Source: Ruminococcus bovis (GTDB taxonomy: Bacteria; Bacillota; Clostridia; Oscillospirales; Acutalibacteraceae). Taken from it: a stretch of DNA of 64,000 nucleotides. Location of the stretch: assembly GCF_005601135.1 (NCBI RefSeq), contig NZ_CP039381.1, positions 1,299,941 to 1,363,940 on the forward strand, given 5' to 3'. Below are positions 1 to 64,000 of this stretch, piece by piece; position 1 is the stretch's first letter; each line of letters opens with the position of its first letter. Made by a program: the position numbers and the translations under genes. Below the pieces are notes generated by a model, which did no database searches, was not told the origin of the DNA, and was given only the letters and a program-made list of their open reading frames with translations.

Positions 1-1206
1 GTTCCTAGTGATATGAATGTGTATGTACTGTATTTGCTAAACCTATTGGCTACAGTATTTACATATTGGCTATTTGCTTTCCGTAATAGTATTTTACAAG
101 CATATCAGCGTACTGATGTTACAAGTAAAGTTACTTTAGGTACAGATACCTTTAAGTATTTATTACAGGTTGTTGGTCTTTGTGTTTTTCATAATTATTA
201 TTACTATGTAATTGCACTTCTTGTATCTCAAATTCTTGCAAATGTAATTACTGCATATTTTTCAAAGAAAATGTACCCACAGTATGACCCAATGGGTAAA
301 TTACCAAAATCGGAAGTTAAGAAAATTAACAGAAGAATTAAAGATTTGTTTACCTCAAAATTAGGTGGCACAATTGTTAATTCAGCAGATACAATTGTTA
401 TTTCTGCTTTCCTTGGACTAACTGCTTTAGCTATTTATCAAAACTATTTCTTTGTTATTACTTCACTTATAGCTTTAATGACTATGGTGTATTCAGCTTG
501 TCTGGCAGGTATCGGCAATAGTATTATTGTAGAAACTTTAGAGAAAAATCTAAATGATTTGAAAAAATTCACTGCACTTATTGTATGGGTTTCAACTGTT
601 TGTACCAGTTGTTTGCTTTGCTTATATCAGCCATTTATTGCATTTTGGGTTGGTAAAGATTTACAGATGGAATATTCAATCGTAATTTGTATTTGTATTT
701 ATTTCTTTATATACGAAATAAATCAACTGCTAAATATGTATAAAGATGCTGCCGGACTTTGGCATAAGGATAGATTCAGACCACTTGTAACTGCTCTTGC
801 TAATTTGGCAATGAATATTATTATGGTTCAGTTTTGGGGTTTATACGGTGTTGTACTTTCTACAGTTATTTCAACATTAGTAATTGGTATGCCATGGCTT
901 ATTCATAACCTATTTACTGTGTTGTTCAAAAAAGAGCATATGGTAGATTATTTAAAGTTACTTTTTACATTTGCAATTGTAGGTGGAATTATTTGTGCAG
1001 TTACAAATATTGTTTGTAACTTAATTACATTTAGCAGTGACCTTGTTACTCTTGTAGTACGAGGTATAGTTTGTGTAGTTATCAGTAATGTTTTATTTAT
1101 TGCAGTATTTAGAAAGAATAAAAGATTTGGTGAAGCAATTTATCTAATTGAAAAAATGTTTAAAGGAAAACTTCCTTTACATAAAATTTTACCAAAGAAT
1201 AATTAA
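1..1206 (+). CDS. Polysaccharide flippase (Wzx/MATE-like), 5' truncated by window edge
   Basis: This is a polytopic membrane protein of the oligosaccharide flippase (Wzx, MVF/MATE-like) superfamily, which moves lipid-linked sugar units across the membrane. The reading frame is open from base 1, so the true start lies upstream; the first internal Met is at base 13. About 400 residues are visible against roughly 480-500 in the family, so about the last four fifths are here. The order fits the fold: hydrophobic helices, a basic cytoplasmic loop (near KSEVKKINRRIKDLF), then a conserved-looking GGTIVNSADTIVISAFLG segment and repeated helices to the C-terminus. It probably ends a capsule or exopolysaccharide cluster lying to the left. 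The superfamily call is firm; the substrate is unknown. Confidence 0.8.
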   Translation, partial: VPSDMNVYVLYLLNLLATVFTYWLFAFRNSILQAYQRTDVTSKVTLGTDTFKYLLQVVGLCVFHNYYYYVIALLVSQILANVITAYFSKKMYPQYDPMGKLPKSEVKKINRRIKDLFTSKLGGTIVNSADTIVISAFLGLTALAIYQNYFFVITSLIALMTMVYSACLAGIGNSIIVETLEKNLNDLKKFTALIVWVSTVCTSCLLCLYQPFIAFWVGKDLQMEYSIVICICIYFFIYEINQLLNMYKDAAGLWHKDRFRPLVTALANLAMNIIMVQFWGLYGVVLSTVISTLVIGMPWLIHNLFTVLFKKEHMVDYLKLLFTFAIVGGIICAVTNIVCNLITFSSDLVTLVVRGIVCVVISNVLFIAVFRKNKRFGEAIYLIEKMFKGKLPLHKILPKNN

Positions 1207-1220
1207 AAGGTAGTGATATT

Positions 1221-1400
1221 ATGGCAAGTTCAAATTGTGATTATTGTAGTCATTATGTGTATGATGATGAGTTTGACTACTACACTTGTGATGTAAACTT
1301 AGATGAAGATGAGGCAGTTAAGTTTATGCAAGGTAGCTTTGATGATTGTTCATTCTATGACCCATATGATGAATACAAAATCGTTAGAAAACAGAATTAA
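1221..1400 (+). CDS. Small Cys-rich acidic protein, DUF6472-like
   Basis: This 59-residue ORF begins with ATG after GGTAGTGATATT and ends just before a terminator. The protein is very acidic and Tyr-rich with four Cys: CDYC near the N-terminus, one in YYTCDVNLDEDE and one in DDCSFYD. The NxDEDE and FDDC pattern resembles the small DUF6472 family of Clostridia; I recognise it from memory and could not search. Four Cys in this spacing could bind zinc, which is inference. It lies 14 bases after the flippase stop and is probably co-transcribed with it. The function is unknown. Confidence 0.7.
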   Translation: MASSNCDYCSHYVYDDEFDYYTCDVNLDEDEAVKFMQGSFDDCSFYDPYDEYKIVRKQN

Positions 1401-1408
1401 TTAGTCAA

Positions 1409-1434
1409 TGCACCCTATTTTTAGGGTGCATTTT
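1409..1434 (+). terminator. Intrinsic terminator after the small Cys-rich gene
   Basis: A perfect 9-bp stem, TGCACCCTA with TAGGGTGCA, closes a TTTT loop and is followed by TTTTA. It ends the flippase/small-protein transcript. Confidence 0.85.
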
Positions 1435-1448
1435 AGTAAAGGTGAATT

Positions 1449-2234
1449 ATGTTATTTAGACAGATAAGAGCTATCAAAAATTCAAGCCCTATAAAAATTA
1501 TTTTTGCCACAATATCAGCAGTAGGTGGATTTTTTCTGGCAAGTAGAATTATTAAATTACTGGAAAATATAATGCCGGTTGATAGTGATGAAAATGGTGT
1601 AATATGTGTTACTTTAGGCAAAATATTGGATATAGGTTTTGTTATATTTTTTATTGAGATAGCACTGATTATTTTTGTGTTGCTATATTTAATCAAGTGG
1701 GTTATAGAGGCATATACAGAGAAAAAGGACACTACTACTGCACAAGAACAGTTAGAAACAGAAAAAATTCTTAAAGAATTAGAAGATGATGAGTCAGGTT
1801 GGACAGATAAACAAGCCATTACTTTTGTTATTGTTGCAATAGCTGTATTCCTAGTTGCAAATTGTGTCTTAAGTCTTTTTATGTTTAGAAATGAAGTGGT
1901 TTATAAGAATGACAAAATTATTGAATATAGCATAACTGATTGGAAAGGCACTACCATAAATTATAGTGATGCTAAGAAGTATTATGTTAGTGATGATGAC
2001 CGTGGAAATGCAATGATTACTATTGAAATGAAAAACGGTGAAGAATATGGAATAGGTGGTAACACCCAAACTATGGCTAATGAAAAGTATGATAATGATA
2101 GTTATGGTGAACTGGTAAAGCTTGATGAGGTGTTACATAGCTATAATATTCGCAAGGTTGTTGATTGTACAAAAGATGATTTTGATTATTATGAAAAAGA
2201 TAAAAGTGATTTAGATATACTATTGAAAAAGTAA
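1449..2234 (+). CDS. Membrane protein of unknown function with extracellular C-terminal domain
   Basis: The 261-residue product starts at ATG after AAGGTGAATT. Three hydrophobic segments are visible at about residues 14-33, 56-80 and 118-145. A charged stretch with an E/K/D-rich linker lies between the second and third. After the third helix come about 115 hydrophilic residues containing DWKGTTINYSDAKKYYVSDDDRG, here described only in outline; this may be a small extracytoplasmic beta domain. I do not recognise a family. It sits between two terminators, so it is probably a single-gene unit. Confidence 0.65.
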   Translation: MLFRQIRAIKNSSPIKIIFATISAVGGFFLASRIIKLLENIMPVDSDENGVICVTLGKILDIGFVIFFIEIALIIFVLLYLIKWVIEAYTEKKDTTTAQEQLETEKILKELEDDESGWTDKQAITFVIVAIAVFLVANCVLSLFMFRNEVVYKNDKIIEYSITDWKGTTINYSDAKKYYVSDDDRGNAMITIEMKNGEEYGIGGNTQTMANEKYDNDSYGELVKLDEVLHSYNIRKVVDCTKDDFDYYEKDKSDLDILLKK

Positions 2235-2238
2235 AAAT

Positions 2239-2269
2239 AGGCAGTTAGTTTTGAACTAACTGCCTTTTT
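2239..2269. terminator. Bidirectional terminator between membrane protein gene and mutS2
   Basis: An 11-bp stem, AGGCAGTTAGT with ACTAACTGCCT, is followed by T-runs on both strands (CCTTTTTG on plus, CCTATTTTTAC on minus). It serves the plus-strand gene on its left and the convergent mutS2 unit. Confidence 0.85.
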
Positions 2270-2294
2270 GCTTTTGTAGTATTAAATTTATAGA

Positions 2295-4649
2295 CTATTT
2301 AATTTCACAGATTGTAACACCGGCATCACCCTCACCAAAATTACCAAGTCTAAATGACTTAATATTTTTGTGGGTACGCAAGTATTTTTGAATTTCTGCA
2401 CGAAGTACACCTGTGCCTTTACCATGGATAATGGTTAGCTGATTAATGTTCATTAGAACTGCATTGTCAATAGCAGCATCAACATCCATAATTGCCTCCA
2501 TAGCAGTTTCACCACGAACATCAACCTCTGTTGTAGGGTTCATATCCATTTTGCTAGGCATATTTCTCTTTCTTGAAGTCTGTACAGTAACCTTTGGCTT
2601 TTCTTTGTTTAGTCGTAGGTTAGATAATTTAACCTTAGTCTTGATGATACCGGCCTGAACATAAGCAGTACCGTCTTTTTCGTTAATACTTAGAATTTCT
2701 GCATCCTTGTCAATGTCAAAGATAAGTACAGAGTCACCAACCTTAAATGGTCTTGGTGGTGTGTACTTTTCATTTTTCTTTTCCTTGATTGGGTCAGCAG
2801 TATTCTCCATTTTGTCAATGCTTTTGCGAAGTTTTGCTTTTTCTTCAGCAGACATTTTTTGCTTTTTCTCAAGGTTTTCAAGTCTGTCAAGAATACTTTG
2901 TGCTTGTGCCTTTGTACGACTGCTGATTCTTTCAGCCTCTTGATGAGCTTTTTCGATTTCTCTTTCAGCCTCACGCTTAGCTTTCTCAATAATACTGTTT
3001 GCCTTTTCTCTTTGACGACCTGCAAGTGCCTTTGTGTCGTTAGCTTCTTTTAGTCGCTTTTCAAGTGTTTGTCTGCGTTTTTCAAGCTGTTCAATAGTAT
3101 CTTCAAATCTTCTGCTTTCGCTACTTACAAGGTGTTGTGCATTGTCAATAATATCATCGGAAAGACCTAGCCTTTTGCTGATTGCAAAGGCATTACTTTT
3201 GCCGGGAATACCGATTAAAAGTTTGTATGTAGGTCTTAATGTTTGTACATCAAATTCACAACAACCGTTTTCTACACCTTCGGTAGTAATGGCAAATTCC
3301 TTTAACTCTGCATAGTGAGTTGTACATTGAATTTTAGCACCTTTTTCTTTTAACTTCTGCAAAATTGCAACTGCAAGTGCTGCACCTTCAACCGGGTCAG
3401 TACCTGCACCAAGTTCATCAATCAGTACAAGTGAAAATCTTGATGCTTGTTTTAGAATATCAATGGTATTTGTCATATGAGCAGAGAATGTTGAAAGGTT
3501 CTGTTCAATGCTTTGTTCGTCACCAATATCAACAAGGATTTTCTTAAATACAGAGATTTCACTTTCGTCACCACAAGGAATCATAAGACCTGACATTGCC
3601 ATAAGGGTTAGTAGTCCTGTAGTCTTTAGTGATACAGTTTTACCACCTGTGTTAGGACCTGTAATAACTAGTAGTGTGTAGTCTTTACCTAAAGTAATAT
3701 CAACTGGTACAACCTTTTCTTTGTCGATTAGTGGGTGTCTTGCTTTCTTTAGATTAATGTAACCTTTGTCATTTACAATAGGTGTAACTGCCTTCATAGT
3801 GTAAGCTAAGTTACCTTTTGCAAAGATAACATTAAGGTCAATTAAGTTTTGATAACTGCCGATAATACTGTCTGCACAGTTACCTGCCATTGAAGAAAGT
3901 TCAAGTAAAATTCTGTCAATTTCTTCTTTTTCTTTGTTTCGTAACATACGAATATCGTTGTTAGCCTGAACAACACCCATAGGTTCAATAAATACTGTTT
4001 GACCACTACCTGATGTATCATGTACAAGTCCGGGAATACTGCCTCTGCATTCTGCTCTTACCGGTACAACAAATCTACCGTCACGCTGAGTGATAACCTT
4101 GTCCTGTAGGAACTTTGAGTAGTTGGAACTTCTAACAATCTTGTCAAGAACTTCTCTTGCCTTTGATGATGCAGTACGGATTTTCCTACGAATATCAGAT
4201 AGAGTAGGGGATGCTTTGTCGGAAATTTCATCCTCTGCAATAATTGCATCATTGATTTTTTCTTCAAGAAACTTATTTGGCATTAGGTTGTTAAAGTATT
4301 TATCAAGTGAACTTGCTCTGTCATCACTTGCATTACGCCATTGTCTTAGTGAGCGAATAACTCGTAAATTTTCCCCAATGCGAAGTAACTCTAGGGTAGT
4401 TAGTCCTGAACCGGCTTGTGCTCTCCTTAACTGATTTGCACAGTTAGTAGGTGAACCAAAGCTAGGTGTGCCAAATTTACCGATAAGCACATAGGCATCA
4501 TCAGTTTCTTTTAGTAATTTTTCTGTTTCTTCTTTTGTGAAAACAGGTTTTAGTGTAAGTGCCTGTTCTCTTGCATCGGCAAATGAACATTCTTTGCCAA
4601 GCATTTCTAATATTTTATCAAATTCAAGTGCTTTAAAATGTTTATTCAT
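2295..4649 (-). CDS. mutS2: MutS2 (RqcU-type) ATPase with C-terminal Smr domain
   Basis: MutS2 is a MutS-family ATPase that clamps DNA and, in Firmicutes, also acts in ribosome rescue by splitting collided ribosomes. The 784 residues match the family length. Walker A GPNTGGKT is at 331-338 and Walker B DELGAGTDP at 411-419. A long charged coiled coil follows (about 510-640), then a KOW-like segment and a C-terminal Smr domain (709-784) with VDVRGE and HGKGTG. The N-terminal mismatch-recognition domain of MutS is absent, as expected. It is last in the minus-strand era-recO unit: its ATG lies one base after the recO stop. The Smr motif has Val where Leu is usual (LDxRG). Confidence 0.95.
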   Translation of the reverse strand: MNKHFKALEFDKILEMLGKECSFADAREQALTLKPVFTKEETEKLLKETDDAYVLIGKFGTPSFGSPTNCANQLRRAQAGSGLTTLELLRIGENLRVIRSLRQWRNASDDRASSLDKYFNNLMPNKFLEEKINDAIIAEDEISDKASPTLSDIRRKIRTASSKAREVLDKIVRSSNYSKFLQDKVITQRDGRFVVPVRAECRGSIPGLVHDTSGSGQTVFIEPMGVVQANNDIRMLRNKEKEEIDRILLELSSMAGNCADSIIGSYQNLIDLNVIFAKGNLAYTMKAVTPIVNDKGYINLKKARHPLIDKEKVVPVDITLGKDYTLLVITGPNTGGKTVSLKTTGLLTLMAMSGLMIPCGDESEISVFKKILVDIGDEQSIEQNLSTFSAHMTNTIDILKQASRFSLVLIDELGAGTDPVEGAALAVAILQKLKEKGAKIQCTTHYAELKEFAITTEGVENGCCEFDVQTLRPTYKLLIGIPGKSNAFAISKRLGLSDDIIDNAQHLVSSESRRFEDTIEQLEKRRQTLEKRLKEANDTKALAGRQREKANSIIEKAKREAEREIEKAHQEAERISSRTKAQAQSILDRLENLEKKQKMSAEEKAKLRKSIDKMENTADPIKEKKNEKYTPPRPFKVGDSVLIFDIDKDAEILSINEKDGTAYVQAGIIKTKVKLSNLRLNKEKPKVTVQTSRKRNMPSKMDMNPTTEVDVRGETAMEAIMDVDAAIDNAVLMNINQLTIIHGKGTGVLRAEIQKYLRTHKNIKSFRLGNFGEGDAGVTICEIK

Positions 4650-4650
4650 A

Positions 4651-5403
4651 TTATCTCATTGCCTTATAAAAATCTAGTGTTTTGTAATGTCGTTCCGTTT
4701 GACGGATTACATATTCTTCTGTTGCTCTGTTTAAGGTGTCAAGTCCGGTTTCATTAAGTGAAAAGGAAAATAGCTTTTTGTCATCAGCATAAATAGTGTG
4801 TCTGAGAGCCTTGGTAATACCTCTATCCATTGTAATGGAAAAAGGTAAACTGTCGCTACTTGCACAGTGGGAACAAATCAGCGAACCTGTTTGTGGTAGG
4901 AAGAAAAAAGTTTCTCTGTCATATTCGCCACAAATACTGCACATAGTAAGGTCAGGCATATATCCACAAATAGAAAGTAACCTCATCTCAAAACAACTTT
5001 TGATTAGGGTAGGGGGCTTTTTGTTTTCTGACAATAAATATAGGGAATTTAGTGTTAAGGATAGAACCTCTTTATTTTTCTCACCATCAACAAGTATATT
5101 CATTAGTAACTCAGAAAAGTATTGTGCTAAGCACATATTTGCTATATCTTTCCTAAGACCAAAGAATTGTTCCTTTGACTTTGCCTCACTGATAACATAT
5201 GTATCTCGACCTTTGCTTTCTATTAAGCAAAGTCGAGAATAGGTAAATAGCTGAGTACCGGCACAATTTTGACTTTTTATATTTTTTGCACCTTTAGCAA
5301 AGCCTTTGATTATGCCTTTATCTACAGTAAGGGCAGTTACTAGCTTATCTCTTTCACCGATATTCTGTTCTCTCAGTATTAGCCCCTCTGTCAGAGTTTT
5401 CAT
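4651..5403 (-). CDS. recO: DNA repair protein RecO
   Basis: RecO loads RecA onto SSB-covered single-stranded DNA with RecR. The 250-residue protein opens with the usual TEGLILREQNIGERDK OB-fold start, followed by a helical domain. It has a complete four-Cys zinc site (C155, C158, C177, C180). It sits between a YqzL-like small gene, whose 3' end overlaps its start by 50 bases, and mutS2. An AAGGAG lies about 13 bases before the ATG, a long spacing, so translational coupling to the overlapping upstream gene may help initiation. Confidence 0.95.
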   Translation of the reverse strand: MKTLTEGLILREQNIGERDKLVTALTVDKGIIKGFAKGAKNIKSQNCAGTQLFTYSRLCLIESKGRDTYVISEAKSKEQFFGLRKDIANMCLAQYFSELLMNILVDGEKNKEVLSLTLNSLYLLSENKKPPTLIKSCFEMRLLSICGYMPDLTMCSICGEYDRETFFFLPQTGSLICSHCASSDSLPFSITMDRGITKALRHTIYADDKKLFSFSLNETGLDTLNRATEEYVIRQTERHYKTLDFYKAMR

Positions 5404-5518
5404 TGTTGTTTTCTAGCTCCTTACCTGTATTTTTAGCTTGTTGTATAGATAGATAGGTTAGGTAATCGTTAACTGCACCACTTTGTAAAAAGTAATTCCA
5501 TGCATCTGTTTCATTCAT
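5354..5518 (-). CDS. YqzL-like small protein between era and recO
   Basis: This 54-residue ORF starts at ATG after AGGGGTGATAAAT, a good ribosome site. Its N-terminus (AWNYFLQSGAVNDYLTYL) fits the YqzL-like pattern of a Trp, a short helix, SG/TG and xxYLxY; such genes sit beside recO/era in Bacillus. The last third is Asn/Glu-rich and overlaps the start of recO in another frame. The function of the family is unknown. Position and the N-terminal pattern are the main support. Confidence 0.75.
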   Translation of the reverse strand: MNETDAWNYFLQSGAVNDYLTYLSIQQAKNTGKELENNNENSDRGANTERTEYR

Positions 5519-5578
5519 ATTTATCACCCCTAATAGTATTTTACCTAGGGATAAATATATTGTCAGAAAATTATGGGA

Positions 5579-6490
5579 TTACTGAAAATCATTACTATCA
5601 AATCCAAAGCTACGCATTAGATTTTCTTTGTTTCTCCAGTCCTCTTTTACCTTAATCCATGTTTTTAGGTTAACCTTGCAACCAAAGAAGTTTTCCATAT
5701 CTTGTCTTGCATATGTGGAAATCTTTTTAAGCATTGCACCTTTTTTTCCGATTAAGATACCTTTGTGAGTATCTCTTTCGCAATAAATTGTTGCGTCAAT
5801 ATCCATAAGATTTTTGTCATCACGCATTTTCATTCTTTCAATAACTACTGCTGTGCCGTGAGGAATTTCTTTTTCTGTCAGTCTTAGAATTTTCTCTCTA
5901 ATCATTTCAGCAGCAAGAACCTTTTCAGGTTGGTCTGTTAGTGTATCATCAGGGAAGAAGTGACCACCTTCTGAAGTGAATTTCTTTAGTTCTTCCTTTA
6001 GTTCATCAAGTTTTGAGCCTGTTTCTGCTGATACAGGAACAATAGCATCAAAGTCCATTTCCTTTGAATACTTAATGATTTGTTCCAATATAACTTCCTT
6101 ATCGTTTATAGTATCGGTTTTGTTAATTGCCAATACACAAGGTAAATCAAGTTTCTTAACCTTTTCAATTAGCATCTTTTCGTTTTCTCTAATTTCCTGA
6201 CCTGCCTCTGTTACAAGTAAACAAGCATCTACACCGGCAACAGACTCGTTAATTGAACGAACCATATAGTCCCCAAGAGAATTTTTAGGTTTGTGCATAC
6301 CCGGTGTATCTAGGAAAACAAGCTGGTCCTTGCCTTCTGTTAATACACCCATAATTCTTGTTCTTGTAGTTTGTGGCTTTGAAGAAACAATAGCCACTTT
6401 CTGACCAAGTAATTTATTTAGAATTGAGCTTTTGCCTACATTAGGTCTGCCAATAATTGCAATAAAGGCTGATTTATCGTTAAAGTTCAT
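5579..6490 (-). CDS. era: GTPase Era, 16S rRNA/30S maturation
   Basis: Era binds the 3' end of 16S rRNA and is needed for 30S subunit assembly. The 303-residue protein has G1 GRPNVGKS at 14-21, a switch region with TTRTRIMG, G3 DTPG at 61-64 and G4 NKTD at 123-126. A C-terminal KH domain contains GKKGAMLKKI. AAGGAG lies nine bases before the ATG. Transcription starts from the promoter at 6518-6546 and continues into the YqzL-like gene, recO and mutS2. Confidence 0.97.
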   Translation of the reverse strand: MNFNDKSAFIAIIGRPNVGKSSILNKLLGQKVAIVSSKPQTTRTRIMGVLTEGKDQLVFLDTPGMHKPKNSLGDYMVRSINESVAGVDACLLVTEAGQEIRENEKMLIEKVKKLDLPCVLAINKTDTINDKEVILEQIIKYSKEMDFDAIVPVSAETGSKLDELKEELKKFTSEGGHFFPDDTLTDQPEKVLAAEMIREKILRLTEKEIPHGTAVVIERMKMRDDKNLMDIDATIYCERDTHKGILIGKKGAMLKKISTYARQDMENFFGCKVNLKTWIKVKEDWRNKENLMRSFGFDSNDFQ

Positions 6491-6517
6491 ATTTGTACTC
6501 CTTAATTTTCTGTATCT

Positions 6518-6546
6518 ATTATAATTGAAACAGTAGTTTTATGCAA
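6518..6546 (-). promoter_or_regulatory. Promoter for era-yqzL-like-recO-mutS2
   Basis: On the minus strand TTGCAT is followed after 17 bases by TATAAT, about 28 bases upstream of the era start. It lies downstream of the ybeY terminator, so era has its own promoter. Confidence 0.75.
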
Positions 6547-6560
6547 TAATAATCCTTACA

Positions 6561-6606
6561 CAAAAACACGCCACAAGATTGACAGCAGTCTTATCTGTGT
6601 GGCGTG
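6561..6606 (-). terminator. Terminator after ybeY
   Basis: On the minus strand CACGCCACA pairs with TGTGGCGTG over 9 bp, with a partly self-paired inner loop, and TTTTTG follows. It separates phoH-ybeY from era. Confidence 0.8.
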
Positions 6607-6628
6607 AAATATTCTATGATGGATATGA

Positions 6629-7135
6629 TTATTCGTTATCAGGAATGTAGCTGATACTTGCAGGAAGACCAAGCTGTTCCATAACTAATTCTTCTTTTTC
6701 TCTCATATGTACTCTTTCAAGTGGTTCCATATGGTCATAACCGAGAAGATGAAGCACACTGTGAGCAGTTAAGTAACCAACTTCTCTCTGAAGTGAGTGA
6801 CCGTATGTTTCAGCTTGGCTAAGAGCCTTTTCCATAGAAATTACAACATCACCTAAGATATATGCACCGGTTTCAGGGTTCTTGTCCCACACACCGTTTT
6901 CACCCATAGGGAAAGATAGTACATCTGTTTCAATATCTTTGTTTCTGTACTGTGCATTAAGTTCCTTGATACCTGCATTGTCAACGAAAGTTACACTAAC
7001 TTCAGCAGGACCTTGGAAGTTTTCCATTCTCAAAACTGCATTGCAAGTTCTTCTTACTAACATTCTTAGGCCAGTAGGAATTTTTACAGTCTTTTGCTTG
7101 TTGGTGATGATTACTCTGATTTTATTTTCTGTCAT
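6629..7135 (-). CDS. ybeY: Endoribonuclease YbeY
   Basis: YbeY is a zinc-dependent RNase for 16S rRNA 3'-end processing and ribosome quality control. The metal site is intact: H125, H129 and H135 in HSVLHLLGYDH. The frame is open to 7186, but I place the start at the ATG at 7135 (MTENKIRVI). A GGAGAGAAGGAA site precedes it and it gives the usual length of 168 residues. The start overlaps the 3' end of phoH by 14 bases, which indicates translational coupling. Confidence 0.93.
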   Translation of the reverse strand: MTENKIRVIITNKQKTVKIPTGLRMLVRRTCNAVLRMENFQGPAEVSVTFVDNAGIKELNAQYRNKDIETDVLSFPMGENGVWDKNPETGAYILGDVVISMEKALSQAETYGHSLQREVGYLTAHSVLHLLGYDHMEPLERVHMREKEELVMEQLGLPASISYIPDNE

Positions 7136-8090
7136 TTTTCCTTCTCTCCTCAGTCTTAGCATATGCTTTAATAATATCTTGTACAAGGTGATGTCTTACA
7201 ACATCCTTCTCGCTAAATGAAATGTGTTGTATATCCTTAATATCCTTTAGTACACGAATACAATCCTTCAAACCACTCTTTACTCCACCGGGTAGGTCAA
7301 TCTGTGTTATGTCACCGGTAATAACCATTTTTGAGTTAAAACCAAGTCGAGTAAGGAACATTTTCATCTGTTCCCTAGAAGTATTCTGTGCTTCATCAAG
7401 GATAATAAAGCTATCGTCAAGAGTTCTACCTCTCATATAAGCTAAAGGTGCAACTTCAATGTTACCTCTTTCAACATATTTGTTGTAGGTTTCTGCACCC
7501 AGCATATCAAATAGTGCATCGTATAGTGGCCTTAAATATGGGTCAACCTTACTCTGTAAGTCACCGGGTAAGAATCCCAACTTTTCACCGGCCTCTACAG
7601 CAGGTCTTGTTAGAATAATTCTGTTAACTTGCTTTGCTCTAAAGGCAGTAACTGCCATTGCAACTGCAAGATAAGTTTTACCTGTACCGGCAGGACCGAC
7701 ACCAATTGTAATAGTGTTCTTTGCGATACTTTGACAGTATCTTTTCTGACCTAAGGTCTTAGGCTTAACAGGCTTACCTTTGCTTGTAATACATACACAG
7801 TCGGTGGAAAGTTCTTGTATCTTTTCCTCACTGCCTTCGTTTACAAGGCTCATACAGTATCTAATGTTTTGTTCACTAAGGGCTTCACCCTTGTTGATAA
7901 AGGAAAGTAAGCTATCAATAACTTTTACTGCTTTGCTTACACTTTCTGCTTCACCTGAAATTTTTAATTCACTATCTCGACCAATTACATGAACATTGTA
8001 CTCGTTTTCAATCATTTTGATGTTTTCATCAAAGCTACCGAAAAGAGCAACTGCGTGTTCCATTCTGTCGATGCTGATTATTTGTTCCAA
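7122..8090 (-). CDS. phoH: PhoH-family ATPase (YbeZ type)
   Basis: PhoH/YbeZ is a P-loop ATPase that works with YbeY in RNA metabolism. Walker A GPAGTGKT is at 132-139 and LDEAQNT supplies Walker B. An N-terminal KH-like segment (MIENEYNVHVIGRD) precedes it. The frame is open to an ATG at 8132, but that codon overlaps a TATAAT promoter box (8121-8126). I therefore place the start at TTG 8090, preceded by GGGG and six bases, giving LEQIISIDRMEHAV, 322 residues. It is first in the phoH-ybeY unit. Confidence 0.92.
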   Translation of the reverse strand: MEQIISIDRMEHAVALFGSFDENIKMIENEYNVHVIGRDSELKISGEAESVSKAVKVIDSLLSFINKGEALSEQNIRYCMSLVNEGSEEKIQELSTDCVCITSKGKPVKPKTLGQKRYCQSIAKNTITIGVGPAGTGKTYLAVAMAVTAFRAKQVNRIILTRPAVEAGEKLGFLPGDLQSKVDPYLRPLYDALFDMLGAETYNKYVERGNIEVAPLAYMRGRTLDDSFIILDEAQNTSREQMKMFLTRLGFNSKMVITGDITQIDLPGGVKSGLKDCIRVLKDIKDIQHISFSEKDVVRHHLVQDIIKAYAKTEERRKNDRK

Positions 8091-8118
8091 AATAATCCCC
8101 CATTTGTTTGATACTAAT

Positions 8119-8129
8119 AAATTATAACA
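8119..8129 (-). promoter_or_regulatory. Extended -10 promoter for phoH-ybeY
   Basis: The minus strand reads TGTTATAAT (TGnTATAAT), about 31 bases before the TTG start of phoH. No clear -35 is seen, which is usual for extended -10 promoters. Confidence 0.6.
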
Positions 8130-8354
8130 CATTTTTTAGTACATATCACCAAAAATTTTTTAGAAATTTTAATTTTGTGATTTTCACTAACAAAAATATA
8201 TTTTGTAGTTTTTCTGTTGTTTTATTTTGCTATATAATATGTTTACTTATTCATATATAGGTGATAATTAAGTGAATATAAACAAGATGTAAACTTTATA
8301 TAAATAATATAGTAAAGGTGTTTTTAATAAAATTTAATTAAAGTAAGAAAACTA

Positions 8355-8383
8355 TTGACTTTAGTATGGCTTTATTATATAAT
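8355..8383 (+). promoter_or_regulatory. Promoter for ylxM-ffh-rpsP-khpA
   Basis: TTGACT and TATAAT are separated by 17 bases, 46 bases upstream of the ylxM start. The roughly 330-base divergent region between phoH and ylxM is otherwise AT-rich; a second TATAAT at 8233-8238 has no good -35. Confidence 0.85.
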
Positions 8384-8429
8384 AACTATGCTGTAAAGAA
8401 AAAAACTTTACAGTTGAAAGGTGAGTCAA

Positions 8430-8795
8430 ATGGAAAAGAACATAGAGAATTCTCTTTTGCTTGACTTTTACGGTGAGCTTTTGACCGATAAGGTTAGATA
8501 CGCAACTGAGATGTACTATAATGATGACCTCTCACTTTCGGAGATTGCTGATGATATGGGAATTACTCGTCAAGGAGTAAGGGACTTAATTAAGAGAGCC
8601 GAAGGTAACCTCCAAACTTTTGAAGAAAAATTAGGATTACACAAGCGTTTTGTTGAAACTCAAGAAGGACTTTCTAAACTGAAAAAGTCACTTGAAGAAA
8701 CAAAATGTGTTTTAGATAAAGAAGATAAAAGTTCGGTTATTGCTAAGGTCGATGAAATGACTTTGGTTGTAAATGAACTGCTAAATCAAGAATAG
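8430..8795 (+). CDS. ylxM: YlxM-type putative DNA-binding protein (UPF0122)
   Basis: YlxM is a small helix-turn-helix protein always found beside ffh and associated with the signal recognition particle in Firmicutes. The sequence has LLLDFYGELLTDK followed by a sigma-like HTH with SLSEIADDMGITRQGVRD (about residues 30-48). The C-terminus is a helical, charged tail. An in-frame GTG lies at 8421, but GAAAGGTGAG directly before ATG 8430 sets the start there (121 residues). The stop codon overlaps the AGGAGG of ffh. Confidence 0.93.
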   Translation: MEKNIENSLLLDFYGELLTDKVRYATEMYYNDDLSLSEIADDMGITRQGVRDLIKRAEGNLQTFEEKLGLHKRFVETQEGLSKLKKSLEETKCVLDKEDKSSVIAKVDEMTLVVNELLNQE

Positions 8796-8807
8796 GAGGT
8801 AAGTCCT

Positions 8808-10214
8808 GTGGCATTTGAAGGTCTTTCTGATAAGCTAAGTAATGCTTTTAAAAAGTTAAAAAATAAAGGTAAACTTACTGAAAGTGATGTTAAAGAAGCT
8901 ATGCGTGAAGTGCGATTGGCACTTCTAGAGGCTGATGTAAACTTTAAAGTTGCTAAGAACTTTACTAACAAAGTTACTGAGAGAGCTATCGGTCAGGATG
9001 TTATGGAAAGCCTAACTCCTGCACAGATGGTTGTTAAAATAGTAAATGAAGAACTGACTGCACTGATGGGTGGAGAAGAAGAAAAGATTAAATTCGCATC
9101 TAAGCCACCAACAGTAATTATGATGTGTGGTCTTCAGGGTAGTGGTAAAACTACTCATACTGCTAAACTTGCAAAAATGCTAAAATCACAGGGTAGAAGA
9201 CCTTTGCTTGTAGCTTGTGATATTTACAGACCTGCTGCTATTGACCAGTTAAAGGTTGTTGGTGCAAAGGCAGGAGCTCCTGTATTTGAAATGGGCAAGA
9301 AGAACCCTGTAAAAATTGCAAAAGAAGCTATTAAACATGCTAAAGACTACGGTAATGATGTAGTTATCCTTGATACTGCCGGTCGTCTTCACATTGATGA
9401 AGAACTTATGGAAGAACTAAAGAATATTAAGAAGGAAGTTAATCCTGATGAAATTCTTTTGGTTATTGACTCAATGACAGGTCAGGACGCAGTTAATGTT
9501 GCTAAGTCATTTAATGACTTGCTTGAAATCACAGGTGTTATCTTAACTAAGTTAGACGGTGATACTCGTGGTGGTGCAGCACTTTCTGTTAAGGAAGTTA
9601 CAGGCAAACCAATTAAGTTCTGTGGTACAGGTGAAAAGCTTGAGGATCTAGAAGTTTTCCACCCTGACAGAATGGCAAGCCGTATTCTTGGTATGGGCGA
9701 TGTGCTTACTCTTATTGAAGATGTAGAGGCAAAGCTTGATGAAAAGAAAGCTGAAGCAGTTGCCAAGAAAATGATGGAAAACAAGATGGACTTTAACGAT
9801 TTGCTACAACAGTTTGAGCAGATTAAGAAGATGGGTCCTATTAAGGGCATTTTGGGTAAGATTCCGGGACTTGGAAAACAACTTGAAAATGCCGATATTG
9901 ATGATAGACAAATTGACTGGTGTGAGGCTATTATTTACTCAATGACACCGGCCGAAAGAGAAAAGCCAAGCCTAATTAATGCCAGTAGAAAGAAGAGAAT
10001 TGCTGCCGGTTCAGGTAGAAAGGTTGAAGAAGTTAACAGACTTCTAAAGCAACTTGAACAAATGCAGAAAATGATGAAACAGTTTACCGGTAAAGGCAAG
10101 AAAGGCAAACGCAGAGCCATGATGAAAGGTATGCCAAACTTAAATGAACTTGGTGACCTAGGCAATATGGGTGGAAACGGAATGCCACCAATGGGTGGAG
10201 GTTTTCCATTCTAA
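8808..10214 (+). CDS. ffh: Signal recognition particle protein Ffh (SRP54)
   Basis: Ffh is the GTPase subunit of the signal recognition particle and targets nascent membrane proteins to FtsY. It has an N-terminal four-helix bundle, G1 GLQGSGKT at 108-115, DTAGR near 190 and TKLDGDTRGG near 247. A methionine-rich M domain from about 300 ends in a Gly/Met/Pro-rich tail. The GTG start at 8808 follows AGGAGG by eight bases. Length, 468 residues, is normal. It is co-transcribed with ylxM and probably rpsP. Confidence 0.97.
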   Translation: MAFEGLSDKLSNAFKKLKNKGKLTESDVKEAMREVRLALLEADVNFKVAKNFTNKVTERAIGQDVMESLTPAQMVVKIVNEELTALMGGEEEKIKFASKPPTVIMMCGLQGSGKTTHTAKLAKMLKSQGRRPLLVACDIYRPAAIDQLKVVGAKAGAPVFEMGKKNPVKIAKEAIKHAKDYGNDVVILDTAGRLHIDEELMEELKNIKKEVNPDEILLVIDSMTGQDAVNVAKSFNDLLEITGVILTKLDGDTRGGAALSVKEVTGKPIKFCGTGEKLEDLEVFHPDRMASRILGMGDVLTLIEDVEAKLDEKKAEAVAKKMMENKMDFNDLLQQFEQIKKMGPIKGILGKIPGLGKQLENADIDDRQIDWCEAIIYSMTPAEREKPSLINASRKKRIAAGSGRKVEEVNRLLKQLEQMQKMMKQFTGKGKKGKRRAMMKGMPNLNELGDLGNMGGNGMPPMGGGFPF

Positions 10215-10276
10215 CAAATAGTTATTATCCAATTAATTTTGGTGATATAGATACTTAATATGGAGGTGAAAATATA

Positions 10277-10516
10277 ATGGTAAAGATTAGACTAAGAAGA
10301 ATGGGTGCTAAGAAGTCTCCTTTCTACAGAATCGTAGTTGCTGACTCAAGATATCCTAGAGATGGTCGTTTCATCGAAGAAATCGGCACATACAATCCTC
10401 TAACAAATCCTTCAACAGTTAATGTTGATGCTGATGCAGTTAAGACTTGGATTGCAAAGGGTGCACAGCCTACAGATACAGTTAAGGCATTGTTAAAGAA
10501 GGAGGGTATTCTATAA
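10277..10516 (+). CDS. rpsP: 30S ribosomal protein S16
   Basis: S16 is a primary binding protein in 30S assembly. The 79-residue protein begins [20 protein letters not shown], the family signature, and continues with [34 protein letters not shown] precedes the ATG. The last base of its TAA is the first base of the khpA ATG, so the two are translationally coupled. Confidence 0.97.
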
Positions 10517-10749
10517 TGACAGAATTACTCACAATCATTGCCAAAGGTCTTGTTGAAGAACCTGACAAGGTTTCTGTAACTCAGGACGAAAAGGACGCTG
10601 AAGGCGTTACTGTATATCATATTCATGTTGCTGAAAGTGATATGGGTAGAATTATCGGTAAGCAAGGCAGAATTGCTAAGGCTATCCGTACAGTAGCTCG
10701 TTCTGCAGCTATCCGTAATAACGAAAGAATCTCAGTTGAAATCGACTGA
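10516..10749 (+). CDS. khpA: KH-domain RNA-binding protein KhpA (YlqC)
   Basis: KhpA is a single KH-domain RNA-binding protein that pairs with KhpB (Jag) and affects cell elongation and sRNA biology in Firmicutes. The 77 residues contain the KH loop GRIIGKQGRIAKAIRT. Its location between rpsP and rimM is conserved in Firmicutes. Here a terminator and a convergent gene separate it from rimM. Confidence 0.93.
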   Translation: MTELLTIIAKGLVEEPDKVSVTQDEKDAEGVTVYHIHVAESDMGRIIGKQGRIAKAIRTVARSAAIRNNERISVEID

Positions 10750-10763
10750 TATTCCAAAAATAA

Positions 10764-10786
10764 CCCCCAATATGGGGGATATTTTT
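10764..10786 (+). terminator. Terminator after khpA
   Basis: CCCCCA pairs with TGGGGG across a three-base loop and is followed by ATATTTTT. Confidence 0.75.
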
Positions 10787-10800
10787 ATGCAGAAAAAGAA

Positions 10801-10833
10801 CTGACCCAAGTAGTTTTACTTGAGTCAGTTTTT
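10801..10833. terminator. Terminator for the convergent glycosyltransferase gene
   Basis: CTGACCCAAGT and ACTTGAGTCAG form an 11-bp stem around a short loop. The single mismatch is a G-U pair in the minus-strand RNA and TTCTTTTT follows on that strand, so it mainly serves the minus gene. A T-run also follows on the plus strand. Confidence 0.75.
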
Positions 10834-10853
10834 GCTTTTGTTAATTTAGTTTA

Positions 10854-12548
10854 TTAAGATTGTCTTGTTTTACTGTCAATCTTAAAGATTACTTTCTTGA
10901 ATTTGTCACCAAGAGTTTCTTTTTCACTGTTACTGTTAAAATTCTTTGGCTTAACAAGTAAATATAAACCGTATGATGAGAACATAATCATTACAATAAA
11001 GTATGTAAGTACATATTGGCTCTTACCTTCAAACAATGTGTGGTAAATAAAACCACCGGCAAGACCTGTCAAAATCATAATTGTTTCTGCTGAACATCTC
11101 TTTTTGATTAATCCTGCAACACCGATTGCAAATAGAATAAATGTAATCATCTGGAAGAAATCAAAGTAGTCATATAGGAACTTATTTATCTTGCCATTGT
11201 AAATACTGTATAGTGTTGTATTTTCTTTAACTTCACCAAAGTAATGACCCTTAACTTGACTTACCCATAAACTTTCGTATGATGGTTCATTCCATTGTGA
11301 AAGAATTTTCTTGCTAAAGAAATTGTTTCTGTAGTGAGAGTCTTGCTTAAATTTATTTAGTCTTTCTTTTATATCTGTCTTAGCCCATGTGTCAGCTTGT
11401 TTATTGTCTAAGTTAGCATTTAAGAACTTTGACTTTGCCATATCATTGTACCAACCCGGAGCCATAGCAGATTCGTTTAAACCGGCATCTAAGTAAAGAA
11501 TTTGGTCAACACCTTTACCAAAGTCAACACCACTTCTCTTTTCATAGCTCATAATAACCAGGTTAAATGAACCAACAGAAATCAAAACTACAAATGCAAT
11601 AGAAACAAAGTGTAACCACTTTTTATTCTTAATAATGTAAATTAGAAGTGCAATACAAATAGCTACCAGCCAAATCATATTGTTGTACTTTGCTACAACT
11701 GAAAGTGCCATCAATAGTGATGCAGGTAGTAGGTTTAAGTAGTTGCGTTTTTCTTCACTTTGCATAAATCTGATTACAAAGTAACAAGCCCACATTGCTG
11801 ATGCAATACCGATAATATTACCGTAAACAAATGTTGTAAATAAAATACCTTGAATACAACCGGCTAACATAAATACTGTAATAAATGTAACTGACTTACT
11901 CTTAAACAGTCTTTTGCTGATTGCTACAATAGCAATGTAAAGAGCAGTTAAAGCCAGTACATTAAATACTTGCATTGGCATTGAAGTTGTTGTACCGAAA
12001 ATTCTGTAAACAATTTCACTTATGAATACAAAACCAAGTTGGAATGGATAAATCTTGTAGTAACTAACATTGTTATAGAAAGTATCATTACTTGCCTGGA
12101 ATGATTGATAGTTACCTTTCGCTGCTTCCATAGCAGTTTGAGTAACTGTGCCTGAGTCAGCAGCAGGAACACTCTGTGCCATAAATATCCATATAAATCC
12201 AAGTGTTACGGTGTAAACCGAAAGTCCAACTACTAATGCTAAATCGGAAACTTTCTTGAAAACATTGGCGTATCTGCTTAGTGCAAAAACTAACAAGAAA
12301 AATCCACCAAGTAAAAAGAAGTTCATTACCAGGTCATCATAGTTAAACTGAATAACTTCTCCACCAAAGTTAGCACTGTCAAATTCACTGGTTTGTAATA
12401 CCGACATTATTGCCACATAACCAAAGAAAATAAAGCAAAGAATTGTGATACCATATGAGCATATAGTCTCAAAAAGATTTTGCTTTTTTAGGTTAGGGGC
12501 AACTACTTTTTCCTTTTTATTAGAAGGAAGTTTTTTTGAATTGTCCAT
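10854..12548 (-). CDS. GT-C type membrane glycosyltransferase (GT39/PMT-like)
   Basis: This 564-residue polytopic protein has about ten to twelve hydrophobic helices. A long N-terminal extracytoplasmic loop carries the acidic AADSGTVTQTA motif, as in polyprenyl-phosphate-sugar dependent GT-C enzymes. A large soluble insert lies at about 340-450. The likely role is transfer of a sugar from a lipid carrier to an acceptor on the outer face of the membrane; donor and acceptor are not predictable. It interrupts the usual khpA-rimM adjacency on the opposite strand, with its own promoter and terminator. The superfamily call is reasonable; the precise family is uncertain. Confidence 0.75.
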   Translation of the reverse strand: MDNSKKLPSNKKEKVVAPNLKKQNLFETICSYGITILCFIFFGYVAIMSVLQTSEFDSANFGGEVIQFNYDDLVMNFFLLGGFFLLVFALSRYANVFKKVSDLALVVGLSVYTVTLGFIWIFMAQSVPAADSGTVTQTAMEAAKGNYQSFQASNDTFYNNVSYYKIYPFQLGFVFISEIVYRIFGTTTSMPMQVFNVLALTALYIAIVAISKRLFKSKSVTFITVFMLAGCIQGILFTTFVYGNIIGIASAMWACYFVIRFMQSEEKRNYLNLLPASLLMALSVVAKYNNMIWLVAICIALLIYIIKNKKWLHFVSIAFVVLISVGSFNLVIMSYEKRSGVDFGKGVDQILYLDAGLNESAMAPGWYNDMAKSKFLNANLDNKQADTWAKTDIKERLNKFKQDSHYRNNFFSKKILSQWNEPSYESLWVSQVKGHYFGEVKENTTLYSIYNGKINKFLYDYFDFFQMITFILFAIGVAGLIKKRCSAETIMILTGLAGGFIYHTLFEGKSQYVLTYFIVMIMFSSYGLYLLVKPKNFNSNSEKETLGDKFKKVIFKIDSKTRQS

Positions 12549-12581
12549 AATAAAAAATCCTTTTCTTTTTTCTACTTATAA

Positions 12582-12610
12582 ATTATATCTAAAATATAAC
12601 ATAAATTCAA
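12582..12610 (-). promoter_or_regulatory. Promoter of the glycosyltransferase gene
   Basis: The minus strand reads TTGAAT, 17 bases, TATAAT, 34 bases before the start codon. Confidence 0.7.
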
Positions 12611-12617
12611 GTGAATA

Positions 12618-12646
12618 TTGAATGTAGTTGTGATTTGTGTTAAAAT
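12618..12646 (+). promoter_or_regulatory. Promoter for rimM-trmD
   Basis: TTGAAT and TAAAAT are 17 bases apart, about 90 bases upstream of rimM. It is back-to-back with the glycosyltransferase promoter. Confidence 0.6.
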
Positions 12647-12735
12647 ATCCTAAAAGTATGGGTATTATTTATATATTATATAAAGTTAATTGAAAAAAAG
12701 ATAATAAGAATACTTAAAATAATAGGAGAGATACT

Positions 12736-13248
12736 ATGATTAAGGAATATCTTGAAGTAGGTAAAATTGTAGGCACTCACGGTATTAAGGGTGAGTGTAG
12801 AGTAGAATTGTGGTGTGATGGTGGTGACTTTTTTAGTTGCTTTACAACACTTTATCTTGATAAAGACGGCAAGGAAAGTATTTCTGTAAAAAGCAGACCT
12901 CATAAAAATATTGCACTAATGAAAATTAAAGGCATTGATAATATTGATGATGCAATTCCTCTTGTCGGTAAAGTTCTGTATATTAACAGAGATGATTGTC
13001 CACTTCCTGAAGATGTGTATTTTGTACAAGATATTATCGGTTGTGAAGTTAGAGATATAAATGACGGTACTGTATATGGTAAAGTAACAGATGTACTTTA
13101 TACCGGTGCAAACGATGTTTATGAAATTAAAGCAAGTGACGGCAAAACTTACTTAATGCCTAAGATTGATGAGATTGTTAAGGAAATTAATGTTTATGAG
13201 GAGTATATTCTCATTGAGCCTATGAAAGGACTATTTGATGAGGATTGA
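12736..13248 (+). CDS. rimM: Ribosome maturation factor RimM
   Basis: RimM binds S19 and assists maturation of the 30S head. The 170-residue protein begins EYLEVGKIVGTHGIKGECRV, the typical N-terminal barrel, followed by a PRC-barrel domain with VYGKVTDVLYTGANDVYEI. AGGAGAGATACT precedes the ATG. Its 3' end overlaps the trmD start by 11 bases. Confidence 0.96.
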   Translation: MIKEYLEVGKIVGTHGIKGECRVELWCDGGDFFSCFTTLYLDKDGKESISVKSRPHKNIALMKIKGIDNIDDAIPLVGKVLYINRDDCPLPEDVYFVQDIIGCEVRDINDGTVYGKVTDVLYTGANDVYEIKASDGKTYLMPKIDEIVKEINVYEEYILIEPMKGLFDED

Positions 13249-13975
13249 TTTGATAACATTGTTTCCGGAAATGTGTGAAACAGTTTTAAACGAAAGTATT
13301 TTAGGTAGAGCTCAAAAGAAAGGTGTAATTGAAATCAACACTCATCAACTTAGGGACTTTGCTTTTGATAAACACAAGAGAGTTGATGATACACCTTATG
13401 GTGGTGGCAAAGGTATGCTGATGAAAGCAGAACCTATTGCTTTATGCTTTGAGAACATTTGTGAACAAGTTGGTGAAAAACCTTACTTTGTGTATATGTC
13501 ACCACAAGGCAAAACTTTAAATCAGCAAAAGTTAATTGATATTTCAAGCCATAAAAATGTTTGTGTATTGTGTGGTCACTATGAAGGTGTTGACCAAAGA
13601 GTACTTGATGAATATGTAGATGAAGAAATTTCTATCGGTGACTATGTATTAACCGGTGGTGAATTACCTGCACTTGTATTTATTGATGCACTTTCCAGAA
13701 TGACAGAGGGTGTGCTTTCCGATACAGTTTGTTTTACTGATGAAAGCCACTATAATGGACTTCTTGAATGTCCACAATATACAAAGCCACAGGTGTGGAG
13801 AGATAGAGAAGTTCCACCTGTACTATATAGTGGTCATCATGCTAATGTGGATAAATGGCAGAAGGAACATTCCCTAATTAACACATATAATAAGCGACCT
13901 GACTTGTTAGAAAAGAAAGAATTATCAAAAGAAGATAAGGAATTTTTGGAAAATTATATAAACTCACTAAAGTAG
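13238..13975 (+). CDS. trmD: tRNA (guanine37-N1)-methyltransferase TrmD
   Basis: TrmD makes m1G37 in tRNAs, preventing +1 frameshifting. It has the SPOUT knot signatures LCGHYEGVDQRVLDEYVDEE and SIGDYVLTGGE. I choose ATG 13238 (MRIDLITLFPEM) over an in-frame TTG one codon earlier. The preceding GAAAGGA fits and this start gives 245 residues, the normal length. Confidence 0.96.
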   Translation: MRIDLITLFPEMCETVLNESILGRAQKKGVIEINTHQLRDFAFDKHKRVDDTPYGGGKGMLMKAEPIALCFENICEQVGEKPYFVYMSPQGKTLNQQKLIDISSHKNVCVLCGHYEGVDQRVLDEYVDEEISIGDYVLTGGELPALVFIDALSRMTEGVLSDTVCFTDESHYNGLLECPQYTKPQVWRDREVPPVLYSGHHANVDKWQKEHSLINTYNKRPDLLEKKELSKEDKEFLENYINSLK

Positions 13976-14114
13976 TTTTGTAATATTGGTTATAACTAAA
14001 TTAAATTCTTGTGATGTAATAACAAAAATGTGTTGTTGTTTTCGTCGGATTGCACAAGAAACAGATTTTTATTTTCTTTTCAAATGTGTAGTGAAACAAA
14101 TTTAAAAAATAAGG

Positions 14115-14143
14115 TTGATTTAGTTGTTTTCTAGGGTTATAAT
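14115..14143 (+). promoter_or_regulatory. Promoter of the HPr-like gene
   Basis: TTGATT and TATAAT are 17 bases apart. The leader of about 100 bases contains an inverted repeat at 14161-14199. The rest of the 13976-14114 gap has only a weak TTCTTGTG/CACAAGAA pairing at 14006-14060. Confidence 0.75.
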
Positions 14144-14160
14144 ACACTTATTGAATGTGA

Positions 14161-14199
14161 AAATTTGCTTATGATGTTTGGATTTTATAAGCAAAATTT
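14161..14199 (+). repeat. Inverted repeat in the HPr-like gene leader
   Basis: AAATTTGCTTAT pairs with ATAAGCAAAATTT (one bulged A) across a 14-base loop. No T-run follows, so it is not a terminator. It could stabilise or regulate the leader. Confidence 0.5.
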
Positions 14200-14244
14200 G
14201 ATAAATTTTAGGTTTTTATTCACTGACAAGAGAGGGATTTAGGC

Positions 14245-14511
14245 ATGTATGTAAAGGAAGTTTTAGTTCAGAACAAAGCAGGACTAAGAGGTAGACCTGC
14301 AACATTTTTTATTCAGAAGGCTAACGAATATAAGTCAACTGTATGGGTAGAAAAGGATGAAAGAAGAATAAGTGGTAAGAGTCTTCTTGGTGTTTTATCC
14401 CTAGGTGTTGTTGGTGGTACAACAATTAAGATTATTGCAGATGGTCCTGATGAAAAGGATGCAACAGAAGGTATTGTTGCTCTTGTAGAATCAGGTTTTA
14501 CTGGTATGTAA
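14245..14511 (+). CDS. HPr/Crh-like phosphocarrier homologue lacking His15
   Basis: The 88-residue protein has the full HPr fold length and pattern. HPr passes phosphate from Enzyme I through His15; here the active-site segment reads GLRGRPAT, with Arg15 in place of His and Gly16 in place of Ala. The HPr-kinase region is kept: GKSLLGVLSLG with Ser46. This is the combination seen in Bacillus Crh (Gln15, Ser46), which cannot carry PTS phosphate but acts as a CcpA corepressor when Ser46 is phosphorylated. A regulatory, non-PTS role is inferred. It stands alone between a promoter and a terminator, upstream of uvrC. Confidence 0.88.
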   Translation: MYVKEVLVQNKAGLRGRPATFFIQKANEYKSTVWVEKDERRISGKSLLGVLSLGVVGGTTIKIIADGPDEKDATEGIVALVESGFTGM

Positions 14512-14528
14512 TTTTTGACTTTCATTAT

Positions 14529-14561
14529 GGGTGGTTAGTTTTTAACCACCCTTATTTTTTT
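14529..14561 (+). terminator. Terminator after the HPr-like gene
   Basis: GGGTGGTTA and TAACCACCC form a 9-bp stem around GTTTT, followed by TTATTTTTTTATT. uvrC begins 17 bases downstream with no visible promoter, so partial readthrough is likely. Confidence 0.88.
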
Positions 14562-14577
14562 ATTGTGAGGTGATATT

Positions 14578-16410
14578 GTGAATATAAAAGAATTAAGAAA
14601 AAAGGCAATGGCTTTACCGTTATTACCCGGTGTATATATAATGAGAGACAGCAGTCACAATATCATTTATATCGGTAAAGCAAAGGCTCTTAAGAACAGA
14701 GTCAGTCAGTACTTTGGTAGCCAAAATAACCATCAAGAAAAAGTCCGTAGAATGGTTAGTAATGTTTATGACTTTGACTATATTATTACCGACAGTGAGT
14801 TTGAGGCTCTTATCCTTGAATGTTCATTGATTAAGCAAAATGCACCTAAGTACAATATTCTTTTGAAGGATGATAAGGGCTATAGCTATATTAAAGTCAG
14901 TAGTGATAAGTGGCGAAGAATCTCTTATGCTTTGCAACAGGATGACCCAAAGGCAACATATATCGGACCTTATAAAAGTTCCTATTATGTTAAGAATGCT
15001 ATTGATGAGGCAATCAAAATTTTTCAGCTTCCTACTTGCAACAAGAAGTTTCCTGAGGATTTTAGGAAAACAAGACCTTGCCTAAATTATCACATTAAGC
15101 AATGTTGTGCACCATGTAGAGGAAAAATGTCATTGGCAGAATACAATGAGCATATTGACTCAGCGTTAGAATTTTTAAAAGGTGGTACAACAGAGTCTAT
15201 TGCAAAAATGACAGAAGAAATGAACAAAGCCTCAGAAAATCTAGACTTTGAATTAGCTGCAAAAATTCGTGACAGAATAGCCTCAGTTAAGAAAATGAAT
15301 GATAAGCAAAAGGTAGTTGATATTAAGGTTGATGAACAAGATGTAATTGCTTATATTACTGATGGTGACAAAGGTACATTTGAAGTTTTTAGATTTAAAG
15401 ACGGTAGACTTTTTGACAGAGAACATTTTATGGTTGATAACGGTGAGAATGAAGAAGAATTAATGGCTGAGTTTATCACCCGTTATTACACAATCCGAGA
15501 TGATGTTCCGAAACAGTTAACATTAGACAGAGAAATTGAGGACAGTAAACTACTTACTAAGTGGCTTAGTGAAAAGAAAGGTTCGGCAGTTCATATTGTT
15601 GTACCCAAAATCGGTGACCAAAAGCACCTTGTAGATATGTGCAAGAAAAATGCAATTGAAAGACTTGCCCAAACTAAAGGCAGTACTACCGGTGAATATG
15701 GTGTGCTGGAAGAGTTTAAGGAAGTTTTAGGACTTGATAAAATTCCTGAATATATTGAATCATACGATAACAGTAACCTTAGTGGCAGTGAAAATGTTTG
15801 TGGTATGATAGTTTATGAAAATGGCAAGAAAAATAAAAAGGCATACAAAAAGTTCAAGATAAAAGGATTTGAAGGTCAAGATGACTATGCAAGTATGGCA
15901 GAAGTTATTGACAGAAGACTTGATGAATATGAAAAAGCAGAAGAGCCTGTTGGATTTGGCAGAAAGCCTGATTTAATCTTGCTTGATGGTGGTAAAGGTC
16001 AGGTAAATGCAGTTTTGCCTATACTAAAGAAGCATAACATTGATATACCTACTTTTGGTATGGTTAAGGATGACAGTCACCGTACAAGGGCTATTGTTTC
16101 CGATAAAGGCGAAATTGCAATTAGCAGAAAGAGAAAACTGTTTACCTTTATCAGCAAAATGCAAGATGAAGTCCATAGATTTGCTATTGGTTATCAGCGT
16201 CAAAGAAGAAGTATGAATACCTTTAAAAGTTCATTAACGGATATTCCGGGAGTAGGTACTGAAAGAGCAAAAGCACTCCTAAAGCATTTTAGAACAATTA
16301 AAAATATCAGCGAGGCTGATTATGAAGAATTACTTAATGCACCTAAAATGAACAAGGTTTCTGCTGATAGTGTTTATAATTATTTTCATAATGAAAATAA
16401 TAGTAATTGA
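14578..16410 (+). CDS. uvrC: UvrABC excinuclease subunit C
   Basis: UvrC makes both incisions in nucleotide excision repair. The 610-residue protein has an N-terminal GIY-YIG nuclease (GVYIMRDSSHNIIYIGKAK) and four Cys around CNKKF, CLNYH and CCAPC. A UvrB-binding UVR segment is near residue 210, an RNase H-like nuclease has SYDNSNLSG and LLDGGKGQ, and a helix-hairpin-helix end has DIPGVGTERAKALL. The GTG start follows GAGGTGATATT. Length is normal. Confidence 0.96.
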   Translation: MNIKELRKKAMALPLLPGVYIMRDSSHNIIYIGKAKALKNRVSQYFGSQNNHQEKVRRMVSNVYDFDYIITDSEFEALILECSLIKQNAPKYNILLKDDKGYSYIKVSSDKWRRISYALQQDDPKATYIGPYKSSYYVKNAIDEAIKIFQLPTCNKKFPEDFRKTRPCLNYHIKQCCAPCRGKMSLAEYNEHIDSALEFLKGGTTESIAKMTEEMNKASENLDFELAAKIRDRIASVKKMNDKQKVVDIKVDEQDVIAYITDGDKGTFEVFRFKDGRLFDREHFMVDNGENEEELMAEFITRYYTIRDDVPKQLTLDREIEDSKLLTKWLSEKKGSAVHIVVPKIGDQKHLVDMCKKNAIERLAQTKGSTTGEYGVLEEFKEVLGLDKIPEYIESYDNSNLSGSENVCGMIVYENGKKNKKAYKKFKIKGFEGQDDYASMAEVIDRRLDEYEKAEEPVGFGRKPDLILLDGGKGQVNAVLPILKKHNIDIPTFGMVKDDSHRTRAIVSDKGEIAISRKRKLFTFISKMQDEVHRFAIGYQRQRRSMNTFKSSLTDIPGVGTERAKALLKHFRTIKNISEADYEELLNAPKMNKVSADSVYNYFHNENNSN

Positions 16411-16450
16411 GTTTTTCTTTTATATATGTTAGAATTACGGTGGTGATATT

Positions 16451-16999
16451 ATGAGAGTTATTACAGGAATAGCAAAAGGTACAAGACTGAGAACTCTGGA
16501 GGGTAATGATGTAAGACCTACTACAGACAGAGTAAAGGAAGGTATCTTTTCTGCTTTACAATTTGGAATAGAAGGTAGAACTTTTCTTGATTTGTTTGCC
16601 GGTAGTGGACAAATGGGAATAGAAGCTATCTCAAGAGGTGCAAAGAAAGCTGTGTTTGTTGACAGTAGCAAAAAGTCTTTGCAAGTAGTAAATGAGAATA
16701 TTGAAAAATGTAAATTTCAAGATAAATCAAAGGTCGTTAACGGCTCAGCAGTAAGTTTCTTAAAGATGAATAAGGAGAAGTTTGATATTGCTTTTCTTGA
16801 CCCACCATATAGACAAGGACTACTTGAAGAAGTACTGCCTTTGGTATTTGAAAATATGAAAGAAACCGGTGTTGTACTATGTGAACATCCTGTTGATGAA
16901 AAAATTATTGAAAAATATTCTAATTTTAGCCTTGACAGAGAATATCGCTATGGTAAAATAAAGGTAAGCAGTTTTTGTTACAAAGAAAATATTGAGTAG
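16451..16999 (+). CDS. rsmD: 16S rRNA (guanine966-N2)-methyltransferase RsmD
   Basis: RsmD methylates G966 of 16S rRNA with SAM. The 182 residues carry RPTTDRVKEGIFSAL, the SAM loop LDLFAGSGQMGIEA and the catalytic DPPY at 117-120. It is followed 30 bases on by coaD, a common pairing in Firmicutes. Confidence 0.95.
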   Translation: MRVITGIAKGTRLRTLEGNDVRPTTDRVKEGIFSALQFGIEGRTFLDLFAGSGQMGIEAISRGAKKAVFVDSSKKSLQVVNENIEKCKFQDKSKVVNGSAVSFLKMNKEKFDIAFLDPPYRQGLLEEVLPLVFENMKETGVVLCEHPVDEKIIEKYSNFSLDREYRYGKIKVSSFCYKENIE

Positions 17000-17029
17000 T
17001 TCGTACTAAACTTGGAAAGAGGAAAAAGA

Positions 17030-17518
17030 ATGGATAAAATAGCAATTTGTCCGGGTAGCTTTGATCCGGTAACCCTTGGACATATTGATATTATAGAAAG
17101 AGCATCCAAGATGTTCAACAAAGTTATTGTTGCCGTTATGGTTAATCCAAATAAACAACCAAGTTTTTCTATTAACGAACGAATTGATTTGTTAAAGGAA
17201 GCGACAACACATATCAGCAATTTGGAGATTGTATCTTTTAATGGTCTTTTGGCAAGTTATGCAAAGGAAAGATCAGCAGTTGCAGTTGTTAAGGGGTTAA
17301 GAGCTGTATCTGACTTTGAATATGAATTTCAAATGGCTTTAACAAACAAAAAACTCAATCCCGATTTGGAAACTATCTTCCTAACTACCAGTGCAAAGTA
17401 TATGTACTTAAGCTCTAGTATGGTTAAGCAGGTAGCATCCTTCGGTGGGGACATTAGTGATTTTGTTCCGGCTTGTTTGTATGACAAAATATACAGTAGA
17501 TTAAAAGGAGTTAATTAA
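17030..17518 (+). CDS. coaD: Phosphopantetheine adenylyltransferase
   Basis: CoaD makes dephospho-CoA from 4'-phosphopantetheine and ATP. It has the nucleotidyltransferase motif [11 protein letters not shown] near the N-terminus and [11 protein letters not shown] as the second nucleotide-binding motif. The frame is open to a TTG at 17012. The ATG at 17030 has GAAAGAGGAAAAAGA before it and gives the normal 162 residues, so I use it. panB and panC elsewhere in this window feed the same CoA pathway. Confidence 0.95.
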
Positions 17519-17519
17519 G

Positions 17520-17975
17520 ATGAGAGTGGAAGACCTAATCAATGAGTTAGAAGATATGATGAACGATGCAAAAGTTCTACCTTTAACAGGTGGTAAGGCT
17601 GTTGTAGATACAGAAGCAGTTCTTGATATCCTTGACGACATTCAGGATGCACTACCTGGTGAAGTTAGACAGGCTAAGAGCATTGTTGCCGATAGAAGCC
17701 AGATTCTTGCTGAAGCTAAGAAGGAAGCAGAAGAAATTATCCGTGCCGGTGAAGAAAAGAAGAAGCAGTTAGTTGCTGAAGATGAAATCACAAAACAGGC
17801 ACAGGCTCAGGCAGCAGACATCCTAAGTGATGCAAAGAAGAAGTCTTCTGAAATGAAGAAAGCAGCTAACGGTTATGTTACTGACCTAATGAAGAGAGCT
17901 GATGAAACTCTAACAGATTTAACTAACGAAATCCGTAAGACTCGTCAGGACATTCAGGCTCAGAAGAAAGACTGA
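17520..17975 (+). CDS. Coiled-coil protein, ATP synthase subunit B/H-like
   Basis: This 151-residue protein starts with ATG one base after the coaD stop and is clearly in the same transcript. It has no membrane segment. Residues about 50-150 are Ala/Lys/Glu/Gln-rich heptads, a long coiled coil superficially like F-type subunit B or V-type subunit H; such names are often given on composition alone. The N-terminus (VEDLINELEDMMNDAKVLPL) is better defined. Genes of this kind often follow coaD in Clostridia (recalled, not checked). The function is unknown. Confidence 0.75.
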   Translation: MRVEDLINELEDMMNDAKVLPLTGGKAVVDTEAVLDILDDIQDALPGEVRQAKSIVADRSQILAEAKKEAEEIIRAGEEKKKQLVAEDEITKQAQAQAADILSDAKKKSSEMKKAANGYVTDLMKRADETLTDLTNEIRKTRQDIQAQKKD

Positions 17976-17997
17976 TTTAGAAAATAATTGAGATTTT

Positions 17998-18028
17998 TAA
18001 CCACTACGAAAGTAGTGGTTATTTTTTT
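17998..18028 (+). terminator. Terminator after the coiled-coil gene
   Basis: TAACCACTAC and GTAGTGGTTA form a perfect 10-bp stem on a GAAA tetraloop, followed by seven T. Confidence 0.92.
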
Positions 18029-18103
18029 GCCTAAAACAATATTTTAATGCCAAAACTCATTATGTGAACAGTTTGAAAATATAAAGAAATTGTTACAAAT
18101 TCC

Positions 18104-18132
18104 TTGCAATATCATTACAAGTAGTATATAAT
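18104..18132 (+). promoter_or_regulatory. mraZ: Promoter of the mraZ division/cell-wall cluster
   Basis: TTGCAA and TATAAT are 17 bases apart, about 100 bases upstream of mraZ. The candidate MraZ boxes lie just downstream. Confidence 0.8.
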
Positions 18133-18144
18133 GGTTCATATAGA

Positions 18145-18180
18145 AGTGGCATTTGGTGTCACAATAGGACACTTGGTGTC
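18145..18180 (+). promoter_or_regulatory. Candidate MraZ operator repeats
   Basis: TTGGTGTC occurs twice, at 18153-18160 and 18173-18180, exactly 20 bases apart, with a related AGTGGC just before the first. MraZ proteins autoregulate by binding short G-rich direct repeats upstream of mraZ. The position right after the -10 fits a repressor site; the binding claim is inference. Confidence 0.5.
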
Positions 18181-18234
18181 GATAAGTGATTTCCGTGTGT
18201 CATATTTACTTAAAAATGGAGGTGGCAGTTTAAT

Positions 18235-18651
18235 ATGTTTTCCGGTACAACAGTTCATTCAGTTGACGCAAAAGGCAGAATTGTACTGCCACAGAAATTC
18301 AGAGAAGAACTTGGTGAAGAATTTTATGTAACCAATGGCTTTTCTGAAAATATACAGATTATGTCTGTTGATGAGTTTAATCGTCTAAGAGAGCAGATAA
18401 GGGAGCTACCTGCTAACAAAGCTATGGCACTTCAGTATTTGCTTTTATCTGCAGCAACACTAGTTAGTCCAAACGGTCAGGGTAGAATTCAAATTCCCCA
18501 AAAATTGCGTGAGGACAGCGCCATCCAAGGTGAGGCTGTAGTTGTTGGTATGGATAGTCGTATTGAAGTATGGAACAAAGATAAGTTCGATGCATTTATG
18601 GCTAAACAACGCCAAGAACTTGAGGATGCTCTTCAGCTTATTAAGTTTTAA
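18235..18651 (+). CDS. mraZ: Transcriptional regulator MraZ
   Basis: MraZ is an AbrB-fold, ring-forming DNA-binding protein that controls its own division and cell-wall cluster. The 138 residues hold two SpoVT/AbrB-like repeats, one starting HSVDAKGRIVLPQKFREE and one VSPNGQGRIQIPQKLRE. GGAGGTGG lies about 12 bases before the ATG. It is the first gene of the cluster and ends two bases before rsmH. Confidence 0.95.
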   Translation: MFSGTTVHSVDAKGRIVLPQKFREELGEEFYVTNGFSENIQIMSVDEFNRLREQIRELPANKAMALQYLLLSAATLVSPNGQGRIQIPQKLREDSAIQGEAVVVGMDSRIEVWNKDKFDAFMAKQRQELEDALQLIKF

Positions 18652-18653
18652 TT

Positions 18654-19577
18654 ATGGAATTTAATCATATTTCAGTTCTTCTCAATGAATGTATTGAGGG
18701 ACTGAACATTAACCCTAACGGAATTTATGTTGACGGTACAGCAGGTGGTGGCGGTCACTCAGCAGAAATTCTAAAGAAACTTGATTGTGGCAAACTGATT
18801 TCTATTGACAGAGATCCGGATGCTATTACAACAATTTCCGAAAGATTTAAAAATGAGCCAAATTCAATTATTGTAAATGGTTGTTTTGGTGATATGAAAA
18901 AGCTATTAAACGACAGAGGTATTTATCAAGTAGATGGTGTTCTTCTTGATATTGGTGTCAGTTCTCATCAGTTAGATACTGACGAAAGAGGTTTTAGCTT
19001 CCATAAGGATGCACCTTTAGATATGAGAATGAGCCAAAGTGGTACTTCTGCTGAGGATTTAGTTAATGACTTAAGTTATGAAGAACTTAGAGATATTATA
19101 TATCGCTATGGTGAAGATAAATTTGCACCATCTATTGCAAAGGGTATAGTTAAAGCAAGAGAAGAAGAAAGAATTACTACTACTCTTCAACTTGCTGAGA
19201 TTATTAAGAATTCTGTACCTCAAAAGGTTAGAAGAGAAGGTCACCCTGCAAGAAAGACTTTCCAGGCACTTAGAATTGAAGTAAATGGAGAACTTACTCA
19301 GCTTGAAAACGGTCTTGATGAAGCATTTGAAATGCTAAGTCCAAAGGGCAGACTTGCAGTTATTTCTTTCCATTCATTAGAGGATAGAATAGTAAAGCAA
19401 AAGATGGCATCTTGGTGCAAGGGTTGTACTTGTCCAAAGGACTTTCCGGTATGTGTTTGTGGAAATGTACCAAAGGCAAAGCTGGTAAACCGTAAGCCTA
19501 TAGAGGCTACACAGGAAGAACTGGACAAAAACCCTAGAAGTAGAAGTGCAAAACTAAGGATTTGCGAAAAAATTTAG
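18654..19577 (+). CDS. rsmH: 16S rRNA (cytosine1402-N4)-methyltransferase RsmH
   Basis: RsmH (MraW) methylates C1402 in the decoding centre. The 307-residue protein has HISVLLNECIEGL, the SAM loop VDGTAGGGGHS, DIGVSSHQLD, GFSFHKDAPLDMRM and the terminal NPRSRSAKLR. It is tightly linked to mraZ. A gap of 236 bases, with its own candidate promoter and operators, separates it from ftsL. Confidence 0.97.
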   Translation: MEFNHISVLLNECIEGLNINPNGIYVDGTAGGGGHSAEILKKLDCGKLISIDRDPDAITTISERFKNEPNSIIVNGCFGDMKKLLNDRGIYQVDGVLLDIGVSSHQLDTDERGFSFHKDAPLDMRMSQSGTSAEDLVNDLSYEELRDIIYRYGEDKFAPSIAKGIVKAREEERITTTLQLAEIIKNSVPQKVRREGHPARKTFQALRIEVNGELTQLENGLDEAFEMLSPKGRLAVISFHSLEDRIVKQKMASWCKGCTCPKDFPVCVCGNVPKAKLVNRKPIEATQEELDKNPRSRSAKLRICEKI

Positions 19578-19605
19578 GTAAAGTGACAGTTTTGTAGTAT
19601 TTCCC

Positions 19606-19693
19606 TAGACAAAGTACTGTATATGTAGTAAAATATATCAGTGGTGTAATTATAGTTACAAATATCTATAGATAGTGTAACAAAACAATTACA
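19606..19693 (+). promoter_or_regulatory. Candidate promoter and dyad operators upstream of ftsL
   Basis: TAGACA (19606-19611) and TAAAAT (19629-19634) are 17 bases apart. Two dyads with the same half-sites follow: TGTAA-N6-TTACA at 19645-19660 and TGTAA-N8-TTACA at 19676-19693. A third palindrome, AAGGTACTAT with its partner, lies at 19758-19779. These look like an internal promoter with operator sites; no factor can be named. Confidence 0.45.
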
Positions 19694-19813
19694 ATAAATA
19701 TATATTGAGATTTTAATTACTACGAATAAGTAAAGATTATGAGAAGAAAGAAATTTTAAGGTACTATATATAGTATCTTAGAAAAATGAAGAATTGGTTA
19801 TATAGGTGAATAA

Positions 19814-20311
19814 ATGGCATTTTTGAGCAGTAATAATGCTTATGACATTTCTGTTTTTGAAGATGAAAATCTTGAGAATCAGGACTTACATAAGAAAAAT
19901 AAGGTAGTAAAAATACCTAAGAAAAAAATTGAACAAGCAAAAAGACGCAAACGCAATCCTTTGAAGTTAACTGTCGGTTTCTTGTTTTCTGCAGTTGTTG
20001 TAGCAGTAGTTGGTATGATTATTTATAGCCAAGTTCAGCTAACAGAATTAAATCAGAAAATTTCAGAAGCACAGGAAACATTAGAGAATAGCCAAAGTGA
20101 ATATACTCAAATGCAAATGAATGTTGATGCTAAATACACAACTTCTATTATTGAGGAATATGCACAGGATAAACTAGGTATGACTAAAGCAAACAGTAGC
20201 CAAAAGGAATTTGTGGATTTATCTAGCGGGGATAAAGCCAAGGTTGTTGAAAAAGAGGATAAAAGTATTTTTGATACTATAGTAGATTGGATATCCTCAA
20301 TTTGGTCATAA
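19814..20311 (+). CDS. ftsL: FtsL-like divisome protein
   Basis: FtsL is a short bitopic division protein that partners FtsB/DivIC and FtsQ/DivIB. The 165 residues show the expected layout: a basic cytoplasmic N-terminus, one membrane helix (about 53-75, LTVGFLFSAVVVAVVGMIIY) and an extracytoplasmic coiled coil. EYAQDKLGMTKA is the motif common to FtsL and septum-formation initiators. A Trp-containing acidic tail is extra. Identity rests on architecture and position between rsmH and the transpeptidase gene. Confidence 0.8.
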   Translation: MAFLSSNNAYDISVFEDENLENQDLHKKNKVVKIPKKKIEQAKRRKRNPLKLTVGFLFSAVVVAVVGMIIYSQVQLTELNQKISEAQETLENSQSEYTQMQMNVDAKYTTSIIEEYAQDKLGMTKANSSQKEFVDLSSGDKAKVVEKEDKSIFDTIVDWISSIWS

Positions 20312-20346
20312 CCCTTAGGTTTGTGTAATAAGATTATAGAGGGTAC

Positions 20347-20382
20347 AAGAGTTGAGATTTTAATTATCTTAACTCTTTTTCC
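20347..20382 (+). terminator. Intrinsic terminator or attenuator between ftsL and the PBP gene
   Basis: AAGAGTTGAGAT pairs with ATCTTAACTCTT (one G-U or mismatch) around a seven-base loop, followed by TTTCC. It lies inside the cluster with no promoter after it, so it may reduce rather than stop transcription. Confidence 0.6.
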
Positions 20383-20424
20383 GTATTTATTGATATGAAA
20401 GAGATAAGAAAGGAGCAAGACCAG

Positions 20425-22674
20425 TTGGCTAAGAATGTAAAAGGCGTAAATCAAAAGTTACGACATAGAACAATGATTCTTTTGGCTATTATTTTGGTTA
20501 TTGGTTTTGGTGCTGCTACTTGTAGACTTGCATTTTTGCAAGTGGTTAAGGGAGAAAGTTTAAGCCAAAAGGCTGTTGAACAACAGTTACATGATACTGA
20601 GATTTCAGCAAAACGAGGAACTATCTATGATAGAACCGGTAAAGTATTAGCCCAGAGTGCTTCGGTATGGCGAGTTGTTATGGCTCCTGCTAACTTCAAA
20701 ACTGATGAACAGAGAGAGTATGTAGCTAAAAATCTTTCAAAAATTCTTGATTTGGATTATGATGAAGTTTTAAAGGAAACTAAAGAAAATTCATATTATG
20801 TTAGTGTTAAGAGAAAAATAGAAACAAAAGAAAGAAATAAAATTTTAAAATTACAAGATACTTTAAGTGAAAAATATCAATTGGAAAATGTTATTCAGCT
20901 ACTTGATGACTACAAGAGATATTATCCTTATAACGAACTTGCTTCTTCAGTAATCGGTTTTACCGGTGAAGACGACCAAGGTCTTGAAGGTCTTGAGTAT
21001 CAGTACAATAAGTATTTGTCAGGTACAAGTGGCAGACTAATTTCAGCACGAAATTCACAAGGTGTTGATATGCCGTTTGCCTATGAACAAAGTGTTGATG
21101 CTAAAGACGGTAACAACCTAGTTCTTACTATTGATGAAACAGTTCAAGCTGTTGTTGAAAAGTATATGCAACAGAACATCATAACTAATAAGGTTTATAA
21201 CCGTGGTTGTGCTATTATGATGGATGTTACAAATGGTGAAATTATTGCTATGGCTACAGTCGGTGGCTATGACCTTAACGAACCTTATACAATAGCCGAT
21301 GAAACAAAGCAAAAAGAAATCAAAGCTATTACAGATAAAAAGAAAAAGAACAAAGCCTATAATGAGGCTTTAGCTGAACAGTGGCGTAATAAAGCTATTT
21401 CCGACACTTATTATCCGGGTTCGGTATTTAAGATTATTACTTCTGCTATGGCACTTGAAGAAGGTGTTGTTAATGCAGATACAAGTACTTTCAACTGTAC
21501 CGGTTCTATGCAGGTAAGTGATAGACTTATCCACTGTCATGACTGGAACGGTCATGGTACACAGACTTTTGAACAAGCAATTATCAATTCTTGTAACCCT
21601 GCATTTATGCAGATTGGTGCAAAAGTAGGTGCAGCAAAGTTCTGGGAATACTATCAGGCATTTGGTTATTCCGAATTAACAGGTATTGACCTACCGGGTG
21701 AAAGTGACGACCAGTTCTTTACACCGGACGGTTCAATGGGTGTTGTTGACCTTGCAGTTGCTTCTTTCGGTCAAGGTTTCTCAATTACTCCAATTCAGAT
21801 GATTACTGCCGTATCAGCAGTTGCAAACGGTGGTAACTTGGTTCAACCACATGTTGTAAAGCAAATTCAGGACAGCAACGGTAATGTTGTACAAAACTAT
21901 GATACAAAGATTAAGAGAAAAGTTGTATCAAGCAGCGTATCTAAAACATTAAACACAATTCTACAACACAACTCAGAACAGGGCGGTGTAAAGTGTGGTT
22001 ATGTTGCAGGTTACAGAGTAGCCGGTAAAACAGGTACATCAGAAAAATTGGTAGATAGCAATGGTGATGGTGTAGAAGATTACATTGCGTCTTTCCTAGG
22101 TTATGCTCCTGCAGATAACCCAAAATATGCAATGCTAATGTTCTTTGATACTCCTACAGGTGATAACTACTACGGTTCTGTTGTAGCAGCACCTGTATTC
22201 TCACAGATTATGGAAGAAGTTTTACCTTACTTAGAGGTTGAAACAGAATATACAGATAGCGAAAGAGAAGACTTAGATGTTATTGCCGATCAGTATGTTG
22301 GTCTATCAACAGAAGATGCACAACAAAAGATTTCTGATGCCGGACTTACACCGGTAGTTAAGGGTTCAGGTAGCAAGGTTATTGCTCAAATGCCGGAATC
22401 AAATTCTACTGTACCAAAGGGTGGAACAGTTGTTCTTTATACCGACAAATCTTCGGCAAAAGAAACGGTAGAAGTACCTAACTTACTTGATATGAGTTTA
22501 AGTGATGTAAACAGTATTGCTTCTCAGTATGGACTGAATGTATCTGTTAAGGGTACTTCAAGTACAAGTGGTGACGGTATCTCTACAAAGCAAAGTATAG
22601 CTGAGGGTACTAAGGTTAGTGAAGGTACAGTTATTACAGTTACCTTCTCGCCACAAAGTGGTATTGCAGAATAA
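20425..22674 (+). CDS. Class B penicillin-binding transpeptidase with PASTA domains (SpoVD/PBP2B type)
   Basis: This is a monofunctional DD-transpeptidase for septal or spore-cortex peptidoglycan. It has one N-terminal membrane anchor (about residues 18-40) and a pedestal domain starting at KRGTIYDRTGKVLAQ. The catalytic motifs are SVFK (333-336), SCN (389-391) and KTGT (535-538). Two C-terminal PASTA repeats (about 620-749) are typical of SpoVD. The frame is open to ATG 20395, but AAGGAG at 20410-20415 lies nine bases before TTG 20425, which I take as the start (749 residues). A Lys-rich insert precedes the SVFK motif. Whether it is the vegetative or the sporulation enzyme cannot be told here. 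Confidence 0.93.
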   Translation: MAKNVKGVNQKLRHRTMILLAIILVIGFGAATCRLAFLQVVKGESLSQKAVEQQLHDTEISAKRGTIYDRTGKVLAQSASVWRVVMAPANFKTDEQREYVAKNLSKILDLDYDEVLKETKENSYYVSVKRKIETKERNKILKLQDTLSEKYQLENVIQLLDDYKRYYPYNELASSVIGFTGEDDQGLEGLEYQYNKYLSGTSGRLISARNSQGVDMPFAYEQSVDAKDGNNLVLTIDETVQAVVEKYMQQNIITNKVYNRGCAIMMDVTNGEIIAMATVGGYDLNEPYTIADETKQKEIKAITDKKKKNKAYNEALAEQWRNKAISDTYYPGSVFKIITSAMALEEGVVNADTSTFNCTGSMQVSDRLIHCHDWNGHGTQTFEQAIINSCNPAFMQIGAKVGAAKFWEYYQAFGYSELTGIDLPGESDDQFFTPDGSMGVVDLAVASFGQGFSITPIQMITAVSAVANGGNLVQPHVVKQIQDSNGNVVQNYDTKIKRKVVSSSVSKTLNTILQHNSEQGGVKCGYVAGYRVAGKTGTSEKLVDSNGDGVEDYIASFLGYAPADNPKYAMLMFFDTPTGDNYYGSVVAAPVFSQIMEEVLPYLEVETEYTDSEREDLDVIADQYVGLSTEDAQQKISDAGLTPVVKGSGSKVIAQMPESNSTVPKGGTVVLYTDKSSAKETVEVPNLLDMSLSDVNSIASQYGLNVSVKGTSSTSGDGISTKQSIAEGTKVSEGTVITVTFSPQSGIAE

Positions 22675-22714
22675 TAAATTTTTTATATAAAAGATGTTAA
22701 AATGAGGTGTTAGA

Positions 22715-23746
22715 ATGACAACAGGATTATGGGAACTTGTGGGTGCAGTTGTTGCATTCGTTCTTTCAGCAGTAATAGGAAGATTTTTGATTCCGATTTT
22801 ACACAAGTTAAAGTATGGTCAGACAATTCTTGATATTGGACCATCTTGGCATAAGAAAAAGCAAGGTACTCCAACAATGGGTGGCATTATGTTTATCATC
22901 GGTATTGTTGTTGCAACAGTAATTGCAATTCCTTGTTTATCAATTTTCGGTGATATTTATGAACCAACAGGTTATTCTTATAACAAAGAGGTTCTAATGG
23001 TATTTGTCAGCCTAGGTATGGCTGTACTTTACGGTGCAGTTGGTTTCCTTGATGACTATATTAAGGTTGTTAAGAAAAGAAACCTTGGTCTAACTGCTAA
23101 GCAGAAACTAGTGTTCCAGTTTGCAATTGCAATTGCATTCGTTGTAATCAATGCTTTCTTTGGCTATGGTGACACAACATATATTCCTTTTGCAGGTACT
23201 GTTCATATGGGCAACTTTGCAATTATCTACCACATTATCAGTGTAATTGTTATTGTTGGTGTGGTTAACGCAGTTAACCTAGCTGATGGTATTGATGGTC
23301 TTGTTGGTTCAGAAACATTCTTTGTTGCTATTTTCTATATGATTATTTCAAGCATTATGACTTCTTCTGCAACAGGTGTTTTATCAGCAGCAGTAGCCGG
23401 TGGTTGTCTAGGTTTCTTACTATGGAACTTTAACCCTGCTAAGGTATTTATGGGTGACACAGGTTCACTATTCTTAGGCGGTATTGTTTGTGCAATGGCT
23501 TATTCAATGAATATGCCGGTTATCCTAATTCCAATGGCACTGACTTATTTACTTGAAATGCTATCTGTTATTCTACAGGTAACATACTTTAAAATTACTC
23601 ACGGTAAAAGATTATTCAAGATGAGTCCTATCCACCATCACTTTGAAAAGTGTGGTTGGAGCGAAACAAAGATTGTTGTAGTATTCAGTGCATTTACAAT
23701 TGTTATTTGTGGTATTGTTACTGCATTAGTAATTTTAGGACTTTGA
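22715..23746 (+). CDS. mraY: Phospho-N-acetylmuramoyl-pentapeptide transferase MraY
   Basis: MraY transfers phospho-MurNAc-pentapeptide to undecaprenyl phosphate to make lipid I. The 343-residue polytopic protein has KKKQGTPTMGG near residue 47, GFLDDYIKV, NAVNLADGIDGL, FMGDTGSLFLGG and the HHHFEKCGWSE end motif, all diagnostic. AGGTGTTAGA precedes the ATG. It is co-transcribed with the PBP gene and ftsW. Confidence 0.97.
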   Translation: MTTGLWELVGAVVAFVLSAVIGRFLIPILHKLKYGQTILDIGPSWHKKKQGTPTMGGIMFIIGIVVATVIAIPCLSIFGDIYEPTGYSYNKEVLMVFVSLGMAVLYGAVGFLDDYIKVVKKRNLGLTAKQKLVFQFAIAIAFVVINAFFGYGDTTYIPFAGTVHMGNFAIIYHIISVIVIVGVVNAVNLADGIDGLVGSETFFVAIFYMIISSIMTSSATGVLSAAVAGGCLGFLLWNFNPAKVFMGDTGSLFLGGIVCAMAYSMNMPVILIPMALTYLLEMLSVILQVTYFKITHGKRLFKMSPIHHHFEKCGWSETKIVVVFSAFTIVICGIVTALVILGL

Positions 23747-23779
23747 TACTTCATATAATATAGGGAGGAGGAGAATTTA

Positions 23780-25003
23780 ATGTCATCAGAAACTTTAAAA
23801 AGAATGTCAAATGAAAGACAAAGATATGATAGTCGTGGCAGGACAAGAAGAAAAAATGCTCCTCCAAAAAAGAGAAAGAGAATAGCTTTCTCTATTGGTA
23901 TGGGTATTGACCTACCTTTCCTAATTATTCTATTGGTTCTTCTTGTAACCGGTCTGATAATGATGTTTTCAGCATCTTATGCAGTTGCATATTATAATCA
24001 GGGAGACAGTTTCTTCTTCTTGAAAAGGCAGTTAATATTTGCAGTTATCGGCTTTGTGCTTATGATGGGTATTTCCTATATTGACTATCATAGCTTGCAT
24101 CATTTATGTTATGTATTCTTAGGACTTTCCTATTTGGCACTATTTTTGGTATTGTTGTTGCCACCGGTAAACAATGTTCATAGATGGATTGGTGTTGGTG
24201 GTTACGGTATTCAGGCTTCGGAATTTTCAAAATTCGCAATTGTGCTTTTCTTGGCACATTGGGGAAGTCTTTATTATGATAAAATGAGTACCATTAAGTA
24301 TGGGGTTGTTCCTGCACTTGCAGTATTTGTCAGTACTGCAGTTTTACTTGTGCTTGAACCTCACTATTCAGGTATTGTAATTATTCTATTACTTACAGTT
24401 GTAATGCTTTACCTAGCCGGTATTAACACAAAATGGCTTGCTGTTGCCGGTGTGGCAGTTGTAATTGCTTTCTTGATTGCTTGGGTAACCGGTCTTCTTT
24501 CTTATGCTATGACAAGAATGGAAGGTTGGGGTCAGGCTCTTGAATATACAACTGAAAAAATGTGGCAAACAACTTGGCAGACCAGAAACAGTCTTTATGC
24601 AATAGGCTCAGGTGGTCTATTCGGTTTAGGTCTTGGTAACTCAAGACAGAAGTATGGTTATCTGCCTGAACCACAGAACGACTTTATCTTTGCAGTTGTA
24701 TGTGAAGAACTTGGTTTAGTAGGTGCAATAGTAATCTTAATTATCTTTGCAGCACTTGTTTATAGAGGTGTAAAGATTGCACTAAAAGCACCGGACAGAT
24801 TTGGTAAACTACTTGGTATCGGTTTGATTTCACAGATTGGTATTCAAGTTATTCTAAATATTTTTGTTATTACAGACTGGTTGCCTAATACAGGTATCAG
24901 CTTACCATTCTTCTCTTATGGTGGTAGTTCCCTGGTTGTATTGATGGCACAGATGGGTGTAATACTTTCAATTTCAAGACACTCTAATATTGAAAAAGCA
25001 TAA
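23780..25003 (+). CDS. ftsW: FtsW/SpoVE peptidoglycan polymerase (SEDS family)
   Basis: SEDS proteins polymerise glycan strands from lipid II together with a class B PBP, here encoded two genes upstream. The 407-residue protein has a basic N-terminus and about ten membrane helices. SEDS motifs include ASEFSKFAIVLFLAHW, the extracytoplasmic W-rich loop and the end motif LPFFSYGGSSL. GGGAGGAGG precedes the ATG. FtsW and SpoVE cannot be separated on this evidence. Confidence 0.94.
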   Translation: MSSETLKRMSNERQRYDSRGRTRRKNAPPKKRKRIAFSIGMGIDLPFLIILLVLLVTGLIMMFSASYAVAYYNQGDSFFFLKRQLIFAVIGFVLMMGISYIDYHSLHHLCYVFLGLSYLALFLVLLLPPVNNVHRWIGVGGYGIQASEFSKFAIVLFLAHWGSLYYDKMSTIKYGVVPALAVFVSTAVLLVLEPHYSGIVIILLLTVVMLYLAGINTKWLAVAGVAVVIAFLIAWVTGLLSYAMTRMEGWGQALEYTTEKMWQTTWQTRNSLYAIGSGGLFGLGLGNSRQKYGYLPEPQNDFIFAVVCEELGLVGAIVILIIFAALVYRGVKIALKAPDRFGKLLGIGLISQIGIQVILNIFVITDWLPNTGISLPFFSYGGSSLVVLMAQMGVILSISRHSNIEKA

Positions 25004-25016
25004 TGAGGTGTAAAAT

Positions 25017-26132
25017 ATGAGAATTTTATTTGCCGGTGGGGGTACAGCCGGTCACATTAATCCGGCACTTGCTATTGCCGGATATGTAAAGAAACAAATG
25101 CCTGAAGCAGAAATCCTTTTTGTTGGTAACAAGGGTGGTATGGAAGAAAGACTTGTTCCACAGGCAGGTTTTGACTTTAAGCAAATTGTTATCAGTGGCT
25201 TTAAGAGAAGTTTTAATGTTAAGGCAATCGGTCACAATGTTAAAACAGTAAAGAGAATGTTTACAGCCTCTGCTGAGTCAAAGAAAATTATTAAGGAATT
25301 TAAACCTGACCTTGCAGTTGGTACAGGTGGTTATGTAAGTGGTCCTGTACTTCGTACTGCAGCAAAGATGGGTGTTCCGATTATTATTCACGAACAAAAC
25401 GCTTATCCAGGTGTTACTACAAAGATGCTATCAAAGTTAGCTAAGAAAGTTATGTTAGCTATTCCTGATGCTAAGAAACACCTTGACCCTAACCTAGATT
25501 ATGTTATTACGGGTAACCCTGTAAGACAAGAAATCCTTTCTGCTAACAGAGAAAGTGCAAGAGCAGAACTTGGTCTTGATGAAAGACCTGTTGTTCTATC
25601 TTTTGGTGGTTCTTTAGGTGCAAGAAAGATTAACGAAAACTTAGCTGACCTAATCGCAAGAAGTGGTAAAGACGGTAAATATCAGCATATCCATGCTTAT
25701 GGTCAATACGGTAAGTGGTTTCCTGATTTAGTTAAAGAGAAAGGTACAGACATTTCAAAGTGTCCTAACCTTGATATTAGAGAATATATTAACAATATGG
25801 CAACTTGTCTTGCTGCTTGTGATGTGGTTGTATCAAGAGCCGGTGCAATTACACTTTCAGAAATTCAAGCTCAGGGCAAACCGGCAGTTCTGATTCCATC
25901 TCCAAATGTAGCTGAAAATCATCAGTATCACAACGCAATGGCTATGGTAAACAAAAAGGCTGCTGAAATTATTGAAGAAAAGGATTTAACTCCTGAACTT
26001 CTAATTGAAAAAGTTGATAAGCTACTTGAGAGCAGTGCTACTCTTGAAGAATATAGCAAGAATGCCAGAAAGATGGCTATTGTTGATGCTAATGAAAGAA
26101 TCTTTAGTGTTATTAAAGGTATTCTAGGCTAA
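25017..26132 (+). CDS. murG: Lipid II synthase MurG
   Basis: MurG (GT28) adds GlcNAc to lipid I, giving lipid II. The 371 residues contain GGGTAGHINPALAIA at the N-terminus, VGTGGYVSGPV, HEQNAYPGVTTKML and the UDP-GlcNAc site VSRAGAITLSEIQAQGKPAVLIPSP. It starts 13 bases after ftsW with AGGTGTAAAAT as ribosome site. Confidence 0.97.
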   Translation: MRILFAGGGTAGHINPALAIAGYVKKQMPEAEILFVGNKGGMEERLVPQAGFDFKQIVISGFKRSFNVKAIGHNVKTVKRMFTASAESKKIIKEFKPDLAVGTGGYVSGPVLRTAAKMGVPIIIHEQNAYPGVTTKMLSKLAKKVMLAIPDAKKHLDPNLDYVITGNPVRQEILSANRESARAELGLDERPVVLSFGGSLGARKINENLADLIARSGKDGKYQHIHAYGQYGKWFPDLVKEKGTDISKCPNLDIREYINNMATCLAACDVVVSRAGAITLSEIQAQGKPAVLIPSPNVAENHQYHNAMAMVNKKAAEIIEEKDLTPELLIEKVDKLLESSATLEEYSKNARKMAIVDANERIFSVIKGILG

Positions 26133-26199
26133 CACATTTTTGAAACACCAACATAAAATATGTAGAAATAGTTTCAGTATTTTATAAAGGGTGTTGTAA

Positions 26200-27453
26200 G
26201 TGGCTAAGTTTATAGTTGATGGTAACAGACGGTTGCAGGGAGAAGTTAATTTGCAAGGTGCTAAGAACAGTGCATTGCCTATTATCTCGGCAACTCTCTT
26301 GTGCAGTGGTGAAAGTGTAATTCATTGTTGTCCGATTATTAGTGATATTAATGCATCAATACAGATTTTACGGTATCTTGGTTGTAGTGCAAAACTCAGC
26401 GACCACACACTTATTGTTGATAGCAAAGATATGAATAGGTGTGATATACCGGAGAATTTGATGAATGAAATGCGTTCATCTATTGTATTTTTAGGTGCAA
26501 TAATCGCAAGAAAAGGAAAGGCAAAGTTGTACTTTCCGGGTGGATGTGAATTAGGTCCAAGACCTATTGATTTGCACCTTTCTGCACTTAGGAAAATGGG
26601 TGTTATTATTGACGAAAGATATGGGCTTATCACTTGTAGAGTAAAAGATAAATTACATGGAGCAAAGATTGCTTTGCCGTTCCCTAGTGTAGGTGCTACT
26701 GAAAACATTATTCTTTCTGCCGTCTTGGCAAAAGGTACTACAATAATCAGTAATGCTGCCAGAGAACCTGAAATTGTTGATTTGTGTGATTATCTTGTTA
26801 AGTGTGGTGCTGAAATATATGGTGCCGGTGAAAGCACAATTTATATTTATGGTGTTGATAATTTAACTCCAACAGTCCATACTATTATTCCGGACAGAAT
26901 TGTTGCCTCAACCTTTATGGCTGCTTCAGCAGTTACCGGTGGTGAGTTAATACTTAACGGTATTATCAGTAGCCACCTTGACGGAGTTATTCCTCTGTTT
27001 GAGGAGGCCGGTTGCAATATAAAGGTGAGAAACAGTAAACTTAAGATAGATAGTCCTAATAGACTAAAGTCCTTTAAATCTGTAAGGACAATGCCTTATC
27101 CCGGTTTTCCGACTGATGCACAAGCAGTTATGATGTCTGTTGCAACAGTTGCTAAGGGTACAACTGTATTTGTTGAAAATATTTTTGAAAGCAGATACCG
27201 TCATGTTGAGGACTTAACACGACTTGGTGCTAATATAAAGGTAGCCAACAAGGTTGCAGTTGTTGAAGGTGTAGATAGATTATTTGGTGCTAAGGTAGTA
27301 GCAAAAGAACTAAGGGGTGCTGCTGCTTTGGTTGTTGCTTCTTTAAAAGCAGAGGGTAGAACCGAAATTGAAGGAATTAAGTACCTTGAAAGAGGATATG
27401 AAGACCTAGAGGTTGTACTGTCAAGTTTAGGAGCAAATATAAGGAAAGTATAG
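26200..27453 (+). CDS. murA: UDP-N-acetylglucosamine 1-carboxyvinyltransferase MurA
   Basis: MurA performs the first committed step of peptidoglycan synthesis and is the fosfomycin target. The protein has QGAKNSALPI near the N-terminus and the catalytic Cys is kept (C116 in PGGCELGPRPIDLH). Asp at this position would give fosfomycin resistance; none is seen. The GTG start follows AAAGGGTG. It has 417 residues, a normal length. A second MurA is common in Firmicutes, so this need not be the only copy. Confidence 0.95.
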   Translation: MAKFIVDGNRRLQGEVNLQGAKNSALPIISATLLCSGESVIHCCPIISDINASIQILRYLGCSAKLSDHTLIVDSKDMNRCDIPENLMNEMRSSIVFLGAIIARKGKAKLYFPGGCELGPRPIDLHLSALRKMGVIIDERYGLITCRVKDKLHGAKIALPFPSVGATENIILSAVLAKGTTIISNAAREPEIVDLCDYLVKCGAEIYGAGESTIYIYGVDNLTPTVHTIIPDRIVASTFMAASAVTGGELILNGIISSHLDGVIPLFEEAGCNIKVRNSKLKIDSPNRLKSFKSVRTMPYPGFPTDAQAVMMSVATVAKGTTVFVENIFESRYRHVEDLTRLGANIKVANKVAVVEGVDRLFGAKVVAKELRGAAALVVASLKAEGRTEIEGIKYLERGYEDLEVVLSSLGANIRKV

Positions 27454-27471
27454 AGGAAAGAGGTGTGAAAA

Positions 27472-28839
27472 TTGGCTGATGCAAAAAAGAACATTGAAAA
27501 GAACAGAAAGAAAAAAATAAAAGAAGAAAAGAAAAAAAGAGAAAAAGAAAGAAAAGCTGAGCAAAAGCGAAGAGACCAAGCAATTAAAAGAGCCAATAAA
27601 AAGAGAAAGAAAAAGTTAAAAGAAGATGTAATTACACCTCGTAAAGATGTAAGAAAAATTGATACAACAAAGAGAAATACCAGGAAAGACAGAAATTCCG
27701 GAAGTAATGACTTTTTAGGTGAGAATATTGTTGACCAATCAGCTTATGATGACAACAAATATCTTGACAAAAACGATTTACGCAGAATGAGAAGAAAGAA
27801 AAATCCGGCAAAAAGTATAAATACTAAGAAAAGTCGTAGATGGAGAATGATAATTACATATTCAGCCTTGGTGGCTGTTGTAGTTGTAGCCGGTATTACA
27901 CTTTCTTTAACAGTATTTTTTAAGACAGCTAATTTTGAAATTGAGGGAGATACAAGGTATTCTAAGGAACAGCTTGTTTCTGCTTGTGGTATAAAGGAAG
28001 GTGAAAATATTTTCTTAGCTAACAAGAAGTGGGCTGAAGAAAATATTAAAAATACTTTCCCATATGTACAAAAGGTTGATGTTTCTTTTGGTTTGCCTGA
28101 CAGAATCGTAATTGATGTTACTGAGGGCGAAGCAAGTTATATGGTTAAACACGACAAAGAGTATTGTACAGTTTCTAAGGAAGGCAGAATTCTTGATAAT
28201 TCCAACAAAAAGGTAAAGGGACTGCCAATCCTAAAAGGTGCAAAACTTAAGTCCAATACTCCAGGTGACTATGTTGAATATAGCAACAAGGCAGTAGGAC
28301 AGTCACTTACAGAAATTGTCACTTCACTTAACAACAATAAACTTGAAGATATAACAGAAATCAATGTATCAAAAAGTGCAAACTTAACCTTTACTTATGA
28401 TAATAGAATTCTTGTAAAACTTGGTTTACCGGAAAATATTAATTATAAAATCAAAACAGCAAAGGCTATTATTACAGAAAAGCTAGACCCAAATAATCAA
28501 GGTATTATTGAGGGAACTTTGGATGTAAGTTCTTGCTATGATACAAAGAGAAGTTACTTTAACGAAGACTCTATTGTAGATAAAGCCGATAAATCAGACG
28601 ATACAACCACAACTACTACTGAACCAACTACAGATGCTACCGATGCAAATTCTTATGTTGATCCAAATGGTTATAGTACTGACACAAGTGGTGGTGTAAC
28701 TGACTATGGTACCGGTAACAGTACCGATTATGGAACAGATTACGGCACAAACTATGGTACTGATTATGGCACTGACTACGGTACAGACTATGGTACAGGT
28801 TACGATACAGGTTATGGTGATGGTACACTATACAACTAA
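27472..28839 (+). CDS. ftsQ: FtsQ/DivIB divisome protein with Tyr-Gly-Thr-Asp repeat tail
   Basis: FtsQ/DivIB is a bitopic division protein forming a complex with FtsL and FtsB/DivIC. The first 120 residues are very Lys/Arg-rich and cytoplasmic; a membrane helix is at about 126-148. A POTRA domain (FKTANFEIEGDTRYSKEQL) and the beta domain follow. The C-terminus is unusual: a Thr/Asp-rich linker and then eight or so imperfect TDYG repeats to the end (about residues 410-455). The TTG start follows GGAAAGAGGTGTGAAAA. Function of the tail is unknown. Confidence 0.9.
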   Translation: MADAKKNIEKNRKKKIKEEKKKREKERKAEQKRRDQAIKRANKKRKKKLKEDVITPRKDVRKIDTTKRNTRKDRNSGSNDFLGENIVDQSAYDDNKYLDKNDLRRMRRKKNPAKSINTKKSRRWRMIITYSALVAVVVVAGITLSLTVFFKTANFEIEGDTRYSKEQLVSACGIKEGENIFLANKKWAEENIKNTFPYVQKVDVSFGLPDRIVIDVTEGEASYMVKHDKEYCTVSKEGRILDNSNKKVKGLPILKGAKLKSNTPGDYVEYSNKAVGQSLTEIVTSLNNNKLEDITEINVSKSANLTFTYDNRILVKLGLPENINYKIKTAKAIITEKLDPNNQGIIEGTLDVSSCYDTKRSYFNEDSIVDKADKSDDTTTTTTEPTTDATDANSYVDPNGYSTDTSGGVTDYGTGNSTDYGTDYGTNYGTDYGTDYGTDYGTGYDTGYGDGTLYN

Positions 28840-28973
28840 GTTAAATATTTACTAAAATAATAAGTAATATATTGACGAAAAAATTACTATATACACCATA
28901 TGTAGTTATACTTTTTGAAATTTAAGATAAAGCACAAAATTACTTGATTTTTTCCGTATTTTATGATACCTTA

Positions 28974-28979
28974 TATAAT
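28974..28979 (+). promoter_or_regulatory. Candidate -10 box for ftsZ
   Basis: TATAAT lies 62 bases before ftsZ in an AT-rich 200-base gap that has no clear terminator. No good -35 is at 16-18 bases; TTGATT is 24 bases upstream, too far. A weak call. Confidence 0.35.
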
Positions 28980-29041
28980 AGTAATTGTGTCTATTTAAAG
29001 CATTATGTATTAGATATATAGGAAACAAGGAGGAAGTTTAA

Positions 29042-30142
29042 ATGGCTTTTGAGTTAGAAAATGAACCAATGAATTATTTACCAGTTATTAAAGTTATCGG
29101 TGTCGGTGGTGGCGGCGGTAACGCTATCAACAGAATGGTTTCTAGTGAAGTTCAAAATGTTGAATTTATTGCTATAAATACAGATGAACATGTTCTTCAG
29201 TTCTCTAAGGCTGACAAGAAAGTTCAGATTGGTGAAAAGATTACAAGAGGTAAGGGTGCAGGTTCTCTTCCAAGCATCGGTCAGCAGTCAGCTGAAGAAT
29301 CAAAGGAAGAAATTGCAGCTCTACTTAAAGATACAGATATGGTATTTGTTACTGCCGGTATGGGTGGTGGCACAGGTACAGGTGCTGCTCCTGTAGTTGC
29401 TCAGATTGCTAAAGAAATGGGCATCCTAACTGTTGCTGTTGTTACTAAGCCTTTTGCTTTTGAAGGTAAGAAGAGAATGGCTCAGGCTGAACAGGGTATT
29501 CAGGAACTTGCAACATCTGTTGACTCACTGATTATCGTACCTAACGAAAGACTAAAGTACTTTAGTGACCAGTCAATCACTCTTAAGAATGCATTTAGCA
29601 TTGCTGATGATGTTCTTCGTCAGGGTGTTCAGAGTATCTCTGACCTAATCCTTGTTCCGGGTCTTGTTAACCTTGACTTTGCCGATGTTACTGCTATTAT
29701 GAAGAACGCAGGTTATGCTCATATGGGTATCGGTAAGGCTTCCGGTAAGGATAAGGCTACTCTTGCTGCTGAACAGGCTATTTCTTCACCATTACTAGAA
29801 ACAGCTATTGACGGTGCTAAGGGCGTTATCATTAATGTTACTGCTTCTGCTGATATTTCACTTGAAGATATTGATATTGCTTCTACAATGATTTCTAACA
29901 AGGCTTCTGAAGATGCAAACATCATCTGGGGTGCTGTTATCAATGAAAATATGGAAGACGAAATCAGCGTTACAGTTATTGCTACAGGTTTCAACGGCGA
30001 TAAGGATGAAGATAAGATTCCTGCAAAGCCGGTTACTGCTACTGCTCCTGTAAGTAGTACACCTGCATCTACTCCTGCTCCAAAGGCTGAAGAAGATGAT
30101 GACGATACTTTCTATGACATTATGTCAATCTTTAATAAGTAA
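29042..30142 (+). CDS. ftsZ: Cell division protein FtsZ
   Basis: FtsZ is the tubulin-like GTPase that forms the division ring. The 366-residue protein has [13 protein letters not shown], the tubulin signature GGGTGTG at 108-114 and the NxDFAD loop (LDFADV). A short Ala/Pro-rich linker ends in an acidic stretch and the peptide [11 protein letters not shown], which should bind FtsA or SepF. AAGGAGGAAGTTTAA precedes the ATG. ftsA is not in the cluster, so SepF encoded elsewhere may be the anchor (inference). Confidence 0.97.
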
Positions 30143-30157
30143 TTAGTTTTAAACTTA

Positions 30158-30187
30158 AACTCCTCACATTGTGGGGAGTTTTATTTT
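30158..30187 (+). terminator. Terminator after ftsZ
   Basis: AACTCCTCAC pairs with GTGGGGAGTT around ATT, with one wobble pair, and is followed by TTATTTT. It closes the cluster. Confidence 0.85.
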
Positions 30188-30229
30188 GCCTTTTTCTGTA
30201 AAATTATTTAGTGTAAAGATATATTTTTC

Positions 30230-30258
30230 TTTACTTTTTTTCTTTAGAATGTTATATT
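30230..30258 (+). promoter_or_regulatory. Promoter of the pantothenate genes
   Basis: TTTACT and TATATT are 17 bases apart, with a TG one base before the -10 (extended type). The leader is about 110 bases and ends in a hairpin that pairs with the ribosome site (30356-30374). Confidence 0.5.
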
Positions 30259-30355
30259 ATATTTTGTGGACTGTATTCTTATGAAATAGTACCACATACA
30301 ATGTTTTTTAATATCCTTTTATAGCTTATATCCGTAAGGAATGGGACTTTGGGTG

Positions 30356-30374
30356 TCACCTTGAAAGTAGGTGA
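30356..30374 (+). promoter_or_regulatory. Hairpin masking the ribosome site of the PanG-like gene
   Basis: TCACCT (30356-30361) is the exact complement of AGGTGA (30369-30374), the ribosome site, across TGAAAGT. It may limit translation of the first pantothenate gene. Confidence 0.45.
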
Positions 30375-30378
30375 TTTT

Positions 30379-31239
30379 ATGAAAATTGGATTTGTAGGAG
30401 CAGGTAAAGTTGGCTTTACTTTGGGAAAATATTTTCAGAGTAAGGGTATATCTGTTGTTGGATATTTTAGCAGAAATATCACTAGTGCAAAGGAAGCATC
30501 AAGTTTTACAAACACAAGTTGTTTTGAAAGTATAAATGATTTGGTTAGAAATTGTGACGCTCTTTTTCTTACAGTTCCGGATAATAATATAAGAGATGTA
30601 TATTCTTCTCTTTCAAAACAAGCAATCAAGGGAAAATTAATTTGCCATTGTAGTGGTGTTATGTCTGCTAAAGAGGCTTTTGATGATGCAGAAGATTTTG
30701 GTGCAATGATATGTTCAGTCCATCCGTTATTTGCAATTAGTGACAAGTATAAGTCATATTGTGAAATAGCTGATGGCTTTTTTTCTGTGGAAGGCTCAGC
30801 CTTTGGTGTTAAGTTAGTTACAGATATTCTTAAAAAGTGTGGCAATGATTTTCAAGTTATTGATAAATCTATGAAGCATAAGTATCACTTGTCAGCTACT
30901 ATTGGTAGCAACCTTGTGGTAGGGTTACTTGATTTTTGTATTTCTACTTTAGTAGATTGTGGCTTCACAAGGGAAAATGCCTTGAAGGCTCTAACACCAA
31001 TAGTGACTAATAATGTTAAGAATGTTATGGAAAATGATGTGGTAAATAGCTTAACAGGACCGGTAGAAAGATGTGACACTAATACAGTAACTAAGCACTT
31101 AAACTGTTTAAGTGGTGAAGAAAAAGAAATTTATACTTTACTGTCAAAGAGAATTTTAAGTATTAGTAAAGTAAAAAATGAAAACCGAGATTATAGTGAA
31201 TTAGAGAAACTTTTGGAAGGAGCAGAAAATGAAAAATAA
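30379..31239 (+). CDS. Rossmann/DUF2520 protein, probable ketopantoate reductase (PanG-like)
   Basis: The protein begins [16 protein letters not shown], an NAD(P)-binding Rossmann loop, followed by a mid-region VHPLFAIS and a helical C-terminal half of DUF2520 type. It overlaps panB by 11 bases, and no panE/apbA gene is in the window. A PanE-unrelated ketopantoate reductase named PanG has been described in Francisella; gene context suggests the same role here: NADPH reduction of ketopantoate to pantoate between PanB and PanC. That assignment is inference. ATG 30379 is used rather than an upstream TTG (30349) because of the AGGTGATTTT site. Confidence 0.75.
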
Positions 31240-32065
31240 TGTTTCAACTTTTGCAAAAATGAAGGCAAATGGAGAGAAAATCTCAATGCTAACAGCTTAC
31301 GATTATTCAACTGCAAAAATTATGGATAATTGTGTAAACGGTATTTTGGTAGGTGATAGCCTAGGTAATGTTATGCTAGGTTATGAAGATACACTTTCAG
31401 TTACAATGGAAGATATGATTACCTTTGGTAGTGCAGTATCAAGAGCATGTAAAAATGCAATGGTTGTTGTTGATATGCCTTTTATGTCTTATGAAGTTTC
31501 TGTTGAACAAGCAGTAATGAATGCCGGTAGACTAATGAAAGAGGCTAGAGCAAATGCAGTTAAACTTGAGGGTGGCGTAGAAATGTGTGACCGTATCAAG
31601 GCTATTACTAATGCAGATATTCCTGTAATGGCACATATCGGTATGACACCTCAAAGTGTAAATGCTTTTGGTGGCTTTAAGGTTCAGGGCAAAAGCATTG
31701 ACGGTGCAAGAAAAATGGTGGAAGACGCTTTAGCAGTAGAGAAAGCCGGTGCTTTTGCAGTAGTTATTGAATGTGCACCAACTGAACTTTGTGAATATAT
31801 TACAGAGAAACTAACTATCCCTACAATCGGTATTGGTGCAGGTAATGGCACAGATGGTCAGATTCTTGTATATCAAGATATGTTGGGTTTGTTTAGTGAC
31901 TATGTACCCAAGTTTGTAAAGAGATATGAACTTCTTGGTGACAAGATGGTAGATGCTTTTAAGCAGTATGATAAGGAAGTAAAGAATGGTTCTTTCCCTG
32001 ATAAAGACCATAGCTTTGCAATAGATAAAGAAATTATTGATGAATTAAGGAAAGAAGAGAAGTAA
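31229..32065 (+). CDS. panB: 3-methyl-2-oxobutanoate hydroxymethyltransferase PanB
   Basis: PanB makes ketopantoate from 2-ketoisovalerate and methylene-tetrahydrofolate. The 278 residues contain [48 protein letters not shown] and [20 protein letters not shown], the usual signatures. The start overlaps the PanG-like gene and the stop is one base before panC. Confidence 0.97.
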
Positions 32066-32066
32066 A

Positions 32067-32912
32067 ATGACAGTAGCAACAAAAATCAGTGAAGTTCGTC
32101 AACAAGTTAAAGATTGGAAGAGAAATGGATTAACAGTAGGTCTTGTGCCAACAATGGGTTACTTACATGAAGGTCATGCAAGTCTTATTAAAACATCTGT
32201 TGAACATTGTGACAAAACAGTTGTCAGTGTTTTTCTAAACCCAACACAGTTTGCACCTAATGAAGACTTAGAGTCTTATCCTAGAGATTTTGACAATGAT
32301 AAAAAGTTGTGTGAAGAAATGGGTGCTGACCTGGTTTTCCATCCTGAAGTTTCTGAAATGTATGATGAAGACAGCAGTACATTTGTAGAAATTCTATCAG
32401 ATATGCCAAAGCAACTTTGTGGCAAAACAAGACCAATTCACTTTAGAGGTGTTTGTACTGTTGTTTCAAAGTTATTTAACATTGTAACTCCTGACAAAGC
32501 ATTCTTTGGTGAAAAAGATGCTCAGCAACTTGCAATTATCCGTAAAATGGTTAAGGATATGTCCTATGGTATTGAAATTATCGGTTGCCCTATTGTTAGA
32601 GAAAGTGACGGTCTTGCAAAGTCAAGCAGAAATACATACCTAAGTGATGAAGAAAGAAAGGCAGCTTTGTGCCTATCTAAAGCAGTAAATCTAGGTAAAG
32701 AAATTATTGCTAATGGTGAAAAGAATGCAGAAACTGTAATTTCAAAAATGAAAGAACTTATAAATAATGAACCATTGGCAAAAATTGACTATGTTGAGGC
32801 AGTTGACGGTGTTACAATGAACCCTGTTAAGGAAATTAAAGAAAACACCCTTGTTGCTATGGCAGTTTATATCGGCAAAACAAGATTGATTGACAATTTC
32901 TCAGTTAAATAA
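32067..32912 (+). CDS. panC: Pantothenate synthetase PanC
   Basis: PanC joins pantoate and beta-alanine with ATP. It has PTMGYLHEGH at 28-37, NPTQFAPNEDLESYPR, FGEKDAQQL and the KSSRN-type loop SDGLAKSSRNTYLS. Length 281 is normal. panD, which makes beta-alanine, is not in this window. Confidence 0.97.
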   Translation: MTVATKISEVRQQVKDWKRNGLTVGLVPTMGYLHEGHASLIKTSVEHCDKTVVSVFLNPTQFAPNEDLESYPRDFDNDKKLCEEMGADLVFHPEVSEMYDEDSSTFVEILSDMPKQLCGKTRPIHFRGVCTVVSKLFNIVTPDKAFFGEKDAQQLAIIRKMVKDMSYGIEIIGCPIVRESDGLAKSSRNTYLSDEERKAALCLSKAVNLGKEIIANGEKNAETVISKMKELINNEPLAKIDYVEAVDGVTMNPVKEIKENTLVAMAVYIGKTRLIDNFSVK

Positions 32913-32915
32913 TGT

Positions 32916-32950
32916 AAAATAATGTTACATTGTTTGTACAATTTTTATAA
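32916..32950 (+). terminator. Weak terminator-like structures after panC
   Basis: TGTAA/TTACA and then ATTGT/ACAAT followed by TTTTTAT form two short AT-rich hairpins. The stems are only 5 bp, so this is a low-confidence terminator. Confidence 0.3.
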
Positions 32951-33072
32951 AATTTAATCAAAATATTCTACGCTTAGTAATTTATTTTTATTTAAAATAC
33001 TTCCATTTTGTACCATAATATAGTATAATGTGCTTATAGAGATACAATTTTTATTTGTAAAAGGAGGTACTT

Positions 33073-34344
33073 ATGAAAAGATTACTAAGCGTTTGTCTTT
33101 CTTTATGCATTATGGTGTCTGTGTTTGTTTCATTTGGCATTACTGCATCTGCAAAGACAACATTGAAGAAAACAACAGTTTCCGTTAGCAACACTTCAAG
33201 TGGTGTTAATGTAAGTTGGAAAAAGGTTTCCGGTGCAAAAAGCTATAAATTATATAGAAAAGCATCCGGTGCAAAGAAGTATTCAGTTGTTAAAAAGACT
33301 AACAACAAAACTGTAAAGTACCTTGATAAAAAGGTATCAGCAGGTAAGACTTATTCTTATCAGGTTGTTGCAGTTAAAGGCAAAGAAACTTCAAAGTCAA
33401 AGACAAAGTCTATTACAAGACTACTTGCACCAAAGAATGTAAAAGTTCAGTCATATGTAAAGAATAACTATTATGTAGATAAGGGTTATATGGATATAGA
33501 TAGTGCAAAACTATTTGTTGATAATCCTGGTGAACCTGACAACAATGTAATGGGTGTAAAAATTACATGGACTAAGTCTAAGGGTGCTAATAAGTACGAT
33601 ATTTATAGGAAAATTGTTGGTGGAAAGTTTGAAAAAATCAAAACAACAGGTAACACATCAGCATATGTTGATGAGGATATTTATTATATAGATGATGATA
33701 TAGATGATGATAGTTGCAAAGTAAAAAAGTGTTACTATAAAGTTGTAGCAAGAAGAAATAAATCAACCAGTTTATCAAGTACTGTAAGAAAAATTACTTA
33801 TATTGACCCAAGAAAAGTTTCTACTGAGTCTTATGCAAGTGGTATGTTCTTAGGTTGGGGTTCTAGTTTTAATGAATGTATCGACGGTTACAAAATATAT
33901 CGTTCAACCAATGGTAAAAACGGTAAGTACTCTTTAATAGCTAAACTTTCAAAAAATACATTAGAATTTACTGATAAAAATGTAGAATTTAATAAAACCT
34001 ATTATTACAAAATGGTTGCATATAAAGGTTCATTAAATTCTGTTGCAATAATAACAAAAACTCAGTATAAACCAATGAAAACAGTTAATGTTTCTGTTGG
34101 AGCTACTGATGATTCAGTTAAGAAGAGCTTTGAAAAAGCGATAAAGCGTTCTGATTTAGGTGATATTACAGTAGATGATTTAAAACCGTATTTAAGGTTT
34201 ACTTCATTAAACAACAAAATTGCAACTATTTCACGAGATTTTGTTGTAACCGGTGTTTCAAAAGGTCAAGTTAAAGCTAAGTTTGATTTATTGTTAGACG
34301 GCAAGAGTTATGAAGCCGGTTTCATCCTAATTAATGTAAACTAA
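33073..34344 (+). CDS. Secreted protein with FN3-like repeats and Big_2-like end (copy A)
   Basis: A 423-residue exported protein with a signal peptide ending near ASAKTT (residues 1-28). Three FN3-like domains are seen, each with an xxYKLYRKxxGxKKY core and a YSYQVVAVKG-type strand. The C-terminal segment has ITSL/TSLNNKIATIS and VVTGVSKGQVKAK, typical of bacterial Ig-like (Big_2) domains. Two Asp-rich inserts sit in the second FN3-like domain. AAAGGAGGTACTT precedes the ATG. No anchor motif is visible, so it may be released or held by the wall. Adhesion or polysaccharide binding is possible but unproven. Confidence 0.8.
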   Translation: MKRLLSVCLSLCIMVSVFVSFGITASAKTTLKKTTVSVSNTSSGVNVSWKKVSGAKSYKLYRKASGAKKYSVVKKTNNKTVKYLDKKVSAGKTYSYQVVAVKGKETSKSKTKSITRLLAPKNVKVQSYVKNNYYVDKGYMDIDSAKLFVDNPGEPDNNVMGVKITWTKSKGANKYDIYRKIVGGKFEKIKTTGNTSAYVDEDIYYIDDDIDDDSCKVKKCYYKVVARRNKSTSLSSTVRKITYIDPRKVSTESYASGMFLGWGSSFNECIDGYKIYRSTNGKNGKYSLIAKLSKNTLEFTDKNVEFNKTYYYKMVAYKGSLNSVAIITKTQYKPMKTVNVSVGATDDSVKKSFEKAIKRSDLGDITVDDLKPYLRFTSLNNKIATISRDFVVTGVSKGQVKAKFDLLLDGKSYEAGFILINVN

Positions 34345-34377
34345 TAATTTTTATTATAAATTTTCAGGAGGTTAATT

Positions 34378-35601
34378 ATGAAAAGATTATTAAGTATTTG
34401 TCTTTCACTATGCATTATGGTGTCTGTGTTTGTTTCATTTGACATTACTGCATCTGCAAAGACAACATTGAAGAAAACAACAGTTTCTGTTAGCAACACT
34501 TCAAGTGGTGTTAATGTAAGTTGGAAAAAGGTTTCCGGTGCAAAAAGCTATAAATTATACAGAAAAGCATCCGGTGCAAAGAAGTATTCAGTTGTTAAGA
34601 AAACTAACAACAAAACTGTAAAGTATCTTGACAAAAAAGTTTCAGCAGGTAAGACTTATTCTTATCAGGTTGTTGCAGTTAAAGGCAAAGAAACTTCAAA
34701 GTCAAAGACAAAGTCTATCACAAGACTACTTGCACCACAGAATGTTAAGGTTCAGTCTTATGTTAAGAATCCTGATTGTACAATAGATGTTGATGACATC
34801 TTAAGTAGTGGTTCTCTTGACGATTTTGATGATGTTGATGATAATATCTATGGTGTAAAAATTACATGGACAAAGTCAAAGGGTGCTAATAAGTACGATA
34901 TTTACAGAAAAGTCGGTAACGGTAAGCTAAGCAAAATCAAGACAACAGGCAACACTTCTTACTTTGTTGACGAAAATCTTTATGATGTAAAAACTTGCTA
35001 CTATAGAGTTGTTGCAAGAAGAAATAATTCAACAAGTGCTGTAAGTGCAACAAGAAAAATTACTTATGTTGAACCAACAGATATTTCTGCTATGGCTTTA
35101 ACAAAGGGTATGTATATTAATTGGAGTAAAAATGACGGTTGTGATGGTTACAAGCTATATCGTTCAACTAACGGTAAGTATGGCAATTATACATTAATAA
35201 GCAAACTGTCAAAGAATAAGTCTTCTTATACAGATACTAAGGTAGAAATGAATAAAACATACTACTACAAGATTGTTACCTATAAAGGTTCAGCAAACTC
35301 TGTAGCTATGTTAACAAAGGCTCAGTACAAAGGTGTTATGACAGTTAATGTCAATGTTGGTGCAACTGATGAGTCTATCAAGAAAAGCTTTGAACAAGCT
35401 ATTAAACAAACAGGTGGAATGATTATATTTGACCAATTAAAGGCAATGTTAAAGATTACTTCATTAGATGAAAGTATTGCTACTGTTTCTGATGATTATG
35501 TTGTAACCGGTGTTTCAGCAGGTCAGGTTAAGGCTAAGGTTCAGGTTTCTATGTTAGGTATGAATGAAGAAATCGGCTTTGTTCAGATTAATGTAAAATA
35601 A
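34378..35601 (+). CDS. Secreted protein with FN3-like repeats and Big_2-like end (copy B)
   Basis: A 407-residue paralogue of the preceding gene with the same domain order. The first 131 residues differ from copy A at only three positions (7, 22 and 121); after that the two diverge strongly, with different Asp-rich inserts and only moderate similarity. TTCAGGAGGTTAATT precedes the ATG, and the 33-base gap indicates co-transcription with copy A. The pattern suggests tandem duplication with later gene conversion of the 5' part. Confidence 0.8.
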   Translation: MKRLLSICLSLCIMVSVFVSFDITASAKTTLKKTTVSVSNTSSGVNVSWKKVSGAKSYKLYRKASGAKKYSVVKKTNNKTVKYLDKKVSAGKTYSYQVVAVKGKETSKSKTKSITRLLAPQNVKVQSYVKNPDCTIDVDDILSSGSLDDFDDVDDNIYGVKITWTKSKGANKYDIYRKVGNGKLSKIKTTGNTSYFVDENLYDVKTCYYRVVARRNNSTSAVSATRKITYVEPTDISAMALTKGMYINWSKNDGCDGYKLYRSTNGKYGNYTLISKLSKNKSSYTDTKVEMNKTYYYKIVTYKGSANSVAMLTKAQYKGVMTVNVNVGATDESIKKSFEQAIKQTGGMIIFDQLKAMLKITSLDESIATVSDDYVVTGVSAGQVKAKVQVSMLGMNEEIGFVQINVK

Positions 35602-35647
35602 TTCTATCTAAGTTTAAAGAATATTAAGTCTAAAGTTTTTAATTCTA

Positions 35648-35676
35648 AAGGCACTTCACTTGAAGTGCCTTTTCTT
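35648..35676 (+). terminator. Terminator after the FN3-like pair
   Basis: AAGGCACTTCA and TGAAGTGCCTT form an 11-bp stem with a two-base gap, so the loop will open slightly, and TTTCTT follows. Confidence 0.82.
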
Positions 35677-35820
35677 ATGCCTATTTTGTTTTGTTAGATA
35701 AACTAGTTTTTTTCAATTTTGATTGTGGGTTAAGGTGAATTATCAAATTCAATCGTCTATAAAGAAAAATTCATAGTGAGAATATGCACTTAAAATTATA
35801 TGTAACTATGACTCACAGGT

Positions 35821-35968
35821 GTAGGGTCCAACATTGTTGGACCGTTACAAACTAGCCTTTATATAGGTACTTTGCCCTATATGGTAAGTTATAATTTTTA
35901 GTTTCTACATAGGACAATAATCCCATAGGTATCGCACTTTTTTACGGGCGAACGATGTTCGCCCCTAC
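35821..35968. repeat. Short element with inverted hairpin ends (MITE- or REP-like)
   Basis: The left end GTAGGG plus a perfect hairpin (GGTCCAACA/TGTTGGACC, 35825-35843) and the right end, whose reverse complement is GTAGGG plus a hairpin (GGGCGAAC/GTTCGCCC, 35946-35964), form 23-bp imperfect terminal inverted repeats around about 100 bases. No ORF lies inside. The surrounding 35677-36229 has no gene that I can support; it also contains the direct repeat ACATAGTTTACA at 36047-36058 and 36071-36082. Confidence 0.6.
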
Positions 35969-36197
35969 GACTGTAAGCCAAAATATGATATAAAATATGG
36001 TACAGTTTATGCTACAAAATAATATTGTATTATGAATTGTGCAACCACATAGTTTACAGTTTATACAAGGACATAGTTTACACTTTTCATATTTAATCAT
36101 CCCCACAAACCCAAATTTGCAGAAATGATTTATCTTCATATGCAGTAAAATTGAAAACCAAATTTATTTAAATTTATCTTTCTCACTTTAACCCACA

Positions 36198-36226
36198 GAC
36201 AAAATTAAAAATTTAATTTACAACTT
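36198..36226 (+). repeat. Left copy of the direct repeat flanking the insertion sequence
   Basis: AAAATTAAAAATTTAATTT followed by ACAACTT occurs here and again at 37368-37392 just outside the right end of the insertion sequence. It is AT-rich, so part of the match could be chance. It may be a duplicated or pre-existing target. Confidence 0.5.
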
Positions 36227-36259
36227 GTATGTGCTAAAATGATATGACCCAATAAAAAA

Positions 36260-36329
36260 GAGGAGTAACTTCAAAATATGGTATAATGGAATCGCTAAAA
36301 AACATTAACCTAAGAAAGAAGTACTCCTC
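36260..36329 (+). promoter_or_regulatory. IS leader: promoter -10 and readthrough-sensitive hairpin
   Basis: GAGGAGTAACTTC (36260-36272) is complementary to GAAGTACTCCTC (36318-36329) apart from one bulge; the right arm abuts the transposase ATG. The TATAAT at 36282-36287 lies between the arms, so only transcripts entering from outside can form the hairpin. Confidence 0.55.
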
Positions 36330-37273
36330 ATGAATATGATAACACAAGAAGCAAAGAAAAAGCAAGCCATAGTAAAATACGCACTAAGAAAAGGAAAAAG
36401 CAAAGCAAGTAGAGTGTACGGTGTAAGTCTTTCAAGCGTAAAGAGATGGTGTAACCAATATGACGGTACCTGGCAATCGCTATTGCCTAAATCACACAGA
36501 CCACATAGTCATCCTAACAGGCACACAAAAAGAGAAGAAAGACAAATTAGAAATTCTTTCAAAAAGTGCTATGAAAGATATGGATGGGATGGAGTATACA
36601 GTGATTTAAAGAGAAAAGGATATACAAGAAGCTACTCAGGAATGATATATGCAGCTAAAAGAATGGGCTTAGTAAAATATAAAAAGACCAAGAAAAAGAG
36701 CCGTAAGCATAGAAGATATCCGGAACTGTTAATACCTGGAGAAAAGGTGCAGATAGATGTAAAAGAAGTGCCATATAATTGCTTAAGAGGTAAGGCTTTA
36801 AGGGACGGAAAGCATTTTTATCAATGGACTGCAATAGATGAATGTACAAGGATGAGATTTGTATATGGGTTTGAAGAACATACACTGGAAAACTCAACCA
36901 AATTTTGAAAATGTTATTGAAAGAATTTCCGTTTAAAATACAGACTATTCAAACAGATAACGGAAGAGAGTTCACATATAAATATCAGAGCAGTGAAGTG
37001 AAAAGTCCTTTTGAAATAGAATTAAACAAACTAGGTATAAATCATAAATTAATACCACCACGAACACCTTGGCACAACGGAAAGGTAGAAAGAAGTCATA
37101 GAAACGACCAAAGATATTTCTATGAATGGGAAACATTCAGAAATATTGAAGAATTAAACACAAAATTAAAAGGACATTTGGAATGGAGTAATAACAAAAC
37201 AATGAGAACACTTGATTACAAGAGTCCAATGCAGTTATTGAGTGAAAAGTTAGAATTGAAATCCATTCATTAA
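36330..37273 (+). pseudogene. Frameshifted IS481-like transposase
   Basis: Two frames make one transposase of about 315 residues. The first part (36330-36908) has a helix-turn-helix (KSKASRVYGVSLSSVKRWCNQY) and the first catalytic Asp (QIDVKEV). The second part (to 37273) has the second Asp (QTDNGREF) and the Glu (HNGKVERSH). The break is at the T-run near 36903-36907: one additional T would restore ENSTKFLKMLLKEF. The heptamer there is not a good -1 slippery site, so loss of a T is the simplest reading; a sequencing error is possible. Confidence 0.85.
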
Positions 37274-37396
37274 TTAATATTCATAATCAAAAGTCAGTAA
37301 AACAAGCGAAATATTAAATCGTATTTTATTTTTACCCTAAAATGGGTCATATCTATTTACAACACAGAAAATTAAAAATTTAATTTACAACTTTCC

Positions 37397-37425
37397 TTGT
37401 ATTTTCTATGAAAAAACAGTATAAT
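37397..37425 (+). promoter_or_regulatory. Promoter of the membrane protein-pyrC-pyrE-pyrF unit
   Basis: TTGTAT and TATAAT are 17 bases apart, 46 bases before the start codon, just outside the right end of the insertion sequence. No PyrR-type attenuator is visible. Confidence 0.7.
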
Positions 37426-37470
37426 GGTAATGTGTATATTAGTATATTGGATTTCTATGGAGGAAAATAT

Positions 37471-38583
37471 ATGATAAACAAGGGAACGAAAAGACTATTA
37501 TCACTAATTGCAACTGTGATAATTATGATTTCTACTACATTAATAACAGTTTCCGGAGACACAGTTAGAGATTATAAGATTCAGGAAATTGGACTGAAAA
37601 TCAGCCTTCCTGCTTATATGAATGTTATTACCAGAGAAACATCAACTAATGATGAAGTTTATAAAAAGTACGGTACAAGCGGCAAGGACTTAACTGACCT
37701 TGATATGTACCTTGTAGCTTATTCTGCCGATGCAACACAGACACTTACTGTTACTGTTACAGAGGATAAGAATAGTAAAAAAGTAAAAAACTACAACACT
37801 TTAAGTGAAAGTCAGCTAAACACAATTAAAGATTCTTATCAAAAGAATGATGGTTGTGAAAGTTGTTCTATCGAAAATTACAACAATCTGGTTTATTTCA
37901 CTTCTATGATTCAGTCAAAAATCAATAACAGTACTGATGCAGAGGTTACTTACTCAATGCAGGGTGATACATTGGTTGACGGTAAGTATTATCATTTTAA
38001 CTTGGTTTCTGCTGACGGTGCAGTCAGTGATGACGATAAGGACCTTTTAAATTCTGTTCTTGAATCTGCAACATATGATAGTGAGAAAGGTTTTTGGGAT
38101 GCTAACATTATCACATTTGTTTGTATTGTTGGTGGTGTCTTAGTATTACTGATTATCTTTATCATTATCATCAGTCACAGAAGAAAGAAAAAGTTAAGAA
38201 AAAGACTAAGAGAAATTGATGAAGAAATCCATAATAACGACAGAAAGAGAAACAGAGAAAGAGACAGAGCAAGAAAAAATCGCCATACTGCTACAGGTGC
38301 AAACAGACCTGATGCTTTCTTTGACGGTGTAGATGGCTATGAAACTTCTGAAAATATGGATAAAATCGAGAGAGATTTAATCCGTGAGGCTCATAGAAAT
38401 GTAGAAAACCTAACTGAAGAACCAAAGAACACTAGTACGGATAAAGTAGATTATAGTGATTTCTTTGAAGAATATGAGAATACTAAAAATAACAGAACTA
38501 GCCAAAGACCTCCTAGAAGAGATAATTCTAGAAGAAACAAGAAGAATAAACGCTCTAAGGGTAGTTCCAGAAGAAAATTTTAA
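37471..38583 (+). CDS. Bitopic membrane protein with basic cytoplasmic tail, unknown function
   Basis: The 370-residue protein has a signal-like N-terminal helix (residues about 7-27), an extracytoplasmic domain of about 190 residues, a strong membrane helix (about 212-236) and a long Arg/Lys/Asp-rich cytoplasmic tail ending in SSRRKF. The start is set by ATGGAGGAAAATAT before ATG 37471; the frame is open further upstream. It ends two bases before pyrC, so it is in the pyrimidine transcript. I do not recognise the family, and no link to pyrimidine synthesis can be seen in the protein. Confidence 0.7.
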   Translation: MINKGTKRLLSLIATVIIMISTTLITVSGDTVRDYKIQEIGLKISLPAYMNVITRETSTNDEVYKKYGTSGKDLTDLDMYLVAYSADATQTLTVTVTEDKNSKKVKNYNTLSESQLNTIKDSYQKNDGCESCSIENYNNLVYFTSMIQSKINNSTDAEVTYSMQGDTLVDGKYYHFNLVSADGAVSDDDKDLLNSVLESATYDSEKGFWDANIITFVCIVGGVLVLLIIFIIIISHRRKKKLRKRLREIDEEIHNNDRKRNRERDRARKNRHTATGANRPDAFFDGVDGYETSENMDKIERDLIREAHRNVENLTEEPKNTSTDKVDYSDFFEEYENTKNNRTSQRPPRRDNSRRNKKNKRSKGSSRRKF

Positions 38584-38585
38584 GG

Positions 38586-39863
38586 GTGATTTTTATTAAC
38601 AGATTGATTATCGAGAATGTTCGTATCATTTCTCCGGAAGAACAAAGAGATGAGGTTGCTAATCTATATGTAAATAACGGTAGAATAGCAGACCCATTTA
38701 GAAAAACAGAACAAGACACAGTAATTGACGGTACAGGTCTTGTAGCAATGCCGGGTCTTGTTGACCTTCATGTTCACCTTCGTGATCCCGGTCAAGAAGA
38801 AAAGGAAGACATTATTACCGGTACTAATGCAGCAGCAGCCGGTGGTGTTACCAGCTTACTATGTATGCCAAACACTAACCCAACAATTGATAATGCCGGT
38901 GTAATCAGTTACATTAAAGAAAAAGCAAAGAACTGTAAGTCAAGAGTTTATATTGCCGGTTCAATTACAATGGGTCTTGAGGGTAAAGAACCTACTGACC
39001 TAAAAGCACTTAGAAAAGCCGGTGCTATCGGTCTTTCTGATGATGGCAGACCTGTACTTGACCCTGAAATTATGGCTTCTGCTATGAAGAAAGCCCCTGA
39101 ACTTGGTATGACAGTTGTTGCTCATTGTGAGGACCTTGAACTTGCTGACGGTGGCAAGATTAATGAAGGCAAAATGTCCAAAAAGCTAGGAATTAAGGGT
39201 ATTCCTGCCGAAGCTGAAGATAAAGGTACAAAGAGAGAAATTAACTTAGCTAAAGAGAATAATGTACCGATTCATGTTTGTCATGTAAGCACAAAGACTT
39301 CTGTACAAATGATTAGAGAGGCTAAGGAAGATGGTGTTAAGGTTACTGCCGAAACAGCACCACATTACTTTACTTTAACAGAAGATGTTCTTGAGAAAAG
39401 GGATGCCGATTACAGAATGAACCCACCTCTAAGAACAGAAGAAGATAGATTAGCAATTATAGAAGGTCTTGCTGACGGTACACTTGATTGTATTGCAACA
39501 GACCATGCTCCTCATACAGAAGAGGATAAAAAGGATTTTGAGAAAGCACCTAACGGCTCTATCGGTATGGAAACTTCATTAGCAGCAGCACTAACAGTGC
39601 TATACCATAATGGAGACTTTTCTCTACTTGATATTGCAAAGTTAATGAGTACAACACCTGCAAAGATTCTAAAAATCAATGCCGGTTCTCTAAAGACAGG
39701 TGCTTTGGCTGATATTGCCCTTGTAGATGTTGACAAGGAATGGATTGTTGACAGAGATAAGCTACATGGCAAAAGTAAGAACACACCTTTCAAGGGTATG
39801 AAAATGAAAGGTAAGGTTGTAAAGACTATCCTTGAAGGCAAGGTAGTTTTTGAAGAAGACTGA
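38586..39863 (+). CDS. pyrC: Dihydroorotase
   Basis: PyrC cyclises carbamoyl aspartate to dihydroorotate. The 425-residue protein is of the class I amidohydrolase type, with the zinc ligands in DLHVHLRDPG, HCEDLEL, HVCHVST and DHAPHT. The GTG at 38586 is the first in-frame start; a TTG at 38604 would give the more usual MIIENVRI beginning but is farther from GGGTGAT. The exact start is therefore uncertain. pyrE and pyrF follow. Confidence 0.95.
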   Translation: MIFINRLIIENVRIISPEEQRDEVANLYVNNGRIADPFRKTEQDTVIDGTGLVAMPGLVDLHVHLRDPGQEEKEDIITGTNAAAAGGVTSLLCMPNTNPTIDNAGVISYIKEKAKNCKSRVYIAGSITMGLEGKEPTDLKALRKAGAIGLSDDGRPVLDPEIMASAMKKAPELGMTVVAHCEDLELADGGKINEGKMSKKLGIKGIPAEAEDKGTKREINLAKENNVPIHVCHVSTKTSVQMIREAKEDGVKVTAETAPHYFTLTEDVLEKRDADYRMNPPLRTEEDRLAIIEGLADGTLDCIATDHAPHTEEDKKDFEKAPNGSIGMETSLAAALTVLYHNGDFSLLDIAKLMSTTPAKILKINAGSLKTGALADIALVDVDKEWIVDRDKLHGKSKNTPFKGMKMKGKVVKTILEGKVVFEED

Positions 39864-39929
39864 CTATATAATTAGTTTCATATAAATTAGTTATTAATAA
39901 GTTTAAAATATATAAAAAGGAGTAAAAAA

Positions 39930-40595
39930 ATGGGTAATGGACTTACTTACAAAGAAGAATTTATTAAATTTATGGTAAATGGTGGTATTCTTCGTTTCGG
40001 GGAATTCACTCTAAAGAGTGGTAGATTGTCGCCATATTTCATCAATACAGGCAACTACAAGTCTGGCTCTCAGATTTCCAAACTTGGTGAATTCTATGCT
40101 GAATGTATTATGGATAACAACATTAAGGGTGACGCTATCTTTGGTCCAGCCTATAAGGGTATCCCTCTTGCAATTGCAACAGGTATTATCCTTAACAACA
40201 AATTCGGTGTTGATATGAACTATTGCTTTGATAGAAAAGAAGTCAAGGACCACGGTGAAGGTGGTATGATTATCGGCTATCAGTTTGGCGAAAATGATAC
40301 ACTTGTATTTGTTGATGATGTTATTACTTCCGGTAAAGCACTAAGAGAGTCAATGGAAAAAATCAAGGGTATCTGTAACGCAAATGTTAAGGATATGGTT
40401 ATTTCTGTTGATAGAATGGAAATCGGTAAGGGTGGCAAGAAGTCTGCCGTTCAAGAAGTGGAAGAAGAATTTGGTATCAAAGTTCACTCTGTAGTTACAA
40501 TGGACGATATTATTAAGGCTATTGAAGATGGTGTTGTTGAAGGTAAAGAACACCTAGACGCTATGAAGAAGTACAGAGAAACTTATGGTGTTTAA
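39930..40595 (+). CDS. pyrE: Orotate phosphoribosyltransferase
   Basis: PyrE makes orotidine monophosphate from orotate and PRPP. The 221 residues include LKSGRLSPYFINTG, GPAYKGIPLA, the flexible-loop Lys/His region DRKEVKDHGEGG and the PRPP motif LVFVDDVITSGKALRE. AAAAAGGAGTAAAAAA precedes the ATG. The 66-base gap after pyrC has no clear promoter. Confidence 0.96.
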   Translation: MGNGLTYKEEFIKFMVNGGILRFGEFTLKSGRLSPYFINTGNYKSGSQISKLGEFYAECIMDNNIKGDAIFGPAYKGIPLAIATGIILNNKFGVDMNYCFDRKEVKDHGEGGMIIGYQFGENDTLVFVDDVITSGKALRESMEKIKGICNANVKDMVISVDRMEIGKGGKKSAVQEVEEEFGIKVHSVVTMDDIIKAIEDGVVEGKEHLDAMKKYRETYGV

Positions 40596-40610
40596 GAAGG
40601 AGAATTTATT

Positions 40611-41549
40611 ATGTCATTTGATAGACTAATTGAGAAAATTGTAGAAAAGCAAAACCCAACTGTTGCAGGTCTTGACCCAAAACTAGCTTACATTCCTGAA
40701 TATATTAAGGAAGAATCATTTAAAAAGTATGGCAAGACACTTGAGGGTGCTGCTGATGCAATTCTTACATATAACAAAGGTTTAATTGATGAACTTTATG
40801 ATATTGTTCCGGCAGTAAAGCCACAATGTGCATATTATGAAATGTACGGTTGGTACGGTGTAAGAGCTTTAGCAGAAACTATTAAGTATGCTAAGTCAAA
40901 GGGTATGTTTGTTATTACAGACGGTAAGAGAAACGATATTGGTACAACTATGGAAGCATATGCTATTGCTCACCTTGGTGAAACTGATATTGACGGTGAA
41001 AAGGAAGAAGCTTTTGGTGGCGATGCATTAACAGTAAACGGCTACCTAGGTTCTGACGGTATTAACCCTCTACTAACAATTTGTGAAGAAAAAGACAAGG
41101 GTATCTTTGTTCTAGTTAAAACATCTAACCCATCATCAGGTGAATTACAGAACCTTGAATTCAGAGGTGACGAAACAGTTTACCTACATATGGGCAGAAT
41201 GTGTGAAGATTGGGGCAAAAAGGTAGTTGGCAAGTATGGTTACAGTGGCGTAGGTGCAGTTGTAGGTGCAACATATCCTGAAATGCTAACTGAACTAAGA
41301 GGTGAACTTCCTAAGACATTCTTCCTAGTACCCGGTTATGGTGCTCAGGGTGGTGGTGCTAATGACTGTAAGGGTGCATTTGACCAGAACGGTATTGGTG
41401 CTATTGTTAACTCATCAAGAGGCATTATGTGTGCATGGCAGAAGATTGAAGGCCTTGATGAAAAGGATTATGCTAAGGCTGCAAGACAGGAAGCTATCCG
41501 TATGAGAGATGACCTAAAGTCTGTTATTGGTGAAATGAAGTTAAAGTAA
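40611..41549 (+). CDS. pyrF: Orotidine 5'-phosphate decarboxylase (group 2 type)
   Basis: PyrF decarboxylates OMP to UMP. At 312 residues it is the longer type, with AGLDPKLAYIPEY near the start, the catalytic DGKRNDIGTT, VKTSNPSSGELQ and GAVVGATYPEML. AAGGAGAATTTATT precedes the ATG, 15 bases after pyrE. Confidence 0.95.
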   Translation: MSFDRLIEKIVEKQNPTVAGLDPKLAYIPEYIKEESFKKYGKTLEGAADAILTYNKGLIDELYDIVPAVKPQCAYYEMYGWYGVRALAETIKYAKSKGMFVITDGKRNDIGTTMEAYAIAHLGETDIDGEKEEAFGGDALTVNGYLGSDGINPLLTICEEKDKGIFVLVKTSNPSSGELQNLEFRGDETVYLHMGRMCEDWGKKVVGKYGYSGVGAVVGATYPEMLTELRGELPKTFFLVPGYGAQGGGANDCKGAFDQNGIGAIVNSSRGIMCAWQKIEGLDEKDYAKAARQEAIRMRDDLKSVIGEMKLK

Positions 41550-41626
41550 TTTTTTACAGTTTAACCTTGTTAACAAAAAGTTTACTTTTGCATAATGATT
41601 TGTACATTATGTAAAAAGTTAATTTG

Positions 41627-41655
41627 TTGACTTTAAGATGTTAAAGTAATATAAT
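41627..41655 (+). promoter_or_regulatory. Promoter for serC-serA
   Basis: TTGACT and TATAAT are 17 bases apart, 79 bases upstream of serC. Confidence 0.85.
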
Positions 41656-41733
41656 TTTATTAGTGATTTATGAGTATAATCGACTTAACTGTCGGTTTGA
41701 AATATTTTGATATCAGATAAGGAGATTTTTAAA

Positions 41734-42819
41734 ATGTCAAGAGTCTATAATTTTTCAGCAGGTCCATCAATGTTACCTGAACCGGTTCTAAAGAAAGCAG
41801 CAGATGAAATGCTTGATTATCAGGGTTGCGGTCAGTCCGTAATGGAAATGTCACACAGAAGTAAGCAGTTTGATGGTATCATCAAGGATTGCGAAGCATT
41901 ACTAAGAGAAGTAATGAATATTCCTGATAACTACAAGGTTCTATTCCTACAGGGTGGTTGTTCTTCACAGTTTGCTATGGTTCCAATGAACCTAATGAAC
42001 AAGAATAACAAGGCTGACTATGTTATCACAGGTCAGTGGGCTAAGAAAGCTGCTAAAGAAGCTGCCAGATATGGTGAAGTTAATATTGTTGCATCTTCCG
42101 AAGACAAGACTTTCACATATATTCCTAAGCTAGACAAATCAACATTCTCTAAGGATGCTGACTATTTCTATATTTGTATGAACAATACAATTTACGGTAC
42201 TGTTTATCACGAACTACCAGACACAGGTGATATTCCACTTGTAGCTGATATTTCTTCTTGCATTATGAGTGAACCAATTGATGTTAGCAAGTTTGGTTGC
42301 CTAATTGCCGGTGCTCAGAAGAACCTTGCTCCTGCAGGTCTAACAATTGTTATTATTCGTGAAGACCTAATCGGCAATGCAATGGATATTACTCCAACAA
42401 TGTTTAACTACAAGACTCATGCAGATGCAAATTCTCTATTCAACACACCTCCATGCTGGACAATTTATGTTGCAAAGCTAGTTCTTGAATGGATTAAGAA
42501 CGAAGTTGGTGGCCTAGATAAGATGAAAGAACTTAACGAAAAGAAAGCTAAGGTTCTTTATGACTTCCTAGATAACTCAAAGCTATTTAAGGGTACAGTA
42601 GTTAAAGAAGACAGAAGCCTTATGAATGTTCCTTTCGTTACAGGCGACAAGGATATGGACGCTAAGTTTGTTGAAGAAGCAACTAAGGCAGGTTTCGTTA
42701 ACATTAAGGGTCACCGTACTGTTGGTGGTATGAGAGCTTCTATCTACAATGCTATGCCATATGAAGGCGTTGAAAAGCTAGTAGAATTTATGAAGAAGTT
42801 TGAAGAAGAAAACGCTTAA
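41734..42819 (+). CDS. serC: Phosphoserine aminotransferase
   Basis: SerC converts 3-phosphohydroxypyruvate and glutamate to phosphoserine. It has YNFSAGPSMLPEPVL, GGCSSQFAMVPMN and the PLP-Lys in GAQKNLAPAGLTIVI. The frame is open to 41707, but AAGGAG and nine bases before ATG 41734 set the start (361 residues). serA follows 31 bases on, giving two steps of serine synthesis in one unit. Confidence 0.96.
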   Translation: MSRVYNFSAGPSMLPEPVLKKAADEMLDYQGCGQSVMEMSHRSKQFDGIIKDCEALLREVMNIPDNYKVLFLQGGCSSQFAMVPMNLMNKNNKADYVITGQWAKKAAKEAARYGEVNIVASSEDKTFTYIPKLDKSTFSKDADYFYICMNNTIYGTVYHELPDTGDIPLVADISSCIMSEPIDVSKFGCLIAGAQKNLAPAGLTIVIIREDLIGNAMDITPTMFNYKTHADANSLFNTPPCWTIYVAKLVLEWIKNEVGGLDKMKELNEKKAKVLYDFLDNSKLFKGTVVKEDRSLMNVPFVTGDKDMDAKFVEEATKAGFVNIKGHRTVGGMRASIYNAMPYEGVEKLVEFMKKFEEENA

Positions 42820-42850
42820 TCAAGTCTATTTATTGTGAGGAGAATTACTG

Positions 42851-43969
42851 ATGTACAATGTACTAACTTTAAATAAAATCGCTAAGTGTGGTACAGACAT
42901 TCTTGGCGATAACTATACAGTTTCTGATAATGAAACAAATCCTGTTGCTGTTCTTGTTCGTTCAGCATCAATGCACGAAATGGAAATGCCTGAAAGCCTA
43001 CTTGCTATTGCAAGAGCAGGTGCAGGTGTTAACAACATTCCTATTAAGGATTGTGCAGAAAAGGGTATCGTAGTATTTAACTCACCCGGTGCTAATGCTA
43101 ATGCAGTTAAGGAACTTGTTGTTGCAGGTCTGTTAATGTCTTCAAGAAAGATTGTTAACGGTATTGAATGGGCTAAGACTCTAAAGGGCAACGGTGATCA
43201 GGTTGGCAAAATGGTTGAAAAAGGTAAGTCAAACTTTGCCGGTCCTGAAATTATGGGCAAAACATTAGGTGTTATCGGTCTTGGTGCTATCGGTATCAAG
43301 GTTGCTAATGTAGCTTCAGCTTTAGGTATGAAGGTTGTTGGTTGCGACCCATTCCTAAGTGAAGCAAATAAGGCTAAGTTAGTTGACTGTAAGATTGTTG
43401 AAACTAACGATGAAGTTTATGCAGAAGCTGACTATATCACAGTTCATGTTCCTCTAAATGACGGTACTCGTGGTATGATTAATAAAGAAACAATCAGCAA
43501 GATGAAAGACGGTGTAAGAGTTCTTAACTATAGCCGTGACGGTCTTGTAAATTCAACAGATATTCTTGATGCACTAAAGAGTGGCAAGATGAGTGCTTAT
43601 GTAACTGACTTTGCTACAGATGATATTCTTGGTGAAGATGGTGTTATTGCAATGCCTCACCTAGGTGCTTCAACTCCTGAAAGTGAAGACAACTGTGCTG
43701 TTATGGCAGCAACAGAAGTTAAGGATTACCTAGAAAACGGTAATATCGTAAACTCTGTAAACCTACCTTGTCTATCAAAGGATAAGACAGGTGGCACAAG
43801 AGTATGTGTAATTGCTAAAGCTGATGCTGATACAGATGCTATTGTAAAGGCAACAGGTTCTGATGACTTTGCAACTGCTACAAGAGGTGATTTTAGCTAC
43901 ACAATTATTGATAATGCTACAAACACAGAAGTTAATGTTGATGGTGTTATCAAGGTAAGAAGTCTATAA
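42851..43969 (+). CDS. serA: D-3-phosphoglycerate dehydrogenase
   Basis: SerA oxidises 3-phosphoglycerate with NAD. The 372 residues have ARAGAGVNNIP, the Rossmann loop GLGAIGIKVAN, a catalytic Arg in YSRDGLVN and the His in MPHLGASTPESEDN. After the catalytic core, about 60 residues resemble a short ACT-like end. GTGAGGAGAATTACT precedes the ATG. It is coupled with serC, with no terminator before the next secreted-protein gene. Confidence 0.95.
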   Translation: MYNVLTLNKIAKCGTDILGDNYTVSDNETNPVAVLVRSASMHEMEMPESLLAIARAGAGVNNIPIKDCAEKGIVVFNSPGANANAVKELVVAGLLMSSRKIVNGIEWAKTLKGNGDQVGKMVEKGKSNFAGPEIMGKTLGVIGLGAIGIKVANVASALGMKVVGCDPFLSEANKAKLVDCKIVETNDEVYAEADYITVHVPLNDGTRGMINKETISKMKDGVRVLNYSRDGLVNSTDILDALKSGKMSAYVTDFATDDILGEDGVIAMPHLGASTPESEDNCAVMAATEVKDYLENGNIVNSVNLPCLSKDKTGGTRVCVIAKADADTDAIVKATGSDDFATATRGDFSYTIIDNATNTEVNVDGVIKVRSL

Positions 43970-44019
43970 TTATGAGCTTAAATTTTTAGATTAATATTAT
44001 TAAAAAGGAGGTCAAAACA

Positions 44020-45420
44020 ATGAGAAAAGTAGTTTCAATACTTTTAGCAGTTCTAATGCTAACTGCTATGGGTACAGTTGCAGTAACATCAGCAAGTGCT
44101 GAAGAAACTGCTACAGTTAACGGTGTAGTTGCTAATGTTGGTGACACAGTTACTATTGATTACTTCGTAAAGTCCGACTGTATTTGGGAAGATTTCCAGG
44201 GTCATGTAACATATGATTATGACGGACTACAGCTTGAAAGCTTTGAAATGCCGGATGTAACAACAGGTATTATGACTAACACTCTTAACAAAGGTTTAGT
44301 ATATTATACCGGTGTTGATATTAACAGTAACTACAAGTTCTATAACGAAGTAAACTTCTACAGAATTAAGTTTACAGTTCGTCAGGCCGGTAGCTATGTA
44401 GTTAACAATGTTTGGGAAGTTGCTGACGGTAACGATGTTGATATGATTGTTGATGATGGTATTATTCTTAACCCTGAAAGACTAATCACTCGTGAAGTTG
44501 TTACAGCTACTCCAAAGCCAACAGAAACAACAACTACAAAGACAAATACCGAACCATCAACAACTAAGCCTGAACCAACAAATACAGAGCCATCTTCAAC
44601 TACTCCAACAGTTACATCTTCAACACCATCACCAACAACTCCTGTTCTTGTAAAAGAGTTGTATGTTCAAAAGTCTGTTGGTGTAAATATTGGCAAGACA
44701 GCTAAGTTGGTTTATTCACTAGAGCCTAAAAATGCTACTAACAAGAATCTAGCTTGGTCATCTTCTAACACAAAGATTGCTACTGTATCTAATGGTGTAG
44801 TTAAGGGTGTTAAGGCAGGTAGAGCTACTATTACTGTAAAGACTACTGACGGTTCAAATCTTACTGCTTACTGCCTAGTAGTAGTTAACCAACCTGTAAC
44901 AAGCATTTCTCTATCAAAGAAAGCAACAATGTATACAGGTAAGAAGTTAGCTCTAAAGGCTAAGGTTAACCCAGCTAACGCATCTAAGAAGGAATTAACT
45001 TGGAAGTCATCTAACACAAAAATTGCTAAGGTTGCTTCTAACGGTGTAGTTACAGGTGTTAAGGCAGGTACAGTTAAGATTACTGCAACTGCAAAGGACG
45101 GTAGCAGAAAGTCTGCAACATGTACAGTAACAGTTCGTCAGTCAGTATCTAAGATTACTTTAGGCAAGACAAATGTTGTTCTTCCTAAGAAGGGTTCTTC
45201 TTACAATGTTAAGGTAACAGTTGCTCCTAAGAATGCTTACAACAAGAATGTTGCAGTTAAGTCTGCTAACACAAAGGTTGCTAAGGTTTCTGCTTCAACA
45301 GTTAAGTCCGGTAAGACAGTTAAGATTACTGCTGTTAAGAAGGGTACAACTAAGGTTACATTTACTGCTAAAGATGGTAGCAAGAAGTCTGCTACTTGTA
45401 AGGTAACAGTTAAAAAATAA
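44020..45420 (+). CDS. Secreted protein: cohesin-like domain, Thr/Pro linker, three Big_2 domains
   Basis: The 466-residue protein has a signal peptide (cut near SASAEE). A roughly 130-residue domain follows with the cohesin-like pattern NVGDTVTIDYFV...FQGHVTYDYDGLQLESF and a closing FYRIKFTV strand. A Thr/Pro/Ser linker (about 165-210) leads to three bacterial Ig-like Big_2 repeats, each with a WxSSNTKIAxV core and GVKAGxxxIT. AAAAGGAGGTC precedes the ATG. Cohesins bind dockerins in cellulosomes and amylosomes; whether this domain does is unknown. No sortase or SLH anchor is seen. Confidence 0.78.
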   Translation: MRKVVSILLAVLMLTAMGTVAVTSASAEETATVNGVVANVGDTVTIDYFVKSDCIWEDFQGHVTYDYDGLQLESFEMPDVTTGIMTNTLNKGLVYYTGVDINSNYKFYNEVNFYRIKFTVRQAGSYVVNNVWEVADGNDVDMIVDDGIILNPERLITREVVTATPKPTETTTTKTNTEPSTTKPEPTNTEPSSTTPTVTSSTPSPTTPVLVKELYVQKSVGVNIGKTAKLVYSLEPKNATNKNLAWSSSNTKIATVSNGVVKGVKAGRATITVKTTDGSNLTAYCLVVVNQPVTSISLSKKATMYTGKKLALKAKVNPANASKKELTWKSSNTKIAKVASNGVVTGVKAGTVKITATAKDGSRKSATCTVTVRQSVSKITLGKTNVVLPKKGSSYNVKVTVAPKNAYNKNVAVKSANTKVAKVSASTVKSGKTVKITAVKKGTTKVTFTAKDGSKKSATCKVTVKK

Positions 45421-45472
45421 TAATAATTAATCTAAAATGTTTTAATAATACAATCTAAAAAATAATTAGCTA

Positions 45473-45505
45473 AAAGCCCTATTCGTAATGAATAGGGCTT
45501 TGTTT
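45473..45505. terminator. Bidirectional terminator between the cohesin-like gene and nagZ
   Basis: AAAGCCCTATTC and GAATAGGGCTTT form a perfect 12-bp stem around GTAAT. T-rich sequence follows on both strands. Confidence 0.88.
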
Positions 45506-45551
45506 CGTCTAAGTAGGGAATATGACCTACTTATTATTTTTTTGTAATTAA

Positions 45552-46772
45552 TTAGCTATTTAATATTGTGTCAACATCAAGAATACCAAGGTCAATTTTC
45601 CATTTTAAAATTCTTTTTACAGAATCATTAATTTGGCTAATAGGTATTTCATTATTCTTAACTGTATTTAATACTGCCGGATATTGAGTGTCAACCGATG
45701 AACAACATAGTAGGTCGTTACCTGCTTTTGTTGCAATGACTGCTGCCGATTCATCACCGGTAAACTGGGTGATTGCATCCATAATTAAGTCATCAGTCAT
45801 TATAACACCATTAAAATTAAGCTGATTTCTAATAATCTTGTGTACATTCTCTGATAAGGATGCCGGATAATTTTTGTCCATACAGTTTACTATGTTGTGA
45901 GAAACAAGAATACAGTCAGCACCGGCATTTATACCGGTAATAAACGGTTTAAAATCTTTTTCGGTAAATTCAGAATAATCTCTGTTGTCATATGCAATGC
46001 CAGTGTGGGTATCAACATTGTTTCCATAACCGGGAAAATGCTTTAGTACAGTGCCTAGGTGATTTTCTTTTGAGGTGCTAACAACTGTACTGACAAATTT
46101 ATCAACATCATCAACATTGTCACTAAATGAACGGTCATACATAAACCCATTTGTATCAGAAGTAATATCACAATCAGGTGCCATATTTACATTAATTCCA
46201 AGTGAAAGTAAAAGTTTAGCTTTTTCTTCAGCATCATTTATAATACCGTCCCAACCACCATTTGCAAAAGTATCTTTAGGTGAAAGAAAAGGACTTTCTC
46301 TTAGGTTAGGGTTGCTACTGACTCTTACAACAGTACCACCTTCTTCATCAACACCAATAAGTAGTGGTATTTTAGCCTTATCTTGATATGATTTAATAGT
46401 GCTTTTTACTTCTTCTTTAGTTTTATTTTGAAAGTCTTTGCCAAAAAGAATATATCCACCAATATGATATTGATTTATTTGTTCAAGTGCATCAGTATCG
46501 GGACATCTAACATAAAACATTTGACCTACCTTTTCATCGGTAGTCATTTGGCTAATGTAATTGTCTAAACTTTTATCAAAAGTTTCTTCAATATTAGTAG
46601 TAGGTTCAACTGTTGTTGTGGTAGGTTCTGTTGAGGAAGATGTAGTTTCAATTGTTGATACAGTAGCAGAACTACTGCTATTATTTTCCTTTTGCGTACT
46701 ACAACTTGAAAATAAAAGTACTAGCACAATACATAATACAGAAGTGATTATTTTATTGTTAATTTTATTCAT
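45552..46772 (-). CDS. nagZ: Lipoprotein beta-N-acetylhexosaminidase (GH3, NagZ-like)
   Basis: GH3 beta-N-acetylglucosaminidases remove GlcNAc from peptidoglycan fragments. The 406-residue protein has a lipoprotein signal ending LLFSSC (Cys24), a Ser/Thr-rich spacer and then the catalytic domain. Seen are GVDEEGGTVVR, KHFPGYGN with the DTHTG His/Asp loop, and the nucleophile Asp in VIMTDDLIMDAI. In Firmicutes such enzymes act outside the membrane, in keeping with the lipobox. AAAGGAG precedes the ATG; a TATAAT is at 46798-46803 with a poor -35. It is a single gene. Confidence 0.92.
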   Translation of the reverse strand: MNKINNKIITSVLCIVLVLLFSSCSTQKENNSSSSATVSTIETTSSSTEPTTTTVEPTTNIEETFDKSLDNYISQMTTDEKVGQMFYVRCPDTDALEQINQYHIGGYILFGKDFQNKTKEEVKSTIKSYQDKAKIPLLIGVDEEGGTVVRVSSNPNLRESPFLSPKDTFANGGWDGIINDAEEKAKLLLSLGINVNMAPDCDITSDTNGFMYDRSFSDNVDDVDKFVSTVVSTSKENHLGTVLKHFPGYGNNVDTHTGIAYDNRDYSEFTEKDFKPFITGINAGADCILVSHNIVNCMDKNYPASLSENVHKIIRNQLNFNGVIMTDDLIMDAITQFTGDESAAVIATKAGNDLLCCSSVDTQYPAVLNTVKNNEIPISQINDSVKRILKWKIDLGILDVDTILNS

Positions 46773-46911
46773 TACTATGCTCCTTTCGGTTAAACCTATT
46801 ATATATCATAATAAAATATATTAATAGTAAAAATAAGAGAGAAAAAATATATTATATAAGTTCTTTTTTGTACACATTGTAAAATATAATTAATATGAAA
46901 TAGTGGTTTTA

Positions 46912-47048
46912 TTGTTCAAAATACAAGGCATAAATTTATGCAATTTATACATTCCATTGGTTAAAATATACAATTACAATTAGTTTATGTTGTTAATAAA
47001 ATCGAAAATAATATTAAATTACTAAAAAATATTGTATATTTTGAACAA
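46912..47048 (+). repeat. Inverted repeat upstream of the EF-G-like gene
   Basis: TTGTTCAAAATACAA (46912-46926) and TTGTATATTTTGAACAA (47032-47048) are inverted copies except for a two-base insertion. The second copy covers the -35 of the promoter. The rest of the 345-base gap 46773-47117 is AT-rich with nothing else I can support. Confidence 0.5.
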
Positions 47049-47060
47049 GGGTGTTATAAT
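47032..47060 (+). promoter_or_regulatory. Promoter of the EF-G-like gene
   Basis: TTGTAT and TATAAT are 17 bases apart and the -10 is preceded by TGT (extended type), 57 bases before the ATG. Confidence 0.72.
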
Positions 47061-47117
47061 ATAACTGTAATCAAAAGAGATTAATGTTTACACATTTAAT
47101 TAAGGAGATTTAATCCA

Positions 47118-49175
47118 ATGAGAAATTATGATTCCAAACATATTCTCAATATTGCATTAGCCGGTCACAAAGGTTCAGGTAAAACCTCTGTTGCCGAAAG
47201 TATGCTATATTTGACAGGAAATGTTTCAAGACTCGGGAAAATTGAAGAAGGAAACACTTCTCTGGATTATGACCCAGAAGAAGTTAAGAGAAAATCTTCT
47301 GTTCTTACTGCTGTTGCTCCGGTTGAATGGAAAAATACAAAGATTAATCTTATCGATACACCGGGACTGTTTGATTTTTCCGGTGGTATCGCAGAGGGTA
47401 TGAGAGCTGCAGAAAGTGTGCTGGTTGTCGTATCCGGTAAGGATGGAGTCGATGTAGGAACTGAGAAAGTAGTTAATATGGCTACTGAGATGGGCAAAAC
47501 AAAGATGTTCTTTGTTAACGGACTATGTGATGAAAGTGCCAGATTCTATAGGGTGTTTGAAGATTTAAAGACAGTTTTTGGTCCGGCAGTTTGTCCTGTT
47601 GTTGTTCCTTACATTAACGACGGTAAGGCTGAAGTATATGTAAACCTTTTTGAATATAGAGCCTATAAGTACTCTGAGGGAGGCAAGGTTGAACCAACCG
47701 ATATGCCTGACTTAGGTACTAGATTTGATGGTCTTAGAGAGGCTATCAAAGAGGCTGTTGCAGAAACATCAGAAGAACTACTAGAGAAGTTTATTGAAGG
47801 GGAAGAATTTACTCCTGAAGAAATTATCCTTGGTGTTTCACAAGGTGTTAGAGAAGGTACAATTATACCTGTATTCTGTGGTGATGCACATAATACATAC
47901 GGTATTGACCAGTTATTGAATTCACTTACTTGGCTTGCTCCAAAAGCGGAGTCAGGTGCAGAAATCGGCTCAGATGTTAATGGAGAGCCAGTAGAAGTTA
48001 CAGTTAATTCTGATGGTGTACCAACTGCAATAGTGTTTAAAACTGTTATTGACCCATTTGTGGGGAAATTAAGTTATATAAAAGTTCTTAGTGGTAAAAT
48101 TTCTACTGACACACCTCTTGTAAATATGAGGACAGGTGCAAATGAAAGAGTTACCAAGGTTCTTACTGTAAAAGGTAAGAAACAGGAAGATACACCATTC
48201 ATCTCAGCAGGTGATATTGGTGCAATACCAAAACTTTCTGATACTTTATCAGGTGATACACTTTGTTCACCACTTAGAAAAGTAACACTTGACGGTATTG
48301 ATTATCCTGTTGCTAACCTTTCTATGGCAGTATATGCTGACAGTAAGGATGACGAAGAAAAAATTACTCAGGGTATTCTTAAATTAATGGAAGAAGACCC
48401 AACTATTAAATATGTACACAATCACGAAACTCACGAAAGAGTTGTTACAGGTTTAGGTGAACAACAACTTGATGTTATTGTTAGTAAACTAAAGTCAAAG
48501 TACAACATTGATGTTAAGTTGAAGAAACCAAAGGTAGCCTATAGAGAAACAATTCGTGGTACTGTTAAGGTACAAGGTCGTCACAAAAAACAAAGTGGTG
48601 GTCACGGTCAGTTTGGTGATGTGTGGATTGAGTTCTCTCCTAGTGACAGTGATGGACTTGAATTTACACAAACAGTTGTTGGTGGTTCTGTTCCAAAGGG
48701 ATTTTTCCCGGCTGTTGAAAAAGGACTACAGGACTCAATGAAAAAAGGCCCATTAGCCGGTTATCCGGTTGTTGGGGTAAAAGCTAACTTGTATGATGGT
48801 AGCTACCATCCGGTTGACTCATCTGAAATGTCATTTAAAATGGCAGCATCAATTGCTTTTAAGAATGGCATTACACAAGCTAAACCTACTTTACTTGAAC
48901 CAATTGGTTCATTAAAGGTAACAGTTCCGGAAACACATACCGGGGACATTATGGGTGAAGTTACAAAAAGACGAGGCAGAGTTATTGGTATGGATTCAAC
49001 ACCTAATGGTATGCAGGTGATTGAAGCAGAAGTTCCAATGGCTGAGATGGGTGACTTCAATACCTTTATTAAACAGGTTACACAAGGCAGAGGTAGCTTT
49101 ACTCTTGACTTTGCAAGATATGAAGATGCACCTGCTAATGTAGCTGAAAAGGTTATTGCAGAAGTTAAAGAATAA
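47118..49175 (+). CDS. EF-G-like translational GTPase (EF-G paralogue)
   Basis: The 685-residue protein has all EF-G domains: a GTPase domain, an OB domain, then domains III-V (VAYRETIRGTVKVQGRHK; SGGHGQFGDVWIE). G1 is GHKGSGKT (16-23), as in the EF-G2-like group rather than AHIDAGKT of canonical EF-G. G3 is DTPG (80-83). G4 is degenerate: NGLC (134-137) in place of NKxD. Such paralogues accompany a normal EF-G encoded elsewhere, and their role is not settled. AAGGAGATTTAATCC precedes the ATG. It is a single gene. Confidence 0.88.
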   Translation: MRNYDSKHILNIALAGHKGSGKTSVAESMLYLTGNVSRLGKIEEGNTSLDYDPEEVKRKSSVLTAVAPVEWKNTKINLIDTPGLFDFSGGIAEGMRAAESVLVVVSGKDGVDVGTEKVVNMATEMGKTKMFFVNGLCDESARFYRVFEDLKTVFGPAVCPVVVPYINDGKAEVYVNLFEYRAYKYSEGGKVEPTDMPDLGTRFDGLREAIKEAVAETSEELLEKFIEGEEFTPEEIILGVSQGVREGTIIPVFCGDAHNTYGIDQLLNSLTWLAPKAESGAEIGSDVNGEPVEVTVNSDGVPTAIVFKTVIDPFVGKLSYIKVLSGKISTDTPLVNMRTGANERVTKVLTVKGKKQEDTPFISAGDIGAIPKLSDTLSGDTLCSPLRKVTLDGIDYPVANLSMAVYADSKDDEEKITQGILKLMEEDPTIKYVHNHETHERVVTGLGEQQLDVIVSKLKSKYNIDVKLKKPKVAYRETIRGTVKVQGRHKKQSGGHGQFGDVWIEFSPSDSDGLEFTQTVVGGSVPKGFFPAVEKGLQDSMKKGPLAGYPVVGVKANLYDGSYHPVDSSEMSFKMAASIAFKNGITQAKPTLLEPIGSLKVTVPETHTGDIMGEVTKRRGRVIGMDSTPNGMQVIEAEVPMAEMGDFNTFIKQVTQGRGSFTLDFARYEDAPANVAEKVIAEVKE

Positions 49176-49274
49176 TCATACTAATAAGTTTGTTATAGGG
49201 TAACACCTATTTCAATATAAATTTTGTTCTCCATTTCTTGAGAATTTATTAATTCTCTATTCTCTTTCTTCCAT

Positions 49275-49300
49275 GGAAAGGACCACATTTGTGGTCCTTT
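49275..49300 (+). terminator. Hairpin after the EF-G-like gene
   Basis: AAAGGACCACA pairs with TGTGGTCCTTT over 11 bp with a two-base loop that will open in practice. The T-run is part of the stem, so termination is likely but not certain. A smaller GAGAATT/AATTCTC hairpin is at 49240-49257. Confidence 0.6.
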
Positions 49301-49402
49301 CCTCATATAACAAAGAAATTGTATAATTATAAATGTGTGGACAAAATTATTTAAATATATATAAAGAGACAGAATGAAAAATGAGGAATGGAGGTGCCGG
49401 TA

Positions 49403-50266
49403 ATGAAAAAAGTAATGAAATTCATTTCGCTATTTTTGTGTGTTATGATTTTTGCAACATCATTGCCAGTACTTTTCGCAAAAACTGAAAGTGTTAGTGC
49501 AGCTACTACCACTATGGTTAACGAAAAGGTAAGAGGAAAGGTACTTTATAGCTATAGCTACAAAGTGCTAACATTGATCAACAAGGAAAGAAAGAAAAAG
49601 AAACTTTCACAGTTAAAGATGACACAAGGTCTTATTGGTGTAGCTAATAGACGAGCTGCTGAGATTTCTTTGTGTTATGCACATAGCCGTCCTAACGGTG
49701 AGAAAAACCCATTTAAAATGTACAAGTGGAAACACTATGTTGGTGAAAATATTGCTTTAAATCAGCAAACTCCTGAGCAGGTTGTAAAGTGCTGGATGAA
49801 CAGTTCAGCCCATAGAAAGAACATTTTAAATAAATAATTTAACAGCGTTGGTATTGGCTGTTTTAAAGTAAACGGTTACATTTATTGGGAACAATTCTTT
49901 GTTGATAATAAGGCAAGTAGAAACGCTGCCCAAAAATCTAATGCAGATGTTACATATACAGTATCTATGAAGACTTCCAATGTTAAGTTACGCTCTAGTG
50001 TAAAGTCTGTATGGTTTGATGATTTCTATACAAGAAGAATCACCACATATCAGTTTAATAAAAGAGTTGATAACTATGACTTTGTAACTAATCTGGACAA
50101 TAGTTGTATTCAGTACAAATCAGCTAATGAAAATATTGCTAAGATTAACGCAAATGGTGTAGTCTTACCGGTAGCCAATGGTAAAACTACAATTACTGCA
50201 AATCTGAAAGGCTATCCTAGTAAAAAGGTAACTTGGACAGTTATTGTAGATGTTGAAGAAATGTAA
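49403..50266 (+). pseudogene. Secreted CAP-domain protein interrupted by one in-frame stop
   Basis: A signal peptide (to about residue 35, VSAATT) is followed by a CAP/SCP domain: LINKERKKKKLSQL, AHSRPNG, VGENIA, SSAHRKNIL. A TAA at 49835-49837 (codon 145) then interrupts it. The same frame continues without further stops for 142 codons: NSVGIGCFKVNGYIYWEQFF, the normal end of the CAP domain, and then a Big_2-like domain ending at 50266. One base change would restore a 287-residue protein. The start is set by GGAGGTGCCGGTA. A nonsense mutation or a sequencing error explains it; readthrough is unlikely. Confidence 0.82.
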
Positions 50267-50328
50267 AAAATAAAATTTAATTGCCTATATTATAGGCTAA
50301 AGTCTTATACATAAGATTTATTTCCTGA

Positions 50329-50367
50329 AGGGTTGCTCCTGGTGTGTTGGTGGGGCAACCCTTTCGT
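50329..50367 (+). terminator. Terminator after the CAP gene
   Basis: AGGGTTGCTCC and GGGGCAACCCT form an 11-bp stem with one wobble pair across a 12-base loop, followed by TTCGTCTT. Confidence 0.65.
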
Positions 50368-50430
50368 CTTGCTATTAAGTTTTTATCAATTTGTCAATAT
50401 AATGTGGAAAACATTTCTAAATAATATCAG

Positions 50431-50459
50431 ATGACAGATTTTTACTCTTATGATATAAT
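50431..50459 (+). promoter_or_regulatory. Promoter of the ZIP transporter gene
   Basis: ATGACA and TATAAT are 17 bases apart, about 94 bases before the start codon. Confidence 0.6.
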
Positions 50460-50552
50460 GGAGAAGTAAATGAGTAATATTTAATTTTGTATTCGTTATT
50501 TACTGATATATGATTTGTTTTACAGCATATGAATTATATAGGTAGGTGAAAA

Positions 50553-51335
50553 ATGATATTACAAGGTTTAATAATTATTTTAATTCCATTTTTGGGAACA
50601 TCCCTTGGCTCGGCATTGGTGTTGTTTTCTAAAAATCAATTAAATCCAAAATTGCAAAAGTTTATGCTTGGTTTTGCATCGGGAATAATGATTGCTGCTT
50701 CTGTGTGGTCACTGTTAATTCCATCAATGGAACTTGCTGAGGAAAAGGGAATAGTAAAGTATATTCCGGCAAGTGTGGGGTTTTTGTTAGGTATAGGCTT
50801 TTTATTGTTGCTGGATAGTGTGATTCCTCATCTTCATTTAGACAGTAATCAACCTGAAGGTGTAAAGTCCAGTCTTTCAAAAAGTACAATGCTTGTTCTG
50901 GCAGTTACTCTACATAATATTCCGGAGGGAATGGCAGTAGGCATTACTTTTGCAAGTGCAATGATGAAGGATACAAGTATTTCAGTAGCAGGTGCTTTTT
51001 CTTTGGCAGTAGGTATCGCAATTCAAAATTTTCCGGAAGGTGCAATAATTTCTTTGCCACTAAAGGATAGAGGAATGAACAAAGGAAAGGCTTTTGTTAT
51101 GGGTGTGCTTTCAGGTGTAGTTGAGCCTATCGGTGCAGTACTTACATTAGTATTTGCAAGTATGATAAGTTCTATATTGCCATACTTTTTGTCTTTTGCT
51201 GCCGGTGCAATGATTTATGTTGTAACTGAGGAGCTTATTCCTGAGTCACAACAAGGCAAACATTCTAATATCGGTACAATCGGTGTAGCAGTAGGTTTTG
51301 TTGTTATGATGGTACTTGACTCAGCCTTTGGATAA
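50553..51335 (+). CDS. ZIP-family divalent metal transporter
   Basis: ZIP proteins import Zn2+, Fe2+ or Mn2+. The 260-residue protein has eight hydrophobic helices. The metal-site motifs are intact: HNIPEGMAVG in helix 4 and QNFPEGAIIS in helix 5, with a His/acidic loop (PHLHLDSNQPEG) and TEELIPESQ near the end. This is the ZupT/GufA type. AGGTAGGTGAAAA precedes the ATG. No metal-responsive operator is visible. Confidence 0.92.
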   Translation: MILQGLIIILIPFLGTSLGSALVLFSKNQLNPKLQKFMLGFASGIMIAASVWSLLIPSMELAEEKGIVKYIPASVGFLLGIGFLLLLDSVIPHLHLDSNQPEGVKSSLSKSTMLVLAVTLHNIPEGMAVGITFASAMMKDTSISVAGAFSLAVGIAIQNFPEGAIISLPLKDRGMNKGKAFVMGVLSGVVEPIGAVLTLVFASMISSILPYFLSFAAGAMIYVVTEELIPESQQGKHSNIGTIGVAVGFVVMMVLDSAFG

Positions 51336-51346
51336 TTTCTAAATTT

Positions 51347-51396
51347 AAACCACTAAACTATAGGTAATTTACCCTTGGTTTAGTGGTTTTTGTTTT
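51347..51396 (+). terminator. Terminator after the ZIP gene
   Basis: AAACCACTAAAC pairs with GTTTAGTGGTTT across a loop of about 20 bases, followed by TTGTTTTG. Confidence 0.75.
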
Positions 51397-51465
51397 GTTT
51401 GCATAATTTTAAATTTGTAAATAAAGATTGAAAAATAAAATTAAAACAAAAAATTGAAAAATCCC

Positions 51466-51495
51466 TTGACATTTTGAAAATAAATGATATATAAT
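51466..51495 (+). promoter_or_regulatory. eno: Promoter of eno
   Basis: A consensus TTGACA and TATAAT are 18 bases apart, 143 bases before the enolase start. Transcription should begin near 51502. Confidence 0.88.
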
Positions 51496-51501
51496 AGATG
51501 C

Positions 51502-51621
51502 AGTTAGCGGAGGCTAACTAAAATAAATATTACAGACAATCTATGTATTTTTACTTAACTTTTTTCTTTGATTTGTTTGAGTTTCCGAAAGGGAGTGCTT
51601 ACCTTTCGGAAGATTGTCTGT
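51502..51621 (+). ncRNA. Structured 5' leader of eno, possible cis-regulatory RNA
   Basis: Three perfect pairings fill the leader: AGTTAGC/GCTAACT on a GGAG tetraloop (51502-51519), a long-range 11-bp stem ACAGACAATCT/AGATTGTCTGT (51532-51542 with 51611-51621) and, inside it, a 10-bp hairpin TTCCGAAAGG/CCTTTCGGAA (51583-51592 with 51602-51611) with a nine-base loop. A 40-base U-rich strand fills the rest. The ribosome site AGGAG follows three bases after the closing stem. No T-run follows, so it is not a terminator. I match it to no known riboswitch. Confidence 0.6.
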
Positions 51622-51637
51622 CTTAGGAGAGTGTTAA

Positions 51638-52930
<1,293 letters not shown>

Positions 52931-52979
52931 AATTTTTTATACTCATTTACATATCATATATTATAAAATAACGAATTTT

Positions 52980-53015
52980 GGGAGCATACAGTTGTGTATG
53001 CTCCTTATTATTTTG
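52980..53015 (+). terminator. Terminator after eno
   Basis: GGAGCATACA and TGTATGCTCC form a perfect 10-bp stem around GTTG, followed by TTATTATTTTG. Confidence 0.9.
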
Positions 53016-53111
53016 TTTTTAGACAGTTAGAATTGTTAGATAATGTTAAAATTTGTCTATTAAACTCAAATAATTACTAAAGATTAGCACGAAAATCGGC
53101 AATATTTTCAA

Positions 53112-53140
53112 TTGTGATTAATATACTTTAATGATATAAT
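53112..53140 (+). promoter_or_regulatory. Promoter of the cpsB-LCP-Wzz-kinase unit
   Basis: TTGTGA and TATAAT are 17 bases apart, 34 bases before the first start codon. Confidence 0.75.
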
Positions 53141-53174
53141 ATTTAATGTATTAATAAATAGTGGGGGTCTAGAT

Positions 53175-53882
53175 TTGATAATTGATTTTCACTCACATTT
53201 TTTGCCTTGTATTGATGACGGCAGTAAAAGTGCAGAAATGTCACTTGAAATGCTAAAGAAAATGAAAGGGCAAAATGTTGATACTGTTGTAGCAACTCCT
53301 CATTTTTATGCTGATGAAAATAGAATTGACGATTTCCTTAGTAATAGGGAAAATGCTTATAATAGCATAAAGAATGAAATAAATAATATTGGCATCAATG
53401 TTAAGCTAGGTGCTGAGGTTACTTATTTTCAGGGGATAAGCAAAGCAGATGAAATTAAGAAGTTAACTACTGAAGATACTTCAATTTTACTTTTGGAATT
53501 TCCTTTTGATAAATGGGATAATAGTATTATTGAAGAAGTAGATTATTTAATAAATAAGAGAAAGTTTACTGTTTTGTTAGCTCATTTAGACAGATATATC
53601 AGTATTTCTGAAAATAAAAAATATATCAAAAAGCTAGTAAAAATGCCACTTGTGGTGCAAATAAACGCAGGTAGTATTCTTGATAGTAAAAGAAAAAAGA
53701 AAACATATTCTTTAATCAAGAAATGTGATAAAATAGTTTTAGGTAGTGATTGCCACAACCTAACTTCCAGAAAGCCTAATCTTTTAGATTGCAGAAATTT
53801 ACTTTCTGATGATTTAGGAGAAAAGGTTATTTCTAATATAGATATATTCAGTGAAGAATTTTTGTTTAATGGAGGAAAGTAG
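53175..53882 (+). CDS. PHP-type protein tyrosine phosphatase (CpsB/YwqE family)
   Basis: CpsB/YwqE enzymes are manganese-dependent phosphatases that dephosphorylate the BY-kinase controlling capsule or exopolysaccharide synthesis. The 235-residue protein begins IIDFHSHFLPCIDDGSKS, with TPHFYADENR, a metal Glu in LGAEVTYFQG, AHLDRY and GSDCHNLTSRKPNL. The TTG start follows GGGGGTCTAGA. Its partner kinase gene lies three genes downstream in the same unit. Confidence 0.9.
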   Translation: MIIDFHSHFLPCIDDGSKSAEMSLEMLKKMKGQNVDTVVATPHFYADENRIDDFLSNRENAYNSIKNEINNIGINVKLGAEVTYFQGISKADEIKKLTTEDTSILLLEFPFDKWDNSIIEEVDYLINKRKFTVLLAHLDRYISISENKKYIKKLVKMPLVVQINAGSILDSKRKKKTYSLIKKCDKIVLGSDCHNLTSRKPNLLDCRNLLSDDLGEKVISNIDIFSEEFLFNGGK

Positions 53883-53883
53883 A

Positions 53884-54006
53884 ATGTCAAAAAAATTAGC
53901 TTATATTATTAGTGCAGCAGTATTTGTTGTACTATGTGGCTTGATTGTTTGTGAAAAATTATTTCCGGAGGTGGGCTCTAGTCTATTAGGTGGACTACTA
54001 GGTTAA
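53884..54006 (+). CDS. 40-residue single-helix membrane protein
   Basis: The frame runs from ATG 53884, one base after the phosphatase stop, to TAA 54006, one base before the next ATG. The product is a short Lys-rich start, one hydrophobic helix (AYIISAAVFVVLCGLIV) and a Gly/Leu-rich end. AATGGAGGAAAG precedes it. The exact fit between neighbours and the strong ribosome site support a real gene. The function is unknown; a small partner of the LCP or chain-length protein is possible. Confidence 0.7.
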   Translation: MSKKLAYIISAAVFVVLCGLIVCEKLFPEVGSSLLGGLLG

Positions 54007-54007
54007 A

Positions 54008-55012
54008 ATGAGTACATATAAGGATAATAAAAAACTAAAGAAAAATTTATTGATTGTAGGAATTATTCTGGTAATTGGTGTTTGCTTTGGTGTTGGAATG
54101 TACTTTTTGCTTGATGCAAAAGAACCTATAAAGCTAACAAGTAAAGGTACTGAGTCTAGTGAGATTGTAAAAATCGGTAATGTAAAATGTATCCCAAAGA
54201 AAGATATTAAAACATATCTATTTATGGGTGTTGACCAAAGAGGCGAACTGACTAAAATTAAAAAGTACAATGGTACAGGTCAATGTGATGTATTAAAAGT
54301 TCTTGTGCTGGATGACAAAAATAAAACTTACAAAACACTGACTATTAACCGTGACACTATGGTTGATATGCTTGTATATAATGAAAATGGTGAATCTATT
54401 GGCGAAATGAACGGTCAAATTGCTTTAGCTCATGCTAATGGTGATGTTGCTGATTTTGGCAGTAAGGTTACTAAGGAAGTTGTATCAAAGTTTTTAAACA
54501 GACAAGTAATTGACGGTTATGTAGCATTAAATATGGATTCTATTAAGGTATTAAACCACCTTGCCGATGGTGTTACTGTAAAGATTACTGATGACTTTTC
54601 TAAGTCAGATAAAACACTTAAGAAAGGTGAAACTGTTAAGCTAAATGACAACCAGGCTTATCATTATGTACATGACAGAAAAAATGTTGCCGATGGTACT
54701 AATGAAAACCGAATGGCTCGTCAAGAGGTATATCTAAATGAACTAAAATCTACTTATATGGATAAGTTCAACAAAAGTAATAAGTTTGTTGAAACTGTTT
54801 ACAAAGAAGTAGAAAAGTATATGAATACAGATATGTCACTAAGTAAAATGTCAAAGGTTGCATTAAAACTTTCTAAATATAAAGAAGTTGAAGGCCCTAC
54901 TCTAGAGGGCACAAGCAAGATGGGTGACTTTGGATTTATGGAATTTAGAGTTGATAAGAACAGTCTAAACAATGCAATAATTGATTTATTCTACGATAAA
55001 GTTGAAAAATAA
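54008..55012 (+). CDS. LytR-CpsA-Psr (LCP) family protein
   Basis: LCP enzymes attach teichoic acids or capsular polymers from lipid carriers to peptidoglycan. The 334 residues have an N-terminal membrane helix (about 13-35) and an extracytoplasmic LCP domain with YLFMGVDQRGE, the TINRDTMVD Arg/Asp motif, and NMDSIKVLNHLADGVTV. The closing QAYHYVHDRK...ENRMARQEVYL supplies the phosphate-binding Args. It lies between the phosphatase and the chain-length protein. Confidence 0.9.
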   Translation: MSTYKDNKKLKKNLLIVGIILVIGVCFGVGMYFLLDAKEPIKLTSKGTESSEIVKIGNVKCIPKKDIKTYLFMGVDQRGELTKIKKYNGTGQCDVLKVLVLDDKNKTYKTLTINRDTMVDMLVYNENGESIGEMNGQIALAHANGDVADFGSKVTKEVVSKFLNRQVIDGYVALNMDSIKVLNHLADGVTVKITDDFSKSDKTLKKGETVKLNDNQAYHYVHDRKNVADGTNENRMARQEVYLNELKSTYMDKFNKSNKFVETVYKEVEKYMNTDMSLSKMSKVALKLSKYKEVEGPTLEGTSKMGDFGFMEFRVDKNSLNNAIIDLFYDKVEK

Positions 55013-55042
55013 TCGGTACATTGTACTTGAAGGGAGAAAAAA

Positions 55043-55861
55043 ATGAATTTGGAGAATAAGGAAAATACTTCTCTTGAAAATGTGGAAAATGCAACAGCAT
55101 TAAATCCGAAGGCTTTACTTGCTTTTGAGGAGGAAGAAACAAAAGAAACTGAAATTGATTTAGTGGATATGTTTTTTGCACTATTTGATAAGCTACACAT
55201 TATTATTTTGTGTACACTTGTAGGTGCATTGCTACTAAATGCTTTTTCATATTTCTTTATTAAACCAACATACCAGTCAACATCTAAAATCTATGTTGTT
55301 TCAGCATCAAAGGATTCTGTAATTGATTTCTCAGATATCAATGTTGGTACTTCCCTTACACTTGACTATGAACAGTTGATTCTAAGCTATCCTGTACTTA
55401 GCAAGGTGAGTGATAGTTTAAGTCTTAATTATACAATGAAAGATTTGCAGTCAATGATTTCTATTGAAAATCCAAGTGATACAAGAATTTTGAACATAAC
55501 AGTTACTTCAACTGACCCTAAGGAAGCAATGGATATTGCCAATAAGGTTATGGATATTTCTATTGATTACTTGCCTGATACTATGGGTTCAAATACTCCT
55601 AATGTAGCTGAAAGAGCAAGACTGGCTGACCAAAAGTCAGGTCCAAGTTATACCAAATATACTATGATTGGTGCTGTTATCGGTCTTATCCTTTCATGTG
55701 CAGTAATTATTGCCAGATATCTAATGGATGATACAATTCATTCTGCTGAGGATATGGAAAAGTACTTTGGAGTTGCACCACTTTCAGTTATTCCGGAAAA
55801 CGAATCACTTGATGATGGTGAAGAAGAAACTTCACAAAAGCGCAAGAGAAAGAAGGTTTAA
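55043..55861 (+). CDS. Wzz/CapA-like polysaccharide co-polymerase (BY-kinase activator)
   Basis: This protein spans the membrane twice (about residues 48-72 and 212-232) around an extracytoplasmic domain with YQSTSKIYVVS and NITVTSTDPKEAMDIAN, the Wzz pattern. In Firmicutes it is separate from the kinase domain and activates it through its C-terminal cytoplasmic end. An acidic N-terminus of about 45 residues precedes the first helix. AAGGGAGAAAAAA precedes the ATG. The kinase gene starts two bases after its stop. Confidence 0.88.
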   Translation: MNLENKENTSLENVENATALNPKALLAFEEEETKETEIDLVDMFFALFDKLHIIILCTLVGALLLNAFSYFFIKPTYQSTSKIYVVSASKDSVIDFSDINVGTSLTLDYEQLILSYPVLSKVSDSLSLNYTMKDLQSMISIENPSDTRILNITVTSTDPKEAMDIANKVMDISIDYLPDTMGSNTPNVAERARLADQKSGPSYTKYTMIGAVIGLILSCAVIIARYLMDDTIHSAEDMEKYFGVAPLSVIPENESLDDGEEETSQKRKRKKV

Positions 55862-55863
55862 CA

Positions 55864-56556
55864 ATGGAAAAAATCCAGTTATCAATTCCAAAGCTACCTT
55901 ATGCTGTTGAAGAAGCTATGAACAGATTAAGGGTTAATGTAAAGTTCTGTGGTAAGAATACTAAGAGAATTTTAATTACAAGCAGTGTTCCTAATGAAGG
56001 TAAAAGTATGGTATCGGTTCAGCTGTGGAAAATGCTTAGTGAATCAGGTTTCAAAACAGTTTTAGTTGACTGTGACCTTAGAAAGTCTACACTGAAAAAT
56101 CGTCATGATTTTGCTGATGAAAAGATTAACAGTATTGGCCACTACCTATCCGGTCAATGTGAATATAGTGATGTTGTATATGAAACAAATGTAGAAAATG
56201 GATATATTGTTCCATGTACTACTTCTTTAGAGAATCCTATTTCTCTAATTGAAGATGAAAGATTCAAAGAATTACTTGATAAACTTTCAGATGATTATAG
56301 ATATGTATTGATAGATACACCACCACTATGTGCAGTAGCAGATAGTTCGCTTGTTGCTTCTTTGTGTGACGGTGCAATCCTTGTTGTCAGAGCAGGTTCA
56401 ACATCAAAGAAACTTGTTAAGGAATCAATGAATCAGCTTAACTATGTAGGTTGCAACCTACTAGGTACAATCCTAAACAGAGTTGAAACAAAGACCCATA
56501 CTTACAATAAATACTATGGTAAGTATAAAGAGTATGGTGAATACAAAGAAAACTAA
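55864..56556 (+). CDS. BY-kinase (Wzc/CapB/YwqD-like tyrosine kinase)
   Basis: The 230-residue bacterial tyrosine kinase has Walker A SVPNEGKS (41-48), Walker A' VLVDCDLRKS and Walker B VLIDTPP. A C-terminal tyrosine cluster (YNKYYGKYKEYGEY, six Tyr) is the site of autophosphorylation in this family. With the phosphatase and activator in the same unit it forms a complete phosphorylation switch for polymer synthesis; the polymerase and glycosyltransferase genes are not adjacent here. Confidence 0.92.
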   Translation: MEKIQLSIPKLPYAVEEAMNRLRVNVKFCGKNTKRILITSSVPNEGKSMVSVQLWKMLSESGFKTVLVDCDLRKSTLKNRHDFADEKINSIGHYLSGQCEYSDVVYETNVENGYIVPCTTSLENPISLIEDERFKELLDKLSDDYRYVLIDTPPLCAVADSSLVASLCDGAILVVRAGSTSKKLVKESMNQLNYVGCNLLGTILNRVETKTHTYNKYYGKYKEYGEYKEN

Positions 56557-56571
56557 TTGGTAATAACATAT

Positions 56572-56600
56572 TTGTTATGCAAGTGTGTTTATTATATATA
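56572..56600 (+). promoter_or_regulatory. Promoter of the small secreted protein gene
   Basis: TTGTTA and TATATA are 17 bases apart, about 58 bases before the start codon. Confidence 0.5.
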
Positions 56601-56658
56601 GGGGTACAATTCGTGGCAAAAAGTGCCTTTGTATTGATTTTATAAGGAGGAGATATTT

Positions 56659-57282
56659 ATGAAAAAGATTGTTACAGTAATTATGGCAGTACTAATGATG
56701 ATGTCTGTTGTAACCGGTGCTTCTGCAGCAGCTAACAGCCCATCAAAGCCATCACAGCCAATCGTTGTTAAGCAGTCAAATGTTTCCATTAAGTCACTAA
56801 CTTACAATGGTAAGACTCAGAGCCTTAACAATAAGGTTACAATCAAGGTTAAGACAAACTATGGTAATGTTACTTTAAGAGAAGGTAAAGACTATAAGCT
56901 TGTTTACACTAAGGCTAAGAATGCCGGTACATATAAGGTAACTGTTGTTGGTATTAATTCTTATAAGAATTTTAAACTAACAAAAACTTATAAGATTAAT
57001 AAAGCTAACAACAAGATTACTATGAGAGCTTCAAAGACAACTGTTAAGTATTCTAAGAAGAAGGCTACAACAGTAACAGTTAAGGCTAGTGGTCAGGGTA
57101 AGAAGACATATTCAACTGCTTCAACATCTAAAAGCCTAAGAAAGTACATCTCAGTTAACTCTAAGGGTAAGGTTACTCTAAAGAAGGGTGCTAAGAAGGG
57201 TACTTATAAAGTAACAGTTAAATATTATGGTACTGGAAACTACAAGGCTGGTACAAAGACAATTACAATCAGAGTTAAATAA
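56659..57282 (+). CDS. Secreted Lys-rich protein with MBG-like beta domains
   Basis: A 207-residue exported protein with a signal peptide (cut near GASAAAN). Two repeats of beta type follow: the first with SLTYNGKTQSLNNKVTIKV and a NAGTYKVTVVG strand, the second with KKGTYKVTVKYYGTGNYKAG. The pattern fits MBG/Big-like domains of surface proteins. It is very basic (pI clearly high) and has no anchor. TAAGGAGGAGATATTT precedes the ATG. The function is unknown. Confidence 0.75.
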   Translation: MKKIVTVIMAVLMMMSVVTGASAAANSPSKPSQPIVVKQSNVSIKSLTYNGKTQSLNNKVTIKVKTNYGNVTLREGKDYKLVYTKAKNAGTYKVTVVGINSYKNFKLTKTYKINKANNKITMRASKTTVKYSKKKATTVTVKASGQGKKTYSTASTSKSLRKYISVNSKGKVTLKKGAKKGTYKVTVKYYGTGNYKAGTKTITIRVK

Positions 57283-57312
57283 TTTTAGCTTGAATTAAAT
57301 TGTTAAATAAAT

Positions 57313-57351
57313 AAGCAGACACTTTAGCCACGGAAGTGTCTGCTTTCTTTT
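57313..57351 (+). terminator. Terminator after the small secreted protein gene
   Basis: AAGCAGACACTT and AAGTGTCTGCTT form a perfect 12-bp stem with a nine-base loop, followed by TCTTTTG. Confidence 0.9.
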
Positions 57352-57376
57352 GTATATCTATATTTTTGAAAATAAA

Positions 57377-57401
57377 AAGGTCAGTACTTTGTACTGACCT
57401 T
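57377..57401 (-). terminator. Terminator after gatD
   Basis: AAGGTCAGTAC and GTACTGACCTT form an 11-bp stem on a three-base loop. On the minus strand TTTATTTT follows. Confidence 0.88.
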
Positions 57402-57405
57402 AATT

Positions 57406-58167
57406 TTATATTAGTTTACGGATTCTTTCTTTGAAGTTTTCAATTTTGTTGGAGTATCTGTCAACAATATATTTATTGGCTTCTTTTTCTTCCTTATCTT
57501 CAAGAGGTGAAAGACCTTTGAAAAGTTCACCATACTTTCTTTCCAATGCTTTAGTTAGCAGATAGTCGCAAAGCTGAGGGTTCTTTGGAAGTAGTGGCCC
57601 ATGTAGATATGTGCCAATAACATTTTTGTACACAACACCTTCGTAACCACTTTTACCGTTGTTACCTTTGCCGAAAACAACTTTGCCTAATGGTTTGTTT
57701 TTGTTAATATAAGTTCTGCCACCATGGTTCTCGAAGCCAACAATAGGCATTTCACACAAATCACTTTCAATGAAAATGTTGTTGATTAGTCTGCCTTTTT
57801 CTTGAACAGTATAAATATCTACAATATCAAGACCATCAATTTTACCATCATCAGTTTCGTAATATTTACCAAGTAGCTGATAACCACCACAAATAGCAAT
57901 TACAACACCGTTATCTTCTACATATGATTTGAACTTATCTTTGATTTCCTTAAGTCTGTTACAAACCAGCATTTGTTCTCTGTCAGAACCACCACCAAGA
58001 AGAATAATGTCAAGATTTTCAAAATCAATATTGTCCTCTAAGCTATATGTTTTTACTTCTGAGTCAATGCCTCTCCACTTTAACCTTTGCACCATACATT
58101 GAATGTTACCTCTGTCACCGTAAAGGTTAAGTAAATCCGGAAATAGGTGTCCAATAGTTAGTTTCAT
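57406..58167 (-). CDS. gatD: Lipid II isoglutaminyl synthase, glutaminase subunit GatD
   Basis: GatD supplies ammonia to MurT, which amidates the alpha-carboxyl of D-Glu in lipid II. The 253-residue class I glutamine amidotransferase has the nucleophile C93 in AICGGYQLLG and the His in TYLHGPLLPKNP. The N-terminal HLFPDLLNLYGDRGN is characteristic. Its ATG overlaps the murT stop by one base. It is the second gene of the unit. Confidence 0.95.
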   Translation of the reverse strand: MKLTIGHLFPDLLNLYGDRGNIQCMVQRLKWRGIDSEVKTYSLEDNIDFENLDIILLGGGSDREQMLVCNRLKEIKDKFKSYVEDNGVVIAICGGYQLLGKYYETDDGKIDGLDIVDIYTVQEKGRLINNIFIESDLCEMPIVGFENHGGRTYINKNKPLGKVVFGKGNNGKSGYEGVVYKNVIGTYLHGPLLPKNPQLCDYLLTKALERKYGELFKGLSPLEDKEEKEANKYIVDRYSNKIENFKERIRKLI

Positions 58168-59504
58168 TATTTTTCACCCTCCATTCTCTTTAGAATGTTT
58201 CTTGTACTGTATAGACCTGTGTAGTTAACAAGTACATATAGGTTTTTTGTACCGTTTTCGATTTTGTTTCTAATAGCAGTTTCAATATTAGGTTCAAGGG
58301 TACTTGGAATATCAACATACTTTAATCTTAATCTCATATCTTGACAACGAATACCGCTAACTGTAATTGACTTAATGCTCTTATCCTTAAATCTGTCAAA
58401 GTCAACATCCCATAACCATGATACATCATTACCGTCTTGGTCACGGTCATTAATAAGGATAATTACATCTTTATCCTTAGTGTCAGCCATAACAGCATTT
58501 ATGTTTTGGTTGAAACCTGCCGGATTCTTAGCAAGGTTAAGTTCAACTATTGTACCTTTAATATTAAAGTGTTCAATTCTACCATTCTCAGGGTTAAAGT
58601 TATCAAGCATTGATTGGAAGCCTCTCATATCAACACCGGAATGACTTGCAACTGCATATACTGCAAGAATGTTGTAAATGTTGTAAAAGCCTTTGTACTT
58701 TGCGTGAATGTTCATGCCTTGTACTGTAAAAGCAAGGTGGTCACCACATTCAATATTAGTAGCAGGGTAGTCAATTTCAGGTCGCTTAAATCCACAGTGA
58801 GGACATTCATAGTCACCTAGCTGACTGTAGTGGTAGTAGTTATAGTGCATCTTTGTACCACACATTTCACAGAATCTACCTTCACGAATTTCTGAATTTT
58901 CATCAGCATCAAATACCTTTTCACTAATACCGTAAGTAATAAATTTGTTGCCACTTTTCTTAGCTAAGAAAAGTGAAAGTGGGTCATCACCGTTAATAAC
59001 AAGTGTCATATTTGGTGCCATTTTAATTGATTTACTAAGAATATCAATAGTAATATCAATTTCACCGTAACGGTCTAGCTGGTCACGGAAGATATTAGTC
59101 AGTACCATATAGTCAGGTTTTAGTGTTGGCAAAACTCTTCTTGTAGATGCCTCATCAATTTCAATACAAGCATAGTCACAGTCAAGCTGACAATCATCAT
59201 TTGTTGCAAGTACAAATGCAGAAACAACACCGTTTAGCATATTAGAGCCGGTTCTGTTACAAAGAACCTTCTTGCCTTGTGACTGTAATGTTGTACATAG
59301 CATATTGTTGGTAGTTGTCTTACCATTTGTACCACATACAATATATACCTTTTCTCTAACTTGGTCTGATAGTACCTTTAGAATATTTGGTTCGATTTTT
59401 CTGGCAATAAGTCCTGCCCATGTAACACCTTGTCTGCCCATCTTTAGGCATAACTTGGCAACAAACTTGGCAAACTTAATTGCAAACTTCTGTCTGAAAG
59501 TCAT
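58167..59504 (-). CDS. murT: Lipid II isoglutaminyl synthase, Mur-ligase-like subunit MurT
   Basis: MurT is a Mur-ligase homologue forming the amidating complex with GatD. It has the ATP loop GTNGKTTTNN (58-67), EIDEAS, and the MurT-specific four-Cys zinc ribbon inserted in the middle domain (C212, C215, C234, C237). A DUF1727 C-terminal domain follows with NLAKNPAGFNQ. The frame is open to 59624, but GTGAGGTTATT before ATG 59504 and the usual MTFRQKFA-like start give 445 residues. Confidence 0.94.
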   Translation of the reverse strand: MTFRQKFAIKFAKFVAKLCLKMGRQGVTWAGLIARKIEPNILKVLSDQVREKVYIVCGTNGKTTTNNMLCTTLQSQGKKVLCNRTGSNMLNGVVSAFVLATNDDCQLDCDYACIEIDEASTRRVLPTLKPDYMVLTNIFRDQLDRYGEIDITIDILSKSIKMAPNMTLVINGDDPLSLFLAKKSGNKFITYGISEKVFDADENSEIREGRFCEMCGTKMHYNYYHYSQLGDYECPHCGFKRPEIDYPATNIECGDHLAFTVQGMNIHAKYKGFYNIYNILAVYAVASHSGVDMRGFQSMLDNFNPENGRIEHFNIKGTIVELNLAKNPAGFNQNINAVMADTKDKDVIILINDRDQDGNDVSWLWDVDFDRFKDKSIKSITVSGIRCQDMRLRLKYVDIPSTLEPNIETAIRNKIENGTKNLYVLVNYTGLYSTRNILKRMEGEK

Positions 59505-59547
59505 AATAACCTCACAAATTATTTCATTAATTTTTATATATAAAATC

Positions 59548-59576
59548 ATTATACAAGAAATTACACCTAAATACAA
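59548..59576 (-). promoter_or_regulatory. Promoter of murT-gatD
   Basis: The minus strand reads TTGTAT, 17 bases, TATAAT, about 43 bases before the murT start. Confidence 0.78.
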
Positions 59577-59616
59577 GGTATATAGGTGTAGTGATATTTT
59601 ATATATGAAATTAAAA

Positions 59617-59790
59617 TCAATCAATTACAGTATAAACTAGGTTTTCCCATTTTAGTTTAGTACCCTCATCAATGTCACTAGGCAAAAGTGCCATAGCAAC
59701 CTGTAACAAGTCATTATCCTCAATATCGGTTCTTTTTAGAAAACCATAGTCACCACTGATTCTTTCAACAACATAATAATATGGTCCCAT
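59617..59790 (-). CDS. 57-residue DUF3006-like protein
   Basis: This small ORF starts at ATG 59790 after ATGGAGGTACATA. The product begins MGPYYYVVERISGDYGFLKR and continues with VAMALLPSDIDEGTKLKWE. The layout, a VERI-GDY strand pair and an ALLP-EGxKL turn, resembles DUF3006 and related small beta-barrel proteins. It ends 41 bases before the murT -35 and starts 18 bases after the upstream TraX-like gene, with which it is probably co-transcribed. The function is unknown. Confidence 0.7.
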   Translation of the reverse strand: MGPYYYVVERISGDYGFLKRTDIEDNDLLQVAMALLPSDIDEGTKLKWENLVYTVID

Positions 59791-59808
59791 TATGTACCTC
59801 CATAAATT

Positions 59809-60522
59809 TTATTTTAGTATAAAGTGTTTTATTAATTGAATTGCAACAATATGTAACGGATAATATCCGTAGAAAAAGTATTTAATTTTTAATTTTCCTC
59901 TTTTACCATTGTAAAAAGCAATAGGGATAACTGCAAACATACTCCACCATTGAATTGCATCCCTTGTTAAACAAAGAAGTATAAGCCCTACTGTAAACAT
60001 TATTAGCTTTAGTTCTTTTTTGTCAAAGAGATATACCATTAGTGGCAGTACAATACCAAAGAAACCATAGTCAATGCCGTAGTTTATGTCACCTAAAAAC
60101 ATTGGCATAATCTCCGATACAAAAAGTACAAACAAAACTGCTAAAATAGGAAATTGCCATTGTACTGTTTCTGAGTTGTTTCTGCCGTAATCAAGTGAAT
60201 ATATTAATAATATAGATAATGAAAAGGTTATAAATATATTCATATGATAATTGTCATCAGCTAAGATGCAAACTGTCTGAAATGCAAGTCCCATTATAAA
60301 TATAGTGTAAAAGTACCTTGTTCTGTTGTGGGTGTATTTGCAACCTTCAGCAATCATATATGCAAAGATTGGAAAAGCTAATCTTCCTATTGCTCTCATA
60401 GGATAGGAGTTGTCCATTAGGTGCAACCCTATGTGGTCAATTGTCATACATACTAAAGCAAAAATTTTCAGCATATTGCCTGAGAAAATACCTTTGTTTT
60501 CTGTTGTCCGTAAATTACTCAT
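59809..60522 (-). CDS. TraX-family membrane protein
   Basis: TraX proteins are polytopic and best known for acetylating F-pilin; chromosomal homologues in Firmicutes have unknown substrates. The protein has seven or eight hydrophobic segments and the family motifs MLKIFALVCMTIDHIG near the start and RAIGRLAFPIFAYMIAEG. The end reads YYPLHIVAIQLI. GAGGTATTAACA before ATG 60522 sets the start (237 residues) rather than the upstream ATG at 60543, which has no ribosome site. Confidence 0.85.
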   Translation of the reverse strand: MSNLRTTENKGIFSGNMLKIFALVCMTIDHIGLHLMDNSYPMRAIGRLAFPIFAYMIAEGCKYTHNRTRYFYTIFIMGLAFQTVCILADDNYHMNIFITFSLSILLIYSLDYGRNNSETVQWQFPILAVLFVLFVSEIMPMFLGDINYGIDYGFFGIVLPLMVYLFDKKELKLIMFTVGLILLCLTRDAIQWWSMFAVIPIAFYNGKRGKLKIKYFFYGYYPLHIVAIQLIKHFILK

Positions 60523-60548
60523 TGTTAATACCTCATTTTCCATTATAG

Positions 60549-60577
60549 ATTATATCATTGAGAATAAATAAAAACAA
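60549..60577 (-). promoter_or_regulatory. Promoter of the TraX-like and DUF3006-like genes
   Basis: The minus strand reads TTGTTT, 17 bases, TATAAT, 27 bases before the TraX-like start. Confidence 0.7.
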
Positions 60578-60602
60578 TGTGTAATTTTATTATTATATAA
60601 GA

Positions 60603-60627
60603 AAAGCACCTCATTACGAAGTGCTTT
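60603..60627 (-). terminator. Terminator after the thioredoxin gene
   Basis: AAAGCAC pairs with GTGCTTT, with further partial pairing inside; TTTTCTTA follows on the minus strand. Confidence 0.7.
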
Positions 60628-60634
60628 CATAAAA

Positions 60635-60955
60635 CTATAATTCACTATCCCTTAGACTATAGTATTCAGTAAGAATTTCATCTTTGCTATGAACACCTGA
60701 AAGTCTTTTCATTTCTTGACCATCCTTAACAAAAACCAATGTAGGTACACTCATTATGTGAAAGTTCTTAGTAAGTTCAGTATTATCATCAATGTTGCAT
60801 TTGTAGATAGTTATGTTTTCTTTCCTACCAACTTCTTCAATAGTAGGCAGTAGAATTTTGCAAGGGTTGCACCAACTTGCATAAAAATCTACTATATACA
60901 AATCTTTGTTGTTAAATATTTCCTTTGAGTTTCCTCTAATTTCAATTACAGGCAA
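60635..60955 (-). CDS. Thioredoxin-like protein with CNPC active site
   Basis: The 106-residue thioredoxin fold has IVDFYASWCNPCKIL (active site at 28-32) and the cis-Pro in SVPTLVFVKDG. Canonical thioredoxin has CGPC; Asn in place of Gly should shift the redox potential. It is therefore probably a specialised reductase or oxidase (inference). The frame is open to GTG 60964, but that codon overlaps the GGGAGG ribosome site. The TTG at 60955, eight bases after it, is the better start. It is divergent from the alcohol dehydrogenase gene. Confidence 0.88.
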   Translation of the reverse strand: MPVIEIRGNSKEIFNNKDLYIVDFYASWCNPCKILLPTIEEVGRKENITIYKCNIDDNTELTKNFHIMSVPTLVFVKDGQEMKRLSGVHSKDEILTEYYSLRDSEL

Positions 60956-60975
60956 CAGTAACACCTCCCAAAATT

Positions 60976-60983
60976 ATTATAAC
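60976..60983 (-). promoter_or_regulatory. Candidate -10 of the thioredoxin gene
   Basis: The minus strand has GGTTATAAT just before the ribosome site; no good -35 is seen. Confidence 0.4.
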
Positions 60984-61007
60984 CAAATTGTTAGTTATAA
61001 TTAGTGT

Positions 61008-61036
61008 TTGACATAGCAAAGAGAAAGTAATATATT
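61008..61036 (+). promoter_or_regulatory. Promoter of the alcohol dehydrogenase gene
   Basis: A consensus TTGACA and TATATT are 17 bases apart, 35 bases before the ATG. Confidence 0.8.
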
Positions 61037-61071
61037 AAAATTAAGTTGTATTAATATTTGGAGGTATAGTA

Positions 61072-62226
61072 ATGGGTTATAGATTTGTAGCACCAAATGA
61101 AATGTTTACAGGGGAAAATGCTTTACAATTGGCAAAAGAAAGCATTAAGAATTATGGCAAAAAAGCATTTGTTATTACCGGTCCTAATGTTAATAAAATA
61201 GGTATAGCAAAGGAAGTTACAAATGTACTTGATGAAGTTGGTATTAAGTATAGAGTGTTTGACAAAATTACAGGTGAACCAACTGATGAAATGATTGACT
61301 TAGCAGTTGAAGAATTTAAAGAAGAAAATGACTTTGACTTTTTACTTGCAGTTGGTGGTGGCAGTCCTATTGACTCTATGAAAGCAATAAATGCAGTATT
61401 GTCACTTAATAAAAATATAGATAATTGTAGTGGTGAAGAAATAGGAAAGGTAAAGTATCCTATGATTGCTATTCCTACAACTGCCGGTACAGGTAGTGAG
61501 GCAACAAAATTTACTATTATTACCGATACAAAAAATAATGTAAAAATGCTATTAAAGGGTGATAGCCTTGTACCTAATATGGCTATTGTAGAACCAAAGT
61601 TTACATATACTTCAGGACAGAATGTAACTGCATTTACTGCTTTAGATGCCTTTTGTCATGCATCAGAGGCATATACCTCTAGAAAGTCACAACCACTTAC
61701 AGAGTCACTATCTGTATCTGCTGTGAAAAATATATTCCAGTATTTACCGATAGCATATGAAAACGGTAATGATAAAGTAGCTCGTGAGAAGTTAAGTGTT
61801 GCCTCCTTGCAAGGTGGACTTTGTATTAACAATTCATCTGTAACTTTGATTCATGGAATGAGCAGACCTATAGGTGCATTGTTTCATATACCTCATGGAT
61901 TAAGCAATGCAATGTTGTTGCCACATTGTTTTGAATTTGCTATTGATGGAGCATATGAAAAATTCGGTAAACTGGCAAAAGAATGTATGATAGCCGATAA
62001 AGGTGACAGTGACATAATAGCCTCAGAAAAGTTTGTAGCAAAAGTAAAGGAATTATGTGCTATTTGTAACATTCCTACTTTGAAAGAGTATGGTGTTGAT
62101 AAGGCTGAATTTGAAAAATATATTGACAAAATGGCAACAGATGCTTTAGAGTCCGGTTCACCACAGAATACAATTAAAGAATGTACCAAAGAAAATATTG
62201 TTGCAATATATAATGGTTTGTGGTAA
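61072..62226 (+). CDS. Iron-containing alcohol dehydrogenase
   Basis: The 384-residue protein belongs to the group III, iron-dependent family. It has the NAD(P) loop AVGGGSPIDSMKAIN, IPTTAGTGSEAT, and the metal ligands in TALDAFCHASEAY (Asp and His), LIHGMSRPIGALFHIPHG and the following His residues. The substrate (butanol, propanediol, lactaldehyde or other) cannot be told. GGAGGTATAGTA precedes the ATG. It is a single gene with its own promoter. Confidence 0.92.
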   Translation: MGYRFVAPNEMFTGENALQLAKESIKNYGKKAFVITGPNVNKIGIAKEVTNVLDEVGIKYRVFDKITGEPTDEMIDLAVEEFKEENDFDFLLAVGGGSPIDSMKAINAVLSLNKNIDNCSGEEIGKVKYPMIAIPTTAGTGSEATKFTIITDTKNNVKMLLKGDSLVPNMAIVEPKFTYTSGQNVTAFTALDAFCHASEAYTSRKSQPLTESLSVSAVKNIFQYLPIAYENGNDKVAREKLSVASLQGGLCINNSSVTLIHGMSRPIGALFHIPHGLSNAMLLPHCFEFAIDGAYEKFGKLAKECMIADKGDSDIIASEKFVAKVKELCAICNIPTLKEYGVDKAEFEKYIDKMATDALESGSPQNTIKECTKENIVAIYNGLW

Positions 62227-62352
62227 GTATTCTAACTAATATTGATGTTTCATATATTGATAATAAATATACAATTTAAATATATATTTATGTTGTACTG
62301 TTAGCTATAAAATAGAATTTTATTATATTATGAAACTTTTTATAAAAACAAA

Positions 62353-62381
62353 TTGTTTGTGCGATTTATTTGTGGTATAAT
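62353..62381 (+). promoter_or_regulatory. Promoter of the zinc-ribbon membrane protein gene
   Basis: TTGTTT and TATAAT are 17 bases apart, 43 bases before the ATG. Confidence 0.78.
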
Positions 62382-62423
62382 GTAATAACTATTTACAGAT
62401 TAATTGCATTTTGGAGGTAAAAT

Positions 62424-63515
62424 ATGATTTGTAAAAATTGTGGTTTTCAAAATCCGGAGGGTGCAAAGTTTTGTGCCAGTTGTGGTCAAAAAATAGAAAT
62501 GTCAAATCCAATCCCACAGAATAATATTCCTGAAAATAACACTCAGCAGAATAATATTCCACAGAATAATGCTCAACAGAACAGTGTTACTCAGAATAAC
62601 AATCAGCATAATTCTGTACATCAGAACAATGTACCTCAGGGTAATTTTGTTCATCAGGGTAATGTGAAGCAGAACAATGTCCCTGAAAACAACATTCCTA
62701 ATAATTATAATCCACAAGGTAATGTTCCTAAGGGTAACATTCCAAATAACTATAACCCACAGAATAATATGCCAAACAATAATATTCCACAGGGTAATGT
62801 TCCTAATAATATTCCTAACAACTACAATCCACAGAACAATATGCCACAGGGTAACTTCCAACCACAGAACGGAATGCCTCAGAACGGTATGCCTCAGTTT
62901 AACAACTTTCCAAATCAAGGTGTTAACCAAACTGTCATTGACCCAATTACAGGTCAACCGGTAAAGAACAATAACTTCAAAAAACATTTACCACTTATCA
63001 TTGGTATTGCCGGTGGTGTAGTAGCTGTTATTGTTGCTATTGTTATTGTGTTTAGTGTTATAGGCAACAGTGGTATTAACAGTGTACTTAATAACCTGGA
63101 AGATGGTATTAATGATAAGAATGTAGAGTCTATCAAGAAATGTGTACCTGAATTTATGGTTAAGGATATGGATATTAGTCAAAGTGATATTGACGATATG
63201 TTTGGTGTTAGCGATAAATATAGCTTTGAAATTAACTTTGATGTTAAGAGTGAAGAAGATGTAACTGACTCTAACTGTAGTGAAGCAAATAACTACACTT
63301 GGAAAGAATATATCCAAGATAGATATGAAAATTATGATGGCTATGATGGTGGAGAAGTACAGGAAGTAACAAAAGCTAAGGTTAAGTACGATATTGACTT
63401 TGACAATGATACTGCAAATGCTATTGCAGGTTTAGCCTCTCTAGGTGAGAATGACTTAACTAAGGATATTTACTTTGTTAAGTATGACGGTAGCTGGTAT
63501 CTATTTGAAATGTAA
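62424..63515 (+). CDS. Zinc-ribbon membrane protein with Asn/Pro/Gln repeat region
   Basis: An N-terminal zinc ribbon (C3, C6, C17, C20) is followed by about 145 residues of Asn/Pro/Gln repeats of the types QNN, PNNYNPQ and IPQGN. A membrane helix (about 191-214) and an extracytoplasmic domain of about 150 residues end the 363-residue protein. The end contains EDGINDKNVESIKKCVPEFM and FVKYDGSWYLFEM, the pattern of small NTF2-like or DUF4878-like domains. Similar zinc_ribbon_2 and low-complexity proteins are frequent in gut Clostridia. GGAGGTAAAAT precedes the ATG. The function is unknown. Confidence 0.78.
   Translation: MICKNCGFQNPEGAKFCASCGQKIEMSNPIPQNNIPENNTQQNNIPQNNAQQNSVTQNNNQHNSVHQNNVPQGNFVHQGNVKQNNVPENNIPNNYNPQGNVPKGNIPNNYNPQNNMPNNNIPQGNVPNNIPNNYNPQNNMPQGNFQPQNGMPQNGMPQFNNFPNQGVNQTVIDPITGQPVKNNNFKKHLPLIIGIAGGVVAVIVAIVIVFSVIGNSGINSVLNNLEDGINDKNVESIKKCVPEFMVKDMDISQSDIDDMFGVSDKYSFEINFDVKSEEDVTDSNCSEANNYTWKEYIQDRYENYDGYDGGEVQEVTKAKVKYDIDFDNDTANAIAGLASLGENDLTKDIYFVKYDGSWYLFEM
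62520..62920 (+). repeat. Low-complexity coding repeats (QNN/PNNYNPQ)
   Basis: Imperfect short repeats of AATAA, CAGAATAA and CCTAATAA type run through this part of the zinc-ribbon gene. They keep the reading frame and are coding. Confidence 0.8.
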
Positions 63516-63528
63516 TTTAAAATTCACT

Positions 63529-63563
63529 AAAGGATTGCTAAAGTTTTAGCAGTCCTTTTTTAT
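63529..63563 (+). terminator. Terminator after the zinc-ribbon gene
   Basis: AAAGGATTGCTAAA pairs with TTTAGCAGTCCTTT with one mismatch, followed by TTTATTG. Confidence 0.88.
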
Positions 63564-63626
63564 TGCCTTGACCTACCTAAATAATAATGTTAAAATCAAG
63601 ATAGATAAATTTTAGGGGTATGTTAT

Positions 63627-64000
63627 GGCTGAAGAAAATGTAAAAAACATAACAACTGAAAAGGTAACTAAGAAGAATTTAAGTACAATAAGGCTTATTG
63701 TGGGTGGAGTTATTGTTTTAGTTTTGGTAACGGTACTGTGTTTATTTCTAATTTTTACTTGTGTAATAAAACTTGCTCCAAGTGGTATGGAAATTAAGAG
63801 AAGTGGCATTGGTGTTGAAATTGTAAAATATACCGGTGATGAAAAAAATCTTAAAATCCCCGACTTAATAAACGGACTAAGTGTGGTTTCAATAGGAGAA
63901 AAGGCTTTTTATAATACTAATGTTGAAAAAGTAGAAATGCCAAAAGATTTAAAAGAAGTTGGCAGTTACTGTTTTGCAAATTGTAAGAATTTAAAGGAAG
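63627..64000 (+). CDS. Membrane-anchored BspA-type leucine-rich-repeat protein, 3' truncated
   Basis: The frame opens at ATG 63627 after TTTTAGGGGTATGTT and runs off the window. The first 25 residues are charged and cytoplasmic. A strong membrane helix follows (about 24-48, LIVGGVIVLVLVTVLCLFLI), and then an outer part. From about residue 85 it shows the BspA/LRR_5 repeat: LSVVSIGEKAFYNTNVEKVEMP and KEVGSYCFANCKNLKE, here split for brevity. BspA-type repeats usually bind host or polymer surfaces. Confidence 0.75.

Follow-up and report, generated by a model that had tools for sequence, protein, structure and literature searches.

The enolase locus and the fold of its leader

In the window, i.e., the whole stretch of 64,000 nucleotides that was analysed, the + strand carries an eno gene at 51638..52930, which starts with ATG at 51638 and encodes a 430 aa enolase (TIGR01060, 678 bits), as the first-pass annotation had supposed. 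A sigma-70-type promoter organized as TTGACA-18-TATAAT (51466..51495, + strand) is located immediately before the leader and, again as supposed, is a consensus one, matching at 12/12 positions. The gene just upstream of eno encodes a ZIP-family metal transporter (PF02535, window 50553-51335). Elsewhere in the window, at 30267-30353, we noted the Rfam pan motif RF01749, a known cis-regulatory RNA (48.3 bits). The relatives of the window place it close to Ruminococcus bromii, with the enolase of G060 being 91% identical. The genome encodes two enolases, the second of which (G000:C1:55569-56801) is 61% identical to that of the window.

The leader begins with the palindrome AGTTAGC-GGAG-GCTAACT (51502..51519, + strand), described earlier as hairpin 1 and read here as the putative start-site operator for an iron-responsive repressor. 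It is followed on the same strand by a long-range stem of 11 bp, P2, formed by 51532..51542 and 51611..51621. Within P2 lie a segment that is unpaired in the centroid fold (51552..51581) and an inner hairpin, P3 (51584..51610), in which the strands 51584-51592 and 51602-51610 form 9 bp around the loop GAGTGCTTA. The 3′ strand of P2 closes three bases 5′ of the eno ribosome-binding site AGGAG (51625..51629), which starts at 51625, exactly where it had been expected. The three perfect stems proposed from the sequence are all present as placed, except that the inner hairpin comprises 9 bp, not 10, and the stem ends required small corrections. The minimum energy computed for the leader (51502-51660) is -41.2 kcal/mol, vs. 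-28.0 +/- 3.7 kcal/mol for 200 dinucleotide shuffles (z -3.54), none of which (0/200) folded as low.

A putative iron operator at the transcription start

We found that GTTAGC-N4-GCTAAC is present in exactly three copies in the genome, one before eno and two before DUF3793-flavodoxin genes, and that sites with one mismatch precede feoA, feoB and ABC transporter genes. The sites in relatives are similarly positioned, i.e., before DUF3793-flavodoxin (L242, L253, L248), feoAAB (L254) and ABC exporter genes (L244, probably L251). As for eno itself, GTTAG-N6-CTAAC occurs at most 300 bases upstream in 45 of the 80 related enolase loci, mostly of Lachnospiraceae, and is usually located directly 3′ of a -10-like box. 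The view that eno possesses a conserved regulatory leader is borne out.

The palindrome core is invariant in all 21 aligned Lachnospiraceae leaders (21/21), where a double change affects the outermost pair only. Given a core that hardly ever varies between leaders and the recurrence of the palindrome before iron-uptake genes, stem 1 is most likely a DNA site, and a main role as an RNA hairpin, as first proposed, was rejected on the same grounds. The sharing of the palindrome with feo and flavodoxin genes points to iron. We conclude from these sequence patterns that an iron-responsive repressor most likely uses stem 1, located where eno transcription starts, as its operator. In two large Lachnospiraceae genomes, the palindrome showed no enrichment over its reversed control. 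A candidate for its regulator is the protein encoded at G000:C1:667862-668035, the one DtxR-family match in the genome.

Several further observations concern operator-like sites. None was found near the second enolase gene, among the sites listed, and the two enolases may represent an iron-replete and an iron-starved pair. In R. bromii (L245), the exact palindrome precedes a gene closely similar to the ZIP-family transporter gene of the window. At least three full operator-like palindromes are crowded upstream of feoA-feoA-feoB (L074:8100-8320), with a further one at the feoA2-feoB junction (L074:7547). A leader of about 300 nt before DUF3793-flavodoxin (G000:C1:1485585-1485972; L073:5586-5973) begins with the eno-type operator; it contains the motif CATGTGAACTC and a stem formed over a long range by TTGTTGTCACA and TGTGACAACAA. 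It represents a candidate second regulatory RNA, for which the genome search found no antisense target.

Pairing of the leader with the nifU-like/GGGtGRT operon

When the leader was compared with its own genome, one significant second match was obtained. It lies 80 kb away in the opposite orientation, where it covers the ribosome site of a nifU-like gene (E 4.5e-6 and 6.5e-6; next eno-leader match E 0.52), and is the genome's only significant antisense match. Positions 51552-51581 pair with positions -32 to -3 of this gene (G000:C1:1271456) over 30 consecutive bases, including 2 G-U pairs. The U-rich single strand, which had been thought able to bind a protein or an RNA, is complementary to the ribosome site of another mRNA. 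Ranked by duplex energy among 152 start regions, of which 151 were controls from sampled stretches of the genome, the nifU-like target was the strongest partner of this single-stranded segment (-40.4 vs. -28.1 kcal/mol for the best control). In the target operon, the nifU-like gene comes first and a GGGtGRT gene next. The latter is firmly assigned (466 bits); support for the NifU identity is weak, with an E of 5.8e-5 to TIGR03419 that does not reach the family cut-off. Iron-sparing RNAs have several targets, whereas this search returned a single significant antisense partner for the leader in its genome, although short seeds could escape it.

The same target was recovered in relatives. Once eno leaders are set aside, the top match in each of G060, G034, G061 and G002 is antisense to it (E 2e-5 to 2e-3). 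The operator-led eno leaders of Ruminococcus and Lachnospiraceae possess a corresponding antisense segment, which in most cases spans the start codon of the nifU-like gene in the same genome. Five leaders (L105, L106, L110, L111, L118) gave weaker matches to other genes, which were discarded because an antisense relation to start regions was not evident. The sequence GAATAAATCATGTGGACTTCC in the leaders of R. bromii and three relatives is antisense to GGAGAAGTACA(C/T)ATGATTTATTC in the nifU-like gene of the respective genome; in other members of the genus, CTGTGTAATACATAAGCTTTCC faces GGAAAAGCTTATGTATTACACAG. G133 combines ATTCAT with ATGAAT where other genus members have ATACAT and ATGTAT. 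Lachnospiraceae leaders carry GTGAATAAATCATG-type seeds opposite the target ATGATTTATTCAC, and differences in the target codons are mirrored in the leader in L152, L168, L166, L170, L190, L129, L186 and L174, e.g., GTGTTTTGATCA with ATGATCAAAACAC in L152 and GAGAATAAGTCAT with ATGACTTATTCTC in L168. A joint search for the operator and GAATAAATCATG at most 25 bases apart detected 8 of 299 Lachnospiraceae genomes, a lower bound as the exact seed string skips variants; seven of the eight matches precede eno, and the reversed pattern gave none.

We determined that at least 11 of the 13 target bases at +1 to +13 are matched in 29 of 37 genomes, vs. 0.28% of random shuffled leaders and 0/238 other genes of the same loci. 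The leader-target pairs of 31/37 genomes beat 100/100 shuffles, and when leaders and targets were swapped among genomes, the observed mean of 15.6 was never reached in 100,000 permutations (9.7 +/- 0.43). The 8/37 genomes with fewer than 11 matches are poor in the start-codon register. Two of them, that of the window and G209, pair in another register; in the window's genome the start-codon register is lost and the pairing is shifted upstream over the ribosome site. No convincing leader-target pairing was recognized in G151, G212, G213 and possibly G193 among the 37 genomes.

In a gap-free alignment of 29 genomes, whose rows were picked for at least 11/13 matches so that columns +1 to +13 are biased towards pairing, 83.4% of the cells pair (shuffled, 68.8 +/- 1.1). 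Changes on both sides occur at 13 of the 20 leader-target pairs. They account for 72 cells, as opposed to 24.8 +/- 3.9 in shuffled and 5-15 in slid alignments, and the covariation score in trans is 0.360 (0.121 +/- 0.013 shuffled, at most 0.088 slid). The columns beyond the selection window (-3 to -1 and +14 to +15) contain many double changes too. Both the leader and the nifU-like start region are A+T-rich, and eno might simply be iron-regulated with an ordinary 5′ UTR, whose similarity to nifU-like would stem from base composition or an old duplication. Yet, neither dinucleotide shuffles nor the other genes at these loci come up to the match, and complementary changes on both sides at 13/20 positions contradict this explanation, which is left with a negligible probability. 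Leader and target instead appear to have co-evolved in trans across two bacterial families (Ruminococcus, Lachnospiraceae). As judged from the sequences, the eno leader has in common with iron-sparing antisense RNAs that it shows conserved base pairing to an mRNA for an iron protein where translation of that mRNA starts.

The inner stems are conserved over a narrower range. In the six R. bromii-type leaders (window and five relatives), 97% of the P2/P3 cells pair, which is more than in shuffled and slid versions of the alignment, and double-changed pairs were found three times in P2 and three times in P3. The forecast of covarying pairs in all three stems hence holds for P2 and P3 among the closest relatives and fails for stem 1 with its invariant core. 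A cis-acting riboswitch or structured leader that senses a metabolite and controls eno alone, as the first-pass annotation had imagined, would account for the covarying P2/P3 and for the conserved loop TGCTTACC of these leaders. It leaves unexplained the covariation in trans with another gene. Neither does it agree with the 21 Lachnospiraceae leaders, which share only the operator and the antisense seed and for which automatic alignment gave no common inner structure, nor with the Rfam search, where no family, RyhB and FsrA included, matched at gathering score and permissive thresholds yielded chance-level matches only. We consider such a leader very improbable. A metabolite riboswitch proper was rejected, as the inner fold aligns only among R. 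bromii-type leaders, short of a conserved core structure. The notion of a glycolytic-state or mRNA-stability sensor acting on eno in cis found no support. The strongest conserved feature is the trans pairing with the nifU-like/GGGtGRT mRNA. By eye, many Lachnospiraceae leaders show a stem closing around the SD-complementary strand. The probable task of P2 and P3 is to display the antisense strand while protecting the part of it that is complementary to the SD.

A proposed role in iron sparing

Based on the sequence comparisons, we propose, with a probability of roughly 85%, that the leader of the eno mRNA functions in trans as an antisense RNA whose synthesis is repressed by iron. With plentiful iron, a metalloregulator bound to the start-site palindrome would keep eno off. 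Under iron scarcity the operator would be released and the eno promoter would fire, and the exposed antisense strand could then anneal to the nifU-like/GGGtGRT mRNA at its ribosome site, its start codon or both. Such pairing would block translation of the target and spare iron while enolase is still made. The leader may act as part of the mRNA or as a small RNA cut off from it. It also seems likely, at a somewhat lower confidence, that in Lachnospiraceae and Ruminococcus a central glycolytic mRNA doubles in this manner as the antisense RNA for iron sparing, with low iron leading to enolase synthesis and silencing of NifU-like/GGGtGRT, and with co-evolution in trans. Enolase may be co-transcribed with the antisense leader simply because it belongs to the low-iron programme. 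The scan of the window detected no clear terminator on the + strand between the leader and eno that would define a separate transcript. In L235, a weak terminator-like GGGC-GTCA-GCCC-TTTTTT, recognized by eye and unreported by the terminator scan, comes after the antisense leader, as does a second operator nearer eno; this leader may be a stand-alone RNA form.

The direction of control might be reversed, with the nifU-like mRNA acting as the regulator that opens P2 upon pairing and alters translation or stability of eno. Opening of P2 could matter for eno in the window, where its 3′ strand ends three bases before the ribosome site. However, it is the target, not eno, whose start codon and ribosome site are covered by the conserved antisense, and in L040-L046 about 60-90 bases separate the P2-like stem from the ribosome site of eno further downstream. 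This renders the reverse direction unlikely, and we favor repression of the target by the leader.

RyhB of Escherichia coli is made at low iron and represses iron proteins by pairing with their start regions; it is a stand-alone, Hfq-dependent RNA with its own terminator and many targets. The low-iron logic proposed for the eno leader is alike, while the sequences are unrelated. In Firmicutes, the iron-repressed RNAs IsrR (Staphylococcus, PMC9410917) and FsrA (Bacillus subtilis, PMC12871923) pair with mRNAs of iron-using proteins. The eno leader would represent a similar iron-sparing response by RNA pairing. It differs in that IsrR and FsrA are separate small RNAs with several targets, whereas the leader starts the enolase mRNA, has one clear target in the window's genome and lacks a sequence match to any Rfam family. 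The sRNA derived from the rhlI 5′ UTR (PMC6786874) is likewise a regulatory RNA from an mRNA leader that acts in trans, as proposed here; the eno leader differs in that its target is a distant iron-sulphur operon and that the arrangement is conserved across two families. In the literature searched, we found no account of an enolase leader linked to iron in Clostridia.

Published data, from two species that may lack the leader, support the physiology and not the mechanism. In Clostridium pasteurianum at low iron, enolase is up 4.1- and 4.8-fold in the early phase (PMC5395762, Table 2), while GGGtGRT is down 7.1-fold and the NifU-related protein 2.4- to 3.7-fold (PMC5395762). In the iron stimulon of B. 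thetaiotaomicron, GGGtGRT/NifU genes are at -11 to -12.8 (PMC10434189). The proteomic pattern could be explained by transcription alone.

For the dominant gut Clostridia, little is known about how RNAs control the use of iron. Pairing between two mRNAs that is dedicated and co-evolving would join glycolysis to iron-sulphur metabolism, give a testable function to the abundant, uncharacterised GGGtGRT operon and could explain the rise of enolase with the fall of NifU/GGGtGRT at low iron. The long covariation in trans between an antisense leader and one target in many genera also represents a clear natural data set for the co-evolution of RNA pairs.
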